This document shows positions 1-64,000 of a stretch of DNA of 64,000 bases, piece after piece. The position numbers were made by a program, and so were the translations under genes. The notes below the pieces were generated by a model. It worked only from the letters and a program-made list of their open reading frames with translations. It searched no databases and was not told the DNA's origin. How positions within the stretch are numbered: the first letter of the stretch is position 1; each line of letters begins with the position of its first letter. The stretch spans positions 1 through 64,000 of the forward strand of contig JAAFIU010000002.1 in assembly GCA_013298805.1 (NCBI GenBank), written 5' to 3'. The stretch is from Cytophagales bacterium. Lineage in GTDB: Bacteria; Bacteroidota; Bacteroidia; Cytophagales; Spirosomataceae.

Positions 1-117
1 GGTTTCAAAGCACTTTTAGTGAGGTTTGAATTCTCAGTCAAAAATTGGGTTGCGTTGCATTTTATCGCATTCTCAGTCATTTTTTTACGTAAAATCAATA
101 AAAAAATAAAAGTTTAA
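1..117 (+). CDS. C-terminal fragment of a protein truncated by the window edge (possibly an MBOAT/AlgI-like O-acyltransferase, judged from the neighbour)
   Basis: Frame 1 is open from base 1 to TAA at 115-117 (GFKALLVRFEFSVKNWVALHFIAFSVIFLRKINKKIKV*), hydrophobic then basic; it is followed by an AlgX/J-like gene, the usual partner of MBOAT genes. Confidence 0.4.
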   Translation, partial: GFKALLVRFEFSVKNWVALHFIAFSVIFLRKINKKIKV

Positions 118-134
118 ACAGCTTCTTTAGCTAA

Positions 135-1160
135 ATGTCTTCAAAAATTATAAAATATTGTGTACTATTTATAGCCATTTTTCTATGGTTACAAGCATAC
201 TCACCGTTAATATATAAATCAACGGGTTTATTTCCTGATGATTATCGTTATGGCGACCTATACCGTTTGTCGTACTTGCCTGAGTTCAAAGAAATGGTTG
301 CAAAATGCCCAACAATGGATGCAAACAAGGCAAAACAAGCAGTAGATTTGTTCGTAATTGGCGATAGTTTTACGGAAGCAGAAAGAGTGGGCAAAAGCGA
401 TTTTGATGTCGCAAATTACACCTATATACATTGGGCGAAACAGGCTGATATTCAACTGGATTCGAGCAAGAGAAATATTCTAATTTTAGAAACCGTTGAG
501 CGAACTTTCAAAGAGCATTTTTCACAGAAAGCTGAGAATTTTCAATTAGCAGGGCTTCATAAAAAAGAAGAAACATCTCAAAAATCTTGGAAAAGGGTTT
601 TGAAAGAAAAAGCAACCGAATGGGCAAATTTTATCTTTCCAAAAGGAACAGAAGAGCGTTTGGAGCATACCCTGTTTAATTACAATTTCTTCCTGATTTT
701 CAGAGAGTTAAAAGCAGAATTGAATCATAAAATCTTTGATAGAATCGAGAACAAAGTGGTGCTTTCCAAAAATGAACAACATTTATTTTATGTTGAAGAA
801 GCAGATTCGTCTAATGTGCATTCAGCATTTTACCCAGTAAGTCAAGCAGCAATTGATACTTTTATTCTAAACGTCAATCAAACCAGACAGACTTATTTAA
901 CAGCAGGATTCGATGAAGTTTATCTATCAGTTATTCCGAATAAAGTAAGTATTTTATCTCCCGATTTAGGAAATTATAATCACTTAATCGAGCGAATTCA
1001 AGCTGATAAGAGAGTTGAAACACCAATTATTGACACTTATTCTGATTTCAGAAAATCACCCGAAAAAAATTACTTAAAAAGTGATACGCACTGGAGTTGT
1101 GCAGGAAGGGATATTTGGTTAGCTAAAGTCAACAAAATACTAAAAAAGCCAACTAACTAA
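135..1160 (+). CDS. SGNH/AlgX-AlgJ-like acetyltransferase or hydrolase
   Basis: Signal-anchor N-terminus, DLFVIGDSFTEAE (GDS block) and SDTHWSCAGRDIWL C-terminal block typical of AlgX/AlgJ-like proteins. Confidence 0.65.
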   Translation: MSSKIIKYCVLFIAIFLWLQAYSPLIYKSTGLFPDDYRYGDLYRLSYLPEFKEMVAKCPTMDANKAKQAVDLFVIGDSFTEAERVGKSDFDVANYTYIHWAKQADIQLDSSKRNILILETVERTFKEHFSQKAENFQLAGLHKKEETSQKSWKRVLKEKATEWANFIFPKGTEERLEHTLFNYNFFLIFRELKAELNHKIFDRIENKVVLSKNEQHLFYVEEADSSNVHSAFYPVSQAAIDTFILNVNQTRQTYLTAGFDEVYLSVIPNKVSILSPDLGNYNHLIERIQADKRVETPIIDTYSDFRKSPEKNYLKSDTHWSCAGRDIWLAKVNKILKKPTN

Positions 1161-1172
1161 GTTGGCTTTTTT
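1142..1172. terminator. Bidirectional intrinsic terminator
   Basis: aaaaaagccaac / gttggctttttt 12-bp stem with T-tract between convergent genes; the left arm lies in the last codons of the upstream CDS. Confidence 0.75.
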
Positions 1173-1183
1173 AGTATAAAATC

Positions 1184-1768
1184 TTACAATAAAGTAATAA
1201 CACTTTTTATAACTGCCCCTAAACGAACAGCATCAAAAATGCGTTGTTCAGTTGCTCCGTGTTGTTTTACTGATGCTTCGTGCGAAGTAACACACATTTC
1301 GCAACCATTCACCGCAGAAAGCACTAAACTCAATAATTCAAAGAATTCTTTTCCTAATACTGGTGACATCATAATTGACATTCTGATTCCAGCAGGCATA
1401 TTTGTGTAGCTATCTTTGTTCATGAAGTGACGGAAACGATACAAAATATTGTTTGCATTCATTAAAGACACACAAGCAGCTACTTCCAACAATTCCTTCT
1501 CCTCCACTCCTTTCGTTCTTGCAGATTCTTCAAGCGAAGTAATCAAATCTATTGCTTTTTCGTTTATCGCAATTGATAAAGCAATTAAAACCGCCTCTTT
1601 TTCATTTAAAGTCTGTGCTTTTAATGAATTTGAGAGGTTAATTTTTAAGTCTTTGATATAACGATGGTCTGCTGCATTGAGACGATTTAAGAATACACTT
1701 TCAAATTCAGCAGGAAGGTTAATTTCTGCCAAAAGGTTTTTCTTAGTTTCACTTACTGTTCCAAACAT
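1184..1768 (-). CDS. Carboxymuconolactone decarboxylase/AhpD-like alkylhydroperoxidase
   Basis: C-terminal NGCEMCVTSHEASVKQHG (CxxC..H AhpD signature). Confidence 0.85.
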   Translation of the reverse strand: MFGTVSETKKNLLAEINLPAEFESVFLNRLNAADHRYIKDLKINLSNSLKAQTLNEKEAVLIALSIAINEKAIDLITSLEESARTKGVEEKELLEVAACVSLMNANNILYRFRHFMNKDSYTNMPAGIRMSIMMSPVLGKEFFELLSLVLSAVNGCEMCVTSHEASVKQHGATEQRIFDAVRLGAVIKSVITLL

Positions 1769-1868
1769 GATTATTGATGATTATGAAATTCAAAAAAATA
1801 GCGTCGTAAAATCGTTCATCAACAAAATTTGTTCAGAACGTATTTTACAACGCTAAAAATACTTAAAA

Positions 1869-2411
1869 CTATGCGTTAAGAGTTTCTTCTCCTTGTTTCC
1901 AATTGCATGGGCAAAGTTCATCAGTTTGTAAAGCATCTAATACTCTCAAAACTTCGTCAACATTACGTCCAACTGATAAATCGTTAGCACAAACCCAACG
2001 AATAACTCCTTGTGGGTCAACAATATATGTTACACGGTAAGCAATTTTCTCGTTTGCTTCTAAAATTCCCAATTCCTCCGCTAAAGATTTAGAAGTATCA
2101 GCCAACATTGGGAATTTTAATACACGTAAATCATCGTGGTTGTTTCTCCAAGCCAAGTGAACGAATTCAGAGTCAGTTGAAGCACCAACAAGAACTGCAT
2201 CACGGTCAGAGAAATCATCGTATTTTGCGTTGAAGGCAGCAATTTCAGTTGGACAAACGAATGTGAAATCTTTTGGCCACCAGAACATTACCATCCACTT
2301 ATCAGCATTTTTATGGTCTTCAGAAGTAATATCGTGGAATTCTTTCCCTTTTTCAAGAGATACTACGGCTGTTTTTTTAAAAGTTGGGAAAATTGAACCT
2401 AATGATAACAT
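1869..2411 (-). CDS. Peroxiredoxin (AhpC/TSA family)
   Basis: DFTFVCPTEI peroxidatic Cys motif; C-terminal Cys pair ELCPCNW. Confidence 0.92.
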   Translation of the reverse strand: MLSLGSIFPTFKKTAVVSLEKGKEFHDITSEDHKNADKWMVMFWWPKDFTFVCPTEIAAFNAKYDDFSDRDAVLVGASTDSEFVHLAWRNNHDDLRVLKFPMLADTSKSLAEELGILEANEKIAYRVTYIVDPQGVIRWVCANDLSVGRNVDEVLRVLDALQTDELCPCNWKQGEETLNA

Positions 2412-2603
2412 GATTTTAATAAATTAAAGGATTAAATTAAAATAAAAAATAAGAATAATACAATTTAATATTTCGTTCTGAACAAACTGATTGAGAACTA
2501 ACTTTGAAAAGTATTATTTTCTTACTTTCTACAAAATTGCATCAAAATCATGTAGTAAAACAAATTGATAATTTCGATATTTGTATCATTAGAATCTATA
2601 AGT

Positions 2604-3539
2604 ATGACCATCACTCAATTAAAATACATTTTAGCGGTTGAAAAACATCGAAACTTCGTTCAAGCTGCTGATAGCTGTTGCGTTACCCAACCAACACTTA
2701 GTATGCAAATCCAAAAGTTGGAAGATGAACTGGGCATTAAAGTATTTGACCGTAGCCGCCAACCCGTTGTAACAACGCAAATCGGTTTGGAAATTCTCCA
2801 GCAAGCCAGAGTTACTATTTCGGAATTTTACAAAATAAAAGACACTGTAAATGCAGGGAAACACGAAGTGTCAGGAGAAATTAGGTTAGGAATTATTCCA
2901 ACACTTGCCCCATATCTCTTACCTTTATTTTTAATGGAATATTTAAAAAAATATCCTGCTATTGAATTAAAAATCAAGGAATTAACAACCGATAGAATCA
3001 TTCACGGCTTGAAAAATGATGATTTAGATTTAGGCTTGCTCGCTACTCCTTTACAACAAGCCAATATTGTGGAGCATCCTATATTTTACGAAGAATTGGT
3101 GCTTTATGTTTCTAAAGAAAATGCGATTTATAAGAAAAAATACGCCATTTCAGAAGACATTGACCCAAGTGAATTGTGGCTTTTGGAAGAAGGACACTGT
3201 TTGCGTTCGCAAATTGAAAATTTGTGTGAATTGAGGCGAAAATCAATCGGCAGAAATCAATTTGAATACCAAGCAGGTAGTTTGGAAACGCTGAGAAAAA
3301 TGGTAGAAAGAAATCAAGGAATTACGATTTTACCCGAATTAGCTACTATGGATTTTGACAAAGAAAGGTTAAATTTGATACGTAGGTTCAAAAGTCCAGC
3401 TCCAGTGCGAGAAATCAGTTTAGTCGCCCACAAGAATTTTGCCAAATCAGGAATACTTAAAACTCTAAAAAATAGTATTTTAGCAGCGTTACCCGAACAA
3501 GTTAGAAATAATAAAGATACAAACGTATTGAGTTTATGA
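2604..3539 (+). CDS. oxyR: LysR-family hydrogen peroxide-inducible regulator OxyR
   Basis: MTITQLKYILAVEKHRNFVQAADSCCVTQPTLSMQIQKLEDELG HTH; RSQIENLCELRR conserved Cys region; divergent from peroxiredoxin/AhpD genes. Start chosen at 2604, not the ORF-track 2565. Confidence 0.88.
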   Translation: MTITQLKYILAVEKHRNFVQAADSCCVTQPTLSMQIQKLEDELGIKVFDRSRQPVVTTQIGLEILQQARVTISEFYKIKDTVNAGKHEVSGEIRLGIIPTLAPYLLPLFLMEYLKKYPAIELKIKELTTDRIIHGLKNDDLDLGLLATPLQQANIVEHPIFYEELVLYVSKENAIYKKKYAISEDIDPSELWLLEEGHCLRSQIENLCELRRKSIGRNQFEYQAGSLETLRKMVERNQGITILPELATMDFDKERLNLIRRFKSPAPVREISLVAHKNFAKSGILKTLKNSILAALPEQVRNNKDTNVLSL

Positions 3540-4822
3540 AAAATAATCCTAAAGTCCTAACCGCTTGGACCATGTATGATTGGGCAAATTCTGTCCATTC
3601 TTTAACGATTACCTCCGCTATTTTTCCCATTTATTTTCCAATTGCGGCAGTGATGATGCCATCAAAAAGCACAAAATTGGACTTTTTGGGTTTTCAACTC
3701 GAAAATACGGTTATTTACTCGTATGCAGTTTCTTTAGGATTTTTATTATTAGCATTTTCTGTGCCTTTGGTTTCGGCAATTTCGGATTACACAGGCAAGA
3801 AAAAAGTCTTCATGCGAATGTACTGTTACTTGGGAGCAATTTCTTGCATGATTTTGTATTTTTTCAAAGAAGGAAATTATTACTTAGGCACATTTGCGTT
3901 CTTGTTTTCAATTGTTGGTTGGGGCGGAAGTATCGTGTTTTACAACTCCTATATACCAGAAATTGCGACGGAAGACAAGTACGATTCACTATCTGCAAGA
4001 GGCTTTACGATGGGATATTTAGGCAGTGTGATTCTTTTAATTCAAAACCTCACAATGGTCTTAAAACCAGAATGGTACGGTGGAATTACAGGAGGAGAAG
4101 CTTCACGAATTTCATTTTTGACCGTTGGTATTTGGTGGATTGTTTTTGCTCAAATACCGTTTCATTATTTGCCCGAAACCAAGAAAGCACAAAAACAGTC
4201 GGGCAATTGGATTTTTAATGGTTTTAAGGAATTGAAGAAAGTATTTGGAGAATTACAGAAACTAAAAACTACAAAGAAATTTCTATCCGCATTTTTCTTT
4301 TACAATATGGCGGCTCAAACGGTCATGTATCTGGGAGCTTTATTTGGTGGACAAGAATTAAATTTACCTTCTGATGCCCTGATAATCACCATTTTACTGA
4401 TTCAATTGGTGGCAATTCCAGGAGCATATATTTTCTCTAAAATCTCAGAAAAAGTCGGGAATACAAAATCACTTTCATACATAGTTATCATCTGGATTGT
4501 GATTTGTATTGCAGGGTATTTTGTCTATACACGTAATGAATTTTATGTTTTGGCAACGGGAATTGGCTTTGTGATGGGCGGAATTCAATCGCTCTCTCGT
4601 TCAACTTACGCAAAAATGTTACCTGAAGATACACTCGATACTGCTTCATATTTCAGCTTTTATGACGTATGCGACCGCCTTTCTACGGTAATCGGGACAT
4701 TCATGTTCGGATTGGTTAATCAGCTAACTGGAAGTATGAGAATGAGTTTATTATTTCTAACGGCGATTTTTGCAATTGGTTTTATCATTCTTTCTCAAAT
4801 ACCGTCGAAGAAAGTTTATTAA
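3536..4822 (+). CDS. MFS transporter, UMF1 (Atg22-like) family
   Basis: AWTMYDWANSVHS N-terminus and multiple TM segments; ATGA overlap with oxyR stop. Confidence 0.85.
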   Translation: MKNNPKVLTAWTMYDWANSVHSLTITSAIFPIYFPIAAVMMPSKSTKLDFLGFQLENTVIYSYAVSLGFLLLAFSVPLVSAISDYTGKKKVFMRMYCYLGAISCMILYFFKEGNYYLGTFAFLFSIVGWGGSIVFYNSYIPEIATEDKYDSLSARGFTMGYLGSVILLIQNLTMVLKPEWYGGITGGEASRISFLTVGIWWIVFAQIPFHYLPETKKAQKQSGNWIFNGFKELKKVFGELQKLKTTKKFLSAFFFYNMAAQTVMYLGALFGGQELNLPSDALIITILLIQLVAIPGAYIFSKISEKVGNTKSLSYIVIIWIVICIAGYFVYTRNEFYVLATGIGFVMGGIQSLSRSTYAKMLPEDTLDTASYFSFYDVCDRLSTVIGTFMFGLVNQLTGSMRMSLLFLTAIFAIGFIILSQIPSKKVY

Positions 4823-4828
4823 CCTAAA

Positions 4829-7800
4829 TTAAGCCTTTTTACTCTTTGCCATAACTGCCTGATAATATCGAAACAAGAAATCGTAAATAAGCAATTCATG
4901 TACCCGTTGATTGTCTGCAATAGCTCGATTAACTGTCATGTGAATAGTATCGCTCAGATATTTTGTCAGTTCTATTCCTGTTTTATATAATTTAACTTGT
5001 TCAATAATCTTTTTGGTCTGTAAACTTTTAAAGGCAATCGACTCAAATAATGGAGATAATTCATGAATTTCGACCAAAGAATTATCTAAAATTCGCTCAA
5101 TTGTCCGACGATTATCTCTAAATCGTTGGTCAATTTGGAGTTTTAAAGACTTTTCCATTCCAAACTCATTGGCAAAACTTGTTTTCATTCTTTCCAATAA
5201 ATCCTTTTTCTCAGCAATTGTCAAACCAAAATCATTCAAAAAAGTATCAATTATTTTAAGCGTCCATTGCCAACGAATTGATTCACGTTCATCGCCCCAA
5301 GTTTGGTTGAGCATTTGCAGAATGGCGTTGCTATCTACACAAAAAAGCGTCTCAGTCAATTCTACGACATTCGCACCATAACGCTCTATTTCTCTCTGAT
5401 AAGTATCGGCTTGCACTTTCCAAATAACTCCTTCGTATTCATAAGGTTGAATAACTTCTTTTATCATTTGAAAGACTTTACCTAAAAAGGATAAGTCTGG
5501 TAAATGCACCCTAAAACGTAGATGTTTTTCGGGGTCAGCATAACGGATAAAAAACCATTTATCAATCAAATTTTCGTCTAAAAGTTGTTCCAAAAGAGGT
5601 TTTAAAGCCGTTGCCAATATCGTATCAGCAACCTTCGCTCCAGAGTATAATTTCAAATAAAGCCACTCAGAACCTAATGAAAAACTTCTTTGAATCGAAT
5701 TTTCAACCTTGGGTTTAGTTTCAGCTTGGTAAACCTCATCATCATTAATCCAAGCGGCAATAAATTGGTTTGTAAATCCTTGACCTTGCTCGTTTTTAAC
5801 TGGGCTATTTTCATTTTGAAAGAAAAACTCCTTCAATTCAATTTTATCTCGTTTTTTGATGGCATCAAGCCAAATTTGAACACTCAGTTGATTCTCAGTA
5901 TTGACCAACAATTCATTGTCTAAATCTGCCAAAACAAAATACTTTGGTAGTTTCCATTTGGCAATAAATGTGTTAAGATTTTGTTCTAAATCTTCTGATT
6001 TATAATAAATTAAGATCTGAAAATCATCCTTTTTAAGATGCCAAGTTGCTAAAGATAACACTACTTTTTTGAAGGTTAGTCGAGGAATAAAATCAGCATT
6101 TGGCACAAGTGAAGTCCAACCAATATCCAAACTTCTTTGCAATCCTTGCGTTTGTAAATCACTCAAAAAATGATAAATGGGCAATGAGTTTTGCGAGAAA
6201 TTATGAGCATTACTCAATCGAGGAATTACTTCTTTTCCTAATCGCTTAGAACGAAGAATAACCTTATTTTTGTGCAAATCAACAGAAACTAATAAATCAT
6301 CTAACGGAATTTGATTTTCAGCAGGTAATGAAGATTTTGCCAAATATGGGATTTCGTATTCTCTAAAAGGTGGGTGCAGAAGAATATTACCAATTCTATT
6401 TTCGGGTAAATGGACGATTTCGGCGAAGATAACATCAGGATTTTTATCTTGTTCAGTCTTGGCAATTTCTTGTATAATTTCAAGAACAGCTTTATCGGCA
6501 TGAGCAAACCTTCCCAATAAATTTACCGCACTCGAACCACTAACTGATTCCAAAAAAATGGGCAATTTTTCATCTCCAGTAAGCCTAAATACTACCGATG
6601 AAGAAGGAGCAAATTTAGTATTATGTGGCAAAAAATCTTGAAAAAAATCTTCCTCCAAATTAACCTGATATTCATTTTGCTGGATGGCTTCAATCCTACG
6701 CTTAAACATTTTTTGTTGAAAGCCACTTTGTGAGTATTGAATGATATTTTTCTTCTTCTCAGGCAAAACTAAGCCATTCGCAATAGGCGTATCATACCTT
6801 TTACCAGAACCTCCATAGCCAATTCCCGTTTCAGTATCTAAGGCAAATAAGAGTGGTAACTCATGGGTTTCATAACGCTCAATATATTGCTGCTTAAATT
6901 CTTTAATATTTTGATTGTCAGACATTTCGCACACGAGAGACAATATTTCTCTGATTTCTGATAAAGCGTATTTATAACTCGTATCTAAACGATTATTAGT
7001 GAAAATTCTCACAGAATCAGTCTGAAAAAGTTTACCTTCTTCATAAGGAACATCAAAAGCGTTTAAGGTTTCAATGACCTCCTGATAAGCACTTATTGAG
7101 TTAAAATCTTTGGCATCTATTTTTGTCAAAAGTATTTCAACTTTATCCAATAACTCAGCTAAAAGACCTTTGGGATTTAATGTTTTTCTGATTTGTTTGG
7201 TAAAATCTTCTCCAGTAATGGCAGGTTCTAATTCATTGACTAAAAGCTGATTATCAATTAGTTGTTCTATAAAATTAATGGCTTCTACTTCCGAAATTTC
7301 ATCATCAACTAAATGTGGAATTATTTCTTGAATGGTTGAACCATTTTTGCATAAATCTAAGACTAACTGAATGTACTCCGACCACGTGATTGCACTAATT
7401 TGATGCGTTCTTTTTCCATCTACATACTTATATTCCACGTAACGAATTTCCTCACCAATTTGATAAATACTTGAATTAGAACTGTATTTTAACGAAAACT
7501 TAATTTCGGGGATTTCAGCCAATTTTTGTGCCAACGCCCCCGCAAAGTGCATATCCAAACGGGTACTTCTTGCTAATTCTGGAGCTAATTGAATATTGGT
7601 TTCATCGCTCCACTGAACCACACCACAACCCGCAAAAAGCCCAAAAGGAGTGCATCTACTGAACATTCGACTATAATATTTACCGAGTGATAAGGGGATT
7701 TTTTGTAGTTTTTTGGGGTCAGTCATTTTACCTTCTCTCCAGTTAATCGCTTCCTGAAAAAGTACTGGAGAAGCCAAATAAATAGCCTCCGCAAATTTAG

Positions 7801-7891
7801 GATTTTCAAGAAGTTGTTTTAGAAAAGTCTCCGAAAGTGTGTCAGAAAAAGGCAGAGATGGCGTTCTGATAATGAGTTTATCATGAAACAT
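4829..7891 (-). CDS. Lantibiotic dehydratase (LanB) with fused C-terminal thiopeptide/SpaB_C-type elimination domain
   Basis: 1020 aa; N-terminal LSLGKYYSRMFSRCTPFGLFAGCGVVQW (LanB N-terminal signature) and C-terminal SEWLYLKLYSGAKVADTIL..WFFIRYADPEKHLRFRVHL (SpaB_C signature). Confidence 0.92.
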   Translation of the reverse strand: MFHDKLIIRTPSLPFSDTLSETFLKQLLENPKFAEAIYLASPVLFQEAINWREGKMTDPKKLQKIPLSLGKYYSRMFSRCTPFGLFAGCGVVQWSDETNIQLAPELARSTRLDMHFAGALAQKLAEIPEIKFSLKYSSNSSIYQIGEEIRYVEYKYVDGKRTHQISAITWSEYIQLVLDLCKNGSTIQEIIPHLVDDEISEVEAINFIEQLIDNQLLVNELEPAITGEDFTKQIRKTLNPKGLLAELLDKVEILLTKIDAKDFNSISAYQEVIETLNAFDVPYEEGKLFQTDSVRIFTNNRLDTSYKYALSEIREILSLVCEMSDNQNIKEFKQQYIERYETHELPLLFALDTETGIGYGGSGKRYDTPIANGLVLPEKKKNIIQYSQSGFQQKMFKRRIEAIQQNEYQVNLEEDFFQDFLPHNTKFAPSSSVVFRLTGDEKLPIFLESVSGSSAVNLLGRFAHADKAVLEIIQEIAKTEQDKNPDVIFAEIVHLPENRIGNILLHPPFREYEIPYLAKSSLPAENQIPLDDLLVSVDLHKNKVILRSKRLGKEVIPRLSNAHNFSQNSLPIYHFLSDLQTQGLQRSLDIGWTSLVPNADFIPRLTFKKVVLSLATWHLKKDDFQILIYYKSEDLEQNLNTFIAKWKLPKYFVLADLDNELLVNTENQLSVQIWLDAIKKRDKIELKEFFFQNENSPVKNEQGQGFTNQFIAAWINDDEVYQAETKPKVENSIQRSFSLGSEWLYLKLYSGAKVADTILATALKPLLEQLLDENLIDKWFFIRYADPEKHLRFRVHLPDLSFLGKVFQMIKEVIQPYEYEGVIWKVQADTYQREIERYGANVVELTETLFCVDSNAILQMLNQTWGDERESIRWQWTLKIIDTFLNDFGLTIAEKKDLLERMKTSFANEFGMEKSLKLQIDQRFRDNRRTIERILDNSLVEIHELSPLFESIAFKSLQTKKIIEQVKLYKTGIELTKYLSDTIHMTVNRAIADNQRVHELLIYDFLFRYYQAVMAKSKKA

Positions 7892-7933
7892 AGCTAAAAT
7901 TTGATTCTTTAGGTTTGATAATGTTAAGCAGAA

Positions 7934-7969
7934 ACACTTTGATGCGTCAAATATTTCGCATCAAAGTGT
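7934..7969 (-). terminator. Intrinsic terminator downstream of SDR gene
   Basis: Perfect 13-bp inverted repeat acactttgatgcg / cgcatcaaagtgt with 10-nt loop, minus-strand T-rich tail. Confidence 0.65.
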
Positions 7970-8015
7970 GAAGATAATTAAAAATCAAATCTTATGGTTA
8001 AGGTTATTCCAAAGA

Positions 8016-8732
8016 CTAATATTCCTGACTGATTGGGTGAATCATCAATTCGTCGATAACCACGTGCTTGGGTGATTCCAAAATATAGGCAATGACATCC
8101 GCCATATTTTGTGCAGACAAATACTTTTCTTGGTGTGGGTCGCCAGCCGAACGATTGTGGAAAAACGTATCCACCAGTCCAGAATACACCACCGAAACTT
8201 TGATACCATCTTTTCGAACCTCTTTTCTGAGTGCCATCGAGAAAGCATCTTGAGCGTATTTTGATGAACAATATAACGAACCACCATCAAAAACACGCTT
8301 GGCAACGTCTGAGGCAACATTAATAATATGCCCTGCTCCTGCCGACTTCATGTATGGAATAGCTTCACGACAAAAAAGGAATGTGCCTTTCACGTTAGTA
8401 TCGTAAATAGAATCCCAATCTTCGGTAGAAATTTCGGTGGCTTGTTTGAAAACCCCAAAACCTGCATTATTGATTAAGGCATCAATTTGCCCGAAAGCAC
8501 TAACGGTTTCAGCAATTATGTGCTTAACAAAACTCTCATCGGCAACTGAACCCACAAAAATTTCCGCTTTTCCGCCAATCACCTCAATTTCAGACTTCAA
8601 GCTCATTAATTCTATTTCGCTACGAGCTACTAAACTTACATTTGCACCTTTTTCGGCTAAAGTTAAAGCCAATGCTCTACCAATTCCTTTACTCGCTCCC
8701 GTAATTAGTACGGTTTTATCTTTTAATGACAT
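8016..8732 (-). CDS. SDR-family oxidoreductase
   Basis: TGASKGIGRALA, NNAG, YCSSKYA catalytic motif. Confidence 0.9.
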   Translation of the reverse strand: MSLKDKTVLITGASKGIGRALALTLAEKGANVSLVARSEIELMSLKSEIEVIGGKAEIFVGSVADESFVKHIIAETVSAFGQIDALINNAGFGVFKQATEISTEDWDSIYDTNVKGTFLFCREAIPYMKSAGAGHIINVASDVAKRVFDGGSLYCSSKYAQDAFSMALRKEVRKDGIKVSVVYSGLVDTFFHNRSAGDPHQEKYLSAQNMADVIAYILESPKHVVIDELMIHPISQEY

Positions 8733-8765
8733 CTTTGTTTATTTATAAATGAGTTTGAATTGTTT

Positions 8766-8773
8766 CAAAAGTA
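8766..8773 (-). promoter_or_regulatory. Candidate Bacteroidota -7 box for SDR gene
   Basis: TACTTTTG on minus strand, matching TAnnTTTG, about 34 nt upstream of ATG. Confidence 0.45.
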
Positions 8774-8791
8774 AGGAGAAATAATGAACAT

Positions 8792-8818
8792 AAAAAAAGC
8801 CAAGAAAATCTCTTGGCT
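8792..8818 (-). terminator. Intrinsic terminator of GH1 gene
   Basis: Minus-strand agccaaga-N5-tcttggct stem followed by TTTTTTT. Confidence 0.75.
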
Positions 8819-8824
8819 CATTTA

Positions 8825-10216
8825 TTAATCTAAAAATTCTCTAAACCATTTAGCAGAATTTTTCAATGTTCTTTTTTGGGTTTCAAAGTCAATGTGGACT
8901 AAGCCAAAACGGGGTATGTAGCCTTCTGTCCATTCAAAATTATCGGTCAGCGTCCAAGCCATGTAGCCATTTACTTTTACACCTGCTTGTTTTGCCTTTA
9001 AAATATGTTGCAAATATGATTCATAAAAACGGATTCGGTCAATATCGTGGATTTGGTCTTCGTGAAAAGTATCGTCAAAAGCTGCCCCATTTTCAGTAAT
9101 GATAATTTGCTTAATTCCTTCGTATTGAGATATTTGCTCTAAAATTTGATACATTCCATCGGGCGAAATTTCCCAACCAATATGCGTTAAATCAGTTACG
9201 TTTCTATGTTGAGGTTTCACTTCGGTAGCTCCTAAATATGGCATCCACCAAGCATTTTTAACCACAATTTTAAAATAATTCTGTAATCCGATGAAATCAA
9301 AAGCAAAAGCAAGTTTCTCTAAGTCACCTTCTTTGACGTATTTTTTCATCATTTTCTTGAGAAAAGGCAAATCCTCCACAGGATAACCCATGCCTAAAGT
9401 TGGTTCAAGAAATAACCGATTAAAGAGTGCATCGGTGCGTTGAGCAGCTTTTATATCAGATAATTTATCGGTAAATGGTTCAATGTACGAACATGAAAAA
9501 GTTGTTCCAATAACCGCATCTGGGACATTTCGACGAATAATTCTCCCTCCTTCAGCTTGGCACATAGCGGTATGATGAATGGCAGGTAAAAAATTACCCA
9601 TTCCCATTCTTCCTGGGGCATGGTAGCCCGTCATATAGCCCAAACCCGTAAAACCCGCTGGCTCATTTAGCACCATCCAGTATTTAACTTTACTGGCAAA
9701 TTCACGGGTGACAACTTCACAATAATCTGAAAACCAATTGATTATTTCTCGATTAGTCCAACCTCCTCGGTCTTCGAGTATTTGGGGTAAGTCCCAGTGA
9801 TAGAGTGTCACACAGGGTTCAAGTCCATTTTCTAAACAGCAATCTATCACTTGATGATAAAATTCTAATCCTGCCTGATTGACAAGCCCAATGCCGTTGG
9901 GCAAAATGCGAGTCCATGAAATTGAAAAACGGAAAGAATTGAAATTGAGGGATTTTGCAATAAGAATATCTTCTTCAAAGCGATTATAAAAATCACAAGC
10001 TACTTTGGCATTTTGCTTGTCTTTGATTCTACTCTTTTTGCTTGAATATCTATCCCAGATAGACTCTCCTTTTCCATCACTATTCCAAGCACCTTCATTT
10101 TGGAAAGATGCCATAGCCACTCCCCACATAAAATCACTGCCAAAGGCTTGTTTGGAAAACTCTTTTGACTGTAAAATAGGTTCAGCCAACGAACTAATTA
10201 TTTGATTATCTTGCAT
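8825..10216 (-). CDS. GH1 family beta-glucosidase
   Basis: FMWGVAMASFQNEGAWN, CVTLYHWDLPQ, VLNEPAGF acid/base and IIITENGAAF nucleophile motifs. Confidence 0.93.
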   Translation of the reverse strand: MQDNQIISSLAEPILQSKEFSKQAFGSDFMWGVAMASFQNEGAWNSDGKGESIWDRYSSKKSRIKDKQNAKVACDFYNRFEEDILIAKSLNFNSFRFSISWTRILPNGIGLVNQAGLEFYHQVIDCCLENGLEPCVTLYHWDLPQILEDRGGWTNREIINWFSDYCEVVTREFASKVKYWMVLNEPAGFTGLGYMTGYHAPGRMGMGNFLPAIHHTAMCQAEGGRIIRRNVPDAVIGTTFSCSYIEPFTDKLSDIKAAQRTDALFNRLFLEPTLGMGYPVEDLPFLKKMMKKYVKEGDLEKLAFAFDFIGLQNYFKIVVKNAWWMPYLGATEVKPQHRNVTDLTHIGWEISPDGMYQILEQISQYEGIKQIIITENGAAFDDTFHEDQIHDIDRIRFYESYLQHILKAKQAGVKVNGYMAWTLTDNFEWTEGYIPRFGLVHIDFETQKRTLKNSAKWFREFLD

Positions 10217-10238
10217 TTACACGTATTTTTTCGGGGTG

Positions 10239-10246
10239 CAAATGTA
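10239..10246 (-). promoter_or_regulatory. Candidate -7 box for GH1 gene
   Basis: TACATTTG on minus strand (TAnnTTTG), followed by C, 23 nt upstream of ATG. Confidence 0.5.
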
Positions 10247-10286
10247 GATATTATTTTTGTAATGTTAATATTAAATCTTTTGTGAC

Positions 10287-11369
10287 TTAATTTTTATAGA
10301 CATTTTGTATACTCTCGCCCATTGACGGATTGCTATTAAAATCGAATCCTAAGAGATTTGCAATGGTCTTAGCTAATTGATTTTGAAATAGTTGTCCTTC
10401 GGTTTTTACTTCACCCAAAGCATGAGTATCTGGCCCTAAAAATGCCATCCAAATTTGATAACAATCTGATACTTTTTGCCCGTGACTCGTCCATTGCGAC
10501 TTGATTCTATCTCCTCGTCCGTGGTCGGTTGTGATTACGAAAGTCGTTTTATCCTTGTATTTTGGATTCGATTGGCAATAATTCCACAAGTCTGCTAAGT
10601 ATTTGTCGAAAGAATTGGCGGCAAAAAGATACTCTTTGTATTTAGCTTCGTGAGCTAATTCATCTGTTTCATCAAAAGATAAGAAAAATACTTTTGGCTG
10701 ATTTTTAGTAACGTATTCTTTTGCCAAATAATAAGTCAAAAAATCGTGGCGGTCACTTCCAGATGGCGGAATATTCATTTGCATTTCGTTCAATAATTTT
10801 TCTCTATCCGAAAGATTTCCGTTGACTAATTCAATTCCAGAATTTACGGTTATACCACTCCTTTTTTCATTAATGATAAATGGAAAAACGTCCCAAGTTG
10901 AATAAGCGGCTACTTTTCCTTTAAAATTTGTTTGATTATTAAGGTACTCTAAAATGGTAATATTTTGGTTCTCAATTTTGTTGTTCGAGTTTACTTTATC
11001 GTCGGCATAACCCGTCAAAATTTCATTATATCCAGGATACGAAAACCAGTACGGATTCTTGACATTTACTTTATTTCCTGCCCAACGATTCCCGTAAACT
11101 TGTCCTTTTTCACCAACTGTTTTCCAGAAGAAAGGTAAAAGTTTTTCTCTTCTCTCCTTCTGAGAATTTGCCCAAAATGTTTTGTAAACTTTACTCGAAT
11201 CAGAATCAAACTTTTTATCATTGGCAAGGGTTGAATCGACGCCACCAAAAAGTTCCTGCCAACGAAAACCGTCAGTTGTAATGATAAAAACGTTTTCAGT
11301 TTTAATTTTTTGTTGAGCAAACGAATTCGAAAAACTGATTAGTAGGACAAAAAGAAATAGTTTTTTCAT
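10287..11369 (-). CDS. Secreted alkaline phosphatase/phosphodiesterase superfamily protein
   Basis: Signal peptide; ENVFIITTDGFRWQELFGG and TTFVITTDHGRG metal-site motifs. Confidence 0.75.
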   Translation of the reverse strand: MKKLFLFVLLISFSNSFAQQKIKTENVFIITTDGFRWQELFGGVDSTLANDKKFDSDSSKVYKTFWANSQKERREKLLPFFWKTVGEKGQVYGNRWAGNKVNVKNPYWFSYPGYNEILTGYADDKVNSNNKIENQNITILEYLNNQTNFKGKVAAYSTWDVFPFIINEKRSGITVNSGIELVNGNLSDREKLLNEMQMNIPPSGSDRHDFLTYYLAKEYVTKNQPKVFFLSFDETDELAHEAKYKEYLFAANSFDKYLADLWNYCQSNPKYKDKTTFVITTDHGRGDRIKSQWTSHGQKVSDCYQIWMAFLGPDTHALGEVKTEGQLFQNQLAKTIANLLGFDFNSNPSMGESIQNVYKN

Positions 11370-11413
11370 GATTGAAAATAAAATGAGCTTTTGACTATTT
11401 GTGAATAAAATAT

Positions 11414-11468
11414 AAAGATTTAGCCTTCAATAAGTTATTTTTGATAACATATTGAAGGCTAAATCTTT
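11414..11468. terminator. Strong hairpin terminator (bidirectional shape)
   Basis: 18-bp perfect stem aaagatttagccttcaat / attgaaggctaaatcttt, extended to about 25 bp with one mismatch; loop ttttg; T-rich exit on minus strand. Confidence 0.75.
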
Positions 11469-11481
11469 AATAGAAATAACC

Positions 11482-12648
11482 TTAAAACTTCAATTTCAAG
11501 GCTCTACGGAAAATTTGACCTAAATTATTCGATTCGTTTTTGAAAGTATAAACTTCCATTCGTTTTTGGGCTACTTCCTCCAAATTTCGTAAAAAGAGCT
11601 GAGAAGTCTGTTCTTGCCAAGCCTTGAAACTCTCACTGATATTTTCGTGAACGGGTAAGTATTCAATAAATCTATCGAAATTAAAAACGGTATCGGCAAT
11701 TCCTGCCCCAGCACGTTCGCCATCCCAAGCGTTAATTTGTTGTTCGATGTGATTGGGTACAGGAACCATCATAATTGGTTTTCCGAGATACATGGCTTCA
11801 CAAACGGACTCAAAACCAGCGGTACAAGCCAGACCCGAACACTCCTGCATCATGGTCAAAAACTTTTCAGAATTTACCTGATGAAAGGTTAGATTTTCCC
11901 TAAACTGCCATTCATTAGCAAATTCTTTATTGTTCCAAAAACAGTGAATTTGTACATCACGGTGATTAGAATGCCAATTGATAATATCTTCACTCAATTT
12001 GTGGTGAGTGATGTAGGCAAGAATAAACGGTTTTGACTTTGGTGTAAGTTTTTTTACTTCCTCACGCAAAAGTGGTGGGGTAACGGCGATAAAATTGGCT
12101 TTATCATCTGGCATTTCTACAAACGACAAAGCTAATTTTCGAGTTGAATTTAAAGAGGTAAGACGAGTATTTAGATTCAATAAGAATCTGTCTAATTGTT
12201 TATTGGGTAATGAAACAAACGATTTATGCAATAATAAATATTGATGACCAATACAAACTACGGGAATAGTTGGGCGATAAAATTTGGCGTACAAACCGCA
12301 AATCATATCGTAAAAATTGACAATAACATCGGGCTGATGTTCTTCCACTTTTTGAGCTAATAATTGGACACTTTTACGATATTTCCCCAATTTCATAGCG
12401 TGTGTACGAATGGTGTCCCAAACTTTTACCGCTTTGGTTTGCCCATAAACTAAGCTCGGAGCAGGGAATGTATGTATTTTAACGGGAATTTTTTCTTGGA
12501 AAAACGTTGGTAAATTACGCTCATTATCCATTCCAACCATCACTGAAACTACTTGATGACCAGCATTTGTTAGAATTTCAAATAATGAAATGGCTTGTGT
12601 AAGATGTCCTCTTCCTTCGCCTTGTACTACAAATAAGAATTTGCTCAT
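11482..12648 (-). CDS. Glycosyltransferase (MurG/GT28-like fold)
   Basis: VVQGEGRGHLTQAISLFEIL N-terminus and AGFESVCEAMYLGKPIMMVP C-terminal donor-binding motif. Confidence 0.75.
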   Translation of the reverse strand: MSKFLFVVQGEGRGHLTQAISLFEILTNAGHQVVSVMVGMDNERNLPTFFQEKIPVKIHTFPAPSLVYGQTKAVKVWDTIRTHAMKLGKYRKSVQLLAQKVEEHQPDVIVNFYDMICGLYAKFYRPTIPVVCIGHQYLLLHKSFVSLPNKQLDRFLLNLNTRLTSLNSTRKLALSFVEMPDDKANFIAVTPPLLREEVKKLTPKSKPFILAYITHHKLSEDIINWHSNHRDVQIHCFWNNKEFANEWQFRENLTFHQVNSEKFLTMMQECSGLACTAGFESVCEAMYLGKPIMMVPVPNHIEQQINAWDGERAGAGIADTVFNFDRFIEYLPVHENISESFKAWQEQTSQLFLRNLEEVAQKRMEVYTFKNESNNLGQIFRRALKLKF

Positions 12649-12677
12649 TTTTTTAAATTTAGTAGTTTTCTTTTGCG

Positions 12678-13526
12678 TTAAGCCACTCCCATAAAAACCT
12701 TATTGACTAAACTAAACGTTTCATTATCAGGTAAATCATCGGTTTCTTCTACGAGTTGTAAATCATTTTCACGGAGGAAATAAAGTAATTCCCAATTTCC
12801 GTAATGGTCTTCAACCAAAGCCGTCATAGATTCTACCCAATCGCCAGAATTCATGTAAATAATATCATCAATTTTTCTAATGTCAGGCTTATGAATATGC
12901 CCACAAATGATTCCATCGCAATGATACGCCTTTGCCAGTTCGGTAATTTTCTCCTCAAAATCAGACACATAATTGACGGCTTCTTTAACTCTTTGCTTTA
13001 TACGTTGTGAAAAAGAATAGTACGATAAGCCACGCCAAGAACGGTATTGATTATAAATTTTATTCATCGATAAGAGTAAAGTATAACCTACATCGCCTAA
13101 ATAAGCTAACCATTTCATGTTGGAAGTCACCGAATCAAAAATATCTCCGTGAGTAATTAGAAACTTCTTTTTACCTGAACTGAGAATATAGTCACGCTGA
13201 ATGGTGAAAGATTTCCCAAGCGAAAATGGGATAATTTGATCTAAAAAATCATCATGATTTCCTCTCAAGTAAATAACTCTTGTCTGCTGAAATTCAATCA
13301 TTTTGAGAACTACACGGAAGAAGGCGGTGTGTTTTTTCTTCCAAGAACCTCCTTTTTTTAGCTGCCAACCATCAATAATATCACCATTCAAAATCAACGT
13401 TTCACAGGTAACTGATTTCAAAAAGGCTGAAACTTCTTTTGCTTTTGAACCTTCAGAACCTAAGTGGACATCTGAAATAATGATTGTCTTGTATTGTTTG
13501 ACGGTTTTCATAAAAGGCTTTAGCAA
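12678..13526 (-). CDS. Metallophosphoesterase, LpxH-like UDP-2,3-diacylglucosamine diphosphatase family
   Basis: ISDVHLGS, LNGDIIDGW, RGNHDD, ITHGD, ICGHIHKP calcineurin-like motifs; start could be 13511 (MKTVKQYK). Confidence 0.8.
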   Translation of the reverse strand: MLKPFMKTVKQYKTIIISDVHLGSEGSKAKEVSAFLKSVTCETLILNGDIIDGWQLKKGGSWKKKHTAFFRVVLKMIEFQQTRVIYLRGNHDDFLDQIIPFSLGKSFTIQRDYILSSGKKKFLITHGDIFDSVTSNMKWLAYLGDVGYTLLLSMNKIYNQYRSWRGLSYYSFSQRIKQRVKEAVNYVSDFEEKITELAKAYHCDGIICGHIHKPDIRKIDDIIYMNSGDWVESMTALVEDHYGNWELLYFLRENDLQLVEETDDLPDNETFSLVNKVFMGVA

Positions 13527-13614
13527 ATGCTAAAAAACATTGTTTAAGGATTGATAAACAAATTTCAGCATTTAGTATAACCTTATGATTTCCAGAATAT
13601 TAAGGAATTGTTAT

Positions 13615-14301
13615 TTAGTTTCTCGAAAACAGATAACCAACACCTTTGATGGTTCGGATATAATCCTGACCAATTTTTTCTCTGATTTTACGGATATGAA
13701 CATCCACTGTCCTTTCGGTTACATGAATGCCTCTATCCCAAACATTCAGTAAAATTTCGTCACGAGTATAAACACGATTAGGGTTGCTGACGAAGAACAT
13801 TAAAAGGTCAAACTCCTTTTTGGGAAGTGTCCAAGAATCTTCATTGATGGCAATCGAATAATTTTGTCGATTAATTATTAAATCGTCTAAAACAACCTTT
13901 TCTTCACTATCATTCTCAAGAGAATTTCGTTGAAAAACGGCCTTAATTCTACTGATTAAAGCTCGGGGTTTCACAGGTTTATTGATATAGTCATTTGCCC
14001 CAATTTCAAAAGCTGCAACCTCTGAATATTCTTCCGAACGTGCCGTTAAGAAAATCAAATAGGCATTTTTGAGCATTGGGTCTTGTTTGATGATTCTGCC
14101 TGCTTCAATGCCGTCCATAATGGGCATCATAATGTCCATGAGAATCATATCTGGCAAAAATTCTTGGGCAGATTGAACACCCTTCAATCCATTTTCTGCT
14201 ACTCGAATCTGAAATCCTTCACGAGAAAGATTATATTCAAGCAACTCTAAAATATCGGGGTCGTCATCAACCAATAAAATTTTTTGAGTAAATTCTAACA
14301 T
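13615..14301 (-). CDS. OmpR/PhoB-family response regulator
   Basis: LLVDDDPDILELL, MDIMMPIMDG, INKPVKPRAL receiver motifs and winged-helix RTIKGVGYLF. Confidence 0.92.
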   Translation of the reverse strand: MLEFTQKILLVDDDPDILELLEYNLSREGFQIRVAENGLKGVQSAQEFLPDMILMDIMMPIMDGIEAGRIIKQDPMLKNAYLIFLTARSEEYSEVAAFEIGANDYINKPVKPRALISRIKAVFQRNSLENDSEEKVVLDDLIINRQNYSIAINEDSWTLPKKEFDLLMFFVSNPNRVYTRDEILLNVWDRGIHVTERTVDVHIRKIREKIGQDYIRTIKGVGYLFSRN

Positions 14302-14579
14302 TTTTAGAAGTCAATTTGAGTAATTATTCTCAAACTTACATCGCCAATATTAACTCTTTGTTATGGCAATATTATGCTTCGGATGTGTCCTCAGAACAAG
14401 ATTTACGAAACAAACATTGAAGTCATAAACCAAGTGAAGTTTCTTTGAAAAGTAGTAAGGATTTTTGATACGTTTTTCATTTTTGTTGGTTGTTTAAATT
14501 TCTACAAATTAAATAAACCAATGTAAATTAATGATTAACAAGACTTTATGGAATTATGAAATATTGATTTATCTGTCAT

Positions 14580-15941
14580 TTATTCAGATTTTTTGGCAAA
14601 AATCCTTGCACCAAAAGCTGGAATATTATCTATCGTTATTTTGTGGATTTTCACAACTACGGTATTTTGTGGGTCTAATAAATCTTCCATCACAGTTCCT
14701 TCGGGCAAATTTACGCTCACGCAGAAACTTACCTGATTTTCGGAAGAATTAACCGCAATGATATTGAAATCATTTTCGGTAAATCGTAAAAAGGCAAATT
14801 GCTGATTTGTCAAATATAATTGCTCGTATTTTCCTACTTGCAAAGCCACATTGGAAAGTCGTATTTCAGTTAATTTCTTAATATAATCAAAAATCGGGGG
14901 GTGATTTTGTGGCATTTCAAGAGATGGACGCAACTGTCCATCGTCTCCCCCTTTTTTCTTACCTTTTTGCCCAAATTCGCTACCATAATAAATCGACGGA
15001 ATACCAACCATTGTAAATAGTAAAGTATGAAGTGGAAAAATATGAGCTTCATTTTTCAAAATACTGCTTACACGATTTACATCGTGATTATCTACAAAAT
15101 TATAAAGTTGTAAGTTTTGATAAATTCCCTTTTGACTAAATTGACGATTGAATGTGTGGGCAATCTCAAAATAATTAGCATCATTATGACTTGAATATAG
15201 TCCTTTGTAAGCCTCATAATTAGTGGTAGAATCCAACATATTTTCATTGGCAATTTGGTTATAATCTCCGTGAATCATCTCCCCCATTAACCAAAAATCA
15301 GGATTTCTTTGCTTGCAAAATTTAGTTAATTCTGTCAAAAAACCTTTATCCATAACCTCCGCAACGTCCAAACGCAATCCTTCAATACCAAACTCGTCCA
15401 TCCACATCGCAACCACTCCGTAAATATGGCTTTTTACCTCATCATTGCTAAGATTTAGTTTTACCAAATTATAGTGTCCACTCCAACAATCATACATAAA
15501 ATTATCCCTGCAAGGGCTTTTTTTACGGAAATCTATTCCCGAAAACCAATCTACGAATCTTGAATTTTGACCATTCATTTGTAAATCCTTAAAAGCCCAA
15601 AAATCTCTTCCCACGTGGTTAAATACGCCATCAAGTACCAATTTTATGTCATTTTTACGCAATTCTTTACTGAAATATTTGAGCGTATCATTTGTTCCCA
15701 ATCGCTTATCAACGTGATAATAATCTGCCGTATCATAACCATGTTGACTTGATTGAAACAAAGGACCTAAATACAAGGCGTTACAGCCCAAGTTTTTGAT
15801 ATTAGGAATCCAGTCATATAACTTATTGAGTCTTTCTACGGGTTGAGCCTGAAAGTGATTATGAATCGGGGCATCACATAAGCCTAAGGGATAAATATGA
15901 TAAAAAATAGCTTTGGTTGCCCAAGATAAATTACTTTTCAT
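14580..15941 (-). CDS. GH13 alpha-amylase family protein
   Basis: DGVFNHVGRD, EGLRLDVAEVM, GEMIHGD, NFVDNHDVNRV conserved GH13 regions. Confidence 0.92.
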   Translation of the reverse strand: MKSNLSWATKAIFYHIYPLGLCDAPIHNHFQAQPVERLNKLYDWIPNIKNLGCNALYLGPLFQSSQHGYDTADYYHVDKRLGTNDTLKYFSKELRKNDIKLVLDGVFNHVGRDFWAFKDLQMNGQNSRFVDWFSGIDFRKKSPCRDNFMYDCWSGHYNLVKLNLSNDEVKSHIYGVVAMWMDEFGIEGLRLDVAEVMDKGFLTELTKFCKQRNPDFWLMGEMIHGDYNQIANENMLDSTTNYEAYKGLYSSHNDANYFEIAHTFNRQFSQKGIYQNLQLYNFVDNHDVNRVSSILKNEAHIFPLHTLLFTMVGIPSIYYGSEFGQKGKKKGGDDGQLRPSLEMPQNHPPIFDYIKKLTEIRLSNVALQVGKYEQLYLTNQQFAFLRFTENDFNIIAVNSSENQVSFCVSVNLPEGTVMEDLLDPQNTVVVKIHKITIDNIPAFGARIFAKKSE

Positions 15942-15951
15942 TTGAATAAAT

Positions 15952-15979
15952 TTTATATACCTACCGATAGGTATATAAA
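15952..15979. promoter_or_regulatory. Candidate TetR-family operator in amylase promoter
   Basis: 12-bp perfect arms tttatataccta-ccga-taggtatataaa, 11 nt upstream of amylase ATG and adjacent to a TetR gene. Confidence 0.6.
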
Positions 15980-15981
15980 TA

Positions 15982-15989
15982 CAAAAGTA
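15982..15989 (-). promoter_or_regulatory. Candidate -7 box of amylase promoter
   Basis: TACTTTTG on minus strand, directly upstream of the palindrome. Confidence 0.45.
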
Positions 15990-16039
15990 TAAATAATTTG
16001 GAATAATGATGCATTCGACAAGATTTTTTTTAGAAAATA

Positions 16040-16630
16040 CTAAGAATAGATACCGTAAGAAAATTGACGAATGATGTCTTGCTTTATTGCTGGTGTGAGA
16101 AATTCATCATTTCCTTGATAAAAACGGGATATTACGGAGTGAATTAAACTTAGAAAACCCATTGAATAAAGCAATTTTCGTCCTGCCATATTACCATGAT
16201 TAGTGACTGCATTTTCAAAAAGGTTCTCCAATAATTGATACTGATGATTTAAAAAAGGAGCAACAATTTCATAAACTTCACCTTGAATGGGCGAGTTTTC
16301 GAGAATGAGTAAAAGTCTATAAAATACTGGATTATTTTGGGCAAAATTGAAATACACCTCCACAACTTTATCTAACGAAAAAGGCAAATCACCAGAATAA
16401 TTAGTCGCCATTTCAAGTTGAGCAAGAAATGGTTCAAAGTTTTCGGAAATTAGCGTTCTTAATAACCCTTCCTTATTACCAAAATAATAATACAAAGTAG
16501 GCTTGGATATTTTTGCCAATTCGGTGATTTCCCGCACTGATACAGCGTCATAACCACGTTGTGAAAACAAGGACAATGCACTCGAAAGAATGAAAGTTCG
16601 ATTATTAGGTTGTATATTCTCTTTTTCCAA
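16040..16630 (-). CDS. TetR/AcrR family transcriptional regulator
   Basis: ILSSALSLFSQRGYDAVSVREITELAKISKPTLYYYFGNKEGLL HTH. Confidence 0.92.
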   Translation of the reverse strand: MEKENIQPNNRTFILSSALSLFSQRGYDAVSVREITELAKISKPTLYYYFGNKEGLLRTLISENFEPFLAQLEMATNYSGDLPFSLDKVVEVYFNFAQNNPVFYRLLLILENSPIQGEVYEIVAPFLNHQYQLLENLFENAVTNHGNMAGRKLLYSMGFLSLIHSVISRFYQGNDEFLTPAIKQDIIRQFSYGIYS

Positions 16631-16741
16631 TATTTTGTTTGCTCAAATAATTCAATGCAATTTATAAACTAAACTATATAAAATGAATATAATTAAGTTT
16701 TAGATTTTGAAGCTATATTTGGAGTAAAATAAACAATCATC

Positions 16742-17590
16742 ATGCAAACAATTCAATTTGAAATTTATCCTAATTTTTTCATCGTCGCAGATGCTTATGG
16801 AAATCCAGAAAATAAAACAGTGTTATTGCTTCATGGAGGAGGGCAAACTCGGCATTCATGGGGAGATACTGCAAAAATCCTTTCCGAAAATGGCTATTAC
16901 ACAATAGCTTTAGATGCCCGTGGACACGGTGATAGCAGTTGGTCGGAAACGGGTGAATATTTGATTGAAGACTTAGGTAATGATATTAAAGCAGTCATCA
17001 AACAATTGAAACAAAAACCTGCTTTAGTGGGTGCTTCCATGGGTGGCTTAACCTCATTGATTGCAGAAGGAGAATCTGAAGAAAGTATTTCATCAGCCAT
17101 AGTTTTGGTAGATATTGCCCCAAAAACTGAGCAAAAGGGAATAGAGAGAATTTTTGCTTTTATGTCTTCCAATAAACACGGTTTTGCATCCATCGAAGAA
17201 GCTGCCGAAGCAGTTTCGGTATATTTACCTAATCGTACAAAACCCCAAAACCATTCAAGATTAGAAAAAAATCTCCGTTTAAGAGCCGATGGACGCTATT
17301 ATTGGCATTGGGATATGAAAATGTTAGAGCTTTGGAAAAGCATCACGCCCGACCAACAAATCAAAAATGAAACTCGGATGTACGATGCTGCCAAAAACCT
17401 AAAAGTACCAACGATGATTGTTCGGGGTGGAATGTCGGATGTGGTTTCGGATAAAGTGATGGCTGAATTTTTGGACGAAGTTCCACACGTGCGTAGTGTC
17501 AATGTATCGGGGGCGGGTCACATGGTGGCAGGCGATTCAAATCATGCTTTCACTAATGCGGTATTAGAATTTTTGAAGGAAGTTTATTAA
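16742..17590 (+). CDS. Alpha/beta hydrolase
   Basis: LLLHGGGQTRHSW oxyanion region, GASMGG nucleophile elbow, GAGHMVAGD catalytic His. Confidence 0.9.
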   Translation: MQTIQFEIYPNFFIVADAYGNPENKTVLLLHGGGQTRHSWGDTAKILSENGYYTIALDARGHGDSSWSETGEYLIEDLGNDIKAVIKQLKQKPALVGASMGGLTSLIAEGESEESISSAIVLVDIAPKTEQKGIERIFAFMSSNKHGFASIEEAAEAVSVYLPNRTKPQNHSRLEKNLRLRADGRYYWHWDMKMLELWKSITPDQQIKNETRMYDAAKNLKVPTMIVRGGMSDVVSDKVMAEFLDEVPHVRSVNVSGAGHMVAGDSNHAFTNAVLEFLKEVY

Positions 17591-17623
17591 TGTACGACAC
17601 ATACAGTAGGCTCTGTTACAAAA

Positions 17624-17651
17624 AAAAGACGGACTCGAAAGCCCGTCTTTT
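17624..17651. terminator. Bidirectional intrinsic terminator
   Basis: aaaagacgg / ccgtctttt stem with flanking A and T tracts between convergent genes. Confidence 0.8.
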
Positions 17652-17655
17652 AATT

Positions 17656-18216
17656 TTACTTATTGTCTTTAGAATCATCCTCTCTTGATTTTCCATCTCC
17701 TCTTCCTTTGCCTTTTCCTCTGTTGCCACCTTTTTCATCTTTTTTGTCACCTCTACCGTGGTCATCATCACCGTCATCACCTTTTTTATTTAGGTTTTGA
17801 TAAGCATTGAATTGTTCAGGGGTAAAGATTTTTTGAAATTCACCTTGACGATATACTTTAATATCATCTTTGGAAGTTTTCATGGCTGAACGGTCTTGGC
17901 TACCTCTTGCAGCATCTTTACGATTAATACATTCAGTATTTACCGCCAAAACTTTTTGATATTGGTCGTCAGAAAGTGATAAACCAGACTTTAATTGTTG
18001 TGAATATTGCACTGCTCTTTCAGCAGATGAACTTTTTTTCCAACCACCCTCATCTTTACGGCCTTTTTTTTCTTCTTTTCTACCTTCATTTCTATTGCCT
18101 CTTTTATCAGTTTTAGTTTGAGGAGTATTCTCTGGAGTTGATACTACTGGAGTTTGTGCGAATACCGCAATTTGAACAAATAATAAAGCAATGGAAGCAA
18201 TAATAGCCTTTTTCAT
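17656..18216 (-). CDS. Secreted Spy/CpxP-like protein with highly charged C-terminal tail
   Basis: Signal peptide; SLSDDQYQKVLAVN...IFTPEQFNAYQNL repeat resembling LTxxQ-type proteins; tail GDDGDDDHGRGDKKDEKGGNRGKGKGRGDGKSREDDSKDNK. Confidence 0.6.
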   Translation of the reverse strand: MKKAIIASIALLFVQIAVFAQTPVVSTPENTPQTKTDKRGNRNEGRKEEKKGRKDEGGWKKSSSAERAVQYSQQLKSGLSLSDDQYQKVLAVNTECINRKDAARGSQDRSAMKTSKDDIKVYRQGEFQKIFTPEQFNAYQNLNKKGDDGDDDHGRGDKKDEKGGNRGKGKGRGDGKSREDDSKDNK

Positions 18217-18327
18217 GTAATAATGTTGTTTAATAAATAGTAAATAATTGTTTGAACTTACAAACGATTTAAAGTTTAATATATTGTTTTAAAATTTGTA
18301 AATCTTCAAATAACAAGTTAAATGAAA

Positions 18328-18345
18328 TACCTTTTTAAATAGGTA
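18328..18345. promoter_or_regulatory. Candidate operator palindrome upstream of MarR gene
   Basis: TACCTTTTTAAATAGGTA, 18-bp dyad with one mismatched pair, about 95 bp upstream of the ATG. Confidence 0.35.
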
Positions 18346-18439
18346 GATTTCGGAATTGAAGTTATAATTTATTAATTTGGTAACTAATTATTGTCATGTC
18401 AATATTTTCAATACTTTTTCAAATTACGTCCGTTTACTT

Positions 18440-18886
18440 ATGACTCCCAATACCCCTGATAATCGAGCTTATTTCTTCAAAATTGACACAACGATAAAGA
18501 AAATTCGTCAAGGTCTTCAAAAAAAATTGGATGATAAAAATGTTGATTTGACGGTTGACCAATGGGTTCTTTTAGACCATATTTTCAGACATGAAGCCGA
18601 TGGGGTTAGCCAAAATGAATTGGCAGAAATGACCGTTAAAGATGCTCCCACTGTTACCAGAATCATAGATTTATTAGTAAAAAAAGGTTTAGCTGAACGT
18701 AAAATGGCCGAAAATGACCGAAGAAAATTCAATATTACGCTTACCGATGCAGGCAGAAGCAAATTTCATGAAGTTTTTCCGATTGTTGCAGAAGTCCGCA
18801 GGAAAGGTTGGGGCAATTTAAACGATGATGATTATCAAACTTTTGTAAGAATTTTGGATTCAATCTATACCAATATCACGGCATGA
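18440..18886 (+). CDS. MarR family transcriptional regulator
   Basis: VSQNELAEMTVKDAPTVTRIIDLLVKKGLAERKMAENDRRKFNITLTDAG wHTH; start trimmed to 18440 (MTPNTPDNRAYFF). Confidence 0.88.
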   Translation: MTPNTPDNRAYFFKIDTTIKKIRQGLQKKLDDKNVDLTVDQWVLLDHIFRHEADGVSQNELAEMTVKDAPTVTRIIDLLVKKGLAERKMAENDRRKFNITLTDAGRSKFHEVFPIVAEVRRKGWGNLNDDDYQTFVRILDSIYTNITA

Positions 18887-18927
18887 TTTTATAAAAATTG
18901 ATTATCAACCTCTAATTAGGCTTCTAC

Positions 18928-20271
18928 CTACCCATGAAAATAATGTAAGATACAAATTGACAAAAAAGTAGTAAGTCCCATCAAAATGGTCATGATTGTA
19001 TAAGACTTCAAAGCTAACTCCGTACTGACATTCGCAAATCTTGACACTACCCAAAAATAGGCGTCATTGGCGTGAGAAACCATCATTGACCCTGCTCCCA
19101 TCGACATTAAGGTTATTTGTTTTCCCCATTCTGAATCAAGTCCTAAAGATGGCAAGAGTGGCAAAATTATAGATGCTGATGAAATGATGGCAACCGTTGA
19201 AGAACCTTGTGCAGTTTTGAAAATGACAGTCAAAATAAAAGGTATAAAGATTCCAAGATGAAGATCACTAATGATTTCCCCGTAAACTTTGCCCAAATCC
19301 AACATTTTAATGATTTCTCCAAAAGCTCCACCAATAGCAATAATGGCTAAAATTGGCCCTGATTTTTCAATAGCACTTTCTAACAAATGATTTATTTCAG
19401 TCTTTTCAATAGTTTTGAAAAGGGAAAGTGCCAACAAAATACCAATGAAAAGTGCGGTAATCGGCTCACCCAAAAACTTTATCACCGAAACTATTTGTTC
19501 AGGAAAAATGGTAGGATTGAGTAAGATTAATGATTTAACCGAAATCAAAAAGATTGGAAATATAATCGGTAAGAAAGAGTGAAACGGATTAGGCAAATCT
19601 TCACTAAAAACCTGATAATCAATTGGTTCTACAATTTGCTCTTGGTACAAATAATTATATTTTTTATTCGCATATTTTCCCCAAAAATAAACCACAATCG
19701 TTGAAGGAATTGCCAAAAACGTCCCCAAAAGCATGGTTTGTCCCAACTCAACATTGAGTTGCCCTGCCGCCGCCGTAATTCCAGGATGTGGAGGAACGAG
19801 ACAATGAACGGAGTACAAAGCCCCTGCCAAACAAACCGTAAAAAATACGTGTGAATTTTTTACTTTTTTACTCAAAGAATGCAATAAACCGCTCAAAACA
19901 ATAAATCCAGAATCGCAGAAAATGGGCAAGCCAATGATAAAGCCAATCAAAGTAATTGCCAAACCTGCTGATTTCTCACCTGTTTTCTGTAAAATGTAAT
20001 TGGCAATACTTAAAGTTGCCTTTGTTCTGTCTAAAATAACACCCAAAGTCGTTCCTAAAATAATCAATAAGCCTATTTTTTCAAGCGTATGCCCAAAACC
20101 CGCTTTTAGGCTTTTGATGACTTCTTCACCCGAAAAATTGGCGATTAATCCTACCAAAATAGAGACTACCAGTAATACAAAAAATGTATTTAACTTAAAT
20201 TTTGAACTTAACAGAATTATCAATAAAATACTGATAATCAACAAGATAGATACAAATAATGGTGAAAGCAT
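18928..20271 (-). CDS. GntP family permease
   Basis: 447 aa polytopic; LPIFCDSGFIVL, LVPPHPGITAAA and SHANDAYFWVVSRF GntP-family motifs. Confidence 0.88.
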   Translation of the reverse strand: MLSPLFVSILLIISILLIILLSSKFKLNTFFVLLVVSILVGLIANFSGEEVIKSLKAGFGHTLEKIGLLIILGTTLGVILDRTKATLSIANYILQKTGEKSAGLAITLIGFIIGLPIFCDSGFIVLSGLLHSLSKKVKNSHVFFTVCLAGALYSVHCLVPPHPGITAAAGQLNVELGQTMLLGTFLAIPSTIVVYFWGKYANKKYNYLYQEQIVEPIDYQVFSEDLPNPFHSFLPIIFPIFLISVKSLILLNPTIFPEQIVSVIKFLGEPITALFIGILLALSLFKTIEKTEINHLLESAIEKSGPILAIIAIGGAFGEIIKMLDLGKVYGEIISDLHLGIFIPFILTVIFKTAQGSSTVAIISSASIILPLLPSLGLDSEWGKQITLMSMGAGSMMVSHANDAYFWVVSRFANVSTELALKSYTIMTILMGLTTFLSICILHYFHG

Positions 20272-20298
20272 TTTGGTTTGGATTTATATTTTAAAAAA

Positions 20299-21360
20299 CT
20301 ATGACATCTCCCCCGCAATTGACCTCATTAAAATCTTTTTAACTTCTTGAATATCTTCGCTTTGTCCCAAAGCAAACATTAATTTGGTAATCGCTGCTTC
20401 GGTAGTGATATCCGCCCCACTTACCACGCCAATTTCTTGTAAAAACTGAGAAGTTTGATAACGTCCTTGAGAAACACGTCCTCCATTACACTGCGAAACA
20501 TTAAAAATAATGATGCCTTTATCAATAAACTCCTTCATTAATTTCAAAAACCATTCATCCGTCGGAGCATTTCCTGAGCCATAAGTTTCTAAAACAACTC
20601 CTCTTAATTCCTTTATTTCCAACACATTACGAACTACTTTTTCAGTAATTCCCGGGAATAGTTTTAGAATAAGAACATTATCATCAAATGTATTATGGAC
20701 TTTCAAAGTGACATTGGGTTCGTAATTCTTCAAGTAAGGTTTATTGTATTCAATCTTAATTCCTGCTTCTGCCAAAACTGGATAATTTTCAGATTCAAAA
20801 GCATTGAATTGTACACTTTCATTTTTCCTTGCCCGATTTCCACGTAATAAAACGGAGTTGAAATAAATACATACTTCCGAAATCACGGGGCGATTGTGCG
20901 TTTGGTCAGCAGCAATTTCGAGAGCAGTAATGAAATTTTCTTTGGCATCAGTACGAGCAACCCCGATGGGCAATTGAGCCCCCGTTAAAATTACGGGTTT
21001 ATTCAGATTTTCCAATAAATAACTCAATGCCGAAGCTGTATAAGCCATAGTATCCGTTCCGTGAATAATCACAAAAGAATCATACTGGGTGTATTTTTCC
21101 TTGATAATTTCAGCTATCTGCACCCAAACATCAGGATTCATATTGGAAGAATCCAACAAATGGTCGAAAGTAAGCACCGAAATCTCAAAATCTAATCGAG
21201 CCATTTCGGGCAAATTATCAGGAATTTGGGCAAAATCGAAAGGTACTAAGCTATCTGTTTTAGCATCATAAACCATTCCTAATGTGCCTCCTGTATAAAT
21301 TACAAGCACTTTTACGTCATTTTTACCGTCTGCTCTTGTTTTAATTTTTATCGTATTCAT
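20299..21360 (-). CDS. ansA: Type I (cytoplasmic) L-asparaginase
   Basis: VIYTGGTLGMVYD and VIIHGTDTMAYTASALSYLL asparaginase motifs. Confidence 0.92.
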   Translation of the reverse strand: MNTIKIKTRADGKNDVKVLVIYTGGTLGMVYDAKTDSLVPFDFAQIPDNLPEMARLDFEISVLTFDHLLDSSNMNPDVWVQIAEIIKEKYTQYDSFVIIHGTDTMAYTASALSYLLENLNKPVILTGAQLPIGVARTDAKENFITALEIAADQTHNRPVISEVCIYFNSVLLRGNRARKNESVQFNAFESENYPVLAEAGIKIEYNKPYLKNYEPNVTLKVHNTFDDNVLILKLFPGITEKVVRNVLEIKELRGVVLETYGSGNAPTDEWFLKLMKEFIDKGIIIFNVSQCNGGRVSQGRYQTSQFLQEIGVVSGADITTEAAITKLMFALGQSEDIQEVKKILMRSIAGEMS

Positions 21361-21376
21361 TGATGAAGTTTATTTG

Positions 21377-21491
21377 TAAGTCCAATGTATTATGTATTAA
21401 GTCTCAAGAAATTAAGCTGATGTATATTTCTTTTATTCAAAAAAAGGATATTCCACAATACTTGAGACCTAAGACTTAGGACTTGAGACTT
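21377..21491. repeat. Period-7 degenerate array, inverted pair (locus A)
   Basis: Left 21377-21418: TAAGTCC AATGTAT TATGTAT TAAGTCT CAAGAAA TTAAGCT; right 21460-21487: ACTTGAG ACCTAAG ACTTAGG ACTTGAG; aagtctcaag (21399-21408) is the exact reverse complement of cttgagactt (21482-21491). Confidence 0.75.
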
Positions 21492-22258
21492 TTCGCATTT
21501 AAGGTAGTTTGTTCTATTACTTTTTCAACGCTAACTTGCATGATATCAGCTACTTTTTGAGCAATAATTGTGAGGTATGCAGGCTCATTTCTCTTTCCAC
21601 GATACGGAACTGGAGCGAGATAAGGAGCGTCAGTTTCCAAAACGATATTTTCTAAACTGATGTGCGGTAGAATTTTGTCTAATCCCCCATTTTTAAAGGT
21701 CACTACGCCACCAATTCCCATTAAAAAACCCAATTCAATGGCTTTTTGGGCATCAGCTAAGTCTCCGCTAAAACAGTGAAAAATCCCTTTCAAATTAGGG
21801 TCGGCATTTTTTTCTATAAGTGCAACGGTCTCCCAAAACGCATTTCTTGAGTGAATATCAATCCATAAATTATGTTTTTTTGCCAATTGACATTGCGTTA
21901 AAAAAGCTTCTTCTTGCTGTTTTTGAAAGGTTTTGTCCCAATATAAATCCATGCCTATTTCTCCTATCGCCAAGAATTTATATTTATTCAGCCATTCTTC
22001 TACGATATATAATTCTTTCTCAAAATCATCCTTCACATAACACGGATGCAAGCCCATCATGGGTAAACATTTGGTTGGATATTGTTCTGCCAAAGCCATC
22101 ATACCATCAATCGTTTCAGAAGCACAATTGGGCATCCAGATTTCAGAAACACCTTCCGAAAATGCCTTTTCTAACATCGCCTCACGGTCTTCCGCAAAGG
22201 CATCATCATAAATATGGGCGTGCGTTTCAATAATACTTAAATTATTCGTCAAATTCAT
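21476..22258 (-). CDS. TatD family hydrolase
   Basis: ETHAHIYDDAF, GEIGMDLYWD, DIHSRNAF, HCFSGD, LETDAPYLAP motifs. Confidence 0.92.
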   Translation of the reverse strand: MNLTNNLSIIETHAHIYDDAFAEDREAMLEKAFSEGVSEIWMPNCASETIDGMMALAEQYPTKCLPMMGLHPCYVKDDFEKELYIVEEWLNKYKFLAIGEIGMDLYWDKTFQKQQEEAFLTQCQLAKKHNLWIDIHSRNAFWETVALIEKNADPNLKGIFHCFSGDLADAQKAIELGFLMGIGGVVTFKNGGLDKILPHISLENIVLETDAPYLAPVPYRGKRNEPAYLTIIAQKVADIMQVSVEKVIEQTTLNAKSLKS

Positions 22259-22281
22259 TTTTGTTAATCTTTATATACTGA

Positions 22282-22416
22282 TTAGGTTTTGGTGTTAGGT
22301 GTCAGTATCAGAAATGCAGTTAGTTCCAATTGTAAAAATTCAAATTGTACATTGAGGCAAATATCTATCCTCTAATATAAACACACTGAAATCTAAACTC
22401 TAAAATCTATCTCAAT
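22282..22416. repeat. Period-7 degenerate array, inverted pair (locus B)
   Basis: Left TTAGGTT TTGGTGT TAGGTGT CAG (22282-22305); right AAATCTA AACTCTA AAATCTA TCTCAAT (22389-22416), whose reverse complement TAGATTT TAGAGTT TAGATTT CAG parallels the left arm. Confidence 0.6.
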
Positions 22417-23410
22417 AAACTCTCCCTTTCCAATCTACTTTCACGGGTGAATAATAGAAAAAAATCATCGTCATTTGCCACCAATTGGCGTAAAATTCGT
22501 ACAAAAATAGGTGTTTAATAAGATGATATTCTTTCAATTTTATAATTGTTGGTAAAACTGTAATGGTTTGATTTAACCATTTCAATAACCACACCCCCCC
22601 TGCGATTTTCCAAGAAAAAGCAAAGCCGATAATGATTAAAATGGGCAAAAAAAGAGCTTGAAAAAACAACAAACCAACTACCCACCAAGGACATTGTAAT
22701 GCTCCAACCATCCATCGTTTGCGTTGATGCAAAAACTCCCGAAGATTAAACATGGGTAATGTTTGATTAAAAACTTCTTGATTGATTGTATTCTTGAAAG
22801 CAAATCCTTTATTTACTACTTCGTGGAATAATGCAAAGTCTTCGGTAATTGAAAATGGTATTTTTGCGTATCCACCTGTACTTTCATAAGCATCACGACT
22901 AACCGCAGAATTATTGCCTAAACCAGTCAAAGGGATTTTTAAATCTGCTGCAATTTTCAATAAAGTAAGAGCATGAAGCCAATCAATTGACTGAAAATGA
23001 TGCCATAATTTATTTCCATGAATAGACGTAATGCCTACTTGATGACCGACTTTAGAATCTTTTTCAAAATTAGCAATCATACCCTTTACCCAATCAGGAT
23101 TAACGGTTACATCGGCATCACAAATCAAAAAATATTTACCCGTTGAATGTTCATAGAGATTAGCTAAAACATTTGCCTTTCCTCTTTGATTATTAATAAC
23201 TTTCTGAATATCAATTAATTGAAAACATTCTTTTCCTTTTATAAAATCAGTTACAAACCATTTTGTATTATCCTCTGAGCTATCATTCCCAATTAATACT
23301 TGCAAACAATCTTTGGGATAATCCAATCGTTCAATGGATTGAAGACAGTTAATTATATTATCTTCTTCATTCCTTGCGGCAATCCATATCGTTATTTTGG
23401 GGTATTTCAT
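22412..23410 (-). CDS. Family 2 glycosyltransferase (membrane)
   Basis: TIWIAARNEEDNIINCL, CDADVTVNP, ITEDFALF, QRKRWMVGAL motifs; TM C-terminus. Confidence 0.88.
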   Translation of the reverse strand: MKYPKITIWIAARNEEDNIINCLQSIERLDYPKDCLQVLIGNDSSEDNTKWFVTDFIKGKECFQLIDIQKVINNQRGKANVLANLYEHSTGKYFLICDADVTVNPDWVKGMIANFEKDSKVGHQVGITSIHGNKLWHHFQSIDWLHALTLLKIAADLKIPLTGLGNNSAVSRDAYESTGGYAKIPFSITEDFALFHEVVNKGFAFKNTINQEVFNQTLPMFNLREFLHQRKRWMVGALQCPWWVVGLLFFQALFLPILIIIGFAFSWKIAGGVWLLKWLNQTITVLPTIIKLKEYHLIKHLFLYEFYANWWQMTMIFFYYSPVKVDWKGRVY

Positions 23411-23455
23411 ACGTGATTTTTAAAGGTATTCAAAAGATATAAGCATTGCCTAATG

Positions 23456-24082
23456 CTACAACTTTTTAAAAGTAAATCCTTGTTCAGATAAATGCTCTAA
23501 TACTCGTGGCAAGGCATACATCACATTCTTACTTGCCTTTATGCTATCATGAAATAATACAATTGAACCGTGTTCTGTGTATTTTAAGGTTTTCCTCAAA
23601 ACTTGTTCTTTATTTATATTTTGGTCATAATCAGCGGTGAGAACATCCCACATCACAATCTCTTGGGTTTTCAGAATTTCTTTTGCCTGATTTCGTTTTA
23701 TTCTGCCATAAGGCGGTCGAAAAAAATGGGTTGATTGCTTTGACATATTTTTTATTTCAACTTGACACAAATCAATGTTGTTCAAATATGCTTCTCTTTC
23801 CGTGTTCCATCCTTTCAAATGATTAAAAGTATGATTTCCAACGGTATGCCCTTGGTTTACAACTTGTTGAAACACATTTGAATGTTTTACAATATTATCT
23901 CCAATACAAAAAAAAGTAGCCTTTGCATTAAATTTCGCCAATTCTTCCAATACAAATTCAGTAATTTCTGGAATTGGGCCATCATCAAAAGTCAAATATA
24001 TTTCCTTTTCTTCGGTCGGAATTCGCCAAAGAAAATCGGGATATAATGCCCGCATTAAGAAATTTGTTTTGTGAATAACCAT
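23456..24082 (-). CDS. Polysaccharide deacetylase (NodB homology)
   Basis: IYLTFDDGPIPE, GNHTFNH, FFRPPYGR, WDVLTADYD motifs. Confidence 0.92.
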   Translation of the reverse strand: MVIHKTNFLMRALYPDFLWRIPTEEKEIYLTFDDGPIPEITEFVLEELAKFNAKATFFCIGDNIVKHSNVFQQVVNQGHTVGNHTFNHLKGWNTEREAYLNNIDLCQVEIKNMSKQSTHFFRPPYGRIKRNQAKEILKTQEIVMWDVLTADYDQNINKEQVLRKTLKYTEHGSIVLFHDSIKASKNVMYALPRVLEHLSEQGFTFKKL

Positions 24083-24085
24083 ATT

Positions 24086-25183
24086 TTACGACAACTTTCT
24101 CCCTTTCCAAGTATAGCCTTTTCCTTGAGCAATTAACCCAAAAAAGACCACATAAAATGGATAAAAAATTTGAACAATTGGAATATATTTAATTTTATCT
24201 CGATGACCTAAAAAACTGATTACCAGCGATAAAAAAACAAATTCAAATGAGAATTTTAACAGTAAATTTGTATAATTCAAAGTAAATAGACTCCAAATCA
24301 CCCCCAAATTTACGATAAAAATAAAGATTGCTAAAGCCGAAACCTTCCAATTTTTGTAATATTTCCATTTACTCGCCCATCGGCGGCGTTGTTGATAAAA
24401 ATGTTGCCAATCGGGTTGAGCGTTTGTAAGCACAATTACTTGTTTATCCGCATTAAAAACCACTTTATCGGGATACTTCTGAGCAATTTTGTGCATTAAA
24501 AACTCATCGTCGCCCGAAGCTAAATGCTCATTTCCTGAAAATCCACCCACTTCTTCAAAAACTTCCCGTGTGTAGGCAATGTTTGCACCATTGCACATAT
24601 TGGGCTTTTTTAAGTACATCGCACACGCCCCCGAACCAATTAAACTGGCAAATTCGATGATTTGAGCCGAATTCCAAAAACTTTCTTCATTAATAAAAGA
24701 GACAGGAGAACTGACCAATTTGGCGTTTGTGGTCTTAAAAATTTGTTCAATGGAGACTAACCAATTTCCCGAAACCCTACAATCGCCATCTGTTGTGATT
24801 ATCAATTCCCCAGAAGAAATTTCGATACTTTTCTGTATTGCTCTTTTTTTGGGAGATGCACTTTTATCATCAAAAATATTGAGCAATTTCAATGTATATT
24901 TTGCCTTTTCTTGAAATTCCAAAATTACATTCTCTGTATTATCTGTCGAACCATCATTAGCTATAATCACCTCAAAATAATCAAAAGGATAATTTTGATT
25001 ATCAAGGTCTTCCAAAAGTTTTACGATATTAGCTTCTTCATTTCTGACAGGAATAATAACGGTTAGTTTTGTATTTCTTTCGCTTGTATTTGAGATTTTT
25101 TCTCGGCTCATTTTCAACCATGTAAAAACCAAAACAAGGTTAAAAAGTGCATATAAAATATTTATTATCAAGAAGAAAAGCAT
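24086..25183 (-). CDS. Family 2 glycosyltransferase (membrane)
   Basis: TVIIPVRNEEANIVKLL, TTDGDCRV, SGDDEFLMHK, QRRRWASKWKYY motifs. Confidence 0.9.
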   Translation of the reverse strand: MLFFLIINILYALFNLVLVFTWLKMSREKISNTSERNTKLTVIIPVRNEEANIVKLLEDLDNQNYPFDYFEVIIANDGSTDNTENVILEFQEKAKYTLKLLNIFDDKSASPKKRAIQKSIEISSGELIITTDGDCRVSGNWLVSIEQIFKTTNAKLVSSPVSFINEESFWNSAQIIEFASLIGSGACAMYLKKPNMCNGANIAYTREVFEEVGGFSGNEHLASGDDEFLMHKIAQKYPDKVVFNADKQVIVLTNAQPDWQHFYQQRRRWASKWKYYKNWKVSALAIFIFIVNLGVIWSLFTLNYTNLLLKFSFEFVFLSLVISFLGHRDKIKYIPIVQIFYPFYVVFFGLIAQGKGYTWKGRKLS

Positions 25184-25221
25184 TGATTTACGTTTTGTGT
25201 AACATGGGAATCTTTCCCGTT

Positions 25222-26199
25222 TTATTTAGATTTTAAAAATAAAAATCCTCCCACTATTACAGGCAGCAAAATATTAATCGACCACAAGAAAAAAGTAGCC
25301 GTAACCACAGGAGACGTTTGAACTGAATAAAGACTAAAAAAATGCAAAGCGGAGAACTCCCTAACGCCTAAATCGCTCAAAAAATTAATGGGTGGAATTA
25401 TGGTTTTGAAAAGTAAAACTAAGCAGGAAATTGCCCATAACTCAAAGAGAGGAATATTTATCTGAAAAATAATTAAGACAATCACAAATTGTAGTGAAAA
25501 AGTAAGATAACGCAATATTGACCAGAAAAAAACGGTTCTAAATTCCCGCAAATCAAATTCAGTGAGAGCTTTTAGGTGATTTTCATATCTTTTTATCCAT
25601 TGAAAATTACTCAAAAATAGCGTTATTTTGTCACGAAAAGTAAAAACAATAATCCCAAAAATCAAGGTGAAGATTAACAAACAAAAAATTATTTGGTCGA
25701 AAATTGAGATATTTTTGGCAAAAATTATCGTGTAAGCAATTACTCCAAAAAGGATTGAAACATAAAACTGAATACCATTTCCTAATAAAATTGAGCCAAT
25801 GCCTTCTGAGCGATTTTTGCTTTTCAATTTCATTAATCGTCCTGCAAAATCTCCCAAATTTGCAGGTGAAACAAAACCCAAAGTCAATCCAATCAAAACG
25901 GATTGGTAAGCATTTACAAAAGTAATATTTTCGATTTTTCGAGCTAAGATTTGCCATTTTTTAGCTTCAAAACCCCAATTTAGGAAGATTAACAAAATAA
26001 CAAATATCAATTTATATGAATTTTCTTGAAAGAAAATTCCTCGAAACTCACGAATTAAACTGTCAATACTTTCTTGTTTTTGTTGGAGAGTTTTGAATAG
26101 AATGATAAAAATTAATGCAAAAACTACCCATTTAATTACCAAAAATAGTTTTTCGGGTAAAATGCTTGCTTTGGGGGGTGTTTCTTGGGTATTTTGCAT
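25222..26199 (-). CDS. Flippase-like/LPG synthase TM-domain family membrane protein
   Basis: 325 aa polytopic; LGFVSPANLGDFAGRLMKLK and DLGVREFSALHFF motifs of the AglD2/LPG_synthase_TM family. Confidence 0.75.
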   Translation of the reverse strand: MQNTQETPPKASILPEKLFLVIKWVVFALIFIILFKTLQQKQESIDSLIREFRGIFFQENSYKLIFVILLIFLNWGFEAKKWQILARKIENITFVNAYQSVLIGLTLGFVSPANLGDFAGRLMKLKSKNRSEGIGSILLGNGIQFYVSILFGVIAYTIIFAKNISIFDQIIFCLLIFTLIFGIIVFTFRDKITLFLSNFQWIKRYENHLKALTEFDLREFRTVFFWSILRYLTFSLQFVIVLIIFQINIPLFELWAISCLVLLFKTIIPPINFLSDLGVREFSALHFFSLYSVQTSPVVTATFFLWSINILLPVIVGGFLFLKSK

Positions 26200-26200
26200 T

Positions 26201-26764
26201 ATGGCTGAAATAAAAGAAAAAATAATTTTAGGGGTTGACCCTGGAACTCGTTTTATGGGTTACGGCGTGATTTTAACGCAAGGCGATTCTATGAAAGTGT
26301 TGCAATATGGAGTCATCAACGTTAGCAAATATACAACGCAAGGAATGAAATTAAAGAAAATTTACGAGCGTATTATTGGTATCATTGAAGAATTTTTGCC
26401 CGATGAGATGGCAATTGAAGCTCCATTTTTTGGCGTAAATGTGCAATCTATGTTGAAATTGGGCAGGGCTCAGGGTGTAGTAATGGCGGCAGCACTTTCT
26501 CGTGAAATTCCAATTGTCGAGTATTCGCCCAAAACAGTAAAACAATCGGTTACGGGCAATGGAAATGCCTCAAAAGAGCAGGTAGCAGCGATGCTCGATA
26601 ATCTTTTGAAAATGAAATTAGATGCCAAAATGTTTGATGCAACGGATGCCTTGGGCATTGCAGTTTGTCATCATTTTCACGGAACGAGTATTATGGCTAC
26701 CATGAAAGGAACGAAAAAAGGGTGGGGTGCTTTTGTGAATGAAAATCCTGAGAGGATAAAATGA
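26201..26764 (+). CDS. ruvC: Holliday junction endodeoxyribonuclease RuvC
   Basis: IILGVDPGTRFMGYGVI, AIEAPFFGVNVQSMLKLGRAQGV, DATDALGIAVCHH; start reassigned to MAEIKEK at 26201. Confidence 0.93.
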   Translation: MAEIKEKIILGVDPGTRFMGYGVILTQGDSMKVLQYGVINVSKYTTQGMKLKKIYERIIGIIEEFLPDEMAIEAPFFGVNVQSMLKLGRAQGVVMAAALSREIPIVEYSPKTVKQSVTGNGNASKEQVAAMLDNLLKMKLDAKMFDATDALGIAVCHHFHGTSIMATMKGTKKGWGAFVNENPERIK

Positions 26765-26811
26765 GAAAAGAGTTAGGGGTTAAGAATTATAAGTTATGAG
26801 TTGAGAAGTTA
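26762..26811. repeat. Period-7 degenerate array (locus C, left arm)
   Basis: TGAGAAA AGAGTTA GGGGTTA AGAATTA TAAGTTA TGAGTTG AGAAGTTA, beginning at the ruvC stop codon. Confidence 0.7.
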
Positions 26812-26859
26812 ATGTGGTTTACAGTTTGCTATGTACTACAATTAAACTAAAAATTTAGA

Positions 26860-28113
26860 ATGAATATTAGACAACGTACATACAAGTTTCTTCTCCTATC
26901 GATTGCTGTTAACTGTTTACTGATAATTGCTAACTGTCACGGTCAATTATCTAATAAACAAGGTATTAGCACTATTTCTATTCATCCTTCTGGTACATTG
27001 TTCACTTTTGGCTTGCCTCAATCTTCTACCATCCCAAGTGGATTTCAGCAAAGTGTTTTTAGTTATACTCCTTTCCCATTTACCGTTTTTCCAGTAAATA
27101 CAAGTATAAACCGACAAGGGAAAACTGAATTTTCTGGCTTAATTGGCTCGTTTGATTTAGGTTTGAATGTTTCTAAACTATTGAAAAATGACCGTATTTT
27201 CAGATGTGAAGCAGGTGTTTATTATGCTTGTGTACCCCATAGCTATGCAATTGGGAACGATTATCAATTTTTATTGAATAATAAAACCGCAAGTATTTGG
27301 CAAAATACTATTAGTTATTCTGGGCTTTCTGCAAGCCTAACTTACACCTCAAAATCACTTGGGAGAAGAACCTGGGGTGAAGCCAGAAATTATGCTCAAT
27401 TCGGAGTTAGAACAATGAATTATTTGGACAAATCGGCTGAAAATCAAGAAGATTGGGTATTTAATGGCAAAGGGTTTAAAATTCAAAGTGAAGTAATTAG
27501 CAGAAACGCTTTCTTGTTTTTTCTCGAACTTGGCAAAACTTATTGGCGAAGAGTTGATGATATGCGTTCTTTAGATATGGGAATTCGTGTTGGTATTCCA
27601 ACCAATAGTTTTGTTTCTAACACTTTTACGGGTTACAACAATAATCAAGCAACTGGAGCCAATAATATTCTTGAAAATGGGGCATATTTTGGCTTTCAAA
27701 TGTCATATCATTTGCCTTTAGTTCAACTCCAAAAAGAAAAACCAAAAATTAAAAAAGCAGATAGAATTTACTGCGAAATGGAACGCAAAGTTACCGTAAA
27801 ACATCGTTACAGAATCACAGAAAATGAACTGAAAATTCAACTTTACGACCATGAAAATGAAGATGAAGACGAAGTTTCAGTCTGTTTTAATGGTCAATAT
27901 ATCCTTGAAAAATATACACTTACACGGAGACCTAAAATTATTACACTCAAATTTCTCCCAAATCAACAAAATATATTGACTGTATTTGCTCATAATACAG
28001 GTAAAGAAGGAGCAAATACCAGTGCTATTCGGTTTGTATTGAGTGGGAAAACAGAGGAAATTATTTTGTATGCCGATAAAAAAGAAGCGGAAGGGATTGA
28101 GTTTTTGTATTGA
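26860..28113 (+). CDS. Secreted hypothetical protein
   Basis: Signal peptide MNIRQRTYKFLLLSIAVNCLLIIANCHG; no confident family. Confidence 0.7.
   Translation: MNIRQRTYKFLLLSIAVNCLLIIANCHGQLSNKQGISTISIHPSGTLFTFGLPQSSTIPSGFQQSVFSYTPFPFTVFPVNTSINRQGKTEFSGLIGSFDLGLNVSKLLKNDRIFRCEAGVYYACVPHSYAIGNDYQFLLNNKTASIWQNTISYSGLSASLTYTSKSLGRRTWGEARNYAQFGVRTMNYLDKSAENQEDWVFNGKGFKIQSEVISRNAFLFFLELGKTYWRRVDDMRSLDMGIRVGIPTNSFVSNTFTGYNNNQATGANNILENGAYFGFQMSYHLPLVQLQKEKPKIKKADRIYCEMERKVTVKHRYRITENELKIQLYDHENEDEDEVSVCFNGQYILEKYTLTRRPKIITLKFLPNQQNILTVFAHNTGKEGANTSAIRFVLSGKTEEIILYADKKEAEGIEFLY
26903..26937. repeat. Period-7 array inside signal-peptide coding sequence (locus C, right arm)
   Basis: TTGCTGT TAACTGT TTACTGA TAATTGC TAACTGT; complement resembles left arm (ACAGTTA ~ AGAGTTA). 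Confidence 0.65.
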
Positions 28114-28165
28114 GAAAAATCAAAAAACTTTCGGAATAATAAACTATGTAACGCAATGAAAATTA

Positions 28166-28261
28166 GACCACTGATTTCACTGATTTTACCGAATTACACC
28201 AATAAAATCATTATACCATTAAGGGAAAATCTGTTAAATTTGTACTATCTGGGTTATATCA
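28166..28261. repeat. Period-9 degenerate array, inverted pair (locus G)
   Basis: Left GACCACTGA TTTCACTGA TTTTACCGA ATTACACCA ATAAAATCA; right AAAATCTGT TAAATTTGT ACTATCTGG GTTATATCA. Confidence 0.6.
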
Positions 28262-28356
28262 TTTGTCATGCGACAAACTCTTTTTAATTCAATTTTTTTT
28301 GCCAATGAAATTTAATTGATTTACTTGCAAAACATCAAAAACTAATCCAAAAACTC

Positions 28357-29706
28357 ATGAAAAAATCTCATTATGCTATTCTAAGTATTTTGTTTATTTG
28401 GAATAATATTTCTGCCCAAGTTTTACCAAGTAATAAACAAGTCCAGTGGCAACAAATGGAAACTAATCTTTTTGCTCATTTTACGGTGAATACCTATACC
28501 GATAAAGAGTGGGGAGACGGAACTGAATCGCCCAATATCTTCAACCCAGTCAATTTTGATGCCCACCAATGGGTAAAAGCTGCCAAAGAAGGAGGTTTTA
28601 AGATGATAATTTTAACCGCAAAACATCACGATGGATTTTGTCTTTGGCAAAGTAAATACACAAATCATTCCGTAAAAAATAGCCCTTGGAAAAACGGTAA
28701 AGGTGATATTGTGAAAGAAGTATCGGATGCTTGTAAAGAGGCAGGATTGAAATTTGGCGTGTATTTATCGCCGTGGGACAGACACGAAACGACTTACGGA
28801 ACAGATAAATACAACGATTATTACAAAAATCAATTACGAGAATTATTATCCAATTATGGAGAAATATCAGAAGTTTGGTTTGATGGAGCAAAAGGCGAAA
28901 ACGCAAAAAATATGCAGTATGATTTTCAAGGATATTGGGATATTGTTCATCAATTACAACCCAATGCAGTTTTATTCTCAGATATTGGTCCAGACGTGCG
29001 TTGGGTTGGGAATGAAAAAGGTTTTGCGGGCGAAACCTGTTGGTCAACCATCACCACCGACGGTATGGGTATTGGTAAAGCCGATGAAAAATATCTAAAT
29101 ACGGGCGACGCTAATGGAAAATCTTGGATTACGCCTGAGTGTGATGTTTCAATCCGTAAAGGGTGGTTTTACCACGAATCAGAGAACAGCACAGTCAGAA
29201 CTCCCCAAAACTTAGTGGATTTATACTACAAATCTGTTGGAAGAAATGGCTTAATGTTGTTAAATATTCCGCCAAATCGTGCAGGACTTTTTGATGAAAC
29301 AGATGTCAATGCCATTAAAGAATTTAGAAGTATTTTGACTGAAACATTTGCCAATAATTTAGCCAAAGGAAAAGCTATCTATTCATTGTCCGACAATAAG
29401 TTAAGTACAGCAATCACCCTAAAAGAAAATCAGATTTGGGAATTAAACTTTAAGCAAACTGTTCAATTTAACAGAATTTCATTGCAAGAAAACATTGCAA
29501 AAGGACAGATGATTGAGTCATTGAGCATACAATATTGGAATGGTGTATCCTGGCAAAATTTAAGTAATGCAACAACTGTTGGTTACAAAAAACTACTAAA
29601 AACCAATCTGATAGAAACGAATAAAGTCCGCATGAAAATCCATAAAGCTAAAGGAACTGTCAGTTTAGCAGAAATTGGTTTTTATAAAGCGTCTGATAGA
29701 GAATAG
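28357..29706 (+). CDS. GH29 alpha-L-fucosidase
   Basis: MIILTAKHHDGFCLWQSKYT, FGVYLSPWDRH, EVWFDGAKG; C-terminal discoidin-like domain. Confidence 0.93.
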   Translation: MKKSHYAILSILFIWNNISAQVLPSNKQVQWQQMETNLFAHFTVNTYTDKEWGDGTESPNIFNPVNFDAHQWVKAAKEGGFKMIILTAKHHDGFCLWQSKYTNHSVKNSPWKNGKGDIVKEVSDACKEAGLKFGVYLSPWDRHETTYGTDKYNDYYKNQLRELLSNYGEISEVWFDGAKGENAKNMQYDFQGYWDIVHQLQPNAVLFSDIGPDVRWVGNEKGFAGETCWSTITTDGMGIGKADEKYLNTGDANGKSWITPECDVSIRKGWFYHESENSTVRTPQNLVDLYYKSVGRNGLMLLNIPPNRAGLFDETDVNAIKEFRSILTETFANNLAKGKAIYSLSDNKLSTAITLKENQIWELNFKQTVQFNRISLQENIAKGQMIESLSIQYWNGVSWQNLSNATTVGYKKLLKTNLIETNKVRMKIHKAKGTVSLAEIGFYKASDRE

Positions 29707-29716
29707 TTTTTGGGAA

Positions 29717-29751
29717 AAGGTCAGAATGTTGATTAGCCAGATTCTGACCTT
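29717..29751 (+). terminator. Candidate terminator of GH29 gene
   Basis: aaggtcagaat / attctgacctt 11-bp stem, 13-nt loop; weak T tract. Confidence 0.5.
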
Positions 29752-29805
29752 ATCGCTTATCGATAAAACAATTTGGTGCAAATTAACAATAGTGTCCTTG
29801 AAAAT

Positions 29806-31773
29806 CTATTTTTCTATTTGTAAAAACGCATCTTCTACCGTTTTCACAGGCAATTGGCACGTTTTATTATAACACACAAAAATCATCGTTTCATCAGCTT
29901 TTGCTATACGATTTTCCAATAAAGGCAATTCACTTTGAGTTGTGGTACCAGATATAATTTTATTGGGATAAAATCTTAAATCTATTTCTTTTCTAAACTG
30001 CTCCGCATCTTTCCCAACAATGGCAAATTCTACCGTTGGCGAAACCATTTGTGTTGCCAAACACGCCCAATTAGTCAAATAATCAACATTTTTGAGCAAT
30101 AAGTCTTTCATTTTGCAGAGCATCAATTTAGATAAATCTTTAAAATCTTCTCTATCCAACAACAAACCTAAAGTATAAAGATTCCGAGCCATCATAGAAT
30201 TTGAACAAGGAATTACATTATCAAACACTTCTTTTTTTCGGGCAATTAATGCCTCAGCATCTTTGTCGGTAAAGTAAAATAATTGGTCTTCTTCATCCCA
30301 AAAATTCTGACAAACATAAAACGTTAATTTCTCGGCTAAATGTAACCAAATTTCTTCAAAAGTAGCCTGATACAAACCGGTGTAAGCATCAATTACGGCT
30401 GCATAATCTTCTAAGAAACCTTTAATTTTGGTTTCGCCATTTTTATAACTGTGCGTCAAAATGCTGTCTTTCAAGAATTTATCTTTAATGAAATTGGCAT
30501 TCTGCAAAGCCAATTTCAAAAATTCTGCTTCGCCAAAAGCACGGTAAGCATCAACTAAACCTTTGAGCATCAAACCATTCCAAGAACAAAGAATTTTATC
30601 ATCTAATCCTGGGCGAATTCGTTTATTTCTTTCTTGATTTAATTTCTCAATCTGTTCTTTATATTTTGAGTTTAAAATCGTGTCATTTTTCCAAAGAATA
30701 TTTACACCGTGTTCCCAATTTCCATATTCTGTTACTTGATAATCTTTGCAAAAAGCCTCAGAATCGAAGCCTAAAATTTCGTCAATTTCAGCTTTATACC
30801 AAACGTAATATTTCCCCTCCACTCCTTCTGAATCGGCATCTAAAGCAGAATAAAAACCACCTTCGGAACTGGTCATTTCTCTTTTTAGCCAGCCAATTGT
30901 CTCATAAACGGTTTCTTTATAAAGTTCTTCGCCCGTCAACGTATAGGCGTCTGCGAAAAGGCTAACCAATTGTCCATTATCATAAAGCATTTTCTCAAAG
31001 TGCGGACAAAACCACTCACTATCAACTGAATAACGAGCAAAACCACCGCCCAATTGGTCATAGATTCCACCAATAGCAATTTTATTGAGGGTAAATTTTA
31101 AATGATTGAGTGCTTTTGGGGAAGTTTTAGCATACCGCAATAAAAACATCCAAATAGAAGGCATTGGAAATTTTGGACTTCTTAGAAAACCGCCCCATTC
31201 TTCATCAAAAGTATTGGATAGCTTTTTATACATCATATCCAAATCAGACTGTACAAAGTCTTGATTTTCAAAGATTAAGCCATATCTGTCAGTTTCTCTA
31301 AAAAGCATATTTGCCGTAAAACCTTCAGCAGACTTTTGGAGTTCTTCTTGACTGTTTCTAAAACCATTATTAACAGCCCCCAATAGTTTTATCCAGTTTT
31401 GTTTAGGGAAATACGTACCTCCGTAAAAAGGTTTTCCATCGGGCATCAAAAAAACATTCAAAGGCCAACCACCTTGCACACCCATTGCTTGGACGGCATC
31501 CATGTAAATTGCATCAATATCGGGACGTTCTTCACGGTCAATTTTAATGTTCACGAAATGGCGATTCATCACCTCCGCAACGTCGTCTTTTTCAAAACTT
31601 TCGTGTTCCATTACATGGCACCAATGACAAGCCGAATAGCCAATACTGACCAAAATAGGTTTATTTTCGGCCTTAGCTTTTGCCAATGCCTCCGCTCCCC
31701 AAGGAAACCAATCCACAGGATTTTGAGCGTGTTGTAATAAATATGGGGAAGTTTCTTTTGCTAAACGATTCAT
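29806..31773 (-). CDS. Thioredoxin domain-containing protein, YyaL/DUF255 family
   Basis: [41 protein letters not shown] and [32 protein letters not shown]. Confidence 0.95.
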
Positions 31774-31842
31774 GAATTTGGGAGTTCGGATTTAGGGGTT
31801 GGTGGTGCGATTAAAATTATTAAGCCTTAACCCCAAAATTGG
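31774..31842. repeat. Period-7 degenerate array, inverted pair (locus D)
   Basis: Left GAATTTG GGAGTTC GGATTTA GGGGTTG GTGGTGC abutting the YyaL start codon; right AAGCCTT AACCCCA AAATTGG (31822-31842). Confidence 0.6.
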
Positions 31843-31935
31843 AAGCAAATATACTTACAAATTAGTAGGTTGTGAATCTTTTAAGAAAGACTAATGTTAA
31901 AAATAATAACCATTAACTTTATACATTAACCCATC

Positions 31936-32325
31936 ATGTTTACCGTAGAACAAATAGAACTTGCTCATTCAAAAGTGAAATCAGGAGCAGATTTCCCTAA
32001 GTACATACAAGAAATCACCCTTTTAGGAGTCAGAAGTTTTGAAACTTGGGTTTCCGATAGTCATACAGAATATTTTGGAAATGATAATTTCAAAACTTTG
32101 TCAAATGCTCAATATGAAAGTCTCTTTATCGCTGAAAAAAGTAATAGTGAACTATTCATTTCAAAACTAAAAAGCCACCAAAAAGGCGAAACAGATTATT
32201 TTACATTTTGTAAAGATTGTGCTGAAACTGGTATTGAAAAATGGATTGTTAATTTAGATAAAATGACTTGTACCTATTTTGACAATGCCAATCAAGAAAT
32301 TTTGGTCGAGCAAATTCCTCAATAA
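31936..32325 (+). CDS. DUF1398 family protein
   Basis: MFTVEQIELAHSKVKSGADFPKYIQEITLLGVRSFETWVSDSHTEYFG resembles YbcV/DUF1398. Confidence 0.75.
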   Translation: MFTVEQIELAHSKVKSGADFPKYIQEITLLGVRSFETWVSDSHTEYFGNDNFKTLSNAQYESLFIAEKSNSELFISKLKSHQKGETDYFTFCKDCAETGIEKWIVNLDKMTCTYFDNANQEILVEQIPQ

Positions 32326-32331
32326 CAATAG

Positions 32332-32383
32332 GACAGGTTTCTAAACTGTCTAATAAACGATAATAACAGGGTTAAAACCTGTC
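32332..32383. repeat. Inverted repeat GACAGGTTT...AAACCTGTC
   Basis: 9-bp exact arms with internal partial copies (aaactgtc, acagggtt) just upstream of pirin ATG at 32392. Confidence 0.5.
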
Positions 32384-32391
32384 ATACCTTC

Positions 32392-33270
32392 ATGACAACT
32401 AAAAAAGTAGAATCAGTATTGACTCCAAGAACACCACACTTTGTTGGTGACGGTTTTAGAGTACATAATTTTATTCCAAGCGTAAGAGGTTTGGATATGC
32501 AACGCATGAGTCCGTTTATTATGTTGGATTATAATTCTAAGTTTTATTTTCAACCAAGTAAAGAACCAAAAGGCGTAGGCGTTCATCCACATCGTGGATT
32601 TGAAACCGTAACCATTGCTTACAAAGGGAAAGTAGCGCACCACGACAGTAGCGGTGGGGGCGGTATCATCAGCGAAGGTGACATTCAATGGATGACTGCT
32701 GCTTCGGGCGTGTTGCACAAAGAATATCACGAAGAAAATTTCAGTAAAACGGGTGGAGAATTTCAAATGGTTCAGCTTTGGGTAAATTTACCAGCTAAAG
32801 ACAAAATGTCAAAACCGAAATATCAAGCCATCAAAAACAGTGAAATTCAGCGTTATCAATTGGAAAATAATGGTGGAGAAATTGAAGTGATTGCAGGGCA
32901 ATATAAGAACGTTGGAGGAACAGCTTCAACTTTTACGCCCGTCAATATGCTCAATGCTAAAATGAAGAGTGGAGCAAAAGCAGATTTTTCATTTCCTGCA
33001 CACTTTAATACGTGTTTATTGGTAATCGAAGGAAGCGTTTTGGTAAATGGCGTTGAAAATGTTCCAACTGATAATTTTGTTTTATTTAGTAACGAAGGCG
33101 AAGATTTTGTGGTGGAAGCAAAAGAAGATGCAGTTGTGTTAATTCTGAGTGGTGAACCAATTGATGAGCCAATTGCTGCACATGGGCCGTTTGTGATGAA
33201 TACCAGAGCCGAATTAATAGAAGCATTTGACGATTTTAATGCAGGCAAATTTGGGTATTTGGCAGATTAA
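32392..33270 (+). CDS. Pirin family protein
   Basis: GVHPHRGFETVTIAYKGKVAHHDSSG...ITAASGVLHKEYH cupin/pirin motifs. Confidence 0.93.
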   Translation: MTTKKVESVLTPRTPHFVGDGFRVHNFIPSVRGLDMQRMSPFIMLDYNSKFYFQPSKEPKGVGVHPHRGFETVTIAYKGKVAHHDSSGGGGIISEGDIQWMTAASGVLHKEYHEENFSKTGGEFQMVQLWVNLPAKDKMSKPKYQAIKNSEIQRYQLENNGGEIEVIAGQYKNVGGTASTFTPVNMLNAKMKSGAKADFSFPAHFNTCLLVIEGSVLVNGVENVPTDNFVLFSNEGEDFVVEAKEDAVVLILSGEPIDEPIAAHGPFVMNTRAELIEAFDDFNAGKFGYLAD

Positions 33271-33282
33271 CGATGATTTGGG

Positions 33283-33374
33283 TTGTCTGAACTATGATTT
33301 GTAAGTTTAATTAAATTTTGGGATTAAGTAAAATTTTAAAATTCCCAAAATCCTAAAAATCATAGTTCAGACAA
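33283..33374. repeat. Long inverted repeat with period-9 content (locus I)
   Basis: 18-bp exact arms ttgtctgaactatgattt / aaatcatagttcagacaa; inner 9-bp arms attttggga / tcccaaaat; CTATGATTT TTAGGATTT TGGGAATTT TAAAATTTT on minus strand. Confidence 0.75.
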
Positions 33375-33385
33375 AATAACCATTC

Positions 33386-34030
33386 TTATAAAACTCCCTT
33401 CGCAAAGTTCAATACACTTCCTAAAGAACTCTTAACGGCTGGTTCAGCGGCTGCTCCACCTGATGACAATGTACCAACACTTGATAACGCTGAACTAATT
33501 AAAGAGCCACCCGTACTGGCAGAAACACCACCCAAAGCTGACAAACCACCTTTCAAAAGCCCCAAATTACTCGTAAGTGTAGATGCTTTGCCTAATAAAC
33601 TTGCACCACCCAACAATGAACTTATCTGATTTGCACCAAGTGCCATTTTAGCTAAACCTGCTGCTTTTTGAATAACGCCACCGCCCAACATTCCACTTTC
33701 TGCTAAAGGAATTAATTTCTGTAAATTCCCCACTTGAGCCATTAATTTATCTTTAAAATCACTTTTACTGGTCGAAGCTGTTTTTTCAATTGCTGCTGTG
33801 CTTGATTTTAGAGCTTGCACAGTTGCCACTTTGTCGCCCGAAGCATTAGCACTAACAGCTTTGTCCAACAAAATAACAGTTGAATCAGTGGCAACCGAAT
33901 CAGTAGCTACTTTGGTCGTTGAAGCCATATCTGTTGAAGGCATTTTGGGCATTGCTTTGGGTAATTGAGCAAAACCCACTGTTGAAATTAGCATCAACGA
34001 TGCCACAAAAACCATTTTAGTTTTTTTCAT
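33386..34030 (-). CDS. Secreted Ala/Ser/Gly-rich hypothetical protein
   Basis: Signal peptide MKKTKMVFVASLMLISTVGFAQ; low-complexity body. Confidence 0.55.
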   Translation of the reverse strand: MKKTKMVFVASLMLISTVGFAQLPKAMPKMPSTDMASTTKVATDSVATDSTVILLDKAVSANASGDKVATVQALKSSTAAIEKTASTSKSDFKDKLMAQVGNLQKLIPLAESGMLGGGVIQKAAGLAKMALGANQISSLLGGASLLGKASTLTSNLGLLKGGLSALGGVSASTGGSLISSALSSVGTLSSGGAAAEPAVKSSLGSVLNFAKGVL

Positions 34031-34095
34031 TTTAAATAATTTTTAAAGATTTGATAATCAAATAGCAATACAATTTAAACCACTTCCTATTGCTA

Positions 34096-36501
34096 CTACT
34101 CACCTGCGAAAACGGAATAATCACCACATTCCTCCAACACTTGCTTTTGGTATGCAGTGTTTTGGTATTTTGTTTTGAGTAATTGAAAATAAGTCGAAAA
34201 CTTAGAAATTCGCTCCTTATCCATTCGCTCATTAAATTTGTTCATGTCTTCTTCAGTACTGGTATCTTGACTTGCCATAAAAACATCAAAAGCGACTCTC
34301 TCGCATTGTGCTGCCCCAAAACAAGCCTTAGCTGCAATTTCAGGATTAGTAGATTTCATGGCTTCAATAAAGTATATTTTTGACTTCGTAGCTTGATAAT
34401 AGTCACTTTCATAATTCTTTCTATCATAGGAATTTACTTCCGAACCACTCCAACCATGTCGTCTCAATATCCAAGAATTTCCTTGTGTTGTGGTGTTAAA
34501 TGCTCCACAACCCAATAAATAAGCACTTTCTGCGTCATTGGGATTTGCCTTTAAATTGGCTTCTAATTCAGCCATTTTTTTTGCAAAAGTATAAGGAGAA
34601 TAGATTGTATTAGTTTTTTTATCACCAAATTTTGGAGAAATATAAAAAGGGTCTTCGTTTAACATCGTTGTCCAAACTTCCTCTTTCCAAACCATAGGAT
34701 TTACTTTTCCAAAAGCCTCCGCAGCTTTTGCGTAATTATGTTCGTCCATCGCACGTCTGCCCATAAGCGTATAAAGTTGGTCATTATTAAACCCAACTAA
34801 TTTTTGTAAACGCTTGTCAAAATCAGATTTATTGGGTGCTGCATAATATTGAACCAATTTTTCAACCGTTGCTAAAGAAGTCGTATCTTCAATTGGAAAC
34901 ATATCTCTTTGCGACATATAGCCACCGTATTCTTCGCCACTACTTACTTGATACGTCGTGAGCATGGTTAACAAATATGCTTTTGCGGTAGCATTTGGTA
35001 CAGAAACAGGTACACTTTCAGCAGATTTTTTTCCAGAGCAACTCGAAAGAAAGCCCCCTTTTGTCTCATTGCTCGCAACAGGTTGAACGCCACGGTATTT
35101 TGAAGCCAACATATTACAAGATTCTAAAACGGCATTACTCATTCTAAAACCTTTGGGCTTACCAATCTGCTCCAAAAGAGACAAGTAAGCCATTTCAACT
35201 TCGGGCGTAATTTCTTTGGCTTTCTTACTTGTTAATAATAATTCTTGGATAAGAATCTGATTTTTCAAGCCTTTATTTTGAGAGTTAACCGACTTTGCCT
35301 GTGTCAAAAACTCCTTCGATTTCGCTAAATCGCCTTCAATATATTCCATGTAAGCCGAAGCCACTTGCCAAAATCCAGTTTTAGGAAGCTTTTGATTTTC
35401 AGCACATTTCACCGAAAAACCTTTCAATTTCGACCAATAATCAGAGGCAATTTGTTGTTTATTTTTATTCTCGGTTGAATCTTCCACATATTCCCAATCC
35501 ATTTGACGATAATAATAGGCTTCATTTTTATTGATTTCACGAGCCATAATTAACTCAATCATCGGATTTTGTGGCTCAATTTCAACCATTTGCTCCAACA
35601 TTGGTAAGGCATCCATTGCGGGTTTAATGCCTGCAAAAGCATAAACAGCGGCTTTTTCATGGGCATTTTTACAGAATTTCAATACAGAATCATCAATTTC
35701 CAAACTATCAATTCTTGCCCGTACCACCACATCCGCTTGATTGCGGTGCGACTCACTACGGTCGAAAACTTGGGCGAAATCATAATACGCCTCCACTTTG
35801 TTTCCCAAACTGGTTTCTGCTTCAGCTTTTCGCATTAAAGCCCAGTCTGAAATAAAACTTTTTTGTTTAATTGGTTCAATCAAATTTGTATAACGGCTTA
35901 TCGCTTCTTCGTAATTCTTTTTCACCGCCGAGAACTTAACTAATTGAAATGCAAGACGTTCCTCAATAAAAACATCCTTGTTTTGCTTGGCTTTATTGAT
36001 TAATTCCGATGTTTTTTGTTCTAAAACGTCAGCTTTTGAAACGTATTTATTTTCTTCACCTTCGTAAGAATTGATTGATTTCTCAAAATCTGTGTCAATT
36101 TCTTTTGCTAATACAATGTAGTTTTTAGCTAATTCATTTTTATTTTGAGTCAAATATTTTTGCAAAGTTGAACTGCCAAACTTTCCATAAATTCCTTTCG
36201 CTATTTCATTTCCAGCCACTTTATTGTTACAGTATTTTTGCCAAGCAGCCATGTTCTCATTTTTGCAGAGGTCAAGAGTATCGATGTCTTCATTGCCATC
36301 AAACTCATTTTCACCATAAAAAAAGTTGCTGGTATAATTGTACTTTTGATTTTGAGCTGGTGAATTTGTACTTTCTGGCATGAAAAAACTCATAAATTCG
36401 TCCACATCTACCATACCTGGACCACAAGCAAGTAGCGTGAAAATAGCCAAAATTTTAACGGAGCGTTTTGTCAACGTGAAGGAGTTCATTAATTTGTTCA
36501 T
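34096..36501 (-). CDS. Large lipoprotein, hypothetical (TPR-like segments)
   Basis: MNKLMNSFTLTKRSVKILAIFTLLACGPG lipobox; helical repeats; start trimmed from 36546 (36489 also possible). Confidence 0.65.
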   Translation of the reverse strand: MNKLMNSFTLTKRSVKILAIFTLLACGPGMVDVDEFMSFFMPESTNSPAQNQKYNYTSNFFYGENEFDGNEDIDTLDLCKNENMAAWQKYCNNKVAGNEIAKGIYGKFGSSTLQKYLTQNKNELAKNYIVLAKEIDTDFEKSINSYEGEENKYVSKADVLEQKTSELINKAKQNKDVFIEERLAFQLVKFSAVKKNYEEAISRYTNLIEPIKQKSFISDWALMRKAEAETSLGNKVEAYYDFAQVFDRSESHRNQADVVVRARIDSLEIDDSVLKFCKNAHEKAAVYAFAGIKPAMDALPMLEQMVEIEPQNPMIELIMAREINKNEAYYYRQMDWEYVEDSTENKNKQQIASDYWSKLKGFSVKCAENQKLPKTGFWQVASAYMEYIEGDLAKSKEFLTQAKSVNSQNKGLKNQILIQELLLTSKKAKEITPEVEMAYLSLLEQIGKPKGFRMSNAVLESCNMLASKYRGVQPVASNETKGGFLSSCSGKKSAESVPVSVPNATAKAYLLTMLTTYQVSSGEEYGGYMSQRDMFPIEDTTSLATVEKLVQYYAAPNKSDFDKRLQKLVGFNNDQLYTLMGRRAMDEHNYAKAAEAFGKVNPMVWKEEVWTTMLNEDPFYISPKFGDKKTNTIYSPYTFAKKMAELEANLKANPNDAESAYLLGCGAFNTTTQGNSWILRRHGWSGSEVNSYDRKNYESDYYQATKSKIYFIEAMKSTNPEIAAKACFGAAQCERVAFDVFMASQDTSTEEDMNKFNERMDKERISKFSTYFQLLKTKYQNTAYQKQVLEECGDYSVFAGE

Positions 36502-37471
36502 GGGAATAATAAGAAATACTTTGGGAGTCAAGATGATACAAAGCAAATGTAAGTTTTTGGTTTGATATTTTTTCCAAAATGTTGCGAGAACCCTTCAAAA
36601 TATCTTCAAAAGGGGCATCTTCACAACGAAAAACATCACCTTTTCTGATTGAAATTCCTTGAAATTGAGTATCATTTTTTACCGTAAATTGCTGTTTATC
36701 TGCTACTTGGATAAAATTACCACTTTCGCTCAAAGTTTTGAAACTCAAATTATTGACGAAATACAAAAAACGATTATTTCGGAAAACGACTGTCCATTGA
36801 AAAATGGGCATCACCACATCAAGCGGTAAAGGATATTGAGCCAATCGTTCGGTATATTGTGTTAAAAGTTTGGGGGAATAAATAGAATTTAATGTGATAG
36901 GGCTTCGCCAATCGCTCATGTTATAGCACATCAACATGCCACGTTCAACGGGCGGAATTCCCGTTTTTTCATAAAATTTCACTTGATGCAATCGAATTGT
37001 TGCGGATAAATGCAATCCCGATTTTTGGAGCGTTTTCAGCAATGAAAAATACTTTTGTTTCGTTGAAAGCGTCCAATCACAATCAATTTGAATTGCTTGA
37101 TAAACTTTTGGTGCTAATTGTGAAATGCTCTTTAATATGAAATTTGCTAAAGAATCAACCTCATTTTTGGGGATATTTTTAAGTGTTTGATTGGTAATAA
37201 AAACGACTGGTATTATTTGACAGGAATCGGGTAGTTTTTCAGAAAAACGAATCGGGGCATCTTTTTGAAAAGTACGTTTTCCTTCGTTCCAAGAAATGTC
37301 AAAAAACTTAATATATAGTTTATTTACGCCATTTTCTTTTAGCGTAAACTTTTCATTTTCAAGCAATTGAAAGTTCGATTTCCAGAAATAAAAAGCAGTA
37401 TCAATTTCTTTAGGTTGCGATTTTTGGCAACCAATGAGAATTGAAATGAAGAGTAATAAATTTAATTTCAT
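36455..37471 (-). CDS. Lipoprotein, probable TIM-barrel (DUF3142/GH18-like)
   Basis: MKLNLLLFISILIGCQKS lipobox; AIQIDCDWTLSTKQKYFSLLKTLQK and MCYNMSDWR barrel-like motifs. Confidence 0.55.
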   Translation of the reverse strand: MKLNLLLFISILIGCQKSQPKEIDTAFYFWKSNFQLLENEKFTLKENGVNKLYIKFFDISWNEGKRTFQKDAPIRFSEKLPDSCQIIPVVFITNQTLKNIPKNEVDSLANFILKSISQLAPKVYQAIQIDCDWTLSTKQKYFSLLKTLQKSGLHLSATIRLHQVKFYEKTGIPPVERGMLMCYNMSDWRSPITLNSIYSPKLLTQYTERLAQYPLPLDVVMPIFQWTVVFRNNRFLYFVNNLSFKTLSESGNFIQVADKQQFTVKNDTQFQGISIRKGDVFRCEDAPFEDILKGSRNILEKISNQKLTFALYHLDSQSISYYSHEQINELLHVDKTLR

Positions 37472-37476
37472 GAAGA

Positions 37477-37484
37477 CAAAAGTA
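37477..37484 (-). promoter_or_regulatory. Candidate -7 box
   Basis: TACTTTTG on minus strand ending 5 nt before the ATG (would give a near-leaderless mRNA). Confidence 0.3.
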
Positions 37485-37586
37485 AATAATCAGAGACAAA
37501 ATAGGATTGAAATCACATTTTTTTCGTGAGAATCGACATAAAAGATAAATTGTACCCATTCATTTATCTTTCCTAATCTTTAAGCG

Positions 37587-37594
37587 TACCTTTG
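37587..37594 (+). promoter_or_regulatory. Candidate -7 box for DEAD-box helicase
   Basis: TACCTTTG, matching TAnnTTTG, 22 nt upstream of ATG. Confidence 0.5.
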
Positions 37595-37616
37595 TGCCAA
37601 AATTATTACAAACGTT

Positions 37617-38945
37617 ATGACTTTCAGCGAATTAAATCTCAACAAACAACTTTTAGATGCCCTTGAAGACCTCGGGTTAAGCACCCCAACTGCCATTCAA
37701 GAAAAGGTATTTTCAGCCGTAATGTCGGGAAGAGATGTTTGTGGAATTGCACAAACAGGAACTGGTAAAACATTTGCCTACTTATTACCTTGTCTTCGTC
37801 AATATAAATTTTCAAAAGAAAAAATCCCTCAATTTTTGATAATCGTTCCCACTCGTGAATTAGTAATTCAAGTGGTTGAGGAAGTACAAAAATTGAGTAA
37901 ATATTTGAGTTTGACCGTTGTAGGTGTTTATGGAGGTGTCAATTTAAGACCACAAGCAGCAGAAGTTGCTCAAGGATTGGATATGTTGGTAGGTACACCT
38001 GGTAGAATCGTTGATTTATTGGCAACGGGTGTTTTGAAACCAAGAAGCATTAAAAAATTGGTCATTGATGAATTTGATGAAATGCTCAATTTGGGTTTTA
38101 GAGCTCAACTAAAAAATATTTTCGACCGTTTACCCGAAAAAAGACAAAATTTGATGTTTTCGGCAACTTTAAATCATGAAGTAGAAATTTTGATAGAATC
38201 ATATTTCAATGATTTGCTAAGAATTGAAGCTACTCCCGTTGGAACGCCTTTGGAGAATATTTCACAAACGTATTATCCAGTTCCCAATTTCTTTACGAAA
38301 ATTAACTTCTTAAAAATATTGTTAAATGAAAACCCAGATATGAGTAAAGTCTTGGTTTTTGTGTCAACAAAGCATTTAGCCGACCTTGTTTTTGAGCAAT
38401 TGGGAGAAGAATTTGCCGATTCAATCAGCGTAATCCACTCTAATAAAGCACAAAATCATAGATTTGCTTCGGTAAATGATTTTCAAGCTGGAAAAATACG
38501 AGTTTTAATTGCTACAGATATTATTGCAAGAGGTTTGGACGTAGCTGAAGTTACCCATGTTATCAACTTCGACTTACCAAATGCTCCCGAAAATTACGTT
38601 CACCGTATCGGACGTACTGGTAGAGTTGAAAGAAAAGGGATTGCCACATCTTTTGTCATTGAAAGAGAAAGAGAATACTTAGCAGAAATCGAAAAACTGA
38701 TGAATTATGAAATTCCACAATTGGAACTTCCTGAGAATGTAGAGATTTCAACCCAGACGTTATTGGATGAAATACCGAAAGTTTATACCAAAGCAACTGA
38801 GGTAAAAGCTCCCAAAAGGGAAGGTGCAGGTGAAGCATTCCACGAAAAATCAGAGAAAAACAGTAAAGTAAATGTAAGACGAAACCACGCCGATGAAATG
38901 AAGAAGAAATATGGTCGTTCTTATGAAAAACGTAGTAAAGGTTAA
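37617..38945 (+). CDS. DEAD/DEAH box RNA helicase
   Basis: AQTGTGKT, PTRELV, DEFDEML (DExD variant), SAT, HRIGRTGR motifs. Confidence 0.94.
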   Translation: MTFSELNLNKQLLDALEDLGLSTPTAIQEKVFSAVMSGRDVCGIAQTGTGKTFAYLLPCLRQYKFSKEKIPQFLIIVPTRELVIQVVEEVQKLSKYLSLTVVGVYGGVNLRPQAAEVAQGLDMLVGTPGRIVDLLATGVLKPRSIKKLVIDEFDEMLNLGFRAQLKNIFDRLPEKRQNLMFSATLNHEVEILIESYFNDLLRIEATPVGTPLENISQTYYPVPNFFTKINFLKILLNENPDMSKVLVFVSTKHLADLVFEQLGEEFADSISVIHSNKAQNHRFASVNDFQAGKIRVLIATDIIARGLDVAEVTHVINFDLPNAPENYVHRIGRTGRVERKGIATSFVIEREREYLAEIEKLMNYEIPQLELPENVEISTQTLLDEIPKVYTKATEVKAPKREGAGEAFHEKSEKNSKVNVRRNHADEMKKKYGRSYEKRSKG

Positions 38946-38965
38946 TTATACCAAAGTGAAAATAT

Positions 38966-39098
38966 TTTTCGGGACTGAGGTTACACAATGAGCAACCGAG
39001 TTTTGAAAAAGAGAACCACAGAGTTAATGAGAGCATTATTTCTCTGTGGTTCCCAACTTTTTTCTTTATGGTACTCTGTGTAACCTCAGTCCTGAAAA
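38966..39098. repeat. Nested long inverted repeat between convergent genes (locus H)
   Basis: 22-nt outer arms ttttcgggactgaggttacaca / tgtgtaacctcagtcctgaaaa (one mismatch); 11-bp inner arms gaaccacagag / ctctgtggttc. Confidence 0.8.
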
Positions 39099-39131
39099 CA
39101 TCCTTTTATTATAAGAAATTCTTAAAATTAC

Positions 39132-40736
39132 TTATTCAATAACAATCTTCTTTACAATAACTTTTTCGCCCTCCAAATAATGCAAGAAATAGCTCCCAGA
39201 TGCTAATTTCAAGTCAAAGGACTGCTTTCTACTATTACCTGATAAATGTTGATTCAAAACTTCTCTTCCTAAAATATCTACAATTTTCAGATTTCCAGTC
39301 AAGTATGTTTCTCCAAAATATTCAAAAGTAAATGTTCCTTTAGACGGATTTGGGTACAATAAATAATTGGTTTGTAAATCAGGCAAAGGAAATTTACACA
39401 AAAACGTTTGTTTTCCCATCAATTGTATTTTTTGCGACCATTCACCGTAACTCACCAATAATTCAGTTATTTCATTATCATTGGCAAACTCGTTGATGGC
39501 AGCAATCAAAATTTCATTTCCTTTCACCACACCACGCCAAACAGCGTCACGGTCTTGAAAATGCTGATAGGCAGATTTTGGTATAACTAAATGGTAATCA
39601 CCCGTAAAAAAATCCTTAAACTGCGAAAGTCGGTACAGCGAATTTATATAAGTTTCGTAAGACGAATAATTGACGGTATTGGGGGTAATTGGACCTTCCC
39701 ACAACCAAATACCTTTTGCTCCTGAGAAAAAAGGGAAAATTGCCTGTGCTTCAATCAAATAACTTTTGAGATTAGTATTAAAACCATAAGTCGAATTAGC
39801 CTGGCATTTATTGTAAGACAGCCACTGAAAAAGCATTATTTCTTTGTCACTTCGTGCCACATTAGCTTCAATTTGAAAGAGTTGATAGGCAATATTTGGG
39901 TATTCTTTCAACAAACTATATTCATAACAGAAATAAGCCGAAGGTGCTAAAAAAGTATTTTGCTGATAAAACTCCCCTCCTACTTTTTTACTGACCGAAT
40001 CCGTCATGTAATAATTCAAAACCTTGTCAGAAGTTTGCCATTCTTGCCAAGTATAATTAAGGGGAAACTCTGAATTTTTTACGGGAGCATCCGAATAAGA
40101 AGCGAATTTAGTAGCAATAGGTATTCCATTGTTTTTCAAATACTTAATAGGTTCTGCATATAATTTAGACAAGTCTTTTTTATACCTTTGCGTAAAATCA
40201 ATGTCCGATAATTTACGATATTGCTCTGGCACACCAGAATTGCTTTTCAATAAGCGAATTGCGGCATCCGTAGGTATTTCTCGTTCAACATCCAACATCA
40301 AAATATCTACATTTGGCATTGTTTTACCCTGCGAATCTCTGAAAATATCAGCCATCGCACGGACTTCGGAACGCCATTTTTCACGATATTTTACCAAATC
40401 ATTCGCCCACGGACTTTCAATTTCGTACCAAGGTTGCCCTGCCAAACTGGCAACTCCATACCATAAAATTGCTCGGTTTTTTAAGGGTAAATCAACATCG
40501 GCAGTGGTAAAGGTTGCCAAGTGTGAAAACCCATGTTTTAGAGGTAATTGAAAAGAATCGCCAAATCTTGGTCCACTATAAACAAGTTTAAATGGTAACG
40601 AAAACTCTGGAAATTGTTGCCAATTAATTACACCATTTTTTGTTGAAGGAATAAAATTAGTAGAGTTTTGACAATCCTTTTGCCCATACCCCCAAAAGGA
40701 TAATAAAATTAACCCTAAAAGTAAATGTACTTTCAT
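39132..40736 (-). CDS. Secreted protein with T9SS type A sorting domain
   Basis: Signal peptide MKVHLLLGLILLSFWGYGQ; C-terminal LYPNPSKGTFTFEY...VDILGREVL...GSYFLHYLEGEKVIVKKIVIE. Confidence 0.8.
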   Translation of the reverse strand: MKVHLLLGLILLSFWGYGQKDCQNSTNFIPSTKNGVINWQQFPEFSLPFKLVYSGPRFGDSFQLPLKHGFSHLATFTTADVDLPLKNRAILWYGVASLAGQPWYEIESPWANDLVKYREKWRSEVRAMADIFRDSQGKTMPNVDILMLDVEREIPTDAAIRLLKSNSGVPEQYRKLSDIDFTQRYKKDLSKLYAEPIKYLKNNGIPIATKFASYSDAPVKNSEFPLNYTWQEWQTSDKVLNYYMTDSVSKKVGGEFYQQNTFLAPSAYFCYEYSLLKEYPNIAYQLFQIEANVARSDKEIMLFQWLSYNKCQANSTYGFNTNLKSYLIEAQAIFPFFSGAKGIWLWEGPITPNTVNYSSYETYINSLYRLSQFKDFFTGDYHLVIPKSAYQHFQDRDAVWRGVVKGNEILIAAINEFANDNEITELLVSYGEWSQKIQLMGKQTFLCKFPLPDLQTNYLLYPNPSKGTFTFEYFGETYLTGNLKIVDILGREVLNQHLSGNSRKQSFDLKLASGSYFLHYLEGEKVIVKKIVIE

Positions 40737-40784
40737 CGAGCTGAATTTGTGTGTTGCTTTAAGGAGATACAATGATTTATTGCG

Positions 40785-40792
40785 TAAATTTG
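40785..40792 (+). promoter_or_regulatory. Candidate -7 box
   Basis: TAAATTTG (TAnnTTTG) upstream of 40821 ATG. Confidence 0.4.
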
Positions 40793-40820
40793 TTAAATTA
40801 TAAACTCAAAATGCAAAGAT

Positions 40821-41273
40821 ATGATACGCTTGAAAATTCTTACTACAATTGCTTTCTTTTTAACATTTTGTTTTTCTTGCAAAAAAGATAACAATGCAAT
40901 TACAGAAAGTGAAAGAACGGTTGCTATTCAATCTGCCACTTCGGGTTGGTCTGTGAGTACGTACACCAAACCTGACAATAGTATTTTAGACCCTAACCGT
41001 GTTACTGGAGATTCAAAATATGTAAATCAGCAAATTTATATTTTTGACAAGAGTGGTTCTGTCAAATCTTATGATAAAATCTCTAAAATAGCACTAACTT
41101 ACGGAACTTGGAAGTTTACAACAAATGATACTGTTTTAGAGACGACAATTAATGGACAAATTGGAGTTTTTAGTGTAGTGGAATTAACAAGAACAAAAAT
41201 GATATTAAAAACCGATGATTTTGAATACGATAAAGCAAAAATCACAGTTCACATGGTATTCGTACCGCTTTAA
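40821..41273 (+). CDS. Lipoprotein, hypothetical (lipocalin-like size)
   Basis: TIAFFLTFCFSCKKDN lipobox. Confidence 0.65.
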   Translation: MIRLKILTTIAFFLTFCFSCKKDNNAITESERTVAIQSATSGWSVSTYTKPDNSILDPNRVTGDSKYVNQQIYIFDKSGSVKSYDKISKIALTYGTWKFTTNDTVLETTINGQIGVFSVVELTRTKMILKTDDFEYDKAKITVHMVFVPL

Positions 41274-41312
41274 ATATTTCACTCTTACTTTAAGGATAAA
41301 TACCTTACTACG

Positions 41313-42881
41313 ATGCACAAAAACTTATCACTCGTTTTAGAGCCTGAAATCGCCTTCGACCCACAAAATTTCAGGCTACATCTCCACAAACTTCTTCAAA
41401 TACCTGAAGAGACACCTTCTTATATTCGACCACTAAAACGTTCTATTGATGCCCGTGGGCGACAAGTAAAAGTAAATGTGGAAGCTGAAGTATTCGTCGA
41501 TGAAATCATTACGCCTGTTATTTCTTTCCAGAAAAACTATCTTGACGTTTCAAAAGCAAAACAAGCAATTATTGTAGGAGCTGGCCCAGCAGGCTTATTT
41601 GCTGCTCTACGTTTGATTGAATTAGGGATAAAACCAATTCTTATTGAACGTGGAAAAGATGTAAGAGCCAGAAGAAGAGATTTAGCGGCTATCAATAAAG
41701 ACCATATTGTTAATCCAGAATCCAATTATTGTTTTGGTGAAGGTGGAGCAGGGACATATTCAGATGGCAAATTATATACACGAAGCAAAAAACGGGGCGA
41801 TATTCGTCGGGTACAAGAAATATTGGTAGCACATGGTGCAACAGAAGAAATTTTGGTGGATGCTCACCCCCACATTGGTACGAATAAATTACCTCAATTA
41901 GTCGCTGAATTGCGTGAAAGTATTTTATCGGCAGGTGGCGAAGTTCATTTCAACACTAAAGTCACTGATTTTATTCTGCATAATAAAGAAATAAAAGGCG
42001 TTATTTTAGAAAATGGGAACGAAATTTCGGGCTTAGGTGTCATTTTAGCAACGGGACATTCGGCAAGAGACATTTTTGAACTGTGCCAAAAACGGGATGT
42101 TTTAATCGAAGCCAAACCTTATGCAATGGGCGTTCGGATTGAACATCAACAAAGCTTAATTGATGCTCTACAATACCATCGTCCAGAAAGGGGAGAATAT
42201 TTACCCGCTGCTTCGTATAGTTTGGTGGGTCAGACTTTTTTTAAAGGTATTCAAAGAGGCGTATTCTCATTTTGTATGTGTCCAGGAGGATTTATTGTTC
42301 CTTCAGCCACAGCACCTGGAGAATTAGTTGTCAACGGAATGTCACCATCACGTAGAGATTCAAAATTTGCCAATTCAGGTATGGTTGTAGCCATCAATGA
42401 AGTTGATTTACAACCATATAAACAGTTTGGAGCATTGGCAGGTTTAGCGTTACAAAAAGAATTAGAACAAAAAGCTTGTAGAATGGCAGGTGGAGGGCAA
42501 ACAGCTCCTGCTCAATTAGTTGACGATTTTATCAAGAATAAAGTTTCGAGAAATTTATTGGAAACATCGTACCAACCAGGATTAATGTCTTTGGAAATGA
42601 CCGATGTATTACCCGATTTTATCGCACGACCTTTACAAGAAGGATTGAAACAATTTGGACAAAAAATGAGAAATTATGCCTCAAATCAAGCCCAAATTAT
42701 TGGTATAGAAAGTAGGACATCGTCACCCGTAAGAATTCCGAGAGATAAAGAAAAATTAGAACATCTTGAAATCAAACGGCTTTTTCCTTGTGGAGAAGGT
42801 GCTGGATATGCAGGAGGAATTATGTCTGCTGCGATGGATGGTGAACGTTGTGCCGAAAAATTAGTAGAATATTATTGTTGA
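41313..42881 (+). CDS. NAD(P)/FAD-dependent oxidoreductase
   Basis: AIIVGAGPAGLFAALRLIELG Rossmann; FGEGGAGTYSDGKLYTRSK; FPCGEGAGYAGGIMSAAMDG. Confidence 0.92.
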   Translation: MHKNLSLVLEPEIAFDPQNFRLHLHKLLQIPEETPSYIRPLKRSIDARGRQVKVNVEAEVFVDEIITPVISFQKNYLDVSKAKQAIIVGAGPAGLFAALRLIELGIKPILIERGKDVRARRRDLAAINKDHIVNPESNYCFGEGGAGTYSDGKLYTRSKKRGDIRRVQEILVAHGATEEILVDAHPHIGTNKLPQLVAELRESILSAGGEVHFNTKVTDFILHNKEIKGVILENGNEISGLGVILATGHSARDIFELCQKRDVLIEAKPYAMGVRIEHQQSLIDALQYHRPERGEYLPAASYSLVGQTFFKGIQRGVFSFCMCPGGFIVPSATAPGELVVNGMSPSRRDSKFANSGMVVAINEVDLQPYKQFGALAGLALQKELEQKACRMAGGGQTAPAQLVDDFIKNKVSRNLLETSYQPGLMSLEMTDVLPDFIARPLQEGLKQFGQKMRNYASNQAQIIGIESRTSSPVRIPRDKEKLEHLEIKRLFPCGEGAGYAGGIMSAAMDGERCAEKLVEYYC

Positions 42882-42929
42882 GCAAAATTTTAGGGGAAAT
42901 TCTAAAAAATAACTTACCTGACTAAACGT

Positions 42930-43559
42930 ATGAAGCACTTTGAAACTTTTATTGAAAAATTGGCACTAAGGTTAAATGAAACTCTTCCTGGAAAAGATGC
43001 TCATGAAAAAATGGCATCGGAGTCAAGATTGAAATTAAAAATGCCCTCTCCAAATGAGCGGACACGTGAAAGTGCTGTGCTAATTTTATTTTATCCATCC
43101 CAAAATCAGATTTTTTTACCTTTAATACTTAGACCAGAATACGATGGTGTTCATGGGGGACAAATGGCATTTCCAGGTGGAAGAGCCGAAAAAGAAGATG
43201 AAAATCTTATCAGAACTGCGATGCGTGAAGCACAAGAAGAAATCGGCGTAAGATTAACAGATATAAAGATTTTGGGACAACTAACCAAACTTTTCATTCC
43301 GCCTTCCAATTATAATGTTCAGCCAGTGATAGGTTATATTAATCATAAACCTGAATTTTATCCAGACCCTCGGGAAGTGGATAAGGTCGTTGAAATACCT
43401 TTAGCAGAGATTATAAATCCTGATATCATTGGTCGTAAAAACCTAAATGTCAGAGGAGTAGATATCGATGCCCCTTTTTATGATATTCAAGGACATACAG
43501 TTTGGGGAGCAACCGCCATGATGATTTCTGAACTATTAACAATTGTGGAAGCAACTTGA
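42930..43559 (+). CDS. NUDIX hydrolase, CoA pyrophosphatase-like
   Basis: GGQMAFPGGRAEKEDENLIRTAMREAQEEIGV Nudix box. Confidence 0.9.
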   Translation: MKHFETFIEKLALRLNETLPGKDAHEKMASESRLKLKMPSPNERTRESAVLILFYPSQNQIFLPLILRPEYDGVHGGQMAFPGGRAEKEDENLIRTAMREAQEEIGVRLTDIKILGQLTKLFIPPSNYNVQPVIGYINHKPEFYPDPREVDKVVEIPLAEIINPDIIGRKNLNVRGVDIDAPFYDIQGHTVWGATAMMISELLTIVEAT

Positions 43560-43662
43560 TAAACAGCCGTTAAATAATTTAAACAAATTAACAATTGCAA
43601 ATACCAACCTATCGTTTATTTTCGTTTTCATTTCCCTACAAAATCAAATAAACTTATAAATA

Positions 43663-45372
43663 ATGACAATTGCCAAATTTACCTCAACCCTGAACACATT
43701 TTTAAGCCTTTTTATCATACTATTAATTAGTTTTTTTTATATCGCTTGTTATCATTTTGGCTATAATTTTTTCTATCAAGATGATTATCATCTTTTGAGA
43801 TTTGTAACCCTAACACAGGATAATTCTCTCGGAATTTTAGAAAAACTAAAAGCACTTTGGGATTTACACAATGAGCATAGAATTGTGTTTCCTCGCCTGT
43901 TGGTACTCGCTGACTTTTATATTCAAAGACATATAGACTGGCAAGTTTTAAATACCGTTGCAGCACTGTATTATTTTGGTATTTTTATATTTTCATATCT
44001 TATCATCAAGAAAATAGCCTTGCCTATTTGGTATGCAGTTCCAATTGCTCTTTTCATTTTTCAGCCCTCTTCACACGAAAATTTTTATTGGACAATATCT
44101 ATATTACAGCAAGTCGGAAATATATTCTGGGCTATGTTTTTATTTTATAGCTTAATCTATTTTCGACCCAAATATTTTTGGATTTCCATCATAATTGCCA
44201 TTATCTTAACCTTCACGCATGGAAACGGATTATTTGCGTTAGGGGTTGGTGGCATTTTATTATTCGTACAAAAGCGACACAAAGAACTACTCATCTGGTT
44301 GCTTTTCATATTGCTAATCAGTATCGCTTATTTTTGGGGATATCACACTGCCCAAAATTCCAACATAATGGGAAGTTTAAGTAAGCCGATTCAACTAATG
44401 AGCTGTTTTGGTAGTTTTTGGGGAAATTTCATTAAAGATTTAATTAGAAACTCACTGTATCAATTGAATATTGCTATTTGGGGAGGGATAATCATATTTT
44501 CATCTCTTGCAATCCTTAATTTCAAGTTTCTTTATCATACTTTTCTTAATCATATTAACCTCAAAATATCAAAAGAAAAGCTTTTTGTATTTGGTATTTT
44601 TGTATTTTTCTCTATCACTTCTGCACTGGTGGCATTGAGTCGTTCTTGGAGTTCTATTGAAGCAGGGTTTCAAAATAGATATTTGCATAATTCCGTGATT
44701 ACATTCACATTACTCTATATCTCAATTCTATCATTAAAATCAAAAAAAATAACCAAAATTACAGGAATAATATTTTTAGTTTTAGGGATGGTATATAATA
44801 TTTTTTCGTGGTATAGTAGTTTTGAATTTATTAAGTTGCACAAAAAAATCCAAGAATCAGATGCGATTAATTACGCCCTCAACGGCATCACCATTGTAAA
44901 TGAAAAATCATTTAATCGAAATATTTCATCTATATTAAAACAATCTTTCGATAGTGGAGTCAGCATATTTCCAGAAAGTTTACTCACGAAAACAATTAAA
45001 AACTTAGATAAAACAAAAACCAACACCACCTTAAACTTACCGATTGATATTCAAAAAGACTCTTTATTAATTTTTGATATTAATAACTCAAGTTATAGCC
45101 GCATTTATCACTTACAAAACTATACTTTACCCATAAAAGGCGAAGTATTTTTAGTCTTTAAATCCAATAAAAACATTTTTGTATGGGCAACCTCTCATCG
45201 GAGAAATAGCAAGAAAAACTTCTTAGCAACTGGTCAGTTTTTTACAGATGGCTTTTTTTCAACAGTGAAGACAGATGCCATGCCAGACAACGAATATGCC
45301 ATTGGTATTTTACAAAAAAATAATAATCAATTCATTTATTACCCTACAAAATACAAAATTAGTAATCAGTAA
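43663..45372 (+). CDS. Polytopic membrane protein, hypothetical
   Basis: Multiple hydrophobic segments; FYQDDYHLLRF near N-terminus resembling GT-C-type acidic loop. Confidence 0.6.
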   Translation: MTIAKFTSTLNTFLSLFIILLISFFYIACYHFGYNFFYQDDYHLLRFVTLTQDNSLGILEKLKALWDLHNEHRIVFPRLLVLADFYIQRHIDWQVLNTVAALYYFGIFIFSYLIIKKIALPIWYAVPIALFIFQPSSHENFYWTISILQQVGNIFWAMFLFYSLIYFRPKYFWISIIIAIILTFTHGNGLFALGVGGILLFVQKRHKELLIWLLFILLISIAYFWGYHTAQNSNIMGSLSKPIQLMSCFGSFWGNFIKDLIRNSLYQLNIAIWGGIIIFSSLAILNFKFLYHTFLNHINLKISKEKLFVFGIFVFFSITSALVALSRSWSSIEAGFQNRYLHNSVITFTLLYISILSLKSKKITKITGIIFLVLGMVYNIFSWYSSFEFIKLHKKIQESDAINYALNGITIVNEKSFNRNISSILKQSFDSGVSIFPESLLTKTIKNLDKTKTNTTLNLPIDIQKDSLLIFDINNSSYSRIYHLQNYTLPIKGEVFLVFKSNKNIFVWATSHRRNSKKNFLATGQFFTDGFFSTVKTDAMPDNEYAIGILQKNNNQFIYYPTKYKISNQ

Positions 45373-45553
45373 CGTTTCGATTTTCAACTTTTTTCATTCG
45401 TATATTTTGCGTAAATTAGGATCTTATTGTATTTAGGAGGTAAATTACTTAATGCTCAGGAGGTTATTTAAGACCTTTTTAGAACTTAATTAAATTGATT
45501 CCCCCCAAAAAAAAAGCCACTCCGAACAAACAAAAGAAGGAATAAAATAGTCG

Positions 45554-48220
45554 ATGGAAAACGAAAACTTGTCTGAAAATTTAGAAGAAAATAATGTCGA
45601 TTTAACGCCAAAAGACGTACTGCAAGAACAAGTTGCCGTAGCAGGTCTATATGAAAACTGGTTCTTAGAATATGCCTCTTATGTAATTCTTGAGCGTGCT
45701 GTCCCTGCTGTTGAAGACGGATTAAAACCAGTGCAACGCCGTATCCTTCACGCACTTAAAGAAATGGACGATGGTCGCTTCAACAAAGCAGCCAACGTAA
45801 TCGGTCAAACCATGCAATATCACCCACACGGTGATGCGTCTATCAATGATGCAATGGTCAATTTAGGTCAAAAAGATTTAGTTTTTGACTGTCAAGGAAA
45901 CTGGGGAGACTATCGCACAGGCGATGGAGCTGCCGCAGCCCGTTATATCGAAGTACGTTTGTCAAAATTTGCTTTAGATGTAATTTTCAATCCTCAAACT
46001 ACCGAATGGCAACTTTCTTATGACGGTAGAAAAAAAGAACCCGTTTCACTTCCCGTTAAATTCCCACTTTTATTGGCGCATGGTGTTGAAGGTATTGCGG
46101 TAGGTCTTTCTACCAAAATTATGCCTCATAATTTCGTGGAACTCATTGAAGCCTCTATCAATATTCTTAAAAACAAGCCATTCGAGATTTATCCAGATTT
46201 TTTGACGGGAGGGTACGTCGATGTTTCAAACTATCAAGATGGTCATAGAGGTGGAAAAATTAGAGTAAGAGCCAAAATTGAAGAATTCGACAAAAAAACA
46301 CTCCTCATTAAAGATATTCCGTTCTCAACAACCACAACCAATTTGATTGAATCTATCATTAAAGCCAATGATGCAGGAAAAATCAAAATCAAAAAGGTAA
46401 TAGACAATACGGCAAAAGACGTAGAAATTCAGGTTCAATTAGCTGCTGGAGTTTCGCCCGATGTAACCATTGATGCACTTTATGCCTTCACTGATTGTGA
46501 AGTTTCAATTTCTCCTAATGCCTGTGTCATTATAGCCGATAAACCTCACTTTGTGGGTGTTACAGAAATTTTAAAAACTTGTACTCAGCAAACCGTTCGT
46601 TTATTAGAAAGAGAATTAGAAATTCGTAGAGATGAATTGATGGAAAAATTGCTCTTCAGTTCTCTCGAAAAAATCTTTATTGAAAATAGAATTTACCGTG
46701 ATATTGAAGAATGCGTAACCTTTGAAGACGTTATTGCTACAGTTGATAAAGGTTTAGAACCTTATAAACCACAGTTTTACCGTGAAATTGTAGAAGAGGA
46801 TATTTTGAGATTATTGGAAATTAGAATCAAACGAATTTCTAAATATGATGCCTTCAAAGCCGATGAATTAATGAAGCGTTTGCAGGATGAATTAGCCGAA
46901 GTGCTTGATAATCTGGCAAATATCATTCGTTATTCAATTGAGTATTTTAAAGAAATTTTAAAGAAACACGGAAAAGGTCGTGAACGAAAAACAGAAATTC
47001 GCAACTTCAACACCATTTCTGCTGCCGTTGTAGCTGCCAATAACCAAAAATTATACGTTGACCGTGTGGGCGGCTTTATTGGCTATGGTTTAAAAAAAGA
47101 AGAATTCGTAATGGATTGCTCTGATATTGATGACATAATTGTATTCCGTCAAGATGGAAAGTGCATGGTTACGAAAGTCCAAGAGAAAGTTTTTGTCGGA
47201 AAAGATATAATTTATGTATCAGTTTTCAAGAAAAATGATGACCGAAAAGTTTATAATTTAGTCTATTTTGATGCAAAATCAGGTGTTTCTTACGTAAAAC
47301 GTTTTAAAGTTACAGCTGTAACTCGTGATAGAGAATATGATTTGACGGCTGGAAATCCGAAGTCCAAAATTTTGTATTTTACCGCTAATGAAAACGGTGA
47401 AGCGGAGACAATTCAAGTAAACTTAACGGCATCGTGTACGGCTCGGGTCAAACAATTTGAATACGATTTCAAAACACTTTTGATAAAAGGGCGAGATTCG
47501 ATGGGCAATGTTTTGACCAAATATCCTGTAAGAAAAATAATTCTGAAATCAGCTGGTGTCTCCACTTTGGGAGGCGTAGATATTTATTACGATGAAAATA
47601 TAGGTAGATTAAACCGAGACGAACACGGTAAATATTTAGGCAATTTTGATGCAAAAGATAATATCTTAGTAATTTATAATGACGGTCAGTACGAATTAAC
47701 CAATTTTGAGTTGACAAATCGCTATGAAATTAAAGATATAATGGTATTAACGAAATTTATACCTGATAGCATCATTACATCGGTATATTATGACGGTAGC
47801 TCTAAATTATACTATGCCAAACGTTTCAGGATAGAAACTACTACGATAGACAAAAAGTTTTTGTTTATTTCGGATGAAAAAGGCTCAAAACTAACCATTG
47901 CCACCGTTGATATTTATCCAAGAATTGAGTTATCCTACAAAAAAGACAATTCTTCACCCGTAGTTGTTGAAGAAATCAATTTGGACGAATTGACAGACAT
48001 TAGAGGTTGGAAAGCAATGGGAGTTAAATTAACAACCTTTAAAGTTCAGTCAATCAAGCCATTAGAACCACGAGTTGTAGAAATGGAATTGGTCGAAGCC
48101 CCTGAAAATACAGAAAATGTGGTGGAAATGGAATTGCCTAAAAAATTGGTAGAACCCGAAGAAATAGACTTTCCAGAAATGATCGATGTTGGTACTGGAG
48201 AACAGTTAGGTTTATTTTAG
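45554..48220 (+). CDS. parC: DNA topoisomerase IV subunit A (GyrA/ParC family)
   Basis: EYASYVILERAVPAVEDGLKPVQRRILHAL, YHPHGDASIN, ARYIEVRLSK active-site region. Confidence 0.9.
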   Translation: MENENLSENLEENNVDLTPKDVLQEQVAVAGLYENWFLEYASYVILERAVPAVEDGLKPVQRRILHALKEMDDGRFNKAANVIGQTMQYHPHGDASINDAMVNLGQKDLVFDCQGNWGDYRTGDGAAAARYIEVRLSKFALDVIFNPQTTEWQLSYDGRKKEPVSLPVKFPLLLAHGVEGIAVGLSTKIMPHNFVELIEASINILKNKPFEIYPDFLTGGYVDVSNYQDGHRGGKIRVRAKIEEFDKKTLLIKDIPFSTTTTNLIESIIKANDAGKIKIKKVIDNTAKDVEIQVQLAAGVSPDVTIDALYAFTDCEVSISPNACVIIADKPHFVGVTEILKTCTQQTVRLLERELEIRRDELMEKLLFSSLEKIFIENRIYRDIEECVTFEDVIATVDKGLEPYKPQFYREIVEEDILRLLEIRIKRISKYDAFKADELMKRLQDELAEVLDNLANIIRYSIEYFKEILKKHGKGRERKTEIRNFNTISAAVVAANNQKLYVDRVGGFIGYGLKKEEFVMDCSDIDDIIVFRQDGKCMVTKVQEKVFVGKDIIYVSVFKKNDDRKVYNLVYFDAKSGVSYVKRFKVTAVTRDREYDLTAGNPKSKILYFTANENGEAETIQVNLTASCTARVKQFEYDFKTLLIKGRDSMGNVLTKYPVRKIILKSAGVSTLGGVDIYYDENIGRLNRDEHGKYLGNFDAKDNILVIYNDGQYELTNFELTNRYEIKDIMVLTKFIPDSIITSVYYDGSSKLYYAKRFRIETTTIDKKFLFISDEKGSKLTIATVDIYPRIELSYKKDNSSPVVVEEINLDELTDIRGWKAMGVKLTTFKVQSIKPLEPRVVEMELVEAPENTENVVEMELPKKLVEPEEIDFPEMIDVGTGEQLGLF

Positions 48221-48239
48221 AGAAATCTTGTTGATATAA

Positions 48240-48275
48240 AAAGATTTGCTAATTTTAAGTAATTAGCAAATCTTT
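48240..48275 (+). terminator. Intrinsic terminator after parC
   Basis: aaagatttgctaatt / aattagcaaatcttt 15-bp stem, 6-nt loop. Confidence 0.65.
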
Positions 48276-48291
48276 CCACAAAATATAATGA

Positions 48292-48987
48292 ATGAAAAAC
48301 ACACTCGAAATATTAATGGTACAACCTTTTGAATGGATGAGATACATCAAAAATTCAATTAAAGGACTAATAGCATTAGGATTCATTTTGCTATTAAGTG
48401 TTCTGTTGGCTAATATTTGGATTGTGTATTCAACCGAGGAAAACAATTATTATAATCTTAAAAAAATGCCTTCAAATGATGTAGGCTTGGTTTTGGGAAC
48501 GAGCAAAGCCATTATTGGGGGGAAAGAAAATATGTTTTTTAAATACCGAATGGAAGCGGCAGCACGATTATATAAAGAAGGGAAAGTGAAGTTTTTGATT
48601 TTGAGTGGTAATCACGATTCGGTATTTTATAATGAACCTAACGATATGAAAAAAGCCTTGATGTCATTGGGAGTACCCGAAAATGTGATGACTTTAGATT
48701 TTGCAGGATTCAGAACGTATGATTCGATAATTCGATGCAAAGAAGTATTTAATCAGCAAAAATTTACGATAATTTCACAACCAACACACAATGCCCGTGC
48801 ATTGTTTCTCGCTCATGAACTTGGCATTGATGCCGTTGCCTTTGCTGCACAAGATGTCCCTACGGGTTACAAAACATACCTGAGAGAATATTTAGCACGT
48901 CCCAAAGCAATTCTTGATGTTTATTTGCTCGACCGTTCTAAATATTCTTCTAAAAATAGCATTGATGTAAAAGAGGAAAAACGATAA
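48292..48987 (+). CDS. SanA/YdcF family (DUF218) membrane protein
   Basis: VGLVLGTSKAIIGGKENMFFKYRMEAAARLYKEGKVKFLILSG, SQPTHNARALFLA. Confidence 0.85.
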   Translation: MKNTLEILMVQPFEWMRYIKNSIKGLIALGFILLLSVLLANIWIVYSTEENNYYNLKKMPSNDVGLVLGTSKAIIGGKENMFFKYRMEAAARLYKEGKVKFLILSGNHDSVFYNEPNDMKKALMSLGVPENVMTLDFAGFRTYDSIIRCKEVFNQQKFTIISQPTHNARALFLAHELGIDAVAFAAQDVPTGYKTYLREYLARPKAILDVYLLDRSKYSSKNSIDVKEEKR

Positions 48988-48989
48988 TT

Positions 48990-49106
48990 TAGATTCTTAG
49001 AATTTGATGTTTGATGTTTGATGTTTGTAGTTCGCTCTTCGATTCTTGGAAAAAAACTTTAATCCCAAACGAACTTCAAAAGTCGAACATCAAATATCGA
49101 AATTCA
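48990..49106. repeat. Period-7 degenerate array, inverted pair (locus E)
   Basis: Left TAGATTC TTAGAAT TTGATGT TTGATGT TTGATGT TTGTAGT TCGCTCT TCGATTC TTGGAAA; right 49065-49106 CCAAACG AACTTCA AAAGTCG AACATCA AATATCG AAATTCA. Confidence 0.8.
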
Positions 49107-49860
49107 TATTTTTCCCGAAACCATTCATAAAATCTCTAATCGGTTGAACGGCACTGCTTACAAATTCTTTAATATATTGATTTTCAGACTCTTGAAATAT
49201 ATCTAAAGGAGTATCAATCATTAATACTTTCCCATTTTTCATAATAGCAATTTTATCGGCTACCAAAAACGCATCCAATAAGTCGTGCGTTACCAAAATA
49301 CAAGCAATTGCCTCTTGACGAATAATCTCCACAATTTTCGAGCGTAAATGTGTCCTATTTATAGAGTCCAAATTACTAAATGGTTCATCTAACAGTAAAA
49401 CCAAAGGTTCTTCCGCAATGGCCCGTGCAATAGCGGTTCTCTGCTTCTCCCCTCCTGATACTTCACGTGGTTTTTTATTTCTAATTTCTGAAATACCACA
49501 TAAAGCCATTAACTCGGTCACTCTTTCACGCCTGTATTCGTGGGTATATTTTGTAAGGGCAAGGTCGATATTTTCGTAAATAGTGTAATCTGGTTTGAGT
49601 CGATAATCTTGCGGTACGAGTTTGATATTGGGCAATTCCTTTATCAAACGATTAAAATAAATATCAACCTCCTCATTATCAACGATTAACGTACCATTTT
49701 CAGGCATAATATTTCCCGAAATAATATTTAATAGAGTCGTTTTCCCTGAGCCACTTTCACCCACAATCGCTAAAATTTCACCTGATTTTACTGTTAAAGA
49801 AATATCATTTACGGCAACTTTAGCCTGATATTTATGGGTAATATGTTCTAATTTAAGCAT
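49090..49860 (-). CDS. ABC transporter ATP-binding protein
   Basis: GESGSGKTT Walker A, VSGGEKQRTAIARAI signature, LLLDEPFSNLD Walker B; start trimmed to MLKLEHI. Confidence 0.9.
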   Translation of the reverse strand: MLKLEHITHKYQAKVAVNDISLTVKSGEILAIVGESGSGKTTLLNIISGNIMPENGTLIVDNEEVDIYFNRLIKELPNIKLVPQDYRLKPDYTIYENIDLALTKYTHEYRRERVTELMALCGISEIRNKKPREVSGGEKQRTAIARAIAEEPLVLLLDEPFSNLDSINRTHLRSKIVEIIRQEAIACILVTHDLLDAFLVADKIAIMKNGKVLMIDTPLDIFQESENQYIKEFVSSAVQPIRDFMNGFGKNMNFDI

Positions 49861-49861
49861 T

Positions 49862-51502
49862 CTATTCTCTGATTTTATCCCACGAAATTTTCCGATATTC
49901 AGAAAATAAAATAATGGCAATTCCTAAAAAAATGGGAGTCAAAATGATAACTCCATAAGTTGTTTTACTAATAAAATAATGAATACCTCCTAAGATTGGT
50001 ACTACAAATAGCAATAATATAAAATTAGCCCCCCTCGTACCATTAAGATTATTTTCGCTAACACTTCGAGAAAAAGGCATTGAAAATCTTTTGGTAAAAA
50101 CACCTCCACCCACAAATAAAAGCATATTGACGAAAGCAAAGACAACATCATCAAACATTCCCCATCCGTATCTGTAAATCAGTATTCCGCCGACAACCAT
50201 AAATACAGGAAGTCCTAATTTGATAAGAATGACTTTTATGCCTCCCAAAAGAATATTTCCAGGTTTATCAATTGGGGTATTGCTAAAAATCCAAGCGGCT
50301 TTCCAGTCGTCAGAAACAAAAATTTGTTGCCCTACGGCGTACACACAAAAAACTGTATAATATAAAGCCATCCATTTATAAAACTCCACTGAGTTTTCAA
50401 CCCAAAAAAGTTTGGCCACAAAGTATATTTGTATGCCAAAAATGGGGTATGCCCTTATTTTAAATTTTCTATCACGATTTGTAATTTTCCAAACAAAAAT
50501 AAAAGCTGCTTTTTCGAGTGTATTCTTCGTAAAAATACGTGCAAAAAAGGAAGCGAAACCATTTTCGGAGGAATTAACTAAATCTTTTTCAACGTTATCT
50601 GGTGTTCCATATTCAGAGAGGCTTTTGGCAAATAGTGGTGATAAATACCGATTCATCAAATAAATACTCAAAAAAGGAACGACTAATACTAAGCCAAGAA
50701 AAATGATAAATGTAGGTTCTAAATGTCGATTTACAAATGCCTCCATTACCCCAGCAAACCATGCAGGAGGTATGATAAAATGCCACCATTTAATGGTAAG
50801 AGTTTGAACTAAAAATAATTGTCCAACTAAATTTGAACCCAACTGATACCCTACCGTTAAAGCGACAGAGAAGAATATTTGGGCGTAGCCAATAATATCT
50901 TTTAGGCGTTCGCCACTCACAAATTTAGTTAATAATAAATAGAGAATTCCTGTAAATAATACGGTAATCAGACAAAGCAAAACCACCGAAACAAAATAGA
51001 CAAACCCAGCTAGTAACCCTAATTTTATAAATGTAAAGACGATAGAACCTAAGGAGTTAGCAAAAGTGAGTGCTAAGAGAAAGGTGGTAATGTGAATTAA
51101 ACGAGCCATCCAAATTACTTTTCCATCCACAGGGCGAGGAATGAGAATTGCGTTGTCGGTAGTATCAAAAAGCACTTCAATAAAATCTGAAATCATACTG
51201 AAAGCAATCATAAACATTATGAAAGTAAAATTCCAGAGGTAAACATTAAAAACGGTTTTGTCTATAAAAAAAACCATTCCTCCAATAAAAAAACTTAAAA
51301 GCGTTTGTACTCCCAATGACTTCACAAAAGTATTGTCTTCATTATCTTTCTGTTGGCGGTTATTATGTTGAATACCGTGTACTCGGCGGTTCTCCATTAT
51401 CATTTTGACCTCTACAATGCAGCGAAGTAAGGCATAATCAACGCCCAAAATTTTGAAAAGCCATTGGAGTTTATCTAAAATAAATAGAACGAACTTGGTC
51501 AT
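49862..51502 (-). CDS. Polytopic membrane protein, probable ABC permease/exporter component
   Basis: Many TM segments; sandwiched between two ABC ATPases in one orientation. Confidence 0.65.
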   Translation of the reverse strand: MTKFVLFILDKLQWLFKILGVDYALLRCIVEVKMIMENRRVHGIQHNNRQQKDNEDNTFVKSLGVQTLLSFFIGGMVFFIDKTVFNVYLWNFTFIMFMIAFSMISDFIEVLFDTTDNAILIPRPVDGKVIWMARLIHITTFLLALTFANSLGSIVFTFIKLGLLAGFVYFVSVVLLCLITVLFTGILYLLLTKFVSGERLKDIIGYAQIFFSVALTVGYQLGSNLVGQLFLVQTLTIKWWHFIIPPAWFAGVMEAFVNRHLEPTFIIFLGLVLVVPFLSIYLMNRYLSPLFAKSLSEYGTPDNVEKDLVNSSENGFASFFARIFTKNTLEKAAFIFVWKITNRDRKFKIRAYPIFGIQIYFVAKLFWVENSVEFYKWMALYYTVFCVYAVGQQIFVSDDWKAAWIFSNTPIDKPGNILLGGIKVILIKLGLPVFMVVGGILIYRYGWGMFDDVVFAFVNMLLFVGGGVFTKRFSMPFSRSVSENNLNGTRGANFILLLFVVPILGGIHYFISKTTYGVIILTPIFLGIAIILFSEYRKISWDKIRE

Positions 51503-51516
51503 TTTAACAGGTGTTT

Positions 51517-52305
51517 TTAGTTTGATGAAAGTGCAGTAATAAATTCATTTGAAAGTGTTTGTCCTTCATGGTTTCCTCCTGTCAAATCTCCAAAAATATC
51601 CTCCAAAGAGCCCGAAGAAACGTTTTCTTTCAATTCTGTAAAAGTTCCGTCAGCAACCACTTCGCCTTTGTTGATGATGATAATTCTGTCAGACAGTTTT
51701 TCAACAACATCCATAATGTGCGAGGAATAAATAATGGTTTTACCAGCCTCTTTCAGCCTTGCTAAAATATCTTTAACCAAAATAACCGCATTGGCATCCA
51801 AACCCGAAAGTGGTTCGTCCAAGAAGATAATCTCAGGATTATGAATTAAGCCAGAAACCAATAAAACTTTTTGTTTCATACCCTTTGAAAAAGTGTTCAT
51901 CCTTTTATTAATAACCTCTTTCAACCCTAAAATTGACAATAATTCTGTGGCTCTCTTCTGAATGAGGACATCTTCCATTTGGTATAATCTGCCGATAAAT
52001 AATAGGTATTCTAAAGGAGTTAAAACCTCGTAAAGCATGGCATTTTCGGGAACATAACCAATCCTTTTTTTAATTTCCATTGCATCGGTTTTAACATTAA
52101 AACCTAATACTGAAACTTCGCCCTCAAAATTATCTAATAAGCCAATCAAAATTTTTAGTGTAGTACTTTTACCTGCTCCGTTGGGCCCGATATACCCTGT
52201 AATTTGCCCTGCGTAAAAGTCTAAATTGATGTCTTTCAAAACCATGACTGAGTCATAAGCCTTATGAAGATTTTTAATTGAAATAACTGGTGTAAGTGCT
52301 TCCAT
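51517..52305 (-). CDS. ABC transporter ATP-binding protein (ABC-2 type)
   Basis: GPNGAGKSTT Walker A, FSKGMKQKV signature, IFLDEPLSGLD Walker B. Confidence 0.92.
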   Translation of the reverse strand: MEALTPVISIKNLHKAYDSVMVLKDINLDFYAGQITGYIGPNGAGKSTTLKILIGLLDNFEGEVSVLGFNVKTDAMEIKKRIGYVPENAMLYEVLTPLEYLLFIGRLYQMEDVLIQKRATELLSILGLKEVINKRMNTFSKGMKQKVLLVSGLIHNPEIIFLDEPLSGLDANAVILVKDILARLKEAGKTIIYSSHIMDVVEKLSDRIIIINKGEVVADGTFTELKENVSSGSLEDIFGDLTGGNHEGQTLSNEFITALSSN

Positions 52306-52461
52306 TTATGATACTGATGTTTTATTTGAGTAGTTTGTATAAATTTAGAAATATTACAAACATACAAATTTATCTATAAAATTAAACATAGAACTGTATA
52401 GAACAATTCATCAATTTCTTATACATTTGTGACATACAAAAACTTTCTAAAACGTTATTCA

Positions 52462-53946
52462 ATGCTACTTTTAGGCTTAGACTTAGGCACATCTTCCATC
52501 AAAGCATCCGTGGTTGATGGTTCGACGGGTAAATTAGTTTCCTCCGCACAATATCCCGATGTTGAAAATACCATTTCATCCCCAAAAGAAGGTTGGGCAG
52601 AACAAGACCCCGAAATGTGGTGGGATTGTGTCAAAAATGCCATTCAGCGATGTAATGCTACAGGAAAATATAATCCAAAAGACATAAAAGCTATCGGCAT
52701 TTCGTACCAAATGCACGGATTAGTGATGGTTGATAGAAATTTGAGCGTTTTGCGTCCGTCAATTATTTGGTGTGATAGTCGTGCTGTTGAAATTGGCAAT
52801 AAAGCTTTTCAAGCTATCGGAGCAGAACAATGTCTTTCTCATTTATTAAATTCTCCAGGAAATTTCACGGCTTCAAAATTAGCTTGGGTCAAAGAAAACG
52901 AACCCAGAATTTATGGTTCAGTTTATAAAATCATGCTTCCAGGAGATTTTATTTCGATGAAAATGACGGGAGAAATCACCAGTTCAAATTCATCATTATC
53001 CGAAGGCATTTTCTGGGATTTTCAGACTAATAATGTTTCGTCGGACGTAATGAAACATTATGGTTTCTCGATGAATATTTTACCAGAATTACGCCCTGTA
53101 TTTTCAAATCACGGAGGATTGAGCAGTTCAATGGCAGATTTATTGGGCTTACAAGCAGGTACACCTGTCACGTACAAAGCAGGCGACCAACCTAATAATG
53201 CCCTGTCGCTCAATGTTTTAGACCCAGGTGAAGTTGCCGCTACCGCAGGAACATCTGGCGTAATTTATTCGGTTTCTGATAAAGTTAGTTATGACCCAAA
53301 ATCTCGTGTGAATACATTTGCACACGTAAATCACCAATTAAATAATGAAAATAGATTGGGAACTTTGCTTTGCATTAATGGTACAGGAATTTTGAATCGC
53401 TGGGTACGTGATAATGTAGCAAGCGGTTTGAGTTATCAAGAAATGAACACTTTAGCCAGCAGAGTAATCGAGGGTGCAAATGGGCTAAGAATTTTACCTT
53501 TTGGCAATGGTGCTGAACGAGTTTTAGAAAATAAAACGGTCGGTTCGGTTTTACAAGGCATTAATTTTAATGTTCATACCAATGCACATATTATTCGTGC
53601 GGCACAAGAGGGAATAGCATTTTCGTTAAAATACGGCATGGATATTATGGCAGAAAATGGTACGAAACCTTCCGTAATTCGTGCAGGAAAAGCCAATATG
53701 TTTTTGAGTGATATTTTTTCACAATCGCTCGTAAATGTTACAGGCGTAAGTGTTGAATTGTACGATACCGATGGAGCGAAAGGTGCGGCATTAGGAGCGG
53801 GAATCGGAAATTCATATTTCTCAAACCCAAAAGAAGCCTTCGTAAATATGGAAAAAATTGGCACAATTGAGCCAGACACTTCAAAATCAAAAACTTACCA
53901 AGAAATTTATGCAGATTGGAAGGCTGTTTTAGAGAAGAGTTTATGA
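52462..53946 (+). CDS. xylB: Xylulokinase (FGGY family)
   Basis: MLLLGLDLGTSSIKASVVD, GWAEQDPEMWW, YQMHGLVMVD, DGAKGAALGAG; start trimmed to 52462. Confidence 0.88.
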   Translation: MLLLGLDLGTSSIKASVVDGSTGKLVSSAQYPDVENTISSPKEGWAEQDPEMWWDCVKNAIQRCNATGKYNPKDIKAIGISYQMHGLVMVDRNLSVLRPSIIWCDSRAVEIGNKAFQAIGAEQCLSHLLNSPGNFTASKLAWVKENEPRIYGSVYKIMLPGDFISMKMTGEITSSNSSLSEGIFWDFQTNNVSSDVMKHYGFSMNILPELRPVFSNHGGLSSSMADLLGLQAGTPVTYKAGDQPNNALSLNVLDPGEVAATAGTSGVIYSVSDKVSYDPKSRVNTFAHVNHQLNNENRLGTLLCINGTGILNRWVRDNVASGLSYQEMNTLASRVIEGANGLRILPFGNGAERVLENKTVGSVLQGINFNVHTNAHIIRAAQEGIAFSLKYGMDIMAENGTKPSVIRAGKANMFLSDIFSQSLVNVTGVSVELYDTDGAKGAALGAGIGNSYFSNPKEAFVNMEKIGTIEPDTSKSKTYQEIYADWKAVLEKSL

Positions 53947-54063
53947 TTGTTATTCATAATAGAAACCAGAATAAACCCCTAATAGTAAATTAGTCGCTAT
54001 TAATAACAGAAAAAGAAATTGAATGCTATAAATTTGTATTTCATTTTAGACATTACAAACTCA

Positions 54064-57000
54064 ATGAGACACATATTTATAGCATTATTATTTTTCAGTT
54101 GCTCCACATACACTTTCGGTCAGAGAGTTTATTCGGTAGTTTTTGACAAATTGCCGAAAAATTATCAACTCTATACCCGCAATACTCAAAACCAAGCAAT
54201 TATTCCAATTGAAGGAAAAATTGAAATTGGGAATTGGTCTTATCTTTCGGTTGTAGTAAAACGCAATCAAAAACCGCATAGCTATCAAAGAAGTTACTTT
54301 CATTATGATTCTACTGGCAAGACAGGCACATTTTCATTAAAACCAGTCATTAAAGCTGAATTAGCAGAATATGATTTAGAAATTTACGCCAGTCAAGCGG
54401 GTAAAGATTCCGTTTTAATGGTAGTGCGTAAAAATATTGTGGCGGGTGATGCCTACCTTATTTATGGTCAATCTAATGCCAGAGCATGGGAAGAGGTTTA
54501 TGAATACAAAAACGAATATTGCCGAACCTATGGTTTTGGCTCTTATTCAAAAGGTTATGAATGGGGTTTATCCAATGATGGTTTTACAGGAGGTTTTGAC
54601 GGAGAACAATTTATCGTTGGCGAGTGGGGAATCCGACTTCAAAAAAATATTATTGAAAAATATGGAATACCCACCTGCATAATCAATGCGTCAACATCTG
54701 GTACGAATATAAAGACACTTTCAGACCGAAATAGTCAAAATCCATCAGATATTAATAGTAATTATGGAAGATTACTTTATCTCGCAAATGAAGCAGGAAT
54801 TTCTGACAATATCAAGGGACTTTTTTACTGGCAAGGAGAAACAGATGCTGTACAAGCACCCAGTTTGTGGAAAGTTTATTTTGACGGATTATATAAATTT
54901 TGGTTAAAAGATTTCCCTTCAATCAATAAGATATATTCATTTCAACTTCCCCTCTTTGGAGCTACCGAATATAATGATGAGGTTGGTCAACTTAGAGACG
55001 ATATGCGTCAGTTAGGGAAAAACTATCCCAAAATAACTACTTACGCTCCAATGGGAGCTCCTGGTTGGAATGGTTGGCATTTTGCGATAGAAGGCTATAT
55101 GCAAATCGGAGATGAACTGAGTAAAATTGTTGGAAAAGATTTTTATAATGAACCCAAAAAAATCATATCACCCAATATTCAAAAAATATATTTTTCTTCT
55201 CCAGATCGTTCAGAAATTACTTTATCATTTGAGGATGGTCAGCAAATGGTTTATCCTCAAGATACCATTTTACCCAACATTGGCGGAGGTACAGGCGTTT
55301 ACAGTCTCAAAGATTTTTTCTATGTCAATAAAGAATGGAAAAGAATCGTATCAGGAAGGGCTAATGGAAATAAAATTATTCTCAAACTAAAAGAACCTAT
55401 ACCCACAAACGACACAACCATTAAATATCTCCCTTCGATTTACCCATATTCTGGAGGTTCATTCATTCTTCAAGAAGCACCTTGGATTTATAAAGGTATT
55501 TTCCTAAAAAATACAGATGGAATGCGAGCATTTGCGTTTCATCACCTAAAAATATCACCTTACAAGTCTTTTGAAGCATTAAATTTGACACAAATTAGCA
55601 ATGAAGGAAAACAGGTGAAACTTAAATGGAACACTATAACCGACATTAAAGGCTATACTTTAGAAAGATTTCTAACCAATGACACCACCAATATTCAATT
55701 GCTTACAAACTTTACTCCAAATCAAAACGAATTCACAGATACCTCCCTTTTTCTTGGTACTAACTATACTTATCGTTTAAAGGCATATTCCGATAATAAC
55801 GAATCCGCTTATTCAAGCCTTAGCATTAAAACTTCCAACGACCCTTATGCACTTATAGTGGAAGGAAATGTTAATTTCTACAATTCTGCAACCATAAAAT
55901 GGCAGAACGTAGTGAAACCAACAACTGCCATTGATTTTTTTAATATTGAAAGAAAATTGTCATCAAGCGACAATTGGATTCTAATTGGTAAAGTAAACGG
56001 TAATACATTTACTTTTAAAGACACCACTTTAGTACCAAACACCACTTATTTTTATCAAATATCATCTTCAACATCACCCATTTATACAGGACAAGTTTCT
56101 CTAAAAACTACCGATATTCTTGTTACACCAACCCTTCAAGGAGCCGTTTTATATTACAATAAAGTAAAAATAAACTGGTCTTCAGTAACCAATGCGACTG
56201 AATACATTATTGATAAAAAAATAAATGGTACTTACAAAACACTTGCGACTGTCCCAGCCAACGTTCAACAGTTAACCGATTCATTGCTAACACCATCAAC
56301 TTTATTCACTTATAGAATCAAAGCCATTGGAAATAAAACAGAATCCTCATACAAGGAAGTCGAAATATCTACCCCTTCTTTATTAGCCCAAACAACGATT
56401 ACTTCTATCATTCTGTATTACAACTCTTTAAAATTAAATTGGCAAGCAGTTGCTAACGCCAGTTCTTATAAAATTGACAGGAAATTGGAAAATGAGGAAT
56501 TTAAAACCGTAGGAAAATATGATAAATCAGTGTTAGAATTAATTGAAAAAGATTTAAAACCAAATACCACTTATACCTACCGTTTAAAAGCTTTTTCAGA
56601 TTTAAGTGAATCCTTAGAAAGTGAAATAACGGTAAAAACACCCGCCATATTAGCAACTCCAGCATTAAGTTCGGAAAATATTACTCACGAAAGTATTAAG
56701 CTGAACTGGAAGAAAGTTGCCAATGCAACCAAATATACGTTGGAACGCCAAGCACAAGATGAACCGACTTTCAATAAGATTTTTGAAACTGATACTTTAT
56801 TGACGTTTTCGGACTCAAAATTGAAAAGTAACCTACTTTATTCTTACAGATTGAAAGCAACAAGTTATATTTCAGAATCTCCTTATATAACCATTAGTGC
56901 AAAAACATTGAGCATTTTAGCCAATCAAAATGAGGAAAATACCAAGTTTAATATCTTTCCAAATCCAACAAAAGACAAATTAAATATTACATTTATAGAA

Positions 57001-57174
57001 CCATTAACTGGAACAATTACATTATTAGATTTATCAGGAAAAAGCATTTTTGAGCAAAAGATAATCAATCAAAAAAGCATTTTGTTCGATGTTTCTTCGT
57101 TGAAAAAAGGCTTTTATCTTGTTATAATCAGTAGCAATCAAGAACTTTACACTCAGAAAATTATTGTAGAATAA
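54064..57174 (+). CDS. Secreted SGNH/sialate-O-acetylesterase-like protein with fibronectin III repeats and T9SS sorting domain
   Basis: IYGQSNARAW and YWQGETDAV esterase motifs; at least four FN3-like repeats (e.g. SIKLNWKKVANATKYTLERQ); C-terminal IFPNPTKDKLNITF...GFYLVIISSNQELYTQKIIVE. Confidence 0.8.
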   Translation: MRHIFIALLFFSCSTYTFGQRVYSVVFDKLPKNYQLYTRNTQNQAIIPIEGKIEIGNWSYLSVVVKRNQKPHSYQRSYFHYDSTGKTGTFSLKPVIKAELAEYDLEIYASQAGKDSVLMVVRKNIVAGDAYLIYGQSNARAWEEVYEYKNEYCRTYGFGSYSKGYEWGLSNDGFTGGFDGEQFIVGEWGIRLQKNIIEKYGIPTCIINASTSGTNIKTLSDRNSQNPSDINSNYGRLLYLANEAGISDNIKGLFYWQGETDAVQAPSLWKVYFDGLYKFWLKDFPSINKIYSFQLPLFGATEYNDEVGQLRDDMRQLGKNYPKITTYAPMGAPGWNGWHFAIEGYMQIGDELSKIVGKDFYNEPKKIISPNIQKIYFSSPDRSEITLSFEDGQQMVYPQDTILPNIGGGTGVYSLKDFFYVNKEWKRIVSGRANGNKIILKLKEPIPTNDTTIKYLPSIYPYSGGSFILQEAPWIYKGIFLKNTDGMRAFAFHHLKISPYKSFEALNLTQISNEGKQVKLKWNTITDIKGYTLERFLTNDTTNIQLLTNFTPNQNEFTDTSLFLGTNYTYRLKAYSDNNESAYSSLSIKTSNDPYALIVEGNVNFYNSATIKWQNVVKPTTAIDFFNIERKLSSSDNWILIGKVNGNTFTFKDTTLVPNTTYFYQISSSTSPIYTGQVSLKTTDILVTPTLQGAVLYYNKVKINWSSVTNATEYIIDKKINGTYKTLATVPANVQQLTDSLLTPSTLFTYRIKAIGNKTESSYKEVEISTPSLLAQTTITSIILYYNSLKLNWQAVANASSYKIDRKLENEEFKTVGKYDKSVLELIEKDLKPNTTYTYRLKAFSDLSESLESEITVKTPAILATPALSSENITHESIKLNWKKVANATKYTLERQAQDEPTFNKIFETDTLLTFSDSKLKSNLLYSYRLKATSYISESPYITISAKTLSILANQNEENTKFNIFPNPTKDKLNITFIEPLTGTITLLDLSGKSIFEQKIINQKSILFDVSSLKKGFYLVIISSNQELYTQKIIVE

Positions 57175-57202
57175 TTAATACAAAATCCCTAAAACTGTTA
57201 AA

Positions 57203-57991
57203 ATGTCAATTATACAAGCTATTCTCCTCGCTATTATCGAAGGAATTACGGAATTTCTACCTATTTCATCAACGGGTCACATGGTTTTGATGAGTTCATT
57301 TCTCGGAATTGAAGACGACAAATTCACTAAACTATTTGAAATATGTATTCAATTAGGAGCAATTTTAGCCGTTGTTGCTTTGTATTGGAAAAAGTTTTTC
57401 GACTTTTCTAAATGGCAATTTTACGTAAAATTACTTTTAGCCGTCATTCCAGCCCTTATTTTTGGGAAACTTTTTGACGATTTAATTGATGAACATTTAG
57501 GCAATCCCGCATTTATCGCAACCGTTTTACTTATCGGCGGAATTATCTTACTTTTTGTAGATAAATGGTTCAAGAACCCAATCATTCACGAAGAACCTGA
57601 AATCAGCAATATGACAGCCATAAAAATTGGTTGTTATCAATGTTTAGCCGTTATGTTCCCTGGACTTAGCCGTAGTGCTTCTACCATCATTGGCGGAATG
57701 CAACAACGATTATCAAGAAGTCTTGCGGCTGAATTTTCGTTCTTTTTGGCAGTTCCAACAATGGCAGCCGCAACGGGTTATAAACTTTTGAAATTTATCA
57801 AAGAAGAAGGTAGTATTTCGGGAGAGCAAATGAAATTATTGGGAATCGGAAATATAGTGGCATTTGTAGTGGCTGTTTTGGCTATCAAATTTTTCATTAG
57901 TGTTCTGAACAAATATGGATTCAAGTATTTTGGAGTTTACCGAATTGTTGTGGGTTTAGGAATATTGATTTTGTTGGCAGTCGGAAAATAA
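57203..57991 (+). CDS. uppP: Undecaprenyl-diphosphatase
   Basis: IEGITEFLPISSTGHMVL and MFPGLSRSASTIIGGM motifs. Confidence 0.95.
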   Translation: MSIIQAILLAIIEGITEFLPISSTGHMVLMSSFLGIEDDKFTKLFEICIQLGAILAVVALYWKKFFDFSKWQFYVKLLLAVIPALIFGKLFDDLIDEHLGNPAFIATVLLIGGIILLFVDKWFKNPIIHEEPEISNMTAIKIGCYQCLAVMFPGLSRSASTIIGGMQQRLSRSLAAEFSFFLAVPTMAAATGYKLLKFIKEEGSISGEQMKLLGIGNIVAFVVAVLAIKFFISVLNKYGFKYFGVYRIVVGLGILILLAVGK

Positions 57992-57994
57992 AAT

Positions 57995-58711
57995 ATGGAA
58001 GATAAAAAATATATACAACCTGTTCCCGACCCAGGAGAAGTAATTTTAATTGATAAACCACTCACTTGGACTTCTTTTGACGTTACGAAAAAATTGAAAT
58101 TTGCAGGAAAATTCAAAAAAATTGGTCATGCGGGTACACTTGACCCATTGGCGACTGGTTTACTCATTTTGTGTACTGGCAAAATGACCAAGCAAATTGA
58201 CAGCTACCAAGCTCAAGAAAAAGAATATTCTGGCATTTTGGTTTTAGGAAAAACAACACCTTCAGTTGATTTAGAAACAGAATTTGATGCAGAGTTTCCA
58301 ACTGATCATATCACATCTGAAATTATGCAAGAGGCTGTAAATACTTTGACTGGTAAAATATTACAAATTCCACCCATTTATTCTGCCATTCAAGTAAACG
58401 GAAAAAGACTTTATGAATTAGCAAGAAAAGGGAAAACCGATGCCGACGTTGAGATAAAATCAAGAGAAGTCGAGGTAAAAAAGTTTGAAATCAATGCAAC
58501 AAATTTTCCAGAAATCACTTTTTCTATCGTTTGCTCAAAAGGAACTTATGTGAGAAGTTTAGTAAGAGATTTCGGAACAGCTTGTCAATCAGGAGCTTAC
58601 CTAAAATCACTCAGACGTGAAAGAATTGGCGATTATCATGTAAAAGATGCTTTAACGATTGAACAATTTATTGAAAAGAAAAACAGCTCATTGGCTGAGT
58701 CGCAAAGTTAA
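57995..58711 (+). CDS. truB: tRNA pseudouridine(55) synthase
   Basis: IDKPLTWTSFDVTKKL, GHAGTLDPLATGLL, CSKGTYVRSL. Confidence 0.95.
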   Translation: MEDKKYIQPVPDPGEVILIDKPLTWTSFDVTKKLKFAGKFKKIGHAGTLDPLATGLLILCTGKMTKQIDSYQAQEKEYSGILVLGKTTPSVDLETEFDAEFPTDHITSEIMQEAVNTLTGKILQIPPIYSAIQVNGKRLYELARKGKTDADVEIKSREVEVKKFEINATNFPEITFSIVCSKGTYVRSLVRDFGTACQSGAYLKSLRRERIGDYHVKDALTIEQFIEKKNSSLAESQS

Positions 58712-58741
58712 TTTGTCATGCTCAATAGCACCAAATAGAAT

Positions 58742-59668
58742 ATGAACGTATATTACGGATTAGAAGAATTCAGAAAATTAGATAACGCAGTGGTAACCAG
58801 TGGTACATTTGACGGAGTTCATTTAGGGCATCGTAAAATACTAAACCGTTTGATTGAAGTAGCTCGACAAACCGAGGGAGAAAGTGTTGTTATCACTTTT
58901 TATCCCCACCCCAGAAGCGTAATTTCTCCTGATAATAAGGTTATTAATTTACTTTCTACGCTCGATGAAAAAATTGAGTTATTAGAAAGAAGTGGCATTC
59001 AACACTTAGTAATTATTCCGTTTACCCGAGAATTTTCAGAATTAACTTCCGAAGAATTTATCCAAAAAATCTTAATCCAGACCATCGGTACAAAAACGCT
59101 CGTTATTGGTTTTGACCACCGTTTTGGCAAAAATCGTGAAGGTAGTTTTGAATATTTAAAAGCTCACAAGGAAAACTATGGCTTTGAAATTGAAGAAATT
59201 TCTCGTCAAGATATTGAAAATATTGGTGTAAGCTCTTCTAAAATCAGAAAGGCTTTGCAAGACGGTGATATTGAATTAGCAGATCACTTTTTGGGAAGAA
59301 GCTATTCATTATCAGGTGTTATCGTAAAAGGAAAGCAATTAGGCAGAACAATAGGCTTTCCAACGGCAAATATTCAAGTGCGTGAAGTGGCAAAACTGAT
59401 TCCTACCAATGGAGTTTATGCCGTAAAAGTCAAATATAAAAATGAGGAATTTAAGGGAATGTTAAATATCGGCAATCGCCCTACTGTTGATGGGACTTTT
59501 CAGACAATTGAAGTTAATATTTTTGAATTCGACCGTGAAATTTATGGAGAAAACCTCACAGTCGAATTTATTAAGAAGATTCGCAACGAACAAAAGTTCA
59601 ATGGATTAGATGAGTTAAAAGCTCAAATTGCAAAGGATAAAATTACCTGCACTGAAATTTTAAAATAA
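58742..59668 (+). CDS. ribF: Bifunctional riboflavin kinase/FAD synthetase
   Basis: TSGTFDGVHLGHRKIL, GFDHRFGKNREG, GRTIGFPTANI, GMLNIGNRPTV. Confidence 0.95.
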   Translation: MNVYYGLEEFRKLDNAVVTSGTFDGVHLGHRKILNRLIEVARQTEGESVVITFYPHPRSVISPDNKVINLLSTLDEKIELLERSGIQHLVIIPFTREFSELTSEEFIQKILIQTIGTKTLVIGFDHRFGKNREGSFEYLKAHKENYGFEIEEISRQDIENIGVSSSKIRKALQDGDIELADHFLGRSYSLSGVIVKGKQLGRTIGFPTANIQVREVAKLIPTNGVYAVKVKYKNEEFKGMLNIGNRPTVDGTFQTIEVNIFEFDREIYGENLTVEFIKKIRNEQKFNGLDELKAQIAKDKITCTEILK

Positions 59669-60754
59669 TTAAATTGACTTTACGTAACTACCAAGCCATT
59701 TAATTTCAGAAGCGTGTTTTGCCATAATTTCTTGAACACTTTCGTCTAAAAAATACCCATCAAATTCCATCAAGAACCAAAAATTGAACTGGTCGCCTTC
59801 TTTCACGGGGCGACTTTCTATTTTTAGTAAGTTGATACCTCTACTCTCAAATTCTTGTAAAAACTTCATTAGTGTACCGGGTTTACCATCTTCTGGTAAA
59901 CGAGCAATAATTGTCGTTTTATCATTATCACTTTTTTGATTGATAAAATCCTTCCCAATTATAAAAAAGCGAGTACGGTTTTGAGCCGAATCCTGAATAT
60001 TATCAAACAAAATAGGTACGTCAAATAATTTAGCAGCAATGTGCGAACAAATAGCAGCCGAACTTGGGTCATGTGCAGCTAATCTTGCAGCTTTTGAAGT
60101 AGAGTCAACTTCTATAAAAAAGTCTTCTTCTTTACCCGCAAAATAATCGGTCAAAAAATTCTCACACTGTCCAAAAGCAATGTCTTTTGAATAAATTTTC
60201 TTGATGTCTGATAGTTTTTCAGCCTTCGTCGCAAAAGTAAAATGCACCGAAATAGCGACCTCCGCAACAATTTTCAAATCCGTTTCATTAAGCAAATCTA
60301 TGGTCTCTTTGACAATTCCTTCCAAATTGTTCTCAATCGGTACAACGCCAAATCTTGCCCGACCTGTATCTATGCTTTCAAACACTGAACGAATATTCGG
60401 AAGGGCTAAGTAATCGCTCATTGCCCCAAATCTACTCTCAGCAGCTTGATGCGTAAAACTGCCTTCTGGCCCTAAATAAGCAATTCTTTCAGGTAATTCA
60501 AGGTTTCTTGAAACGGCAAAAATTTCTAAATAAATTGCTTCAATCGCCGCACGGTTTAGTAATCCATTATTCATAGAAGCTAATCTATCAACAATTTGCT
60601 TTTCTCTTTCGGGACGATAGATTACAGTTTGTGTACTTTTTTTAAATTCACCAACTTGTTTTACAACTTCCATTCGCTGGTTCAGAATTTCCAGCATTTG
60701 GTTGTCAAGGGAATCAATCTGATTTCTTAGTTCTTCGAGGGACATGATTTTCAT
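59669..60754 (-). CDS. pheA: Bifunctional chorismate mutase/prephenate dehydratase
   Basis: N-terminal AroQ-type chorismate mutase; LGPEGSFTHQAA; ESRPVKEGDQFNFWFLMEFDG ACT domain. Confidence 0.93.
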   Translation of the reverse strand: MKIMSLEELRNQIDSLDNQMLEILNQRMEVVKQVGEFKKSTQTVIYRPEREKQIVDRLASMNNGLLNRAAIEAIYLEIFAVSRNLELPERIAYLGPEGSFTHQAAESRFGAMSDYLALPNIRSVFESIDTGRARFGVVPIENNLEGIVKETIDLLNETDLKIVAEVAISVHFTFATKAEKLSDIKKIYSKDIAFGQCENFLTDYFAGKEEDFFIEVDSTSKAARLAAHDPSSAAICSHIAAKLFDVPILFDNIQDSAQNRTRFFIIGKDFINQKSDNDKTTIIARLPEDGKPGTLMKFLQEFESRGINLLKIESRPVKEGDQFNFWFLMEFDGYFLDESVQEIMAKHASEIKWLGSYVKSI

Positions 60755-60757
60755 TAA

Positions 60758-60922
60758 ACAGCTATCAGTTAGCAGTAAACAGTAATGAGTAAACAGTTAT
60801 GAGTAAACAGCAACCAGTTATCAGTAAATTCATATCGGTCAGATAACTATTTACTGCTTAACTGCTAACTGCTTAACTGCTAACTGCTAACTGCTAACTG
60901 CTAACTGCTAACCGCCAACTGC
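60758..60922. repeat. Period-7 tandem array, inverted pair (locus F)
   Basis: Left 60758-60827: ten heptamers of type (A/T)CAGTAA; right 60844-60922: eleven units, seven exact TAACTGC with five consecutive at 60874-60908; fills the pheA-parE gap. Confidence 0.93.
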
Positions 60923-60925
60923 CAT

Positions 60926-62800
60926 TTATGCTGCTAATTCAGCAGGGTCTTTTTCAATTATTAGATTTTCAATGATAAACTTTTGACGGTCGGGGGTATT
61001 TTTACCCATGAAATAGGTCAAAATTTTAGGAATCGTTGTATCTTTTGTAAGAATAACGGGTTCAAGGCGAATATTGTCATTAATGAATTTACCAAACTCT
61101 TCAGGAGAAATCTCCCCTAAACCCTTAAATCGAGTAATTTCTGGTTTAGGGCTTAATTTAGTAATAGCATTTTGACGTTCTTCATCACTATAACAATAAA
61201 TTGTTTCTTTCTTATTTCTTACTCTAAATAAAGGCGTTTCCAAAATATACAAGTGACCATTCCTTACCAAATCAGGGAAAAATTGTAAGAAAAATGTCAT
61301 CATTAATAAACGGATGTGCATTCCGTCAACGTCAGCATCAGTTGAAATGATGATTTTATGATAACGTAAACCTTCCAAACCTTCCTCAATATTCAAGGCG
61401 TGTTGCAAAAGGTTAAATTCTTCGTTTTCATAAACAATTTTCTTAGTAAGCCCAAAACAGTTCAAAGGCTTACCTCTCAAACTAAATACGGCCTGCGTTT
61501 GAACATTACGAGATTTGGTAATTGAACCACTCGCAGAATCACCTTCCGTAATAAAAAGCATTGTCTCGTATCTATCATCAGATTTTTCATCCGTTAGATG
61601 TACCCTGCAATCTCTTAGTTTTTTATTATGTAAGTTTGCTTTCTTGGCTCTTTCATTAGCAAGTTTTTTGATACCTGCCATGTCTTTACGTTCCCGTTCC
61701 GACTGCTCAATTCTCTTTTTAATTGCCTCTGCAACCACTGGATTTTTATGCAGATAATTATCAAGATTTGTTTTGATAAAATCTCCAATAAAACTTCTAA
61801 CCGATTGAGAATTAGGGTCAGGCGAAACATTACTTGAACCTAATTTCGTTTTCGTTTGGGATTCAAAAACGGGTTCTTGAATTCTTACGGCAATAGCACC
61901 AACAATACTTGCACGAACATCTTCTGGGGCATAATCCTTTTTATAGAATTCACGAATTGCTCTGACGATTGCCTCACGAAAGGCTTGTAAATGGGTCCCT
62001 CCTTGCGTAGTATTTTGACCATTCACGAAAGAATAATATTCTTCACCATATTGATTTCCATGAGTGATTGCCATTTCAATATCGTTTCCTTTTAAATGAA
62101 TAATTGGATAACGTCTTTCATCTTCCGCAGAATATTTATTCAATAAGTCGAAAAGTCCATTTTGGGAAAAATATTTTTGACCATTGAAATTAATTGTCAA
62201 ACCTGCATTCAAATAGGCATAATTCCATATCAAATTCTCAAGAAACTGAGGAATATAGTGGTAGTTTTTGAAAATTGTATTGTCAGGTTCAAAGGCAACG
62301 TGCGTACCATTCCGAGCGTTGGATTCTGCTCCATCTGCCGATTCATTTATTAATTCACCTTGTTTAAACTCTGCCCATTTAGTTTTTCCATCACGGAATG
62401 ATTGTACTTTAAAATACGAAGCTAAGGCATTCGTTGCTTTTGTACCAACCCCATTTAGTCCAACTGATTTCTGGAAAGCCCCAGAGTCATATTTTCCCCC
62501 AGTATTAATTTTTGATACGCAATCAATAACTTTTCCTAATGGAATACCACGCCCATAATCACGAACTTCAACACGGTGGTCAGAAATTTTAATCTCAATT
62601 GTTTTCCCATTCCCCATCATGTGTTCGTCAATTGAGTTATCCATGATTTCTTTCACCAACACATAGATACCGTCATCGGCAGAAGAGCCATCTCCCAATT
62701 TACCGATATACATACCAGGACGAAGACGTATGTGTTCTTTCCAATCAAGAGACCGAATATTATCTTCGGTATAAGTTACATTTTCAGGTACTGTGGCCAT
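60926..62800 (-). CDS. parE: DNA topoisomerase IV subunit B (GyrB/ParE family)
   Basis: [60 protein letters not shown]. Confidence 0.92.
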
Positions 62801-62849
62801 ATTTATAATTTTAAAGAAAGGATATCATAGATTGATTATTTCAAAGCGT

Positions 62850-62857
62850 CAAAAGTA
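62850..62857 (-). promoter_or_regulatory. Candidate -7 box for parE
   Basis: TACTTTTG on minus strand, about 50 nt upstream of ATG. Confidence 0.4.
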
Positions 62858-63181
62858 AAACAGCTACTTTGAAATTATATGTTCAAAATTACCAAAACTC
62901 TAAGTAATTAGAACAATCATTTTTTTTTAGTTGTCATTAAAGAGACAAAACTACAAAAAACATTAAGAATTTATAAAATTAACAAGATTTAATTGTTCTT
63001 GGAATAATTAAACTACCAAATGGTCGTGTGAATTAACTAAAAGTTGATTTACTTTGTGTTTTGAAATAAGTCAAATTCTAAATTTGGCTCATCCATACTT
63101 TGAAAAGAAACCCTTTTTTAACCCCAAAGGCTAAGATTTAATATGTCAAAAATCACATTAGCAATTCGTTATTGTAATAAA

Positions 63182-64000
63182 ATGAACACTTTAATTCATT
63201 TTACATCTACTAAAAAGTTATTGGTACTTCTGTTTATTTTCATAATCATTGTACCCTCTGAAAACGTACTATCTCAGAATTTATCCCTTAGTTCACTTCA
63301 GAATATTGCTTTTCCACTACAAACGCAAAGAACTTCTACTACAACAACAACAGCTCCCGTAACGGCTGCTCGTAAAGTAGTTGAAAGTGGGAAAGAGAAA
63401 TCTACTACTGATTCAATAAAGTCGGCTCGTACTGCAAGTGCAGTAATTCCAGTGATTGATTCAGCAGCATTGGCTATTCGTAAGAAACTTTATGGGTTTA
63501 ATATCTTTAACAATCCAAATATTTCATTTGAAACATCCCTGAAAATTCCAACTCCTAAAAACTACATTCTGGGTTCAGACGACGAATTGTTAGTTGATAT
63601 TAATGGTTATTCGGAAGAACATTATACTTTAAATATCACTTCCGATGGTTATATCAAAGTACCGAAAGTAGGTAATATATTTGTTAGTGGAATTACCATT
63701 GAGGAAGCAAAAAGAAGAATCGTTGACAGATTGTCTAAAATATACGTTGGTCTAAAAACATACAATGGGGCAGCACCTAATACCACTGCCACAGTTTCAT
63801 TAGGGAGTATTAGAACGATAAGAGTTTCTATTTTAGGAGATGTTGTTGCGCCGGGAACTTATTCATTATCTTCGTTATCAAGAGTGATGAACGCACTTTA
63901 TTTATCAGGCGGTCCTAATGAAAATGGAACATTCCGTGAAATTAAAGTAATTAGAGACAGAAAACTTATTGCTCAAGTTGACTTATATGATTTATTAACA
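63182..64000 (+). CDS. Polysaccharide export protein (Wza/SLBB-type), truncated at window edge
   Basis: Open frame to window end; LGSDDELLVDINGYSEEHYTLNITSDGYIKVPKVGNIFVSGITIEEAKRRIVDRLSK and RVSILGDVVAPGTYSLSSLSRVMNALYLSGGP; not in ORF track because there is no stop. Confidence 0.85.
   Translation, partial: MNTLIHFTSTKKLLVLLFIFIIIVPSENVLSQNLSLSSLQNIAFPLQTQRTSTTTTTAPVTAARKVVESGKEKSTTDSIKSARTASAVIPVIDSAALAIRKKLYGFNIFNNPNISFETSLKIPTPKNYILGSDDELLVDINGYSEEHYTLNITSDGYIKVPKVGNIFVSGITIEEAKRRIVDRLSKIYVGLKTYNGAAPNTTATVSLGSIRTIRVSILGDVVAPGTYSLSSLSRVMNALYLSGGPNENGTFREIKVIRDRKLIAQVDLYDLLT

Follow-up and report, generated by a model that had tools for sequence, protein, structure and literature searches.

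Tandem repeats of a TAACTGA heptamer have been described as direct repeats in Beggiatoaceae, Cyanobacteria and five Bacteroidetes (MacGregor 2015, PMC4679880). Forward repeats of this type give stop codons in all three frames, and it was therefore argued that they lie at the ends of open reading frames (ORFs) only. Those of the Beggiatoaceae were proposed to be the binding site of a translational regulator, and in BOGUAY one inverted set was found among 170 (PMC4679880). A signal peptide derived from a MITE has been predicted in Yersinia (Delihas 2007); the element concerned, RU-2, is a 168-bp MITE-like sequence that has a single open frame and for which one exported gene is highlighted. The Rickettsia palindromic elements are intergenic repeats that also occur in frame within conserved proteins, as palindromes of 105-146 bp inserted in protein genes (Ogata 2000, reviewed in PMC2229807).

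The array considered here lies in a 64,000-nt stretch of DNA (the window) from a draft Arcicella assembly (Cytophagales; G000, 461 contigs) whose nearest named relative is A. aurantiaca. The isolate A. aurantiaca DSM 22214 (G007) carries the array signal as well. The parts of the locus, together with an intergenic element used for comparison, are as follows.

26201..26764, forward strand: ruvC (Pfam RuvC, 1.5e-44), the upstream neighbour
26771..26802, reverse strand: weak opposite-facing heptamer array AGTTAGGGGTTAAGAATTATAAGTTATGAGTT, score 13 (near threshold), 6 nt past the ruvC stop
26860..28113, forward strand: 417-aa ORF, predicted to form a helix and then an all-beta body resembling outer-membrane barrels of the OmpW/OprG type
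26860..26943, forward strand: predicted signal peptide MNIRQRTYKFLLLSIAVNCLLIIANCHG, followed by QLSNKQG, the conserved beginning of the mature protein; its own start is kept in G007 and G005
26903..26937, forward strand: coding heptamer array TTGCTGT TAACTGT TTACTGA TAATTGC TAACTGT, hydrophobic core of the N-terminal signal
60748..60827, reverse strand: left arm of the intergenic inverted heptamer element of the comparison locus, score 47
60874..60921, forward strand: right arm of the same element, with TAACTGC units, score 37

The original prediction, that five heptamers at 26903-26937 encode most of the hydrophobic core of a signal peptide, proved exact in position. The array lies 43-78 nt past the start codon, ends 6 nt before the mature start and is translated as ...(I)AVNCLLIIANC.... 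Tandem Repeats Finder calls a period-7 array at 26906-26937, and a pattern of three units, allowing at most 3 mismatches, has 13 matches in the window (0.05 expected from shuffles), confined to two loci, 26903-26936 and 60752-60921. The heptamer score of the array is 24; synonymous recodings of the same 29 residues have a mean of 8.6 and a maximum of 21.5, and none of 20,000 scored 24. The codons, and not the residues alone, follow the heptamer repeat. A leucine-rich signal might resemble the heptamer by coincidence, given that AT-rich Leu and Ile codons look like TTA..TT. units and that weak resemblances exist in G004 and G006. This account is at odds with the recoding null, with the 5' ends of 288 genes in the array-free relative G001, which score 9 at best, and with the occurrence of the same arrays in several gene families, and we give it practically no credence.

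Sec signal peptides have a basic n-region, an uncharged hydrophobic core and small residues at -1 and -3. The predicted signal MNIRQRTYKFLLLSIAVNCLLIIANCHG shows each of these properties: the n-region MNIRQRTYK is basic, the core is uncharged with a 13-aa hydropathy of 2.8, within the range of ordinary signal peptides, and small residues lie near the mature junction (C at -3 and G at -1, assuming cleavage before Q). It differs from the usual pattern in that the repeat forces Asn, Tyr, Thr and Cys into array cores. From these features, the N-terminus of the ORF probably works as a signal peptide. A start codon downstream of the array was rejected, as no in-frame ATG, GTG or TTG occurs between 26860 and the mature start at 26944; two relatives share the start region M-N/K-I-R, and QLSNKQG is kept in all orthologues. 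The body of the 417-aa protein has no Pfam or NCBIfam match. Its AlphaFold model, of medium confidence (mean pLDDT 66), places a helix at residues 2-26 followed by beta structure, with OprG/OmpW outer-membrane barrels as the best fold matches (E about 2e-4). Such a predicted fold would agree, though not strongly, with a need for export.

Because seven is coprime to three, a forward array yields the same peptide cycle in every frame, namely LLxTxNC, which is hydrophobic and uncharged if the in-frame TAA is changed. TTACTGT thus gives LLFTVYC and TTACTGC gives LLLTAYC, and a pure TAACTGN array adds a stop, with a TAA in every frame. The opposite strand encodes polar cycles such as SVISYQL. The earlier claim of hydrophobicity in all three frames is borne out under that proviso about TAA. 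The sole in-frame unit at 26903-26937 is TTACTGA, not TAACTGA, which is why the ORF stays open. Among the units of the collected signals, TAA occurs in frame in 0 of 20 and out of frame in 18 of 44. An in-frame TAA would end the ORF, hence its absence; its retention out of frame, at a share somewhat below that of arrays at large (about half or more), shows that signal cores are repeat units and not simply leucine codons. The 13-aa hydropathy maxima of array cores (1.9-2.8) and plain signals (2.0-3.5) overlap.

These arrays belong to a family that is abundant in part of the genus. A four-unit pattern matches 262 times in G000 (once for the reversed control), 421 times in G007, 210 in G004 and 119 in G002; in the array-poor genomes the counts are 15 (G006), 13 (G005), 9 (G003) and 0 (G001). 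The units are TAACTGN, with TTACTGN and TCACTGN variants. We analyzed a 1.59-Mb sample of G007, the first 0.8 Mb of which was picked regardless of arrays and the rest of which is mostly large contigs known to hold some. In this sample 96 of 123 arrays are intergenic, and neighbouring arrays form 34 outward pairs, 1 inward pair and 12 same-way pairs; the G000 stretches contain 28 outward inverted pairs. Median distances to the flanking gene edges are 3 and 3.5 nt in all four gene orientations, and arms adjoin stop codons as closely as start codons. The heptamer element is a spacer filler between genes. Since its arms point outwards, genes that start beside it read the hydrophobic direction.

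At the signal locus, the weak array at 26771-26802 may be a degenerate left arm, belonging to an inverted pair that faces outwards; its position fits the left-arm anatomy seen genome-wide, and the stretch also matches arrays of ATAACTC units on other contigs. The spacer after ruvC (window 26764-26806) is similar to a sister family of heptamers, TAACTCA (reverse TGAGTTA), which makes up long pure arrays on contigs C123 and C363 of G000. The ruvC gene probably starts at ATG 26201, the listed ORF opening at TTG 26093, and it lies immediately upstream of the orthologous ORF in same-genus loci too. RNA of the intergenic element at 60745-60925, which includes both arms, folds far better than shuffles (z -4.2). 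RNA of 26765-26945, covering the pair at the signal locus, folds no better than shuffles (z +1.55), and no RNA-structure role is therefore claimed there.

An array near a start codon could be kept as a nucleic-acid element, for instance as the site of a translational regulator, with signal coding as a by-product. In many genes for non-exported proteins the right arm stops about 1-9 nt short of the start codon, which is also what MacGregor describes for BOGUAY (PMC4679880), and the G005 copy of the signal keeps its heptamer pattern with synonymous C-to-T changes. Against this, arms abut stops as closely as starts in all four orientations, a pattern more in keeping with a spacer filler than with regulation at start codons. 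Moreover, closely related species have array-free orthologues of PorD, LptE and the 417-aa ORF, and the arrays of exported genes are part of the coding sequence, here well past the start codon. We regard this account as unlikely.

Orthologues of the 417-aa ORF were found in six other Arcicella genomes. Array-coded cores occur at the same register in G007 and G005 (IANCLLLTINC and VNCLLIIANC). Before the same mature start, the signals are of the ordinary kind in G001, in more distant relatives and in G006, where a weak trace is seen, and the orthologues of G004 and G003 carry decayed array traces at most. The possibility that orthologues without arrays would carry the same IAVNCLLIIANC did not materialize. 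A tree built from four concatenated proteins joins G000 and G007 as sisters and puts G005 in the other main group. The array is therefore either ancestral, with partial decay, or the product of several gains, and the common register speaks for the former.

The original prediction had allowed for either direction of change, from intergenic repeat to signal or the reverse. The first part stands: the hundreds of mostly intergenic copies, the plain signals of array-free relatives and the recurrence described below all point to recruitment of the repeat, a direction that comparison with outgroup sequences makes well supported. The reverse, in which the dispersed repeats would descend from the coding sequence of a signal peptide, has nothing in its favour beyond the shared sequence. 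Hundreds of intergenic matches stand against some 20 coding arrays extrapolated for a genome, arrays of a similar type exist in G075, of another family, and in Beggiatoaceae and Cyanobacteria (PMC4679880), and array-free orthologues bear unrelated signals; we consider this direction vanishingly improbable.

A search for further cases, as the original prediction had proposed, used an idealised array translation as the query; matches were read individually and orthologues compared. Array-coded signal cores were found in PorD (G000, G007, G002 and G004), in LptE (G000, G007, G004, G006 and G005), in a T9SS-tailed subtilase (G000, G007, G004, G005 and G003), in a TonB receptor and a TPR lipoprotein (both G007), in a BamG-family protein (G005) and in a DUF4271 protein (G004); PorZ of G004 has a weak one. 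These cases extend the recruitment to at least seven gene families besides that of the 417-aa ORF. Three candidates were set aside: the array-coded stretch at L200 of G005 precedes a likelier start, MSKTIVYILLS, and the arrays at L203 of G000 and L207 of G007 lie deep inside frames that resemble antisense ORFs.

PorD provides the clearest contrast. The mature start QELNC is common to all orthologues and the n-region is MKKY or MKKH in most. The four array-rich species have an array core and the four array-poor species a plain core (one-sided p 0.014). The array version reads MKKYQ...IFLLFTAYCLLITGNCIKA|QELNC or takes a related form, and array-poor G006 has MKKYKLLLLLSLFIAHSSWLHA|QELNC; n-region and mature protein are the same and the core alone is exchanged. 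In G000 and G007 the array version is seven residues longer, equal to three units. Together with the other recurrences, this contrast indicates that repeat DNA took over existing signal-peptide cores and not the reverse. G004 has the same array signal as G000, G007 and G002, yet nests among plain-signal species, a conflict with the species tree for which recombination or repeated loss must be invoked.

Among start-proximal arrays in the G007 sample, five of six at exported-protein genes enter the coding region, versus 0 of 21 at others (p 7e-5). Genes were grouped by inspection of protein identities because a hydropathy filter is partly circular, the array itself being hydrophobic. Reverse arms are open frames too, which makes the start codons of several genes in the comparison uncertain. 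In non-exported genes, forward arrays stop at the start codon, many about 1-9 nt before it. The five signal-peptide arrays in this 27% of the G007 genome suggest about 20 per genome.

A repeat unit not divisible by three, near the 5' end of a gene for an exported product, also raises phase variation, in which gain or loss of a 7-nt unit would shift the frame and switch the protein. A phase-variable contingency repeat is expected to have near-identical units; those of the array are imperfect, and slippage should accordingly be infrequent. Every orthologue seen keeps the frame, and the one clear length difference, nine units in the subtilase of G004 versus six in G007, amounts to 21 nt and leaves it intact. 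LptE, BamG and PorD, as envelope-biogenesis proteins, are unlikely switches. We judge phase variation very unlikely.

The explanation that we consider probable is that Arcicella heptamer arrays were recruited repeatedly as signal-peptide cores and passively retained. Outward arms fill the spacers, and a gene starting beside an element reads the TAACTGN direction. Once the in-frame TAA is lost, every frame gives the L-L-x-T-x-N/Y-C cycle, hydrophobic and free of basic residues, and a Sec signal core needs little beyond this. The start codon would be the limit of an arm beside a cytosolic gene, whereas beside a gene for an exported protein the arm could run through the signal core up to the first constrained mature residue. 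The 417-aa outer-membrane-like protein beside ruvC would be one such event, with at least seven other families acquiring arrays separately. Judging from their sequences, the array N-termini probably act as signal peptides; retention would be largely passive, as exaptation or tolerance, and the arrays presumably spread or expand by slippage or recombination.

We speculate further, and only tentatively, that coding and intergenic arrays form one population in which exchange or seeding by recombination or expansion makes the outward-facing element a standing, frame-independent source of new signal peptides in the genus, so that signals would turn over with the repeat type of the species; this extension is possible but doubtful. 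The signal copy of G005 consists of TAATTG units, and in that genome TAATTG has 40 matches and TAACTG 13 (the mismatch limits of the two counts differ slightly), which hints at such a single population. CCTACTG arrays have 3 matches in G005, two of them being the subtilase signal, with no large intergenic counterpart, and this scarcity leaves concerted evolution only suggestive. Strict tracking of units by species was rejected: TAATTG in G005 fits it, whereas the CTACTGC-type signal without a large intergenic counterpart does not.

The Arcicella arrays resemble the TAACTGA family in their tandem units with a TAACTG(A) core, found in many sets per genome, mostly intergenic and often running forward towards start codons, with long arrays also known in some Bacteroidetes; the copy at 26903-26937 is a coding exception. 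They differ in forming outward inverted pairs rather than direct repeats without inverted partners, in a free seventh base with common TTA and TCA variants, and in the degenerate forward arrays that serve as signal cores inside ORFs. They are a variant organisation of the TAACTGA type, and strict membership is not claimed. Their arms vary in length, without the fixed length of about 100-170 bp and the defined ends of MITEs and coding palindromic repeats. The RU-2 precedent means that the principle of a repeat-derived signal peptide was already known. Unlike RU-2, the Arcicella case concerns a non-triplet tandem array, readable in any frame, that forms the hydrophobic core in several conserved envelope families of one genus. 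We found no earlier description of signal peptides from tandem heptamers in the openly accessible literature, which misses most subscription journals; as far as that literature shows, the any-frame, non-triplet version recurring in several conserved envelope families has not been described. It provides a repeated natural case of non-coding repeat DNA turned coding, for the simple reason that a seven-base unit gives the same hydrophobic cycle in each frame, and a prediction follows on where array coding can and cannot occur. The proteins concerned include conserved parts of envelope biogenesis and secretion (PorD, LptE, the BamG family), and the published view that forward heptamer repeats touch gene ends only is revised.

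Elsewhere in the G007 sample, a forward array lies within a conserved gene once, in a hemC-like gene (locus L249, 16522-16613), where an inverted heptamer pair is read in frame (LATTVNSEQLAVNSEVTAENSSNLLTDNCSLITVTGG) and looks like an insertion into an otherwise conserved product. This pair is the only Arcicella case comparable to the Rickettsia palindromic elements. A reverse-orientation array occurs at a near-identical position in G000 (L138, 2043-2087) and G007 (L312, 10966-11010), inside a 1803-bp gene and about 285 nt from its end, which suggests that an array has been conserved as coding sequence within the body of a protein. Further afield, G075, from another family of the order, has 198 TAACTGN-pattern matches, often as close inverted pairs, and its matches in the signal-type protein search mostly contain stops. 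The reversed control pattern (GTCAATN units) is abundant in G013 (94) and G064 (13), so other heptamer families exist in this order, and TAAGCC-like heptamers follow ruvC in G058. Finally, directly upstream of the subtilase gene of G007 (L254, about 8488-8809) lies an 81-bp minisatellite of four copies, each of which carries a piece of array and signal-peptide coding sequence.

Follow-up and report, generated by a model that had tools for sequence, protein, structure and literature searches.

An inverted heptamer array in the parE–pheA gap of a Cytophagales bacterium and its relation to intergenic heptamer arrays of other lineages

The gap between parE and pheA in the Cytophagales genome analysed here is filled by heptamers, which are arranged in two inverted arms around a short core. 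This array belongs to an already described kind of intergenic heptamer arrays and, as judged from sequence, looks like drifting filler DNA of that kind rather than a switch of pheA. With a probability of roughly 60%, it represents a paired inverted heptamer minisatellite of non-coding gaps, which slips locally in place and is confined by the neighbouring genes. Whole 7-nt units are gained and lost in each arm, the core is retained and the arrays end at coding sequence.

Architecture of the array

The window, i.e. the whole 64,000-nt stretch of DNA that was analysed, is contained in G000, a draft genome of 4.87 Mb that is 87% complete. The array is flanked by two housekeeping genes (Table 1); in phase-variation contingency loci, a change in repeat number switches a surface or restriction gene. 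Its left units read, in order, ACAGCTA, TCAGTTA, GCAGTAA, ACAGTAA, TGAGTAA, ACAGTTA, TGAGTAA, ACAGCAA, CCAGTTA and TCAGTAA. The right units are TAACTAT, TTACTGC, (T), TAACTGC, TAACTGC, (T), five times TAACTGC, TAACCGC and CAACTGC, (T) denoting a single T insertion. Seven of the eleven right units are exactly TAACTGC, five of them consecutive. These counts, including the ten left units and the two insertions, had been given in an earlier note on this DNA and were confirmed on the sequence. Likewise, its statement that the array fills the entire gap holds, with coordinates that are right almost to the base: between the end of ParE (60926) and the first in-frame PheA ATG (60754), 3 nt on either side are not part of the array.

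Table 1. Positions of the array elements and flanking genes in the window, and location of the shared-core loci elsewhere in the genome
Feature	Position	Strand	Remarks
Outermost left unit TCATTAA, degenerate	60751..60757	.	makes ATG 60752-60754, taken as pheA start by mechanical ORF calling
Left arm, ten CAGTTAN-type heptamers	60758..60827	-	TAACTGN on minus strand, aimed at pheA start
Core ATTCATATCGGTCAGA, 16 nt	60828..60843	.	kept in orthologous gap of G007
Right arm, eleven TAACTGN heptamers	60844..60922	+	aimed at parE stop; T insertions at 60858 and 60873
pheA, fused chorismate mutase / prephenate dehydratase	59669..60745	-	from conserved start
parE, topoisomerase IV subunit B	60926..62800	-	gene upstream of array
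Shared-core loci L002, L003, L005, L007, L009, L046	G000 C425, C162, C168, C213, C14, C146		core always inside heptamer arms

The array is not a product of chance, because its right arm reaches a TRF score of 108, period 7 alone among periods 4–11 gives a strong local autocorrelation, which within the window is restricted to the parE–pheA gap, and the RNA of the gap folds 6.4 standard deviations better than dinucleotide shuffles (z −6.4). The earlier note regarded the array as the most homogeneous one. It is indeed the strongest in the window, but contigs C162 and C317 of G000 carry arrays with about 17 and 15 near-perfect units, respectively.

ORF calls were mechanical throughout, and the start of pheA requires a correction. 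The position of the ATG at 60754 is occupied by CTG in three same-genus orthologues (G007, G004 and G006), and PheA of four further same-genus orthologues aligns only from residue 4. The conserved start of PheA is probably the ATG at 60745 (MSLEEL...), and one more degenerate unit at the outer end of the left arm would therefore be part of the array. The ATG at 60754 then probably lies inside this eleventh left unit. Transcription of pheA would probably proceed from the parE transcript or from a promoter within parE, since the gap read in the pheA sense contains no TTTG, without which the Bacteroidota −7 motif TAnnTTTG cannot be formed.

Elsewhere in the window, four to five TAACTGN-like units form a second, short run on the plus strand (26903–26936), and the segment 49003–49101 contains a short exact tandem of TTTGATG (3.6 copies) with a repeat of the 14-mer CGAACATCAAAAAT nearby.

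Arrays across the genome and across phyla

The census of G000 was compiled from searches and retrieved stretches and is therefore a minimum; clusters were counted from five units upwards. At least 44 such clusters are present in the stretches retrieved, 38 of which have the order CAGTTAN–core–TAACTGN, five lack a right arm, one is of mixed type and none is reversed. All two-armed arrays (38/38) share one polarity. A search of G000 with the parE–pheA array gave 94 matches, and TAACTGNTAACTG, with one mismatch allowed, was found 403 times, compared with 69 times for the reversed pattern. The last base of the unit is variable: TAACTGC predominates at parE–pheA, and units ending in A, T, G or C occur elsewhere in the genome. 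The arrays closely approach the flanking genes, with median distances of 2 nt to stop codons and 5 nt to start codons. According to a simple ORF caller, 30 of 41 arrays lie between codirectional and 11 between convergent genes, whereas divergent gaps are devoid of arrays. Among background gaps of 60–300 nt, 7/30 in the window and 12/129 in the retrieved stretches, which are a biased sample, are divergent. At the pooled frequency of 12% (19/159), the chance of finding 0/41 is about 0.005 by our own calculation.

In six convergent gaps of G000 (Table 1), AAAAAAGCCAGTTTGGGAATTGTTAGTTCCCAAACTGGCTTTTTT or a close variant forms the core, a terminator-like bidirectional hairpin with an A run ahead and a T run behind. 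The near-identity of these cores implies some copying between loci. Related cores with arms are found in G007 (several) and G002, and G003 has a decayed core of this family without arms. Cores that recur in this way, nearly always together with heptamer arms, and the single polarity of all copies would be in line with a mobile element of the MITE or REPIN type, the heptamer terminal repeats of which were spread by a transposase and later underwent slippage in the arms. Such an element is nevertheless improbable. A shared core is a property of the terminator-core subgroup, while the parE–pheA array and most others have cores specific to their locus. Target duplications were not apparent. In addition, array positions are largely common between species: ten of 20 sampled array regions of G007 are gaps orthologous to G000 arrays, and parE–pheA makes eleven. 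Like REPIN/RAYT systems, the arrays are inverted extragenic repeats scattered in many copies, but they differ in that a conserved REP hairpin is missing and no association with a transposase was found. Y1 transposases occur in 8/8 genomes of the genus, whether or not these contain arrays, and only 1 of the 11 Y1 transposases of G000 has heptamers within 1.5 kb. A RAYT/Y1 transposase as mobiliser was rejected on the grounds of this missing proximity in G000 and the missing correlation with arrays across the eight genomes.

A second dispersed REP-like palindrome, AGCGGAACGCCGCCCGCTG or variants of it, can be observed in or beside several arrays, namely L012 (G000 C125, about 1480–1580), L137 (about 1940), L009, L038 and L146.

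At genus level, 4 of 8 genomes contain three perfect TAACTGN units, compared with 14 of 151 at family level. Among named genomes, a set that may lack records close to G000, at least 116 stretches contain four perfect TAACTGC units; the matches listed comprise Bacteroidota, Balneolaceae, Gammaproteobacteria, Chloroflexota, Myxococcales, Planctomycetota and Microcystis, some records of this cross-phylum set being metagenome bins. Among these listed matches, 27 paired clusters display the polarity of G000 and none the reverse. Many of the arrays listed are one-armed and still keep the polarity: single left-type arms are closer to the left gene in 30/34 cases and right-type arms closer to the right gene in 24/26. 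Where the distance to a gene boundary is at most 40 nt, again among the matches listed, the arms obey the polarity in 64/73 cases at stops and 24/26 at starts (88/99 in total). Apparent start–start gaps account for 12/81 of the listed cross-phylum sample, as judged by unrefined ORF calls, and avoidance of divergent gaps is therefore not universal. No report of a cross-phylum polarity rule for the TAACTGN heptamer was found in the open-access literature.

Orthologous gaps in related genomes

The parE–pheA gap was compared in eight genomes of the genus (G000–G007). TAACTGN arrays of very different length are present in G000, G007, G004, G006 and G002. A remnant of 21 nt is left in G003, the 97-nt gap of G001 is free of heptamers, and the 246-nt gap of G005 harbors inverted GGGATTN/NAATCCC arms composed of an unrelated heptamer (GGGATTA). 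GGGATTN-type arrays of identical polarity are found at other sites of G005, too. There is a second locus at which one orthologous start codon is bordered by a TAACTGN array in G000 (L025) and by an AATCCC array in G005 (L234). In the open-access literature, no description was found of one orthologous gap occupied by two heptamer families within a genus. Outside the genus, the parE–pheA gap has inverted heptamer-like arms in two other genera (GAGTTAT- and GAACAGT-like units) and measures 12–53 nt, with no arrays, in still other genera. Judged from these gaps, pheA needs no particular sequence in front of it, and the array would exert no sequence-specific control, because relatives have another heptamer, a remnant or none.

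At the arrays orthologous between G000 and G007, the cores can be aligned. The respective array spans are 104 and 69, 112 and 119, and 194 and 383 nt, with differences of 35, 7 and 189 nt, all of which are multiples of 7. Further spans are 145 versus 241 nt (with an N run) and 87 versus 251 nt; all of these spans have to be read with the reservation that draft assemblies can collapse repeats and that two G007 arrays contain N runs. Three spans are unchanged (125/125, 71/71 and 41/41 nt). Throughout the left arm of one convergent gap, GCAGTTA is replaced by GCAGTAA. The earlier note had proposed a dynamic rather than a fixed array, which agrees with the variation of unit number and unit sequence among same-genus genomes; invariance across relatives, which it had set against this proposal, was seen neither at the parE–pheA gap nor at several orthologous gaps.

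In G007, the parE–pheA gap has the same core as in G000, one left unit fewer, a right arm that differs by 1 nt, and the T insertion near 60873 in common. The length of the array is, by this comparison, older than the split between G000 and G007. The idea that it is the youngest array was dropped because its almost equal length and one T insertion are common to both genomes. The right units of G007 are mixed, and the clean run of TAACTGC is special to G000; homogeneity alone may be recent, or the array of G007 may have decayed. That this gap is the best place to follow changes in copy number applies to a small extent, given that it differs from G007 by one 7-nt unit and 1 nt and other loci by 5 or 27 units.

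A more complex arrangement is found at L217 (G007 C10, 2584–3009), where a unit of ~79 bp, consisting of five heptamers and unique DNA, is present in about 4 tandem copies; the corresponding site of G000 is a simple array.

The facing arms raise the question of a functional RNA hairpin. In this case, pairing of the arms in the parE–pheA transcript would bring the parE stop and the pheA start together and serve mRNA processing (e.g. by RNase III), mRNA stability or the coupling of translation, and any sequence would do provided that pairing is maintained. Consistent with such a role, the gap folds well, comparable gaps of G005 and two other genera have inverted arms of other heptamers, divergent gaps of G000 lack arrays, and the arms end at stop and start codons. 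However, complementarity of the arms is not specific to the locus. In a permutation of same-locus against swapped arms, p was 0.88 in G000 (36 loci) and 0.79 in G007 (8 loci), and co-evolving hairpin arms were rejected in both genomes; in G005, p was 0.12 for six loci only, with the parE–pheA array ranking first of 6. Moreover, one-armed arrays with the same polarity are frequent among the matches listed, and short array-less gaps suffice for the parE–pheA pair in relatives. A functional hairpin is thus unlikely. Good folding results from the presence of one unit in opposite orientation in both arms and, since the arms are not fitted to each other within a locus, the hairpin looks like a by-product, which would be tolerated rather than selected.

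Known heptamer arrays and the origin of the polarity

Intergenic direct repeats of TAACTGA are known from Beggiatoaceae, Cyanobacteria and five Bacteroidetes (MacGregor 2015, PMC4679880). They mostly comprise 2–6 direct copies, with a single inverted pair in BOGUAY, differ by 7-nt indels between related strains, and show a forward bias at starts and reverse orientation after a stop codon (PMC4679880). The arrays described here share the heptamer up to its last base, the intergenic site, the 7-nt indels and the forward orientation near starts, with tandem copies of TAACTGA or one-base variants a few nt from the start codon (median 5 nt). A paired, inverted layout around a core, in contrast, is the rule in G000 and not in those repeats. 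For TAACTGA in Beggiatoaceae, MacGregor proposed that a regulator, of translation or of another process, binds directly ahead of starts. TAACTGN indeed runs forward into the pheA start and ends a few nt before it, but polarity is identical at stop codons and in convergent gaps without any start, and the heptamer is replaced or absent at the pheA start of relatives, so that regulator sites appear highly improbable.

Dozens to hundreds of intergenic heptamer arrays have been described for GGGAATC in Xanthomonas and GGGGA(C/T)T in Anabaena (Rehm et al. 2015, PMC4692102). GGGAATC forms about 70 facing pairs, in which the G-rich strand leaves the nearest ORF, and few arrays lie in divergent gaps; their position is conserved and their length variable between species, and no function or regulatory role was found (PMC4692102). 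The layout in G000 is alike, with facing arms and the G-richer strand leaving the flanking ORFs (38/38). TAACTGN is, however, a different heptamer and not a member of the GGGAATC family; it lacks a G tract and cannot form the G-quadruplexes for which GGGAATC arrays were studied (PMC4692102). Degenerate heptamers flanking a hairpin in variable copy number are also found in the P6b heptanucleotide hairpin of the Nostoc tRNA-Leu intron (PMC3488679, after Costa et al. 2002), which is a single intron locus, unlike the genome-wide intergenic arrays of G000. Heptamer arrays have so far been treated separately from one another, and both their names and the roles assigned to them differ between reports.

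For a minisatellite that slips in place, the number of units would change via replication slippage, and selection against harm to coding sequence and promoters would check expansion, with the consequence that arrays occupy all of the space between a stop codon and the next start codon. Slippage and selection alone account neither for the strict polarity, in which the G-richer CAGTTA strand runs 5'→3' away from the nearest coding sequence, nor for the unrelated heptamer in the orthologous gap of another species. The polarity rule, which holds for starts as well as for stops and recurs in many phyla, is a sharp constraint for any mechanism, and orthologous gaps, with the core kept and unit number varying or with another heptamer in the same gap within the genus, provide a natural experiment on array origin.

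One conceivable, though very unlikely, source of the polarity is a strand-aware DNA process, in which 3' DNA ends within gene gaps are extended by a machinery that adds a G-richer heptamer specific to the lineage (CAGTTAN, GGGATTA, GGGAATC and others), similar to telomere repeats being added to both ends of a break that are then joined. If true, this would explain why arms face each other around a core, why arrays abut genes, why the polarity is uniform across phyla and why sister species can have different heptamers in one gap. No enzyme for 3'-end extension with heptamers was found. A reverse transcriptase of the RVT_1 (Pfam) type as writer of the repeats was rejected, since none was found in the array-rich genomes G000 and G004, which is a weak argument in view of the 87% completeness of G000.

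Within the family, several genomes (G013 and genomes of genus g17) contain the reversed control pattern GTCAATNGTCAATNGTCAAT as well, which suggests a further lineage-specific heptamer.
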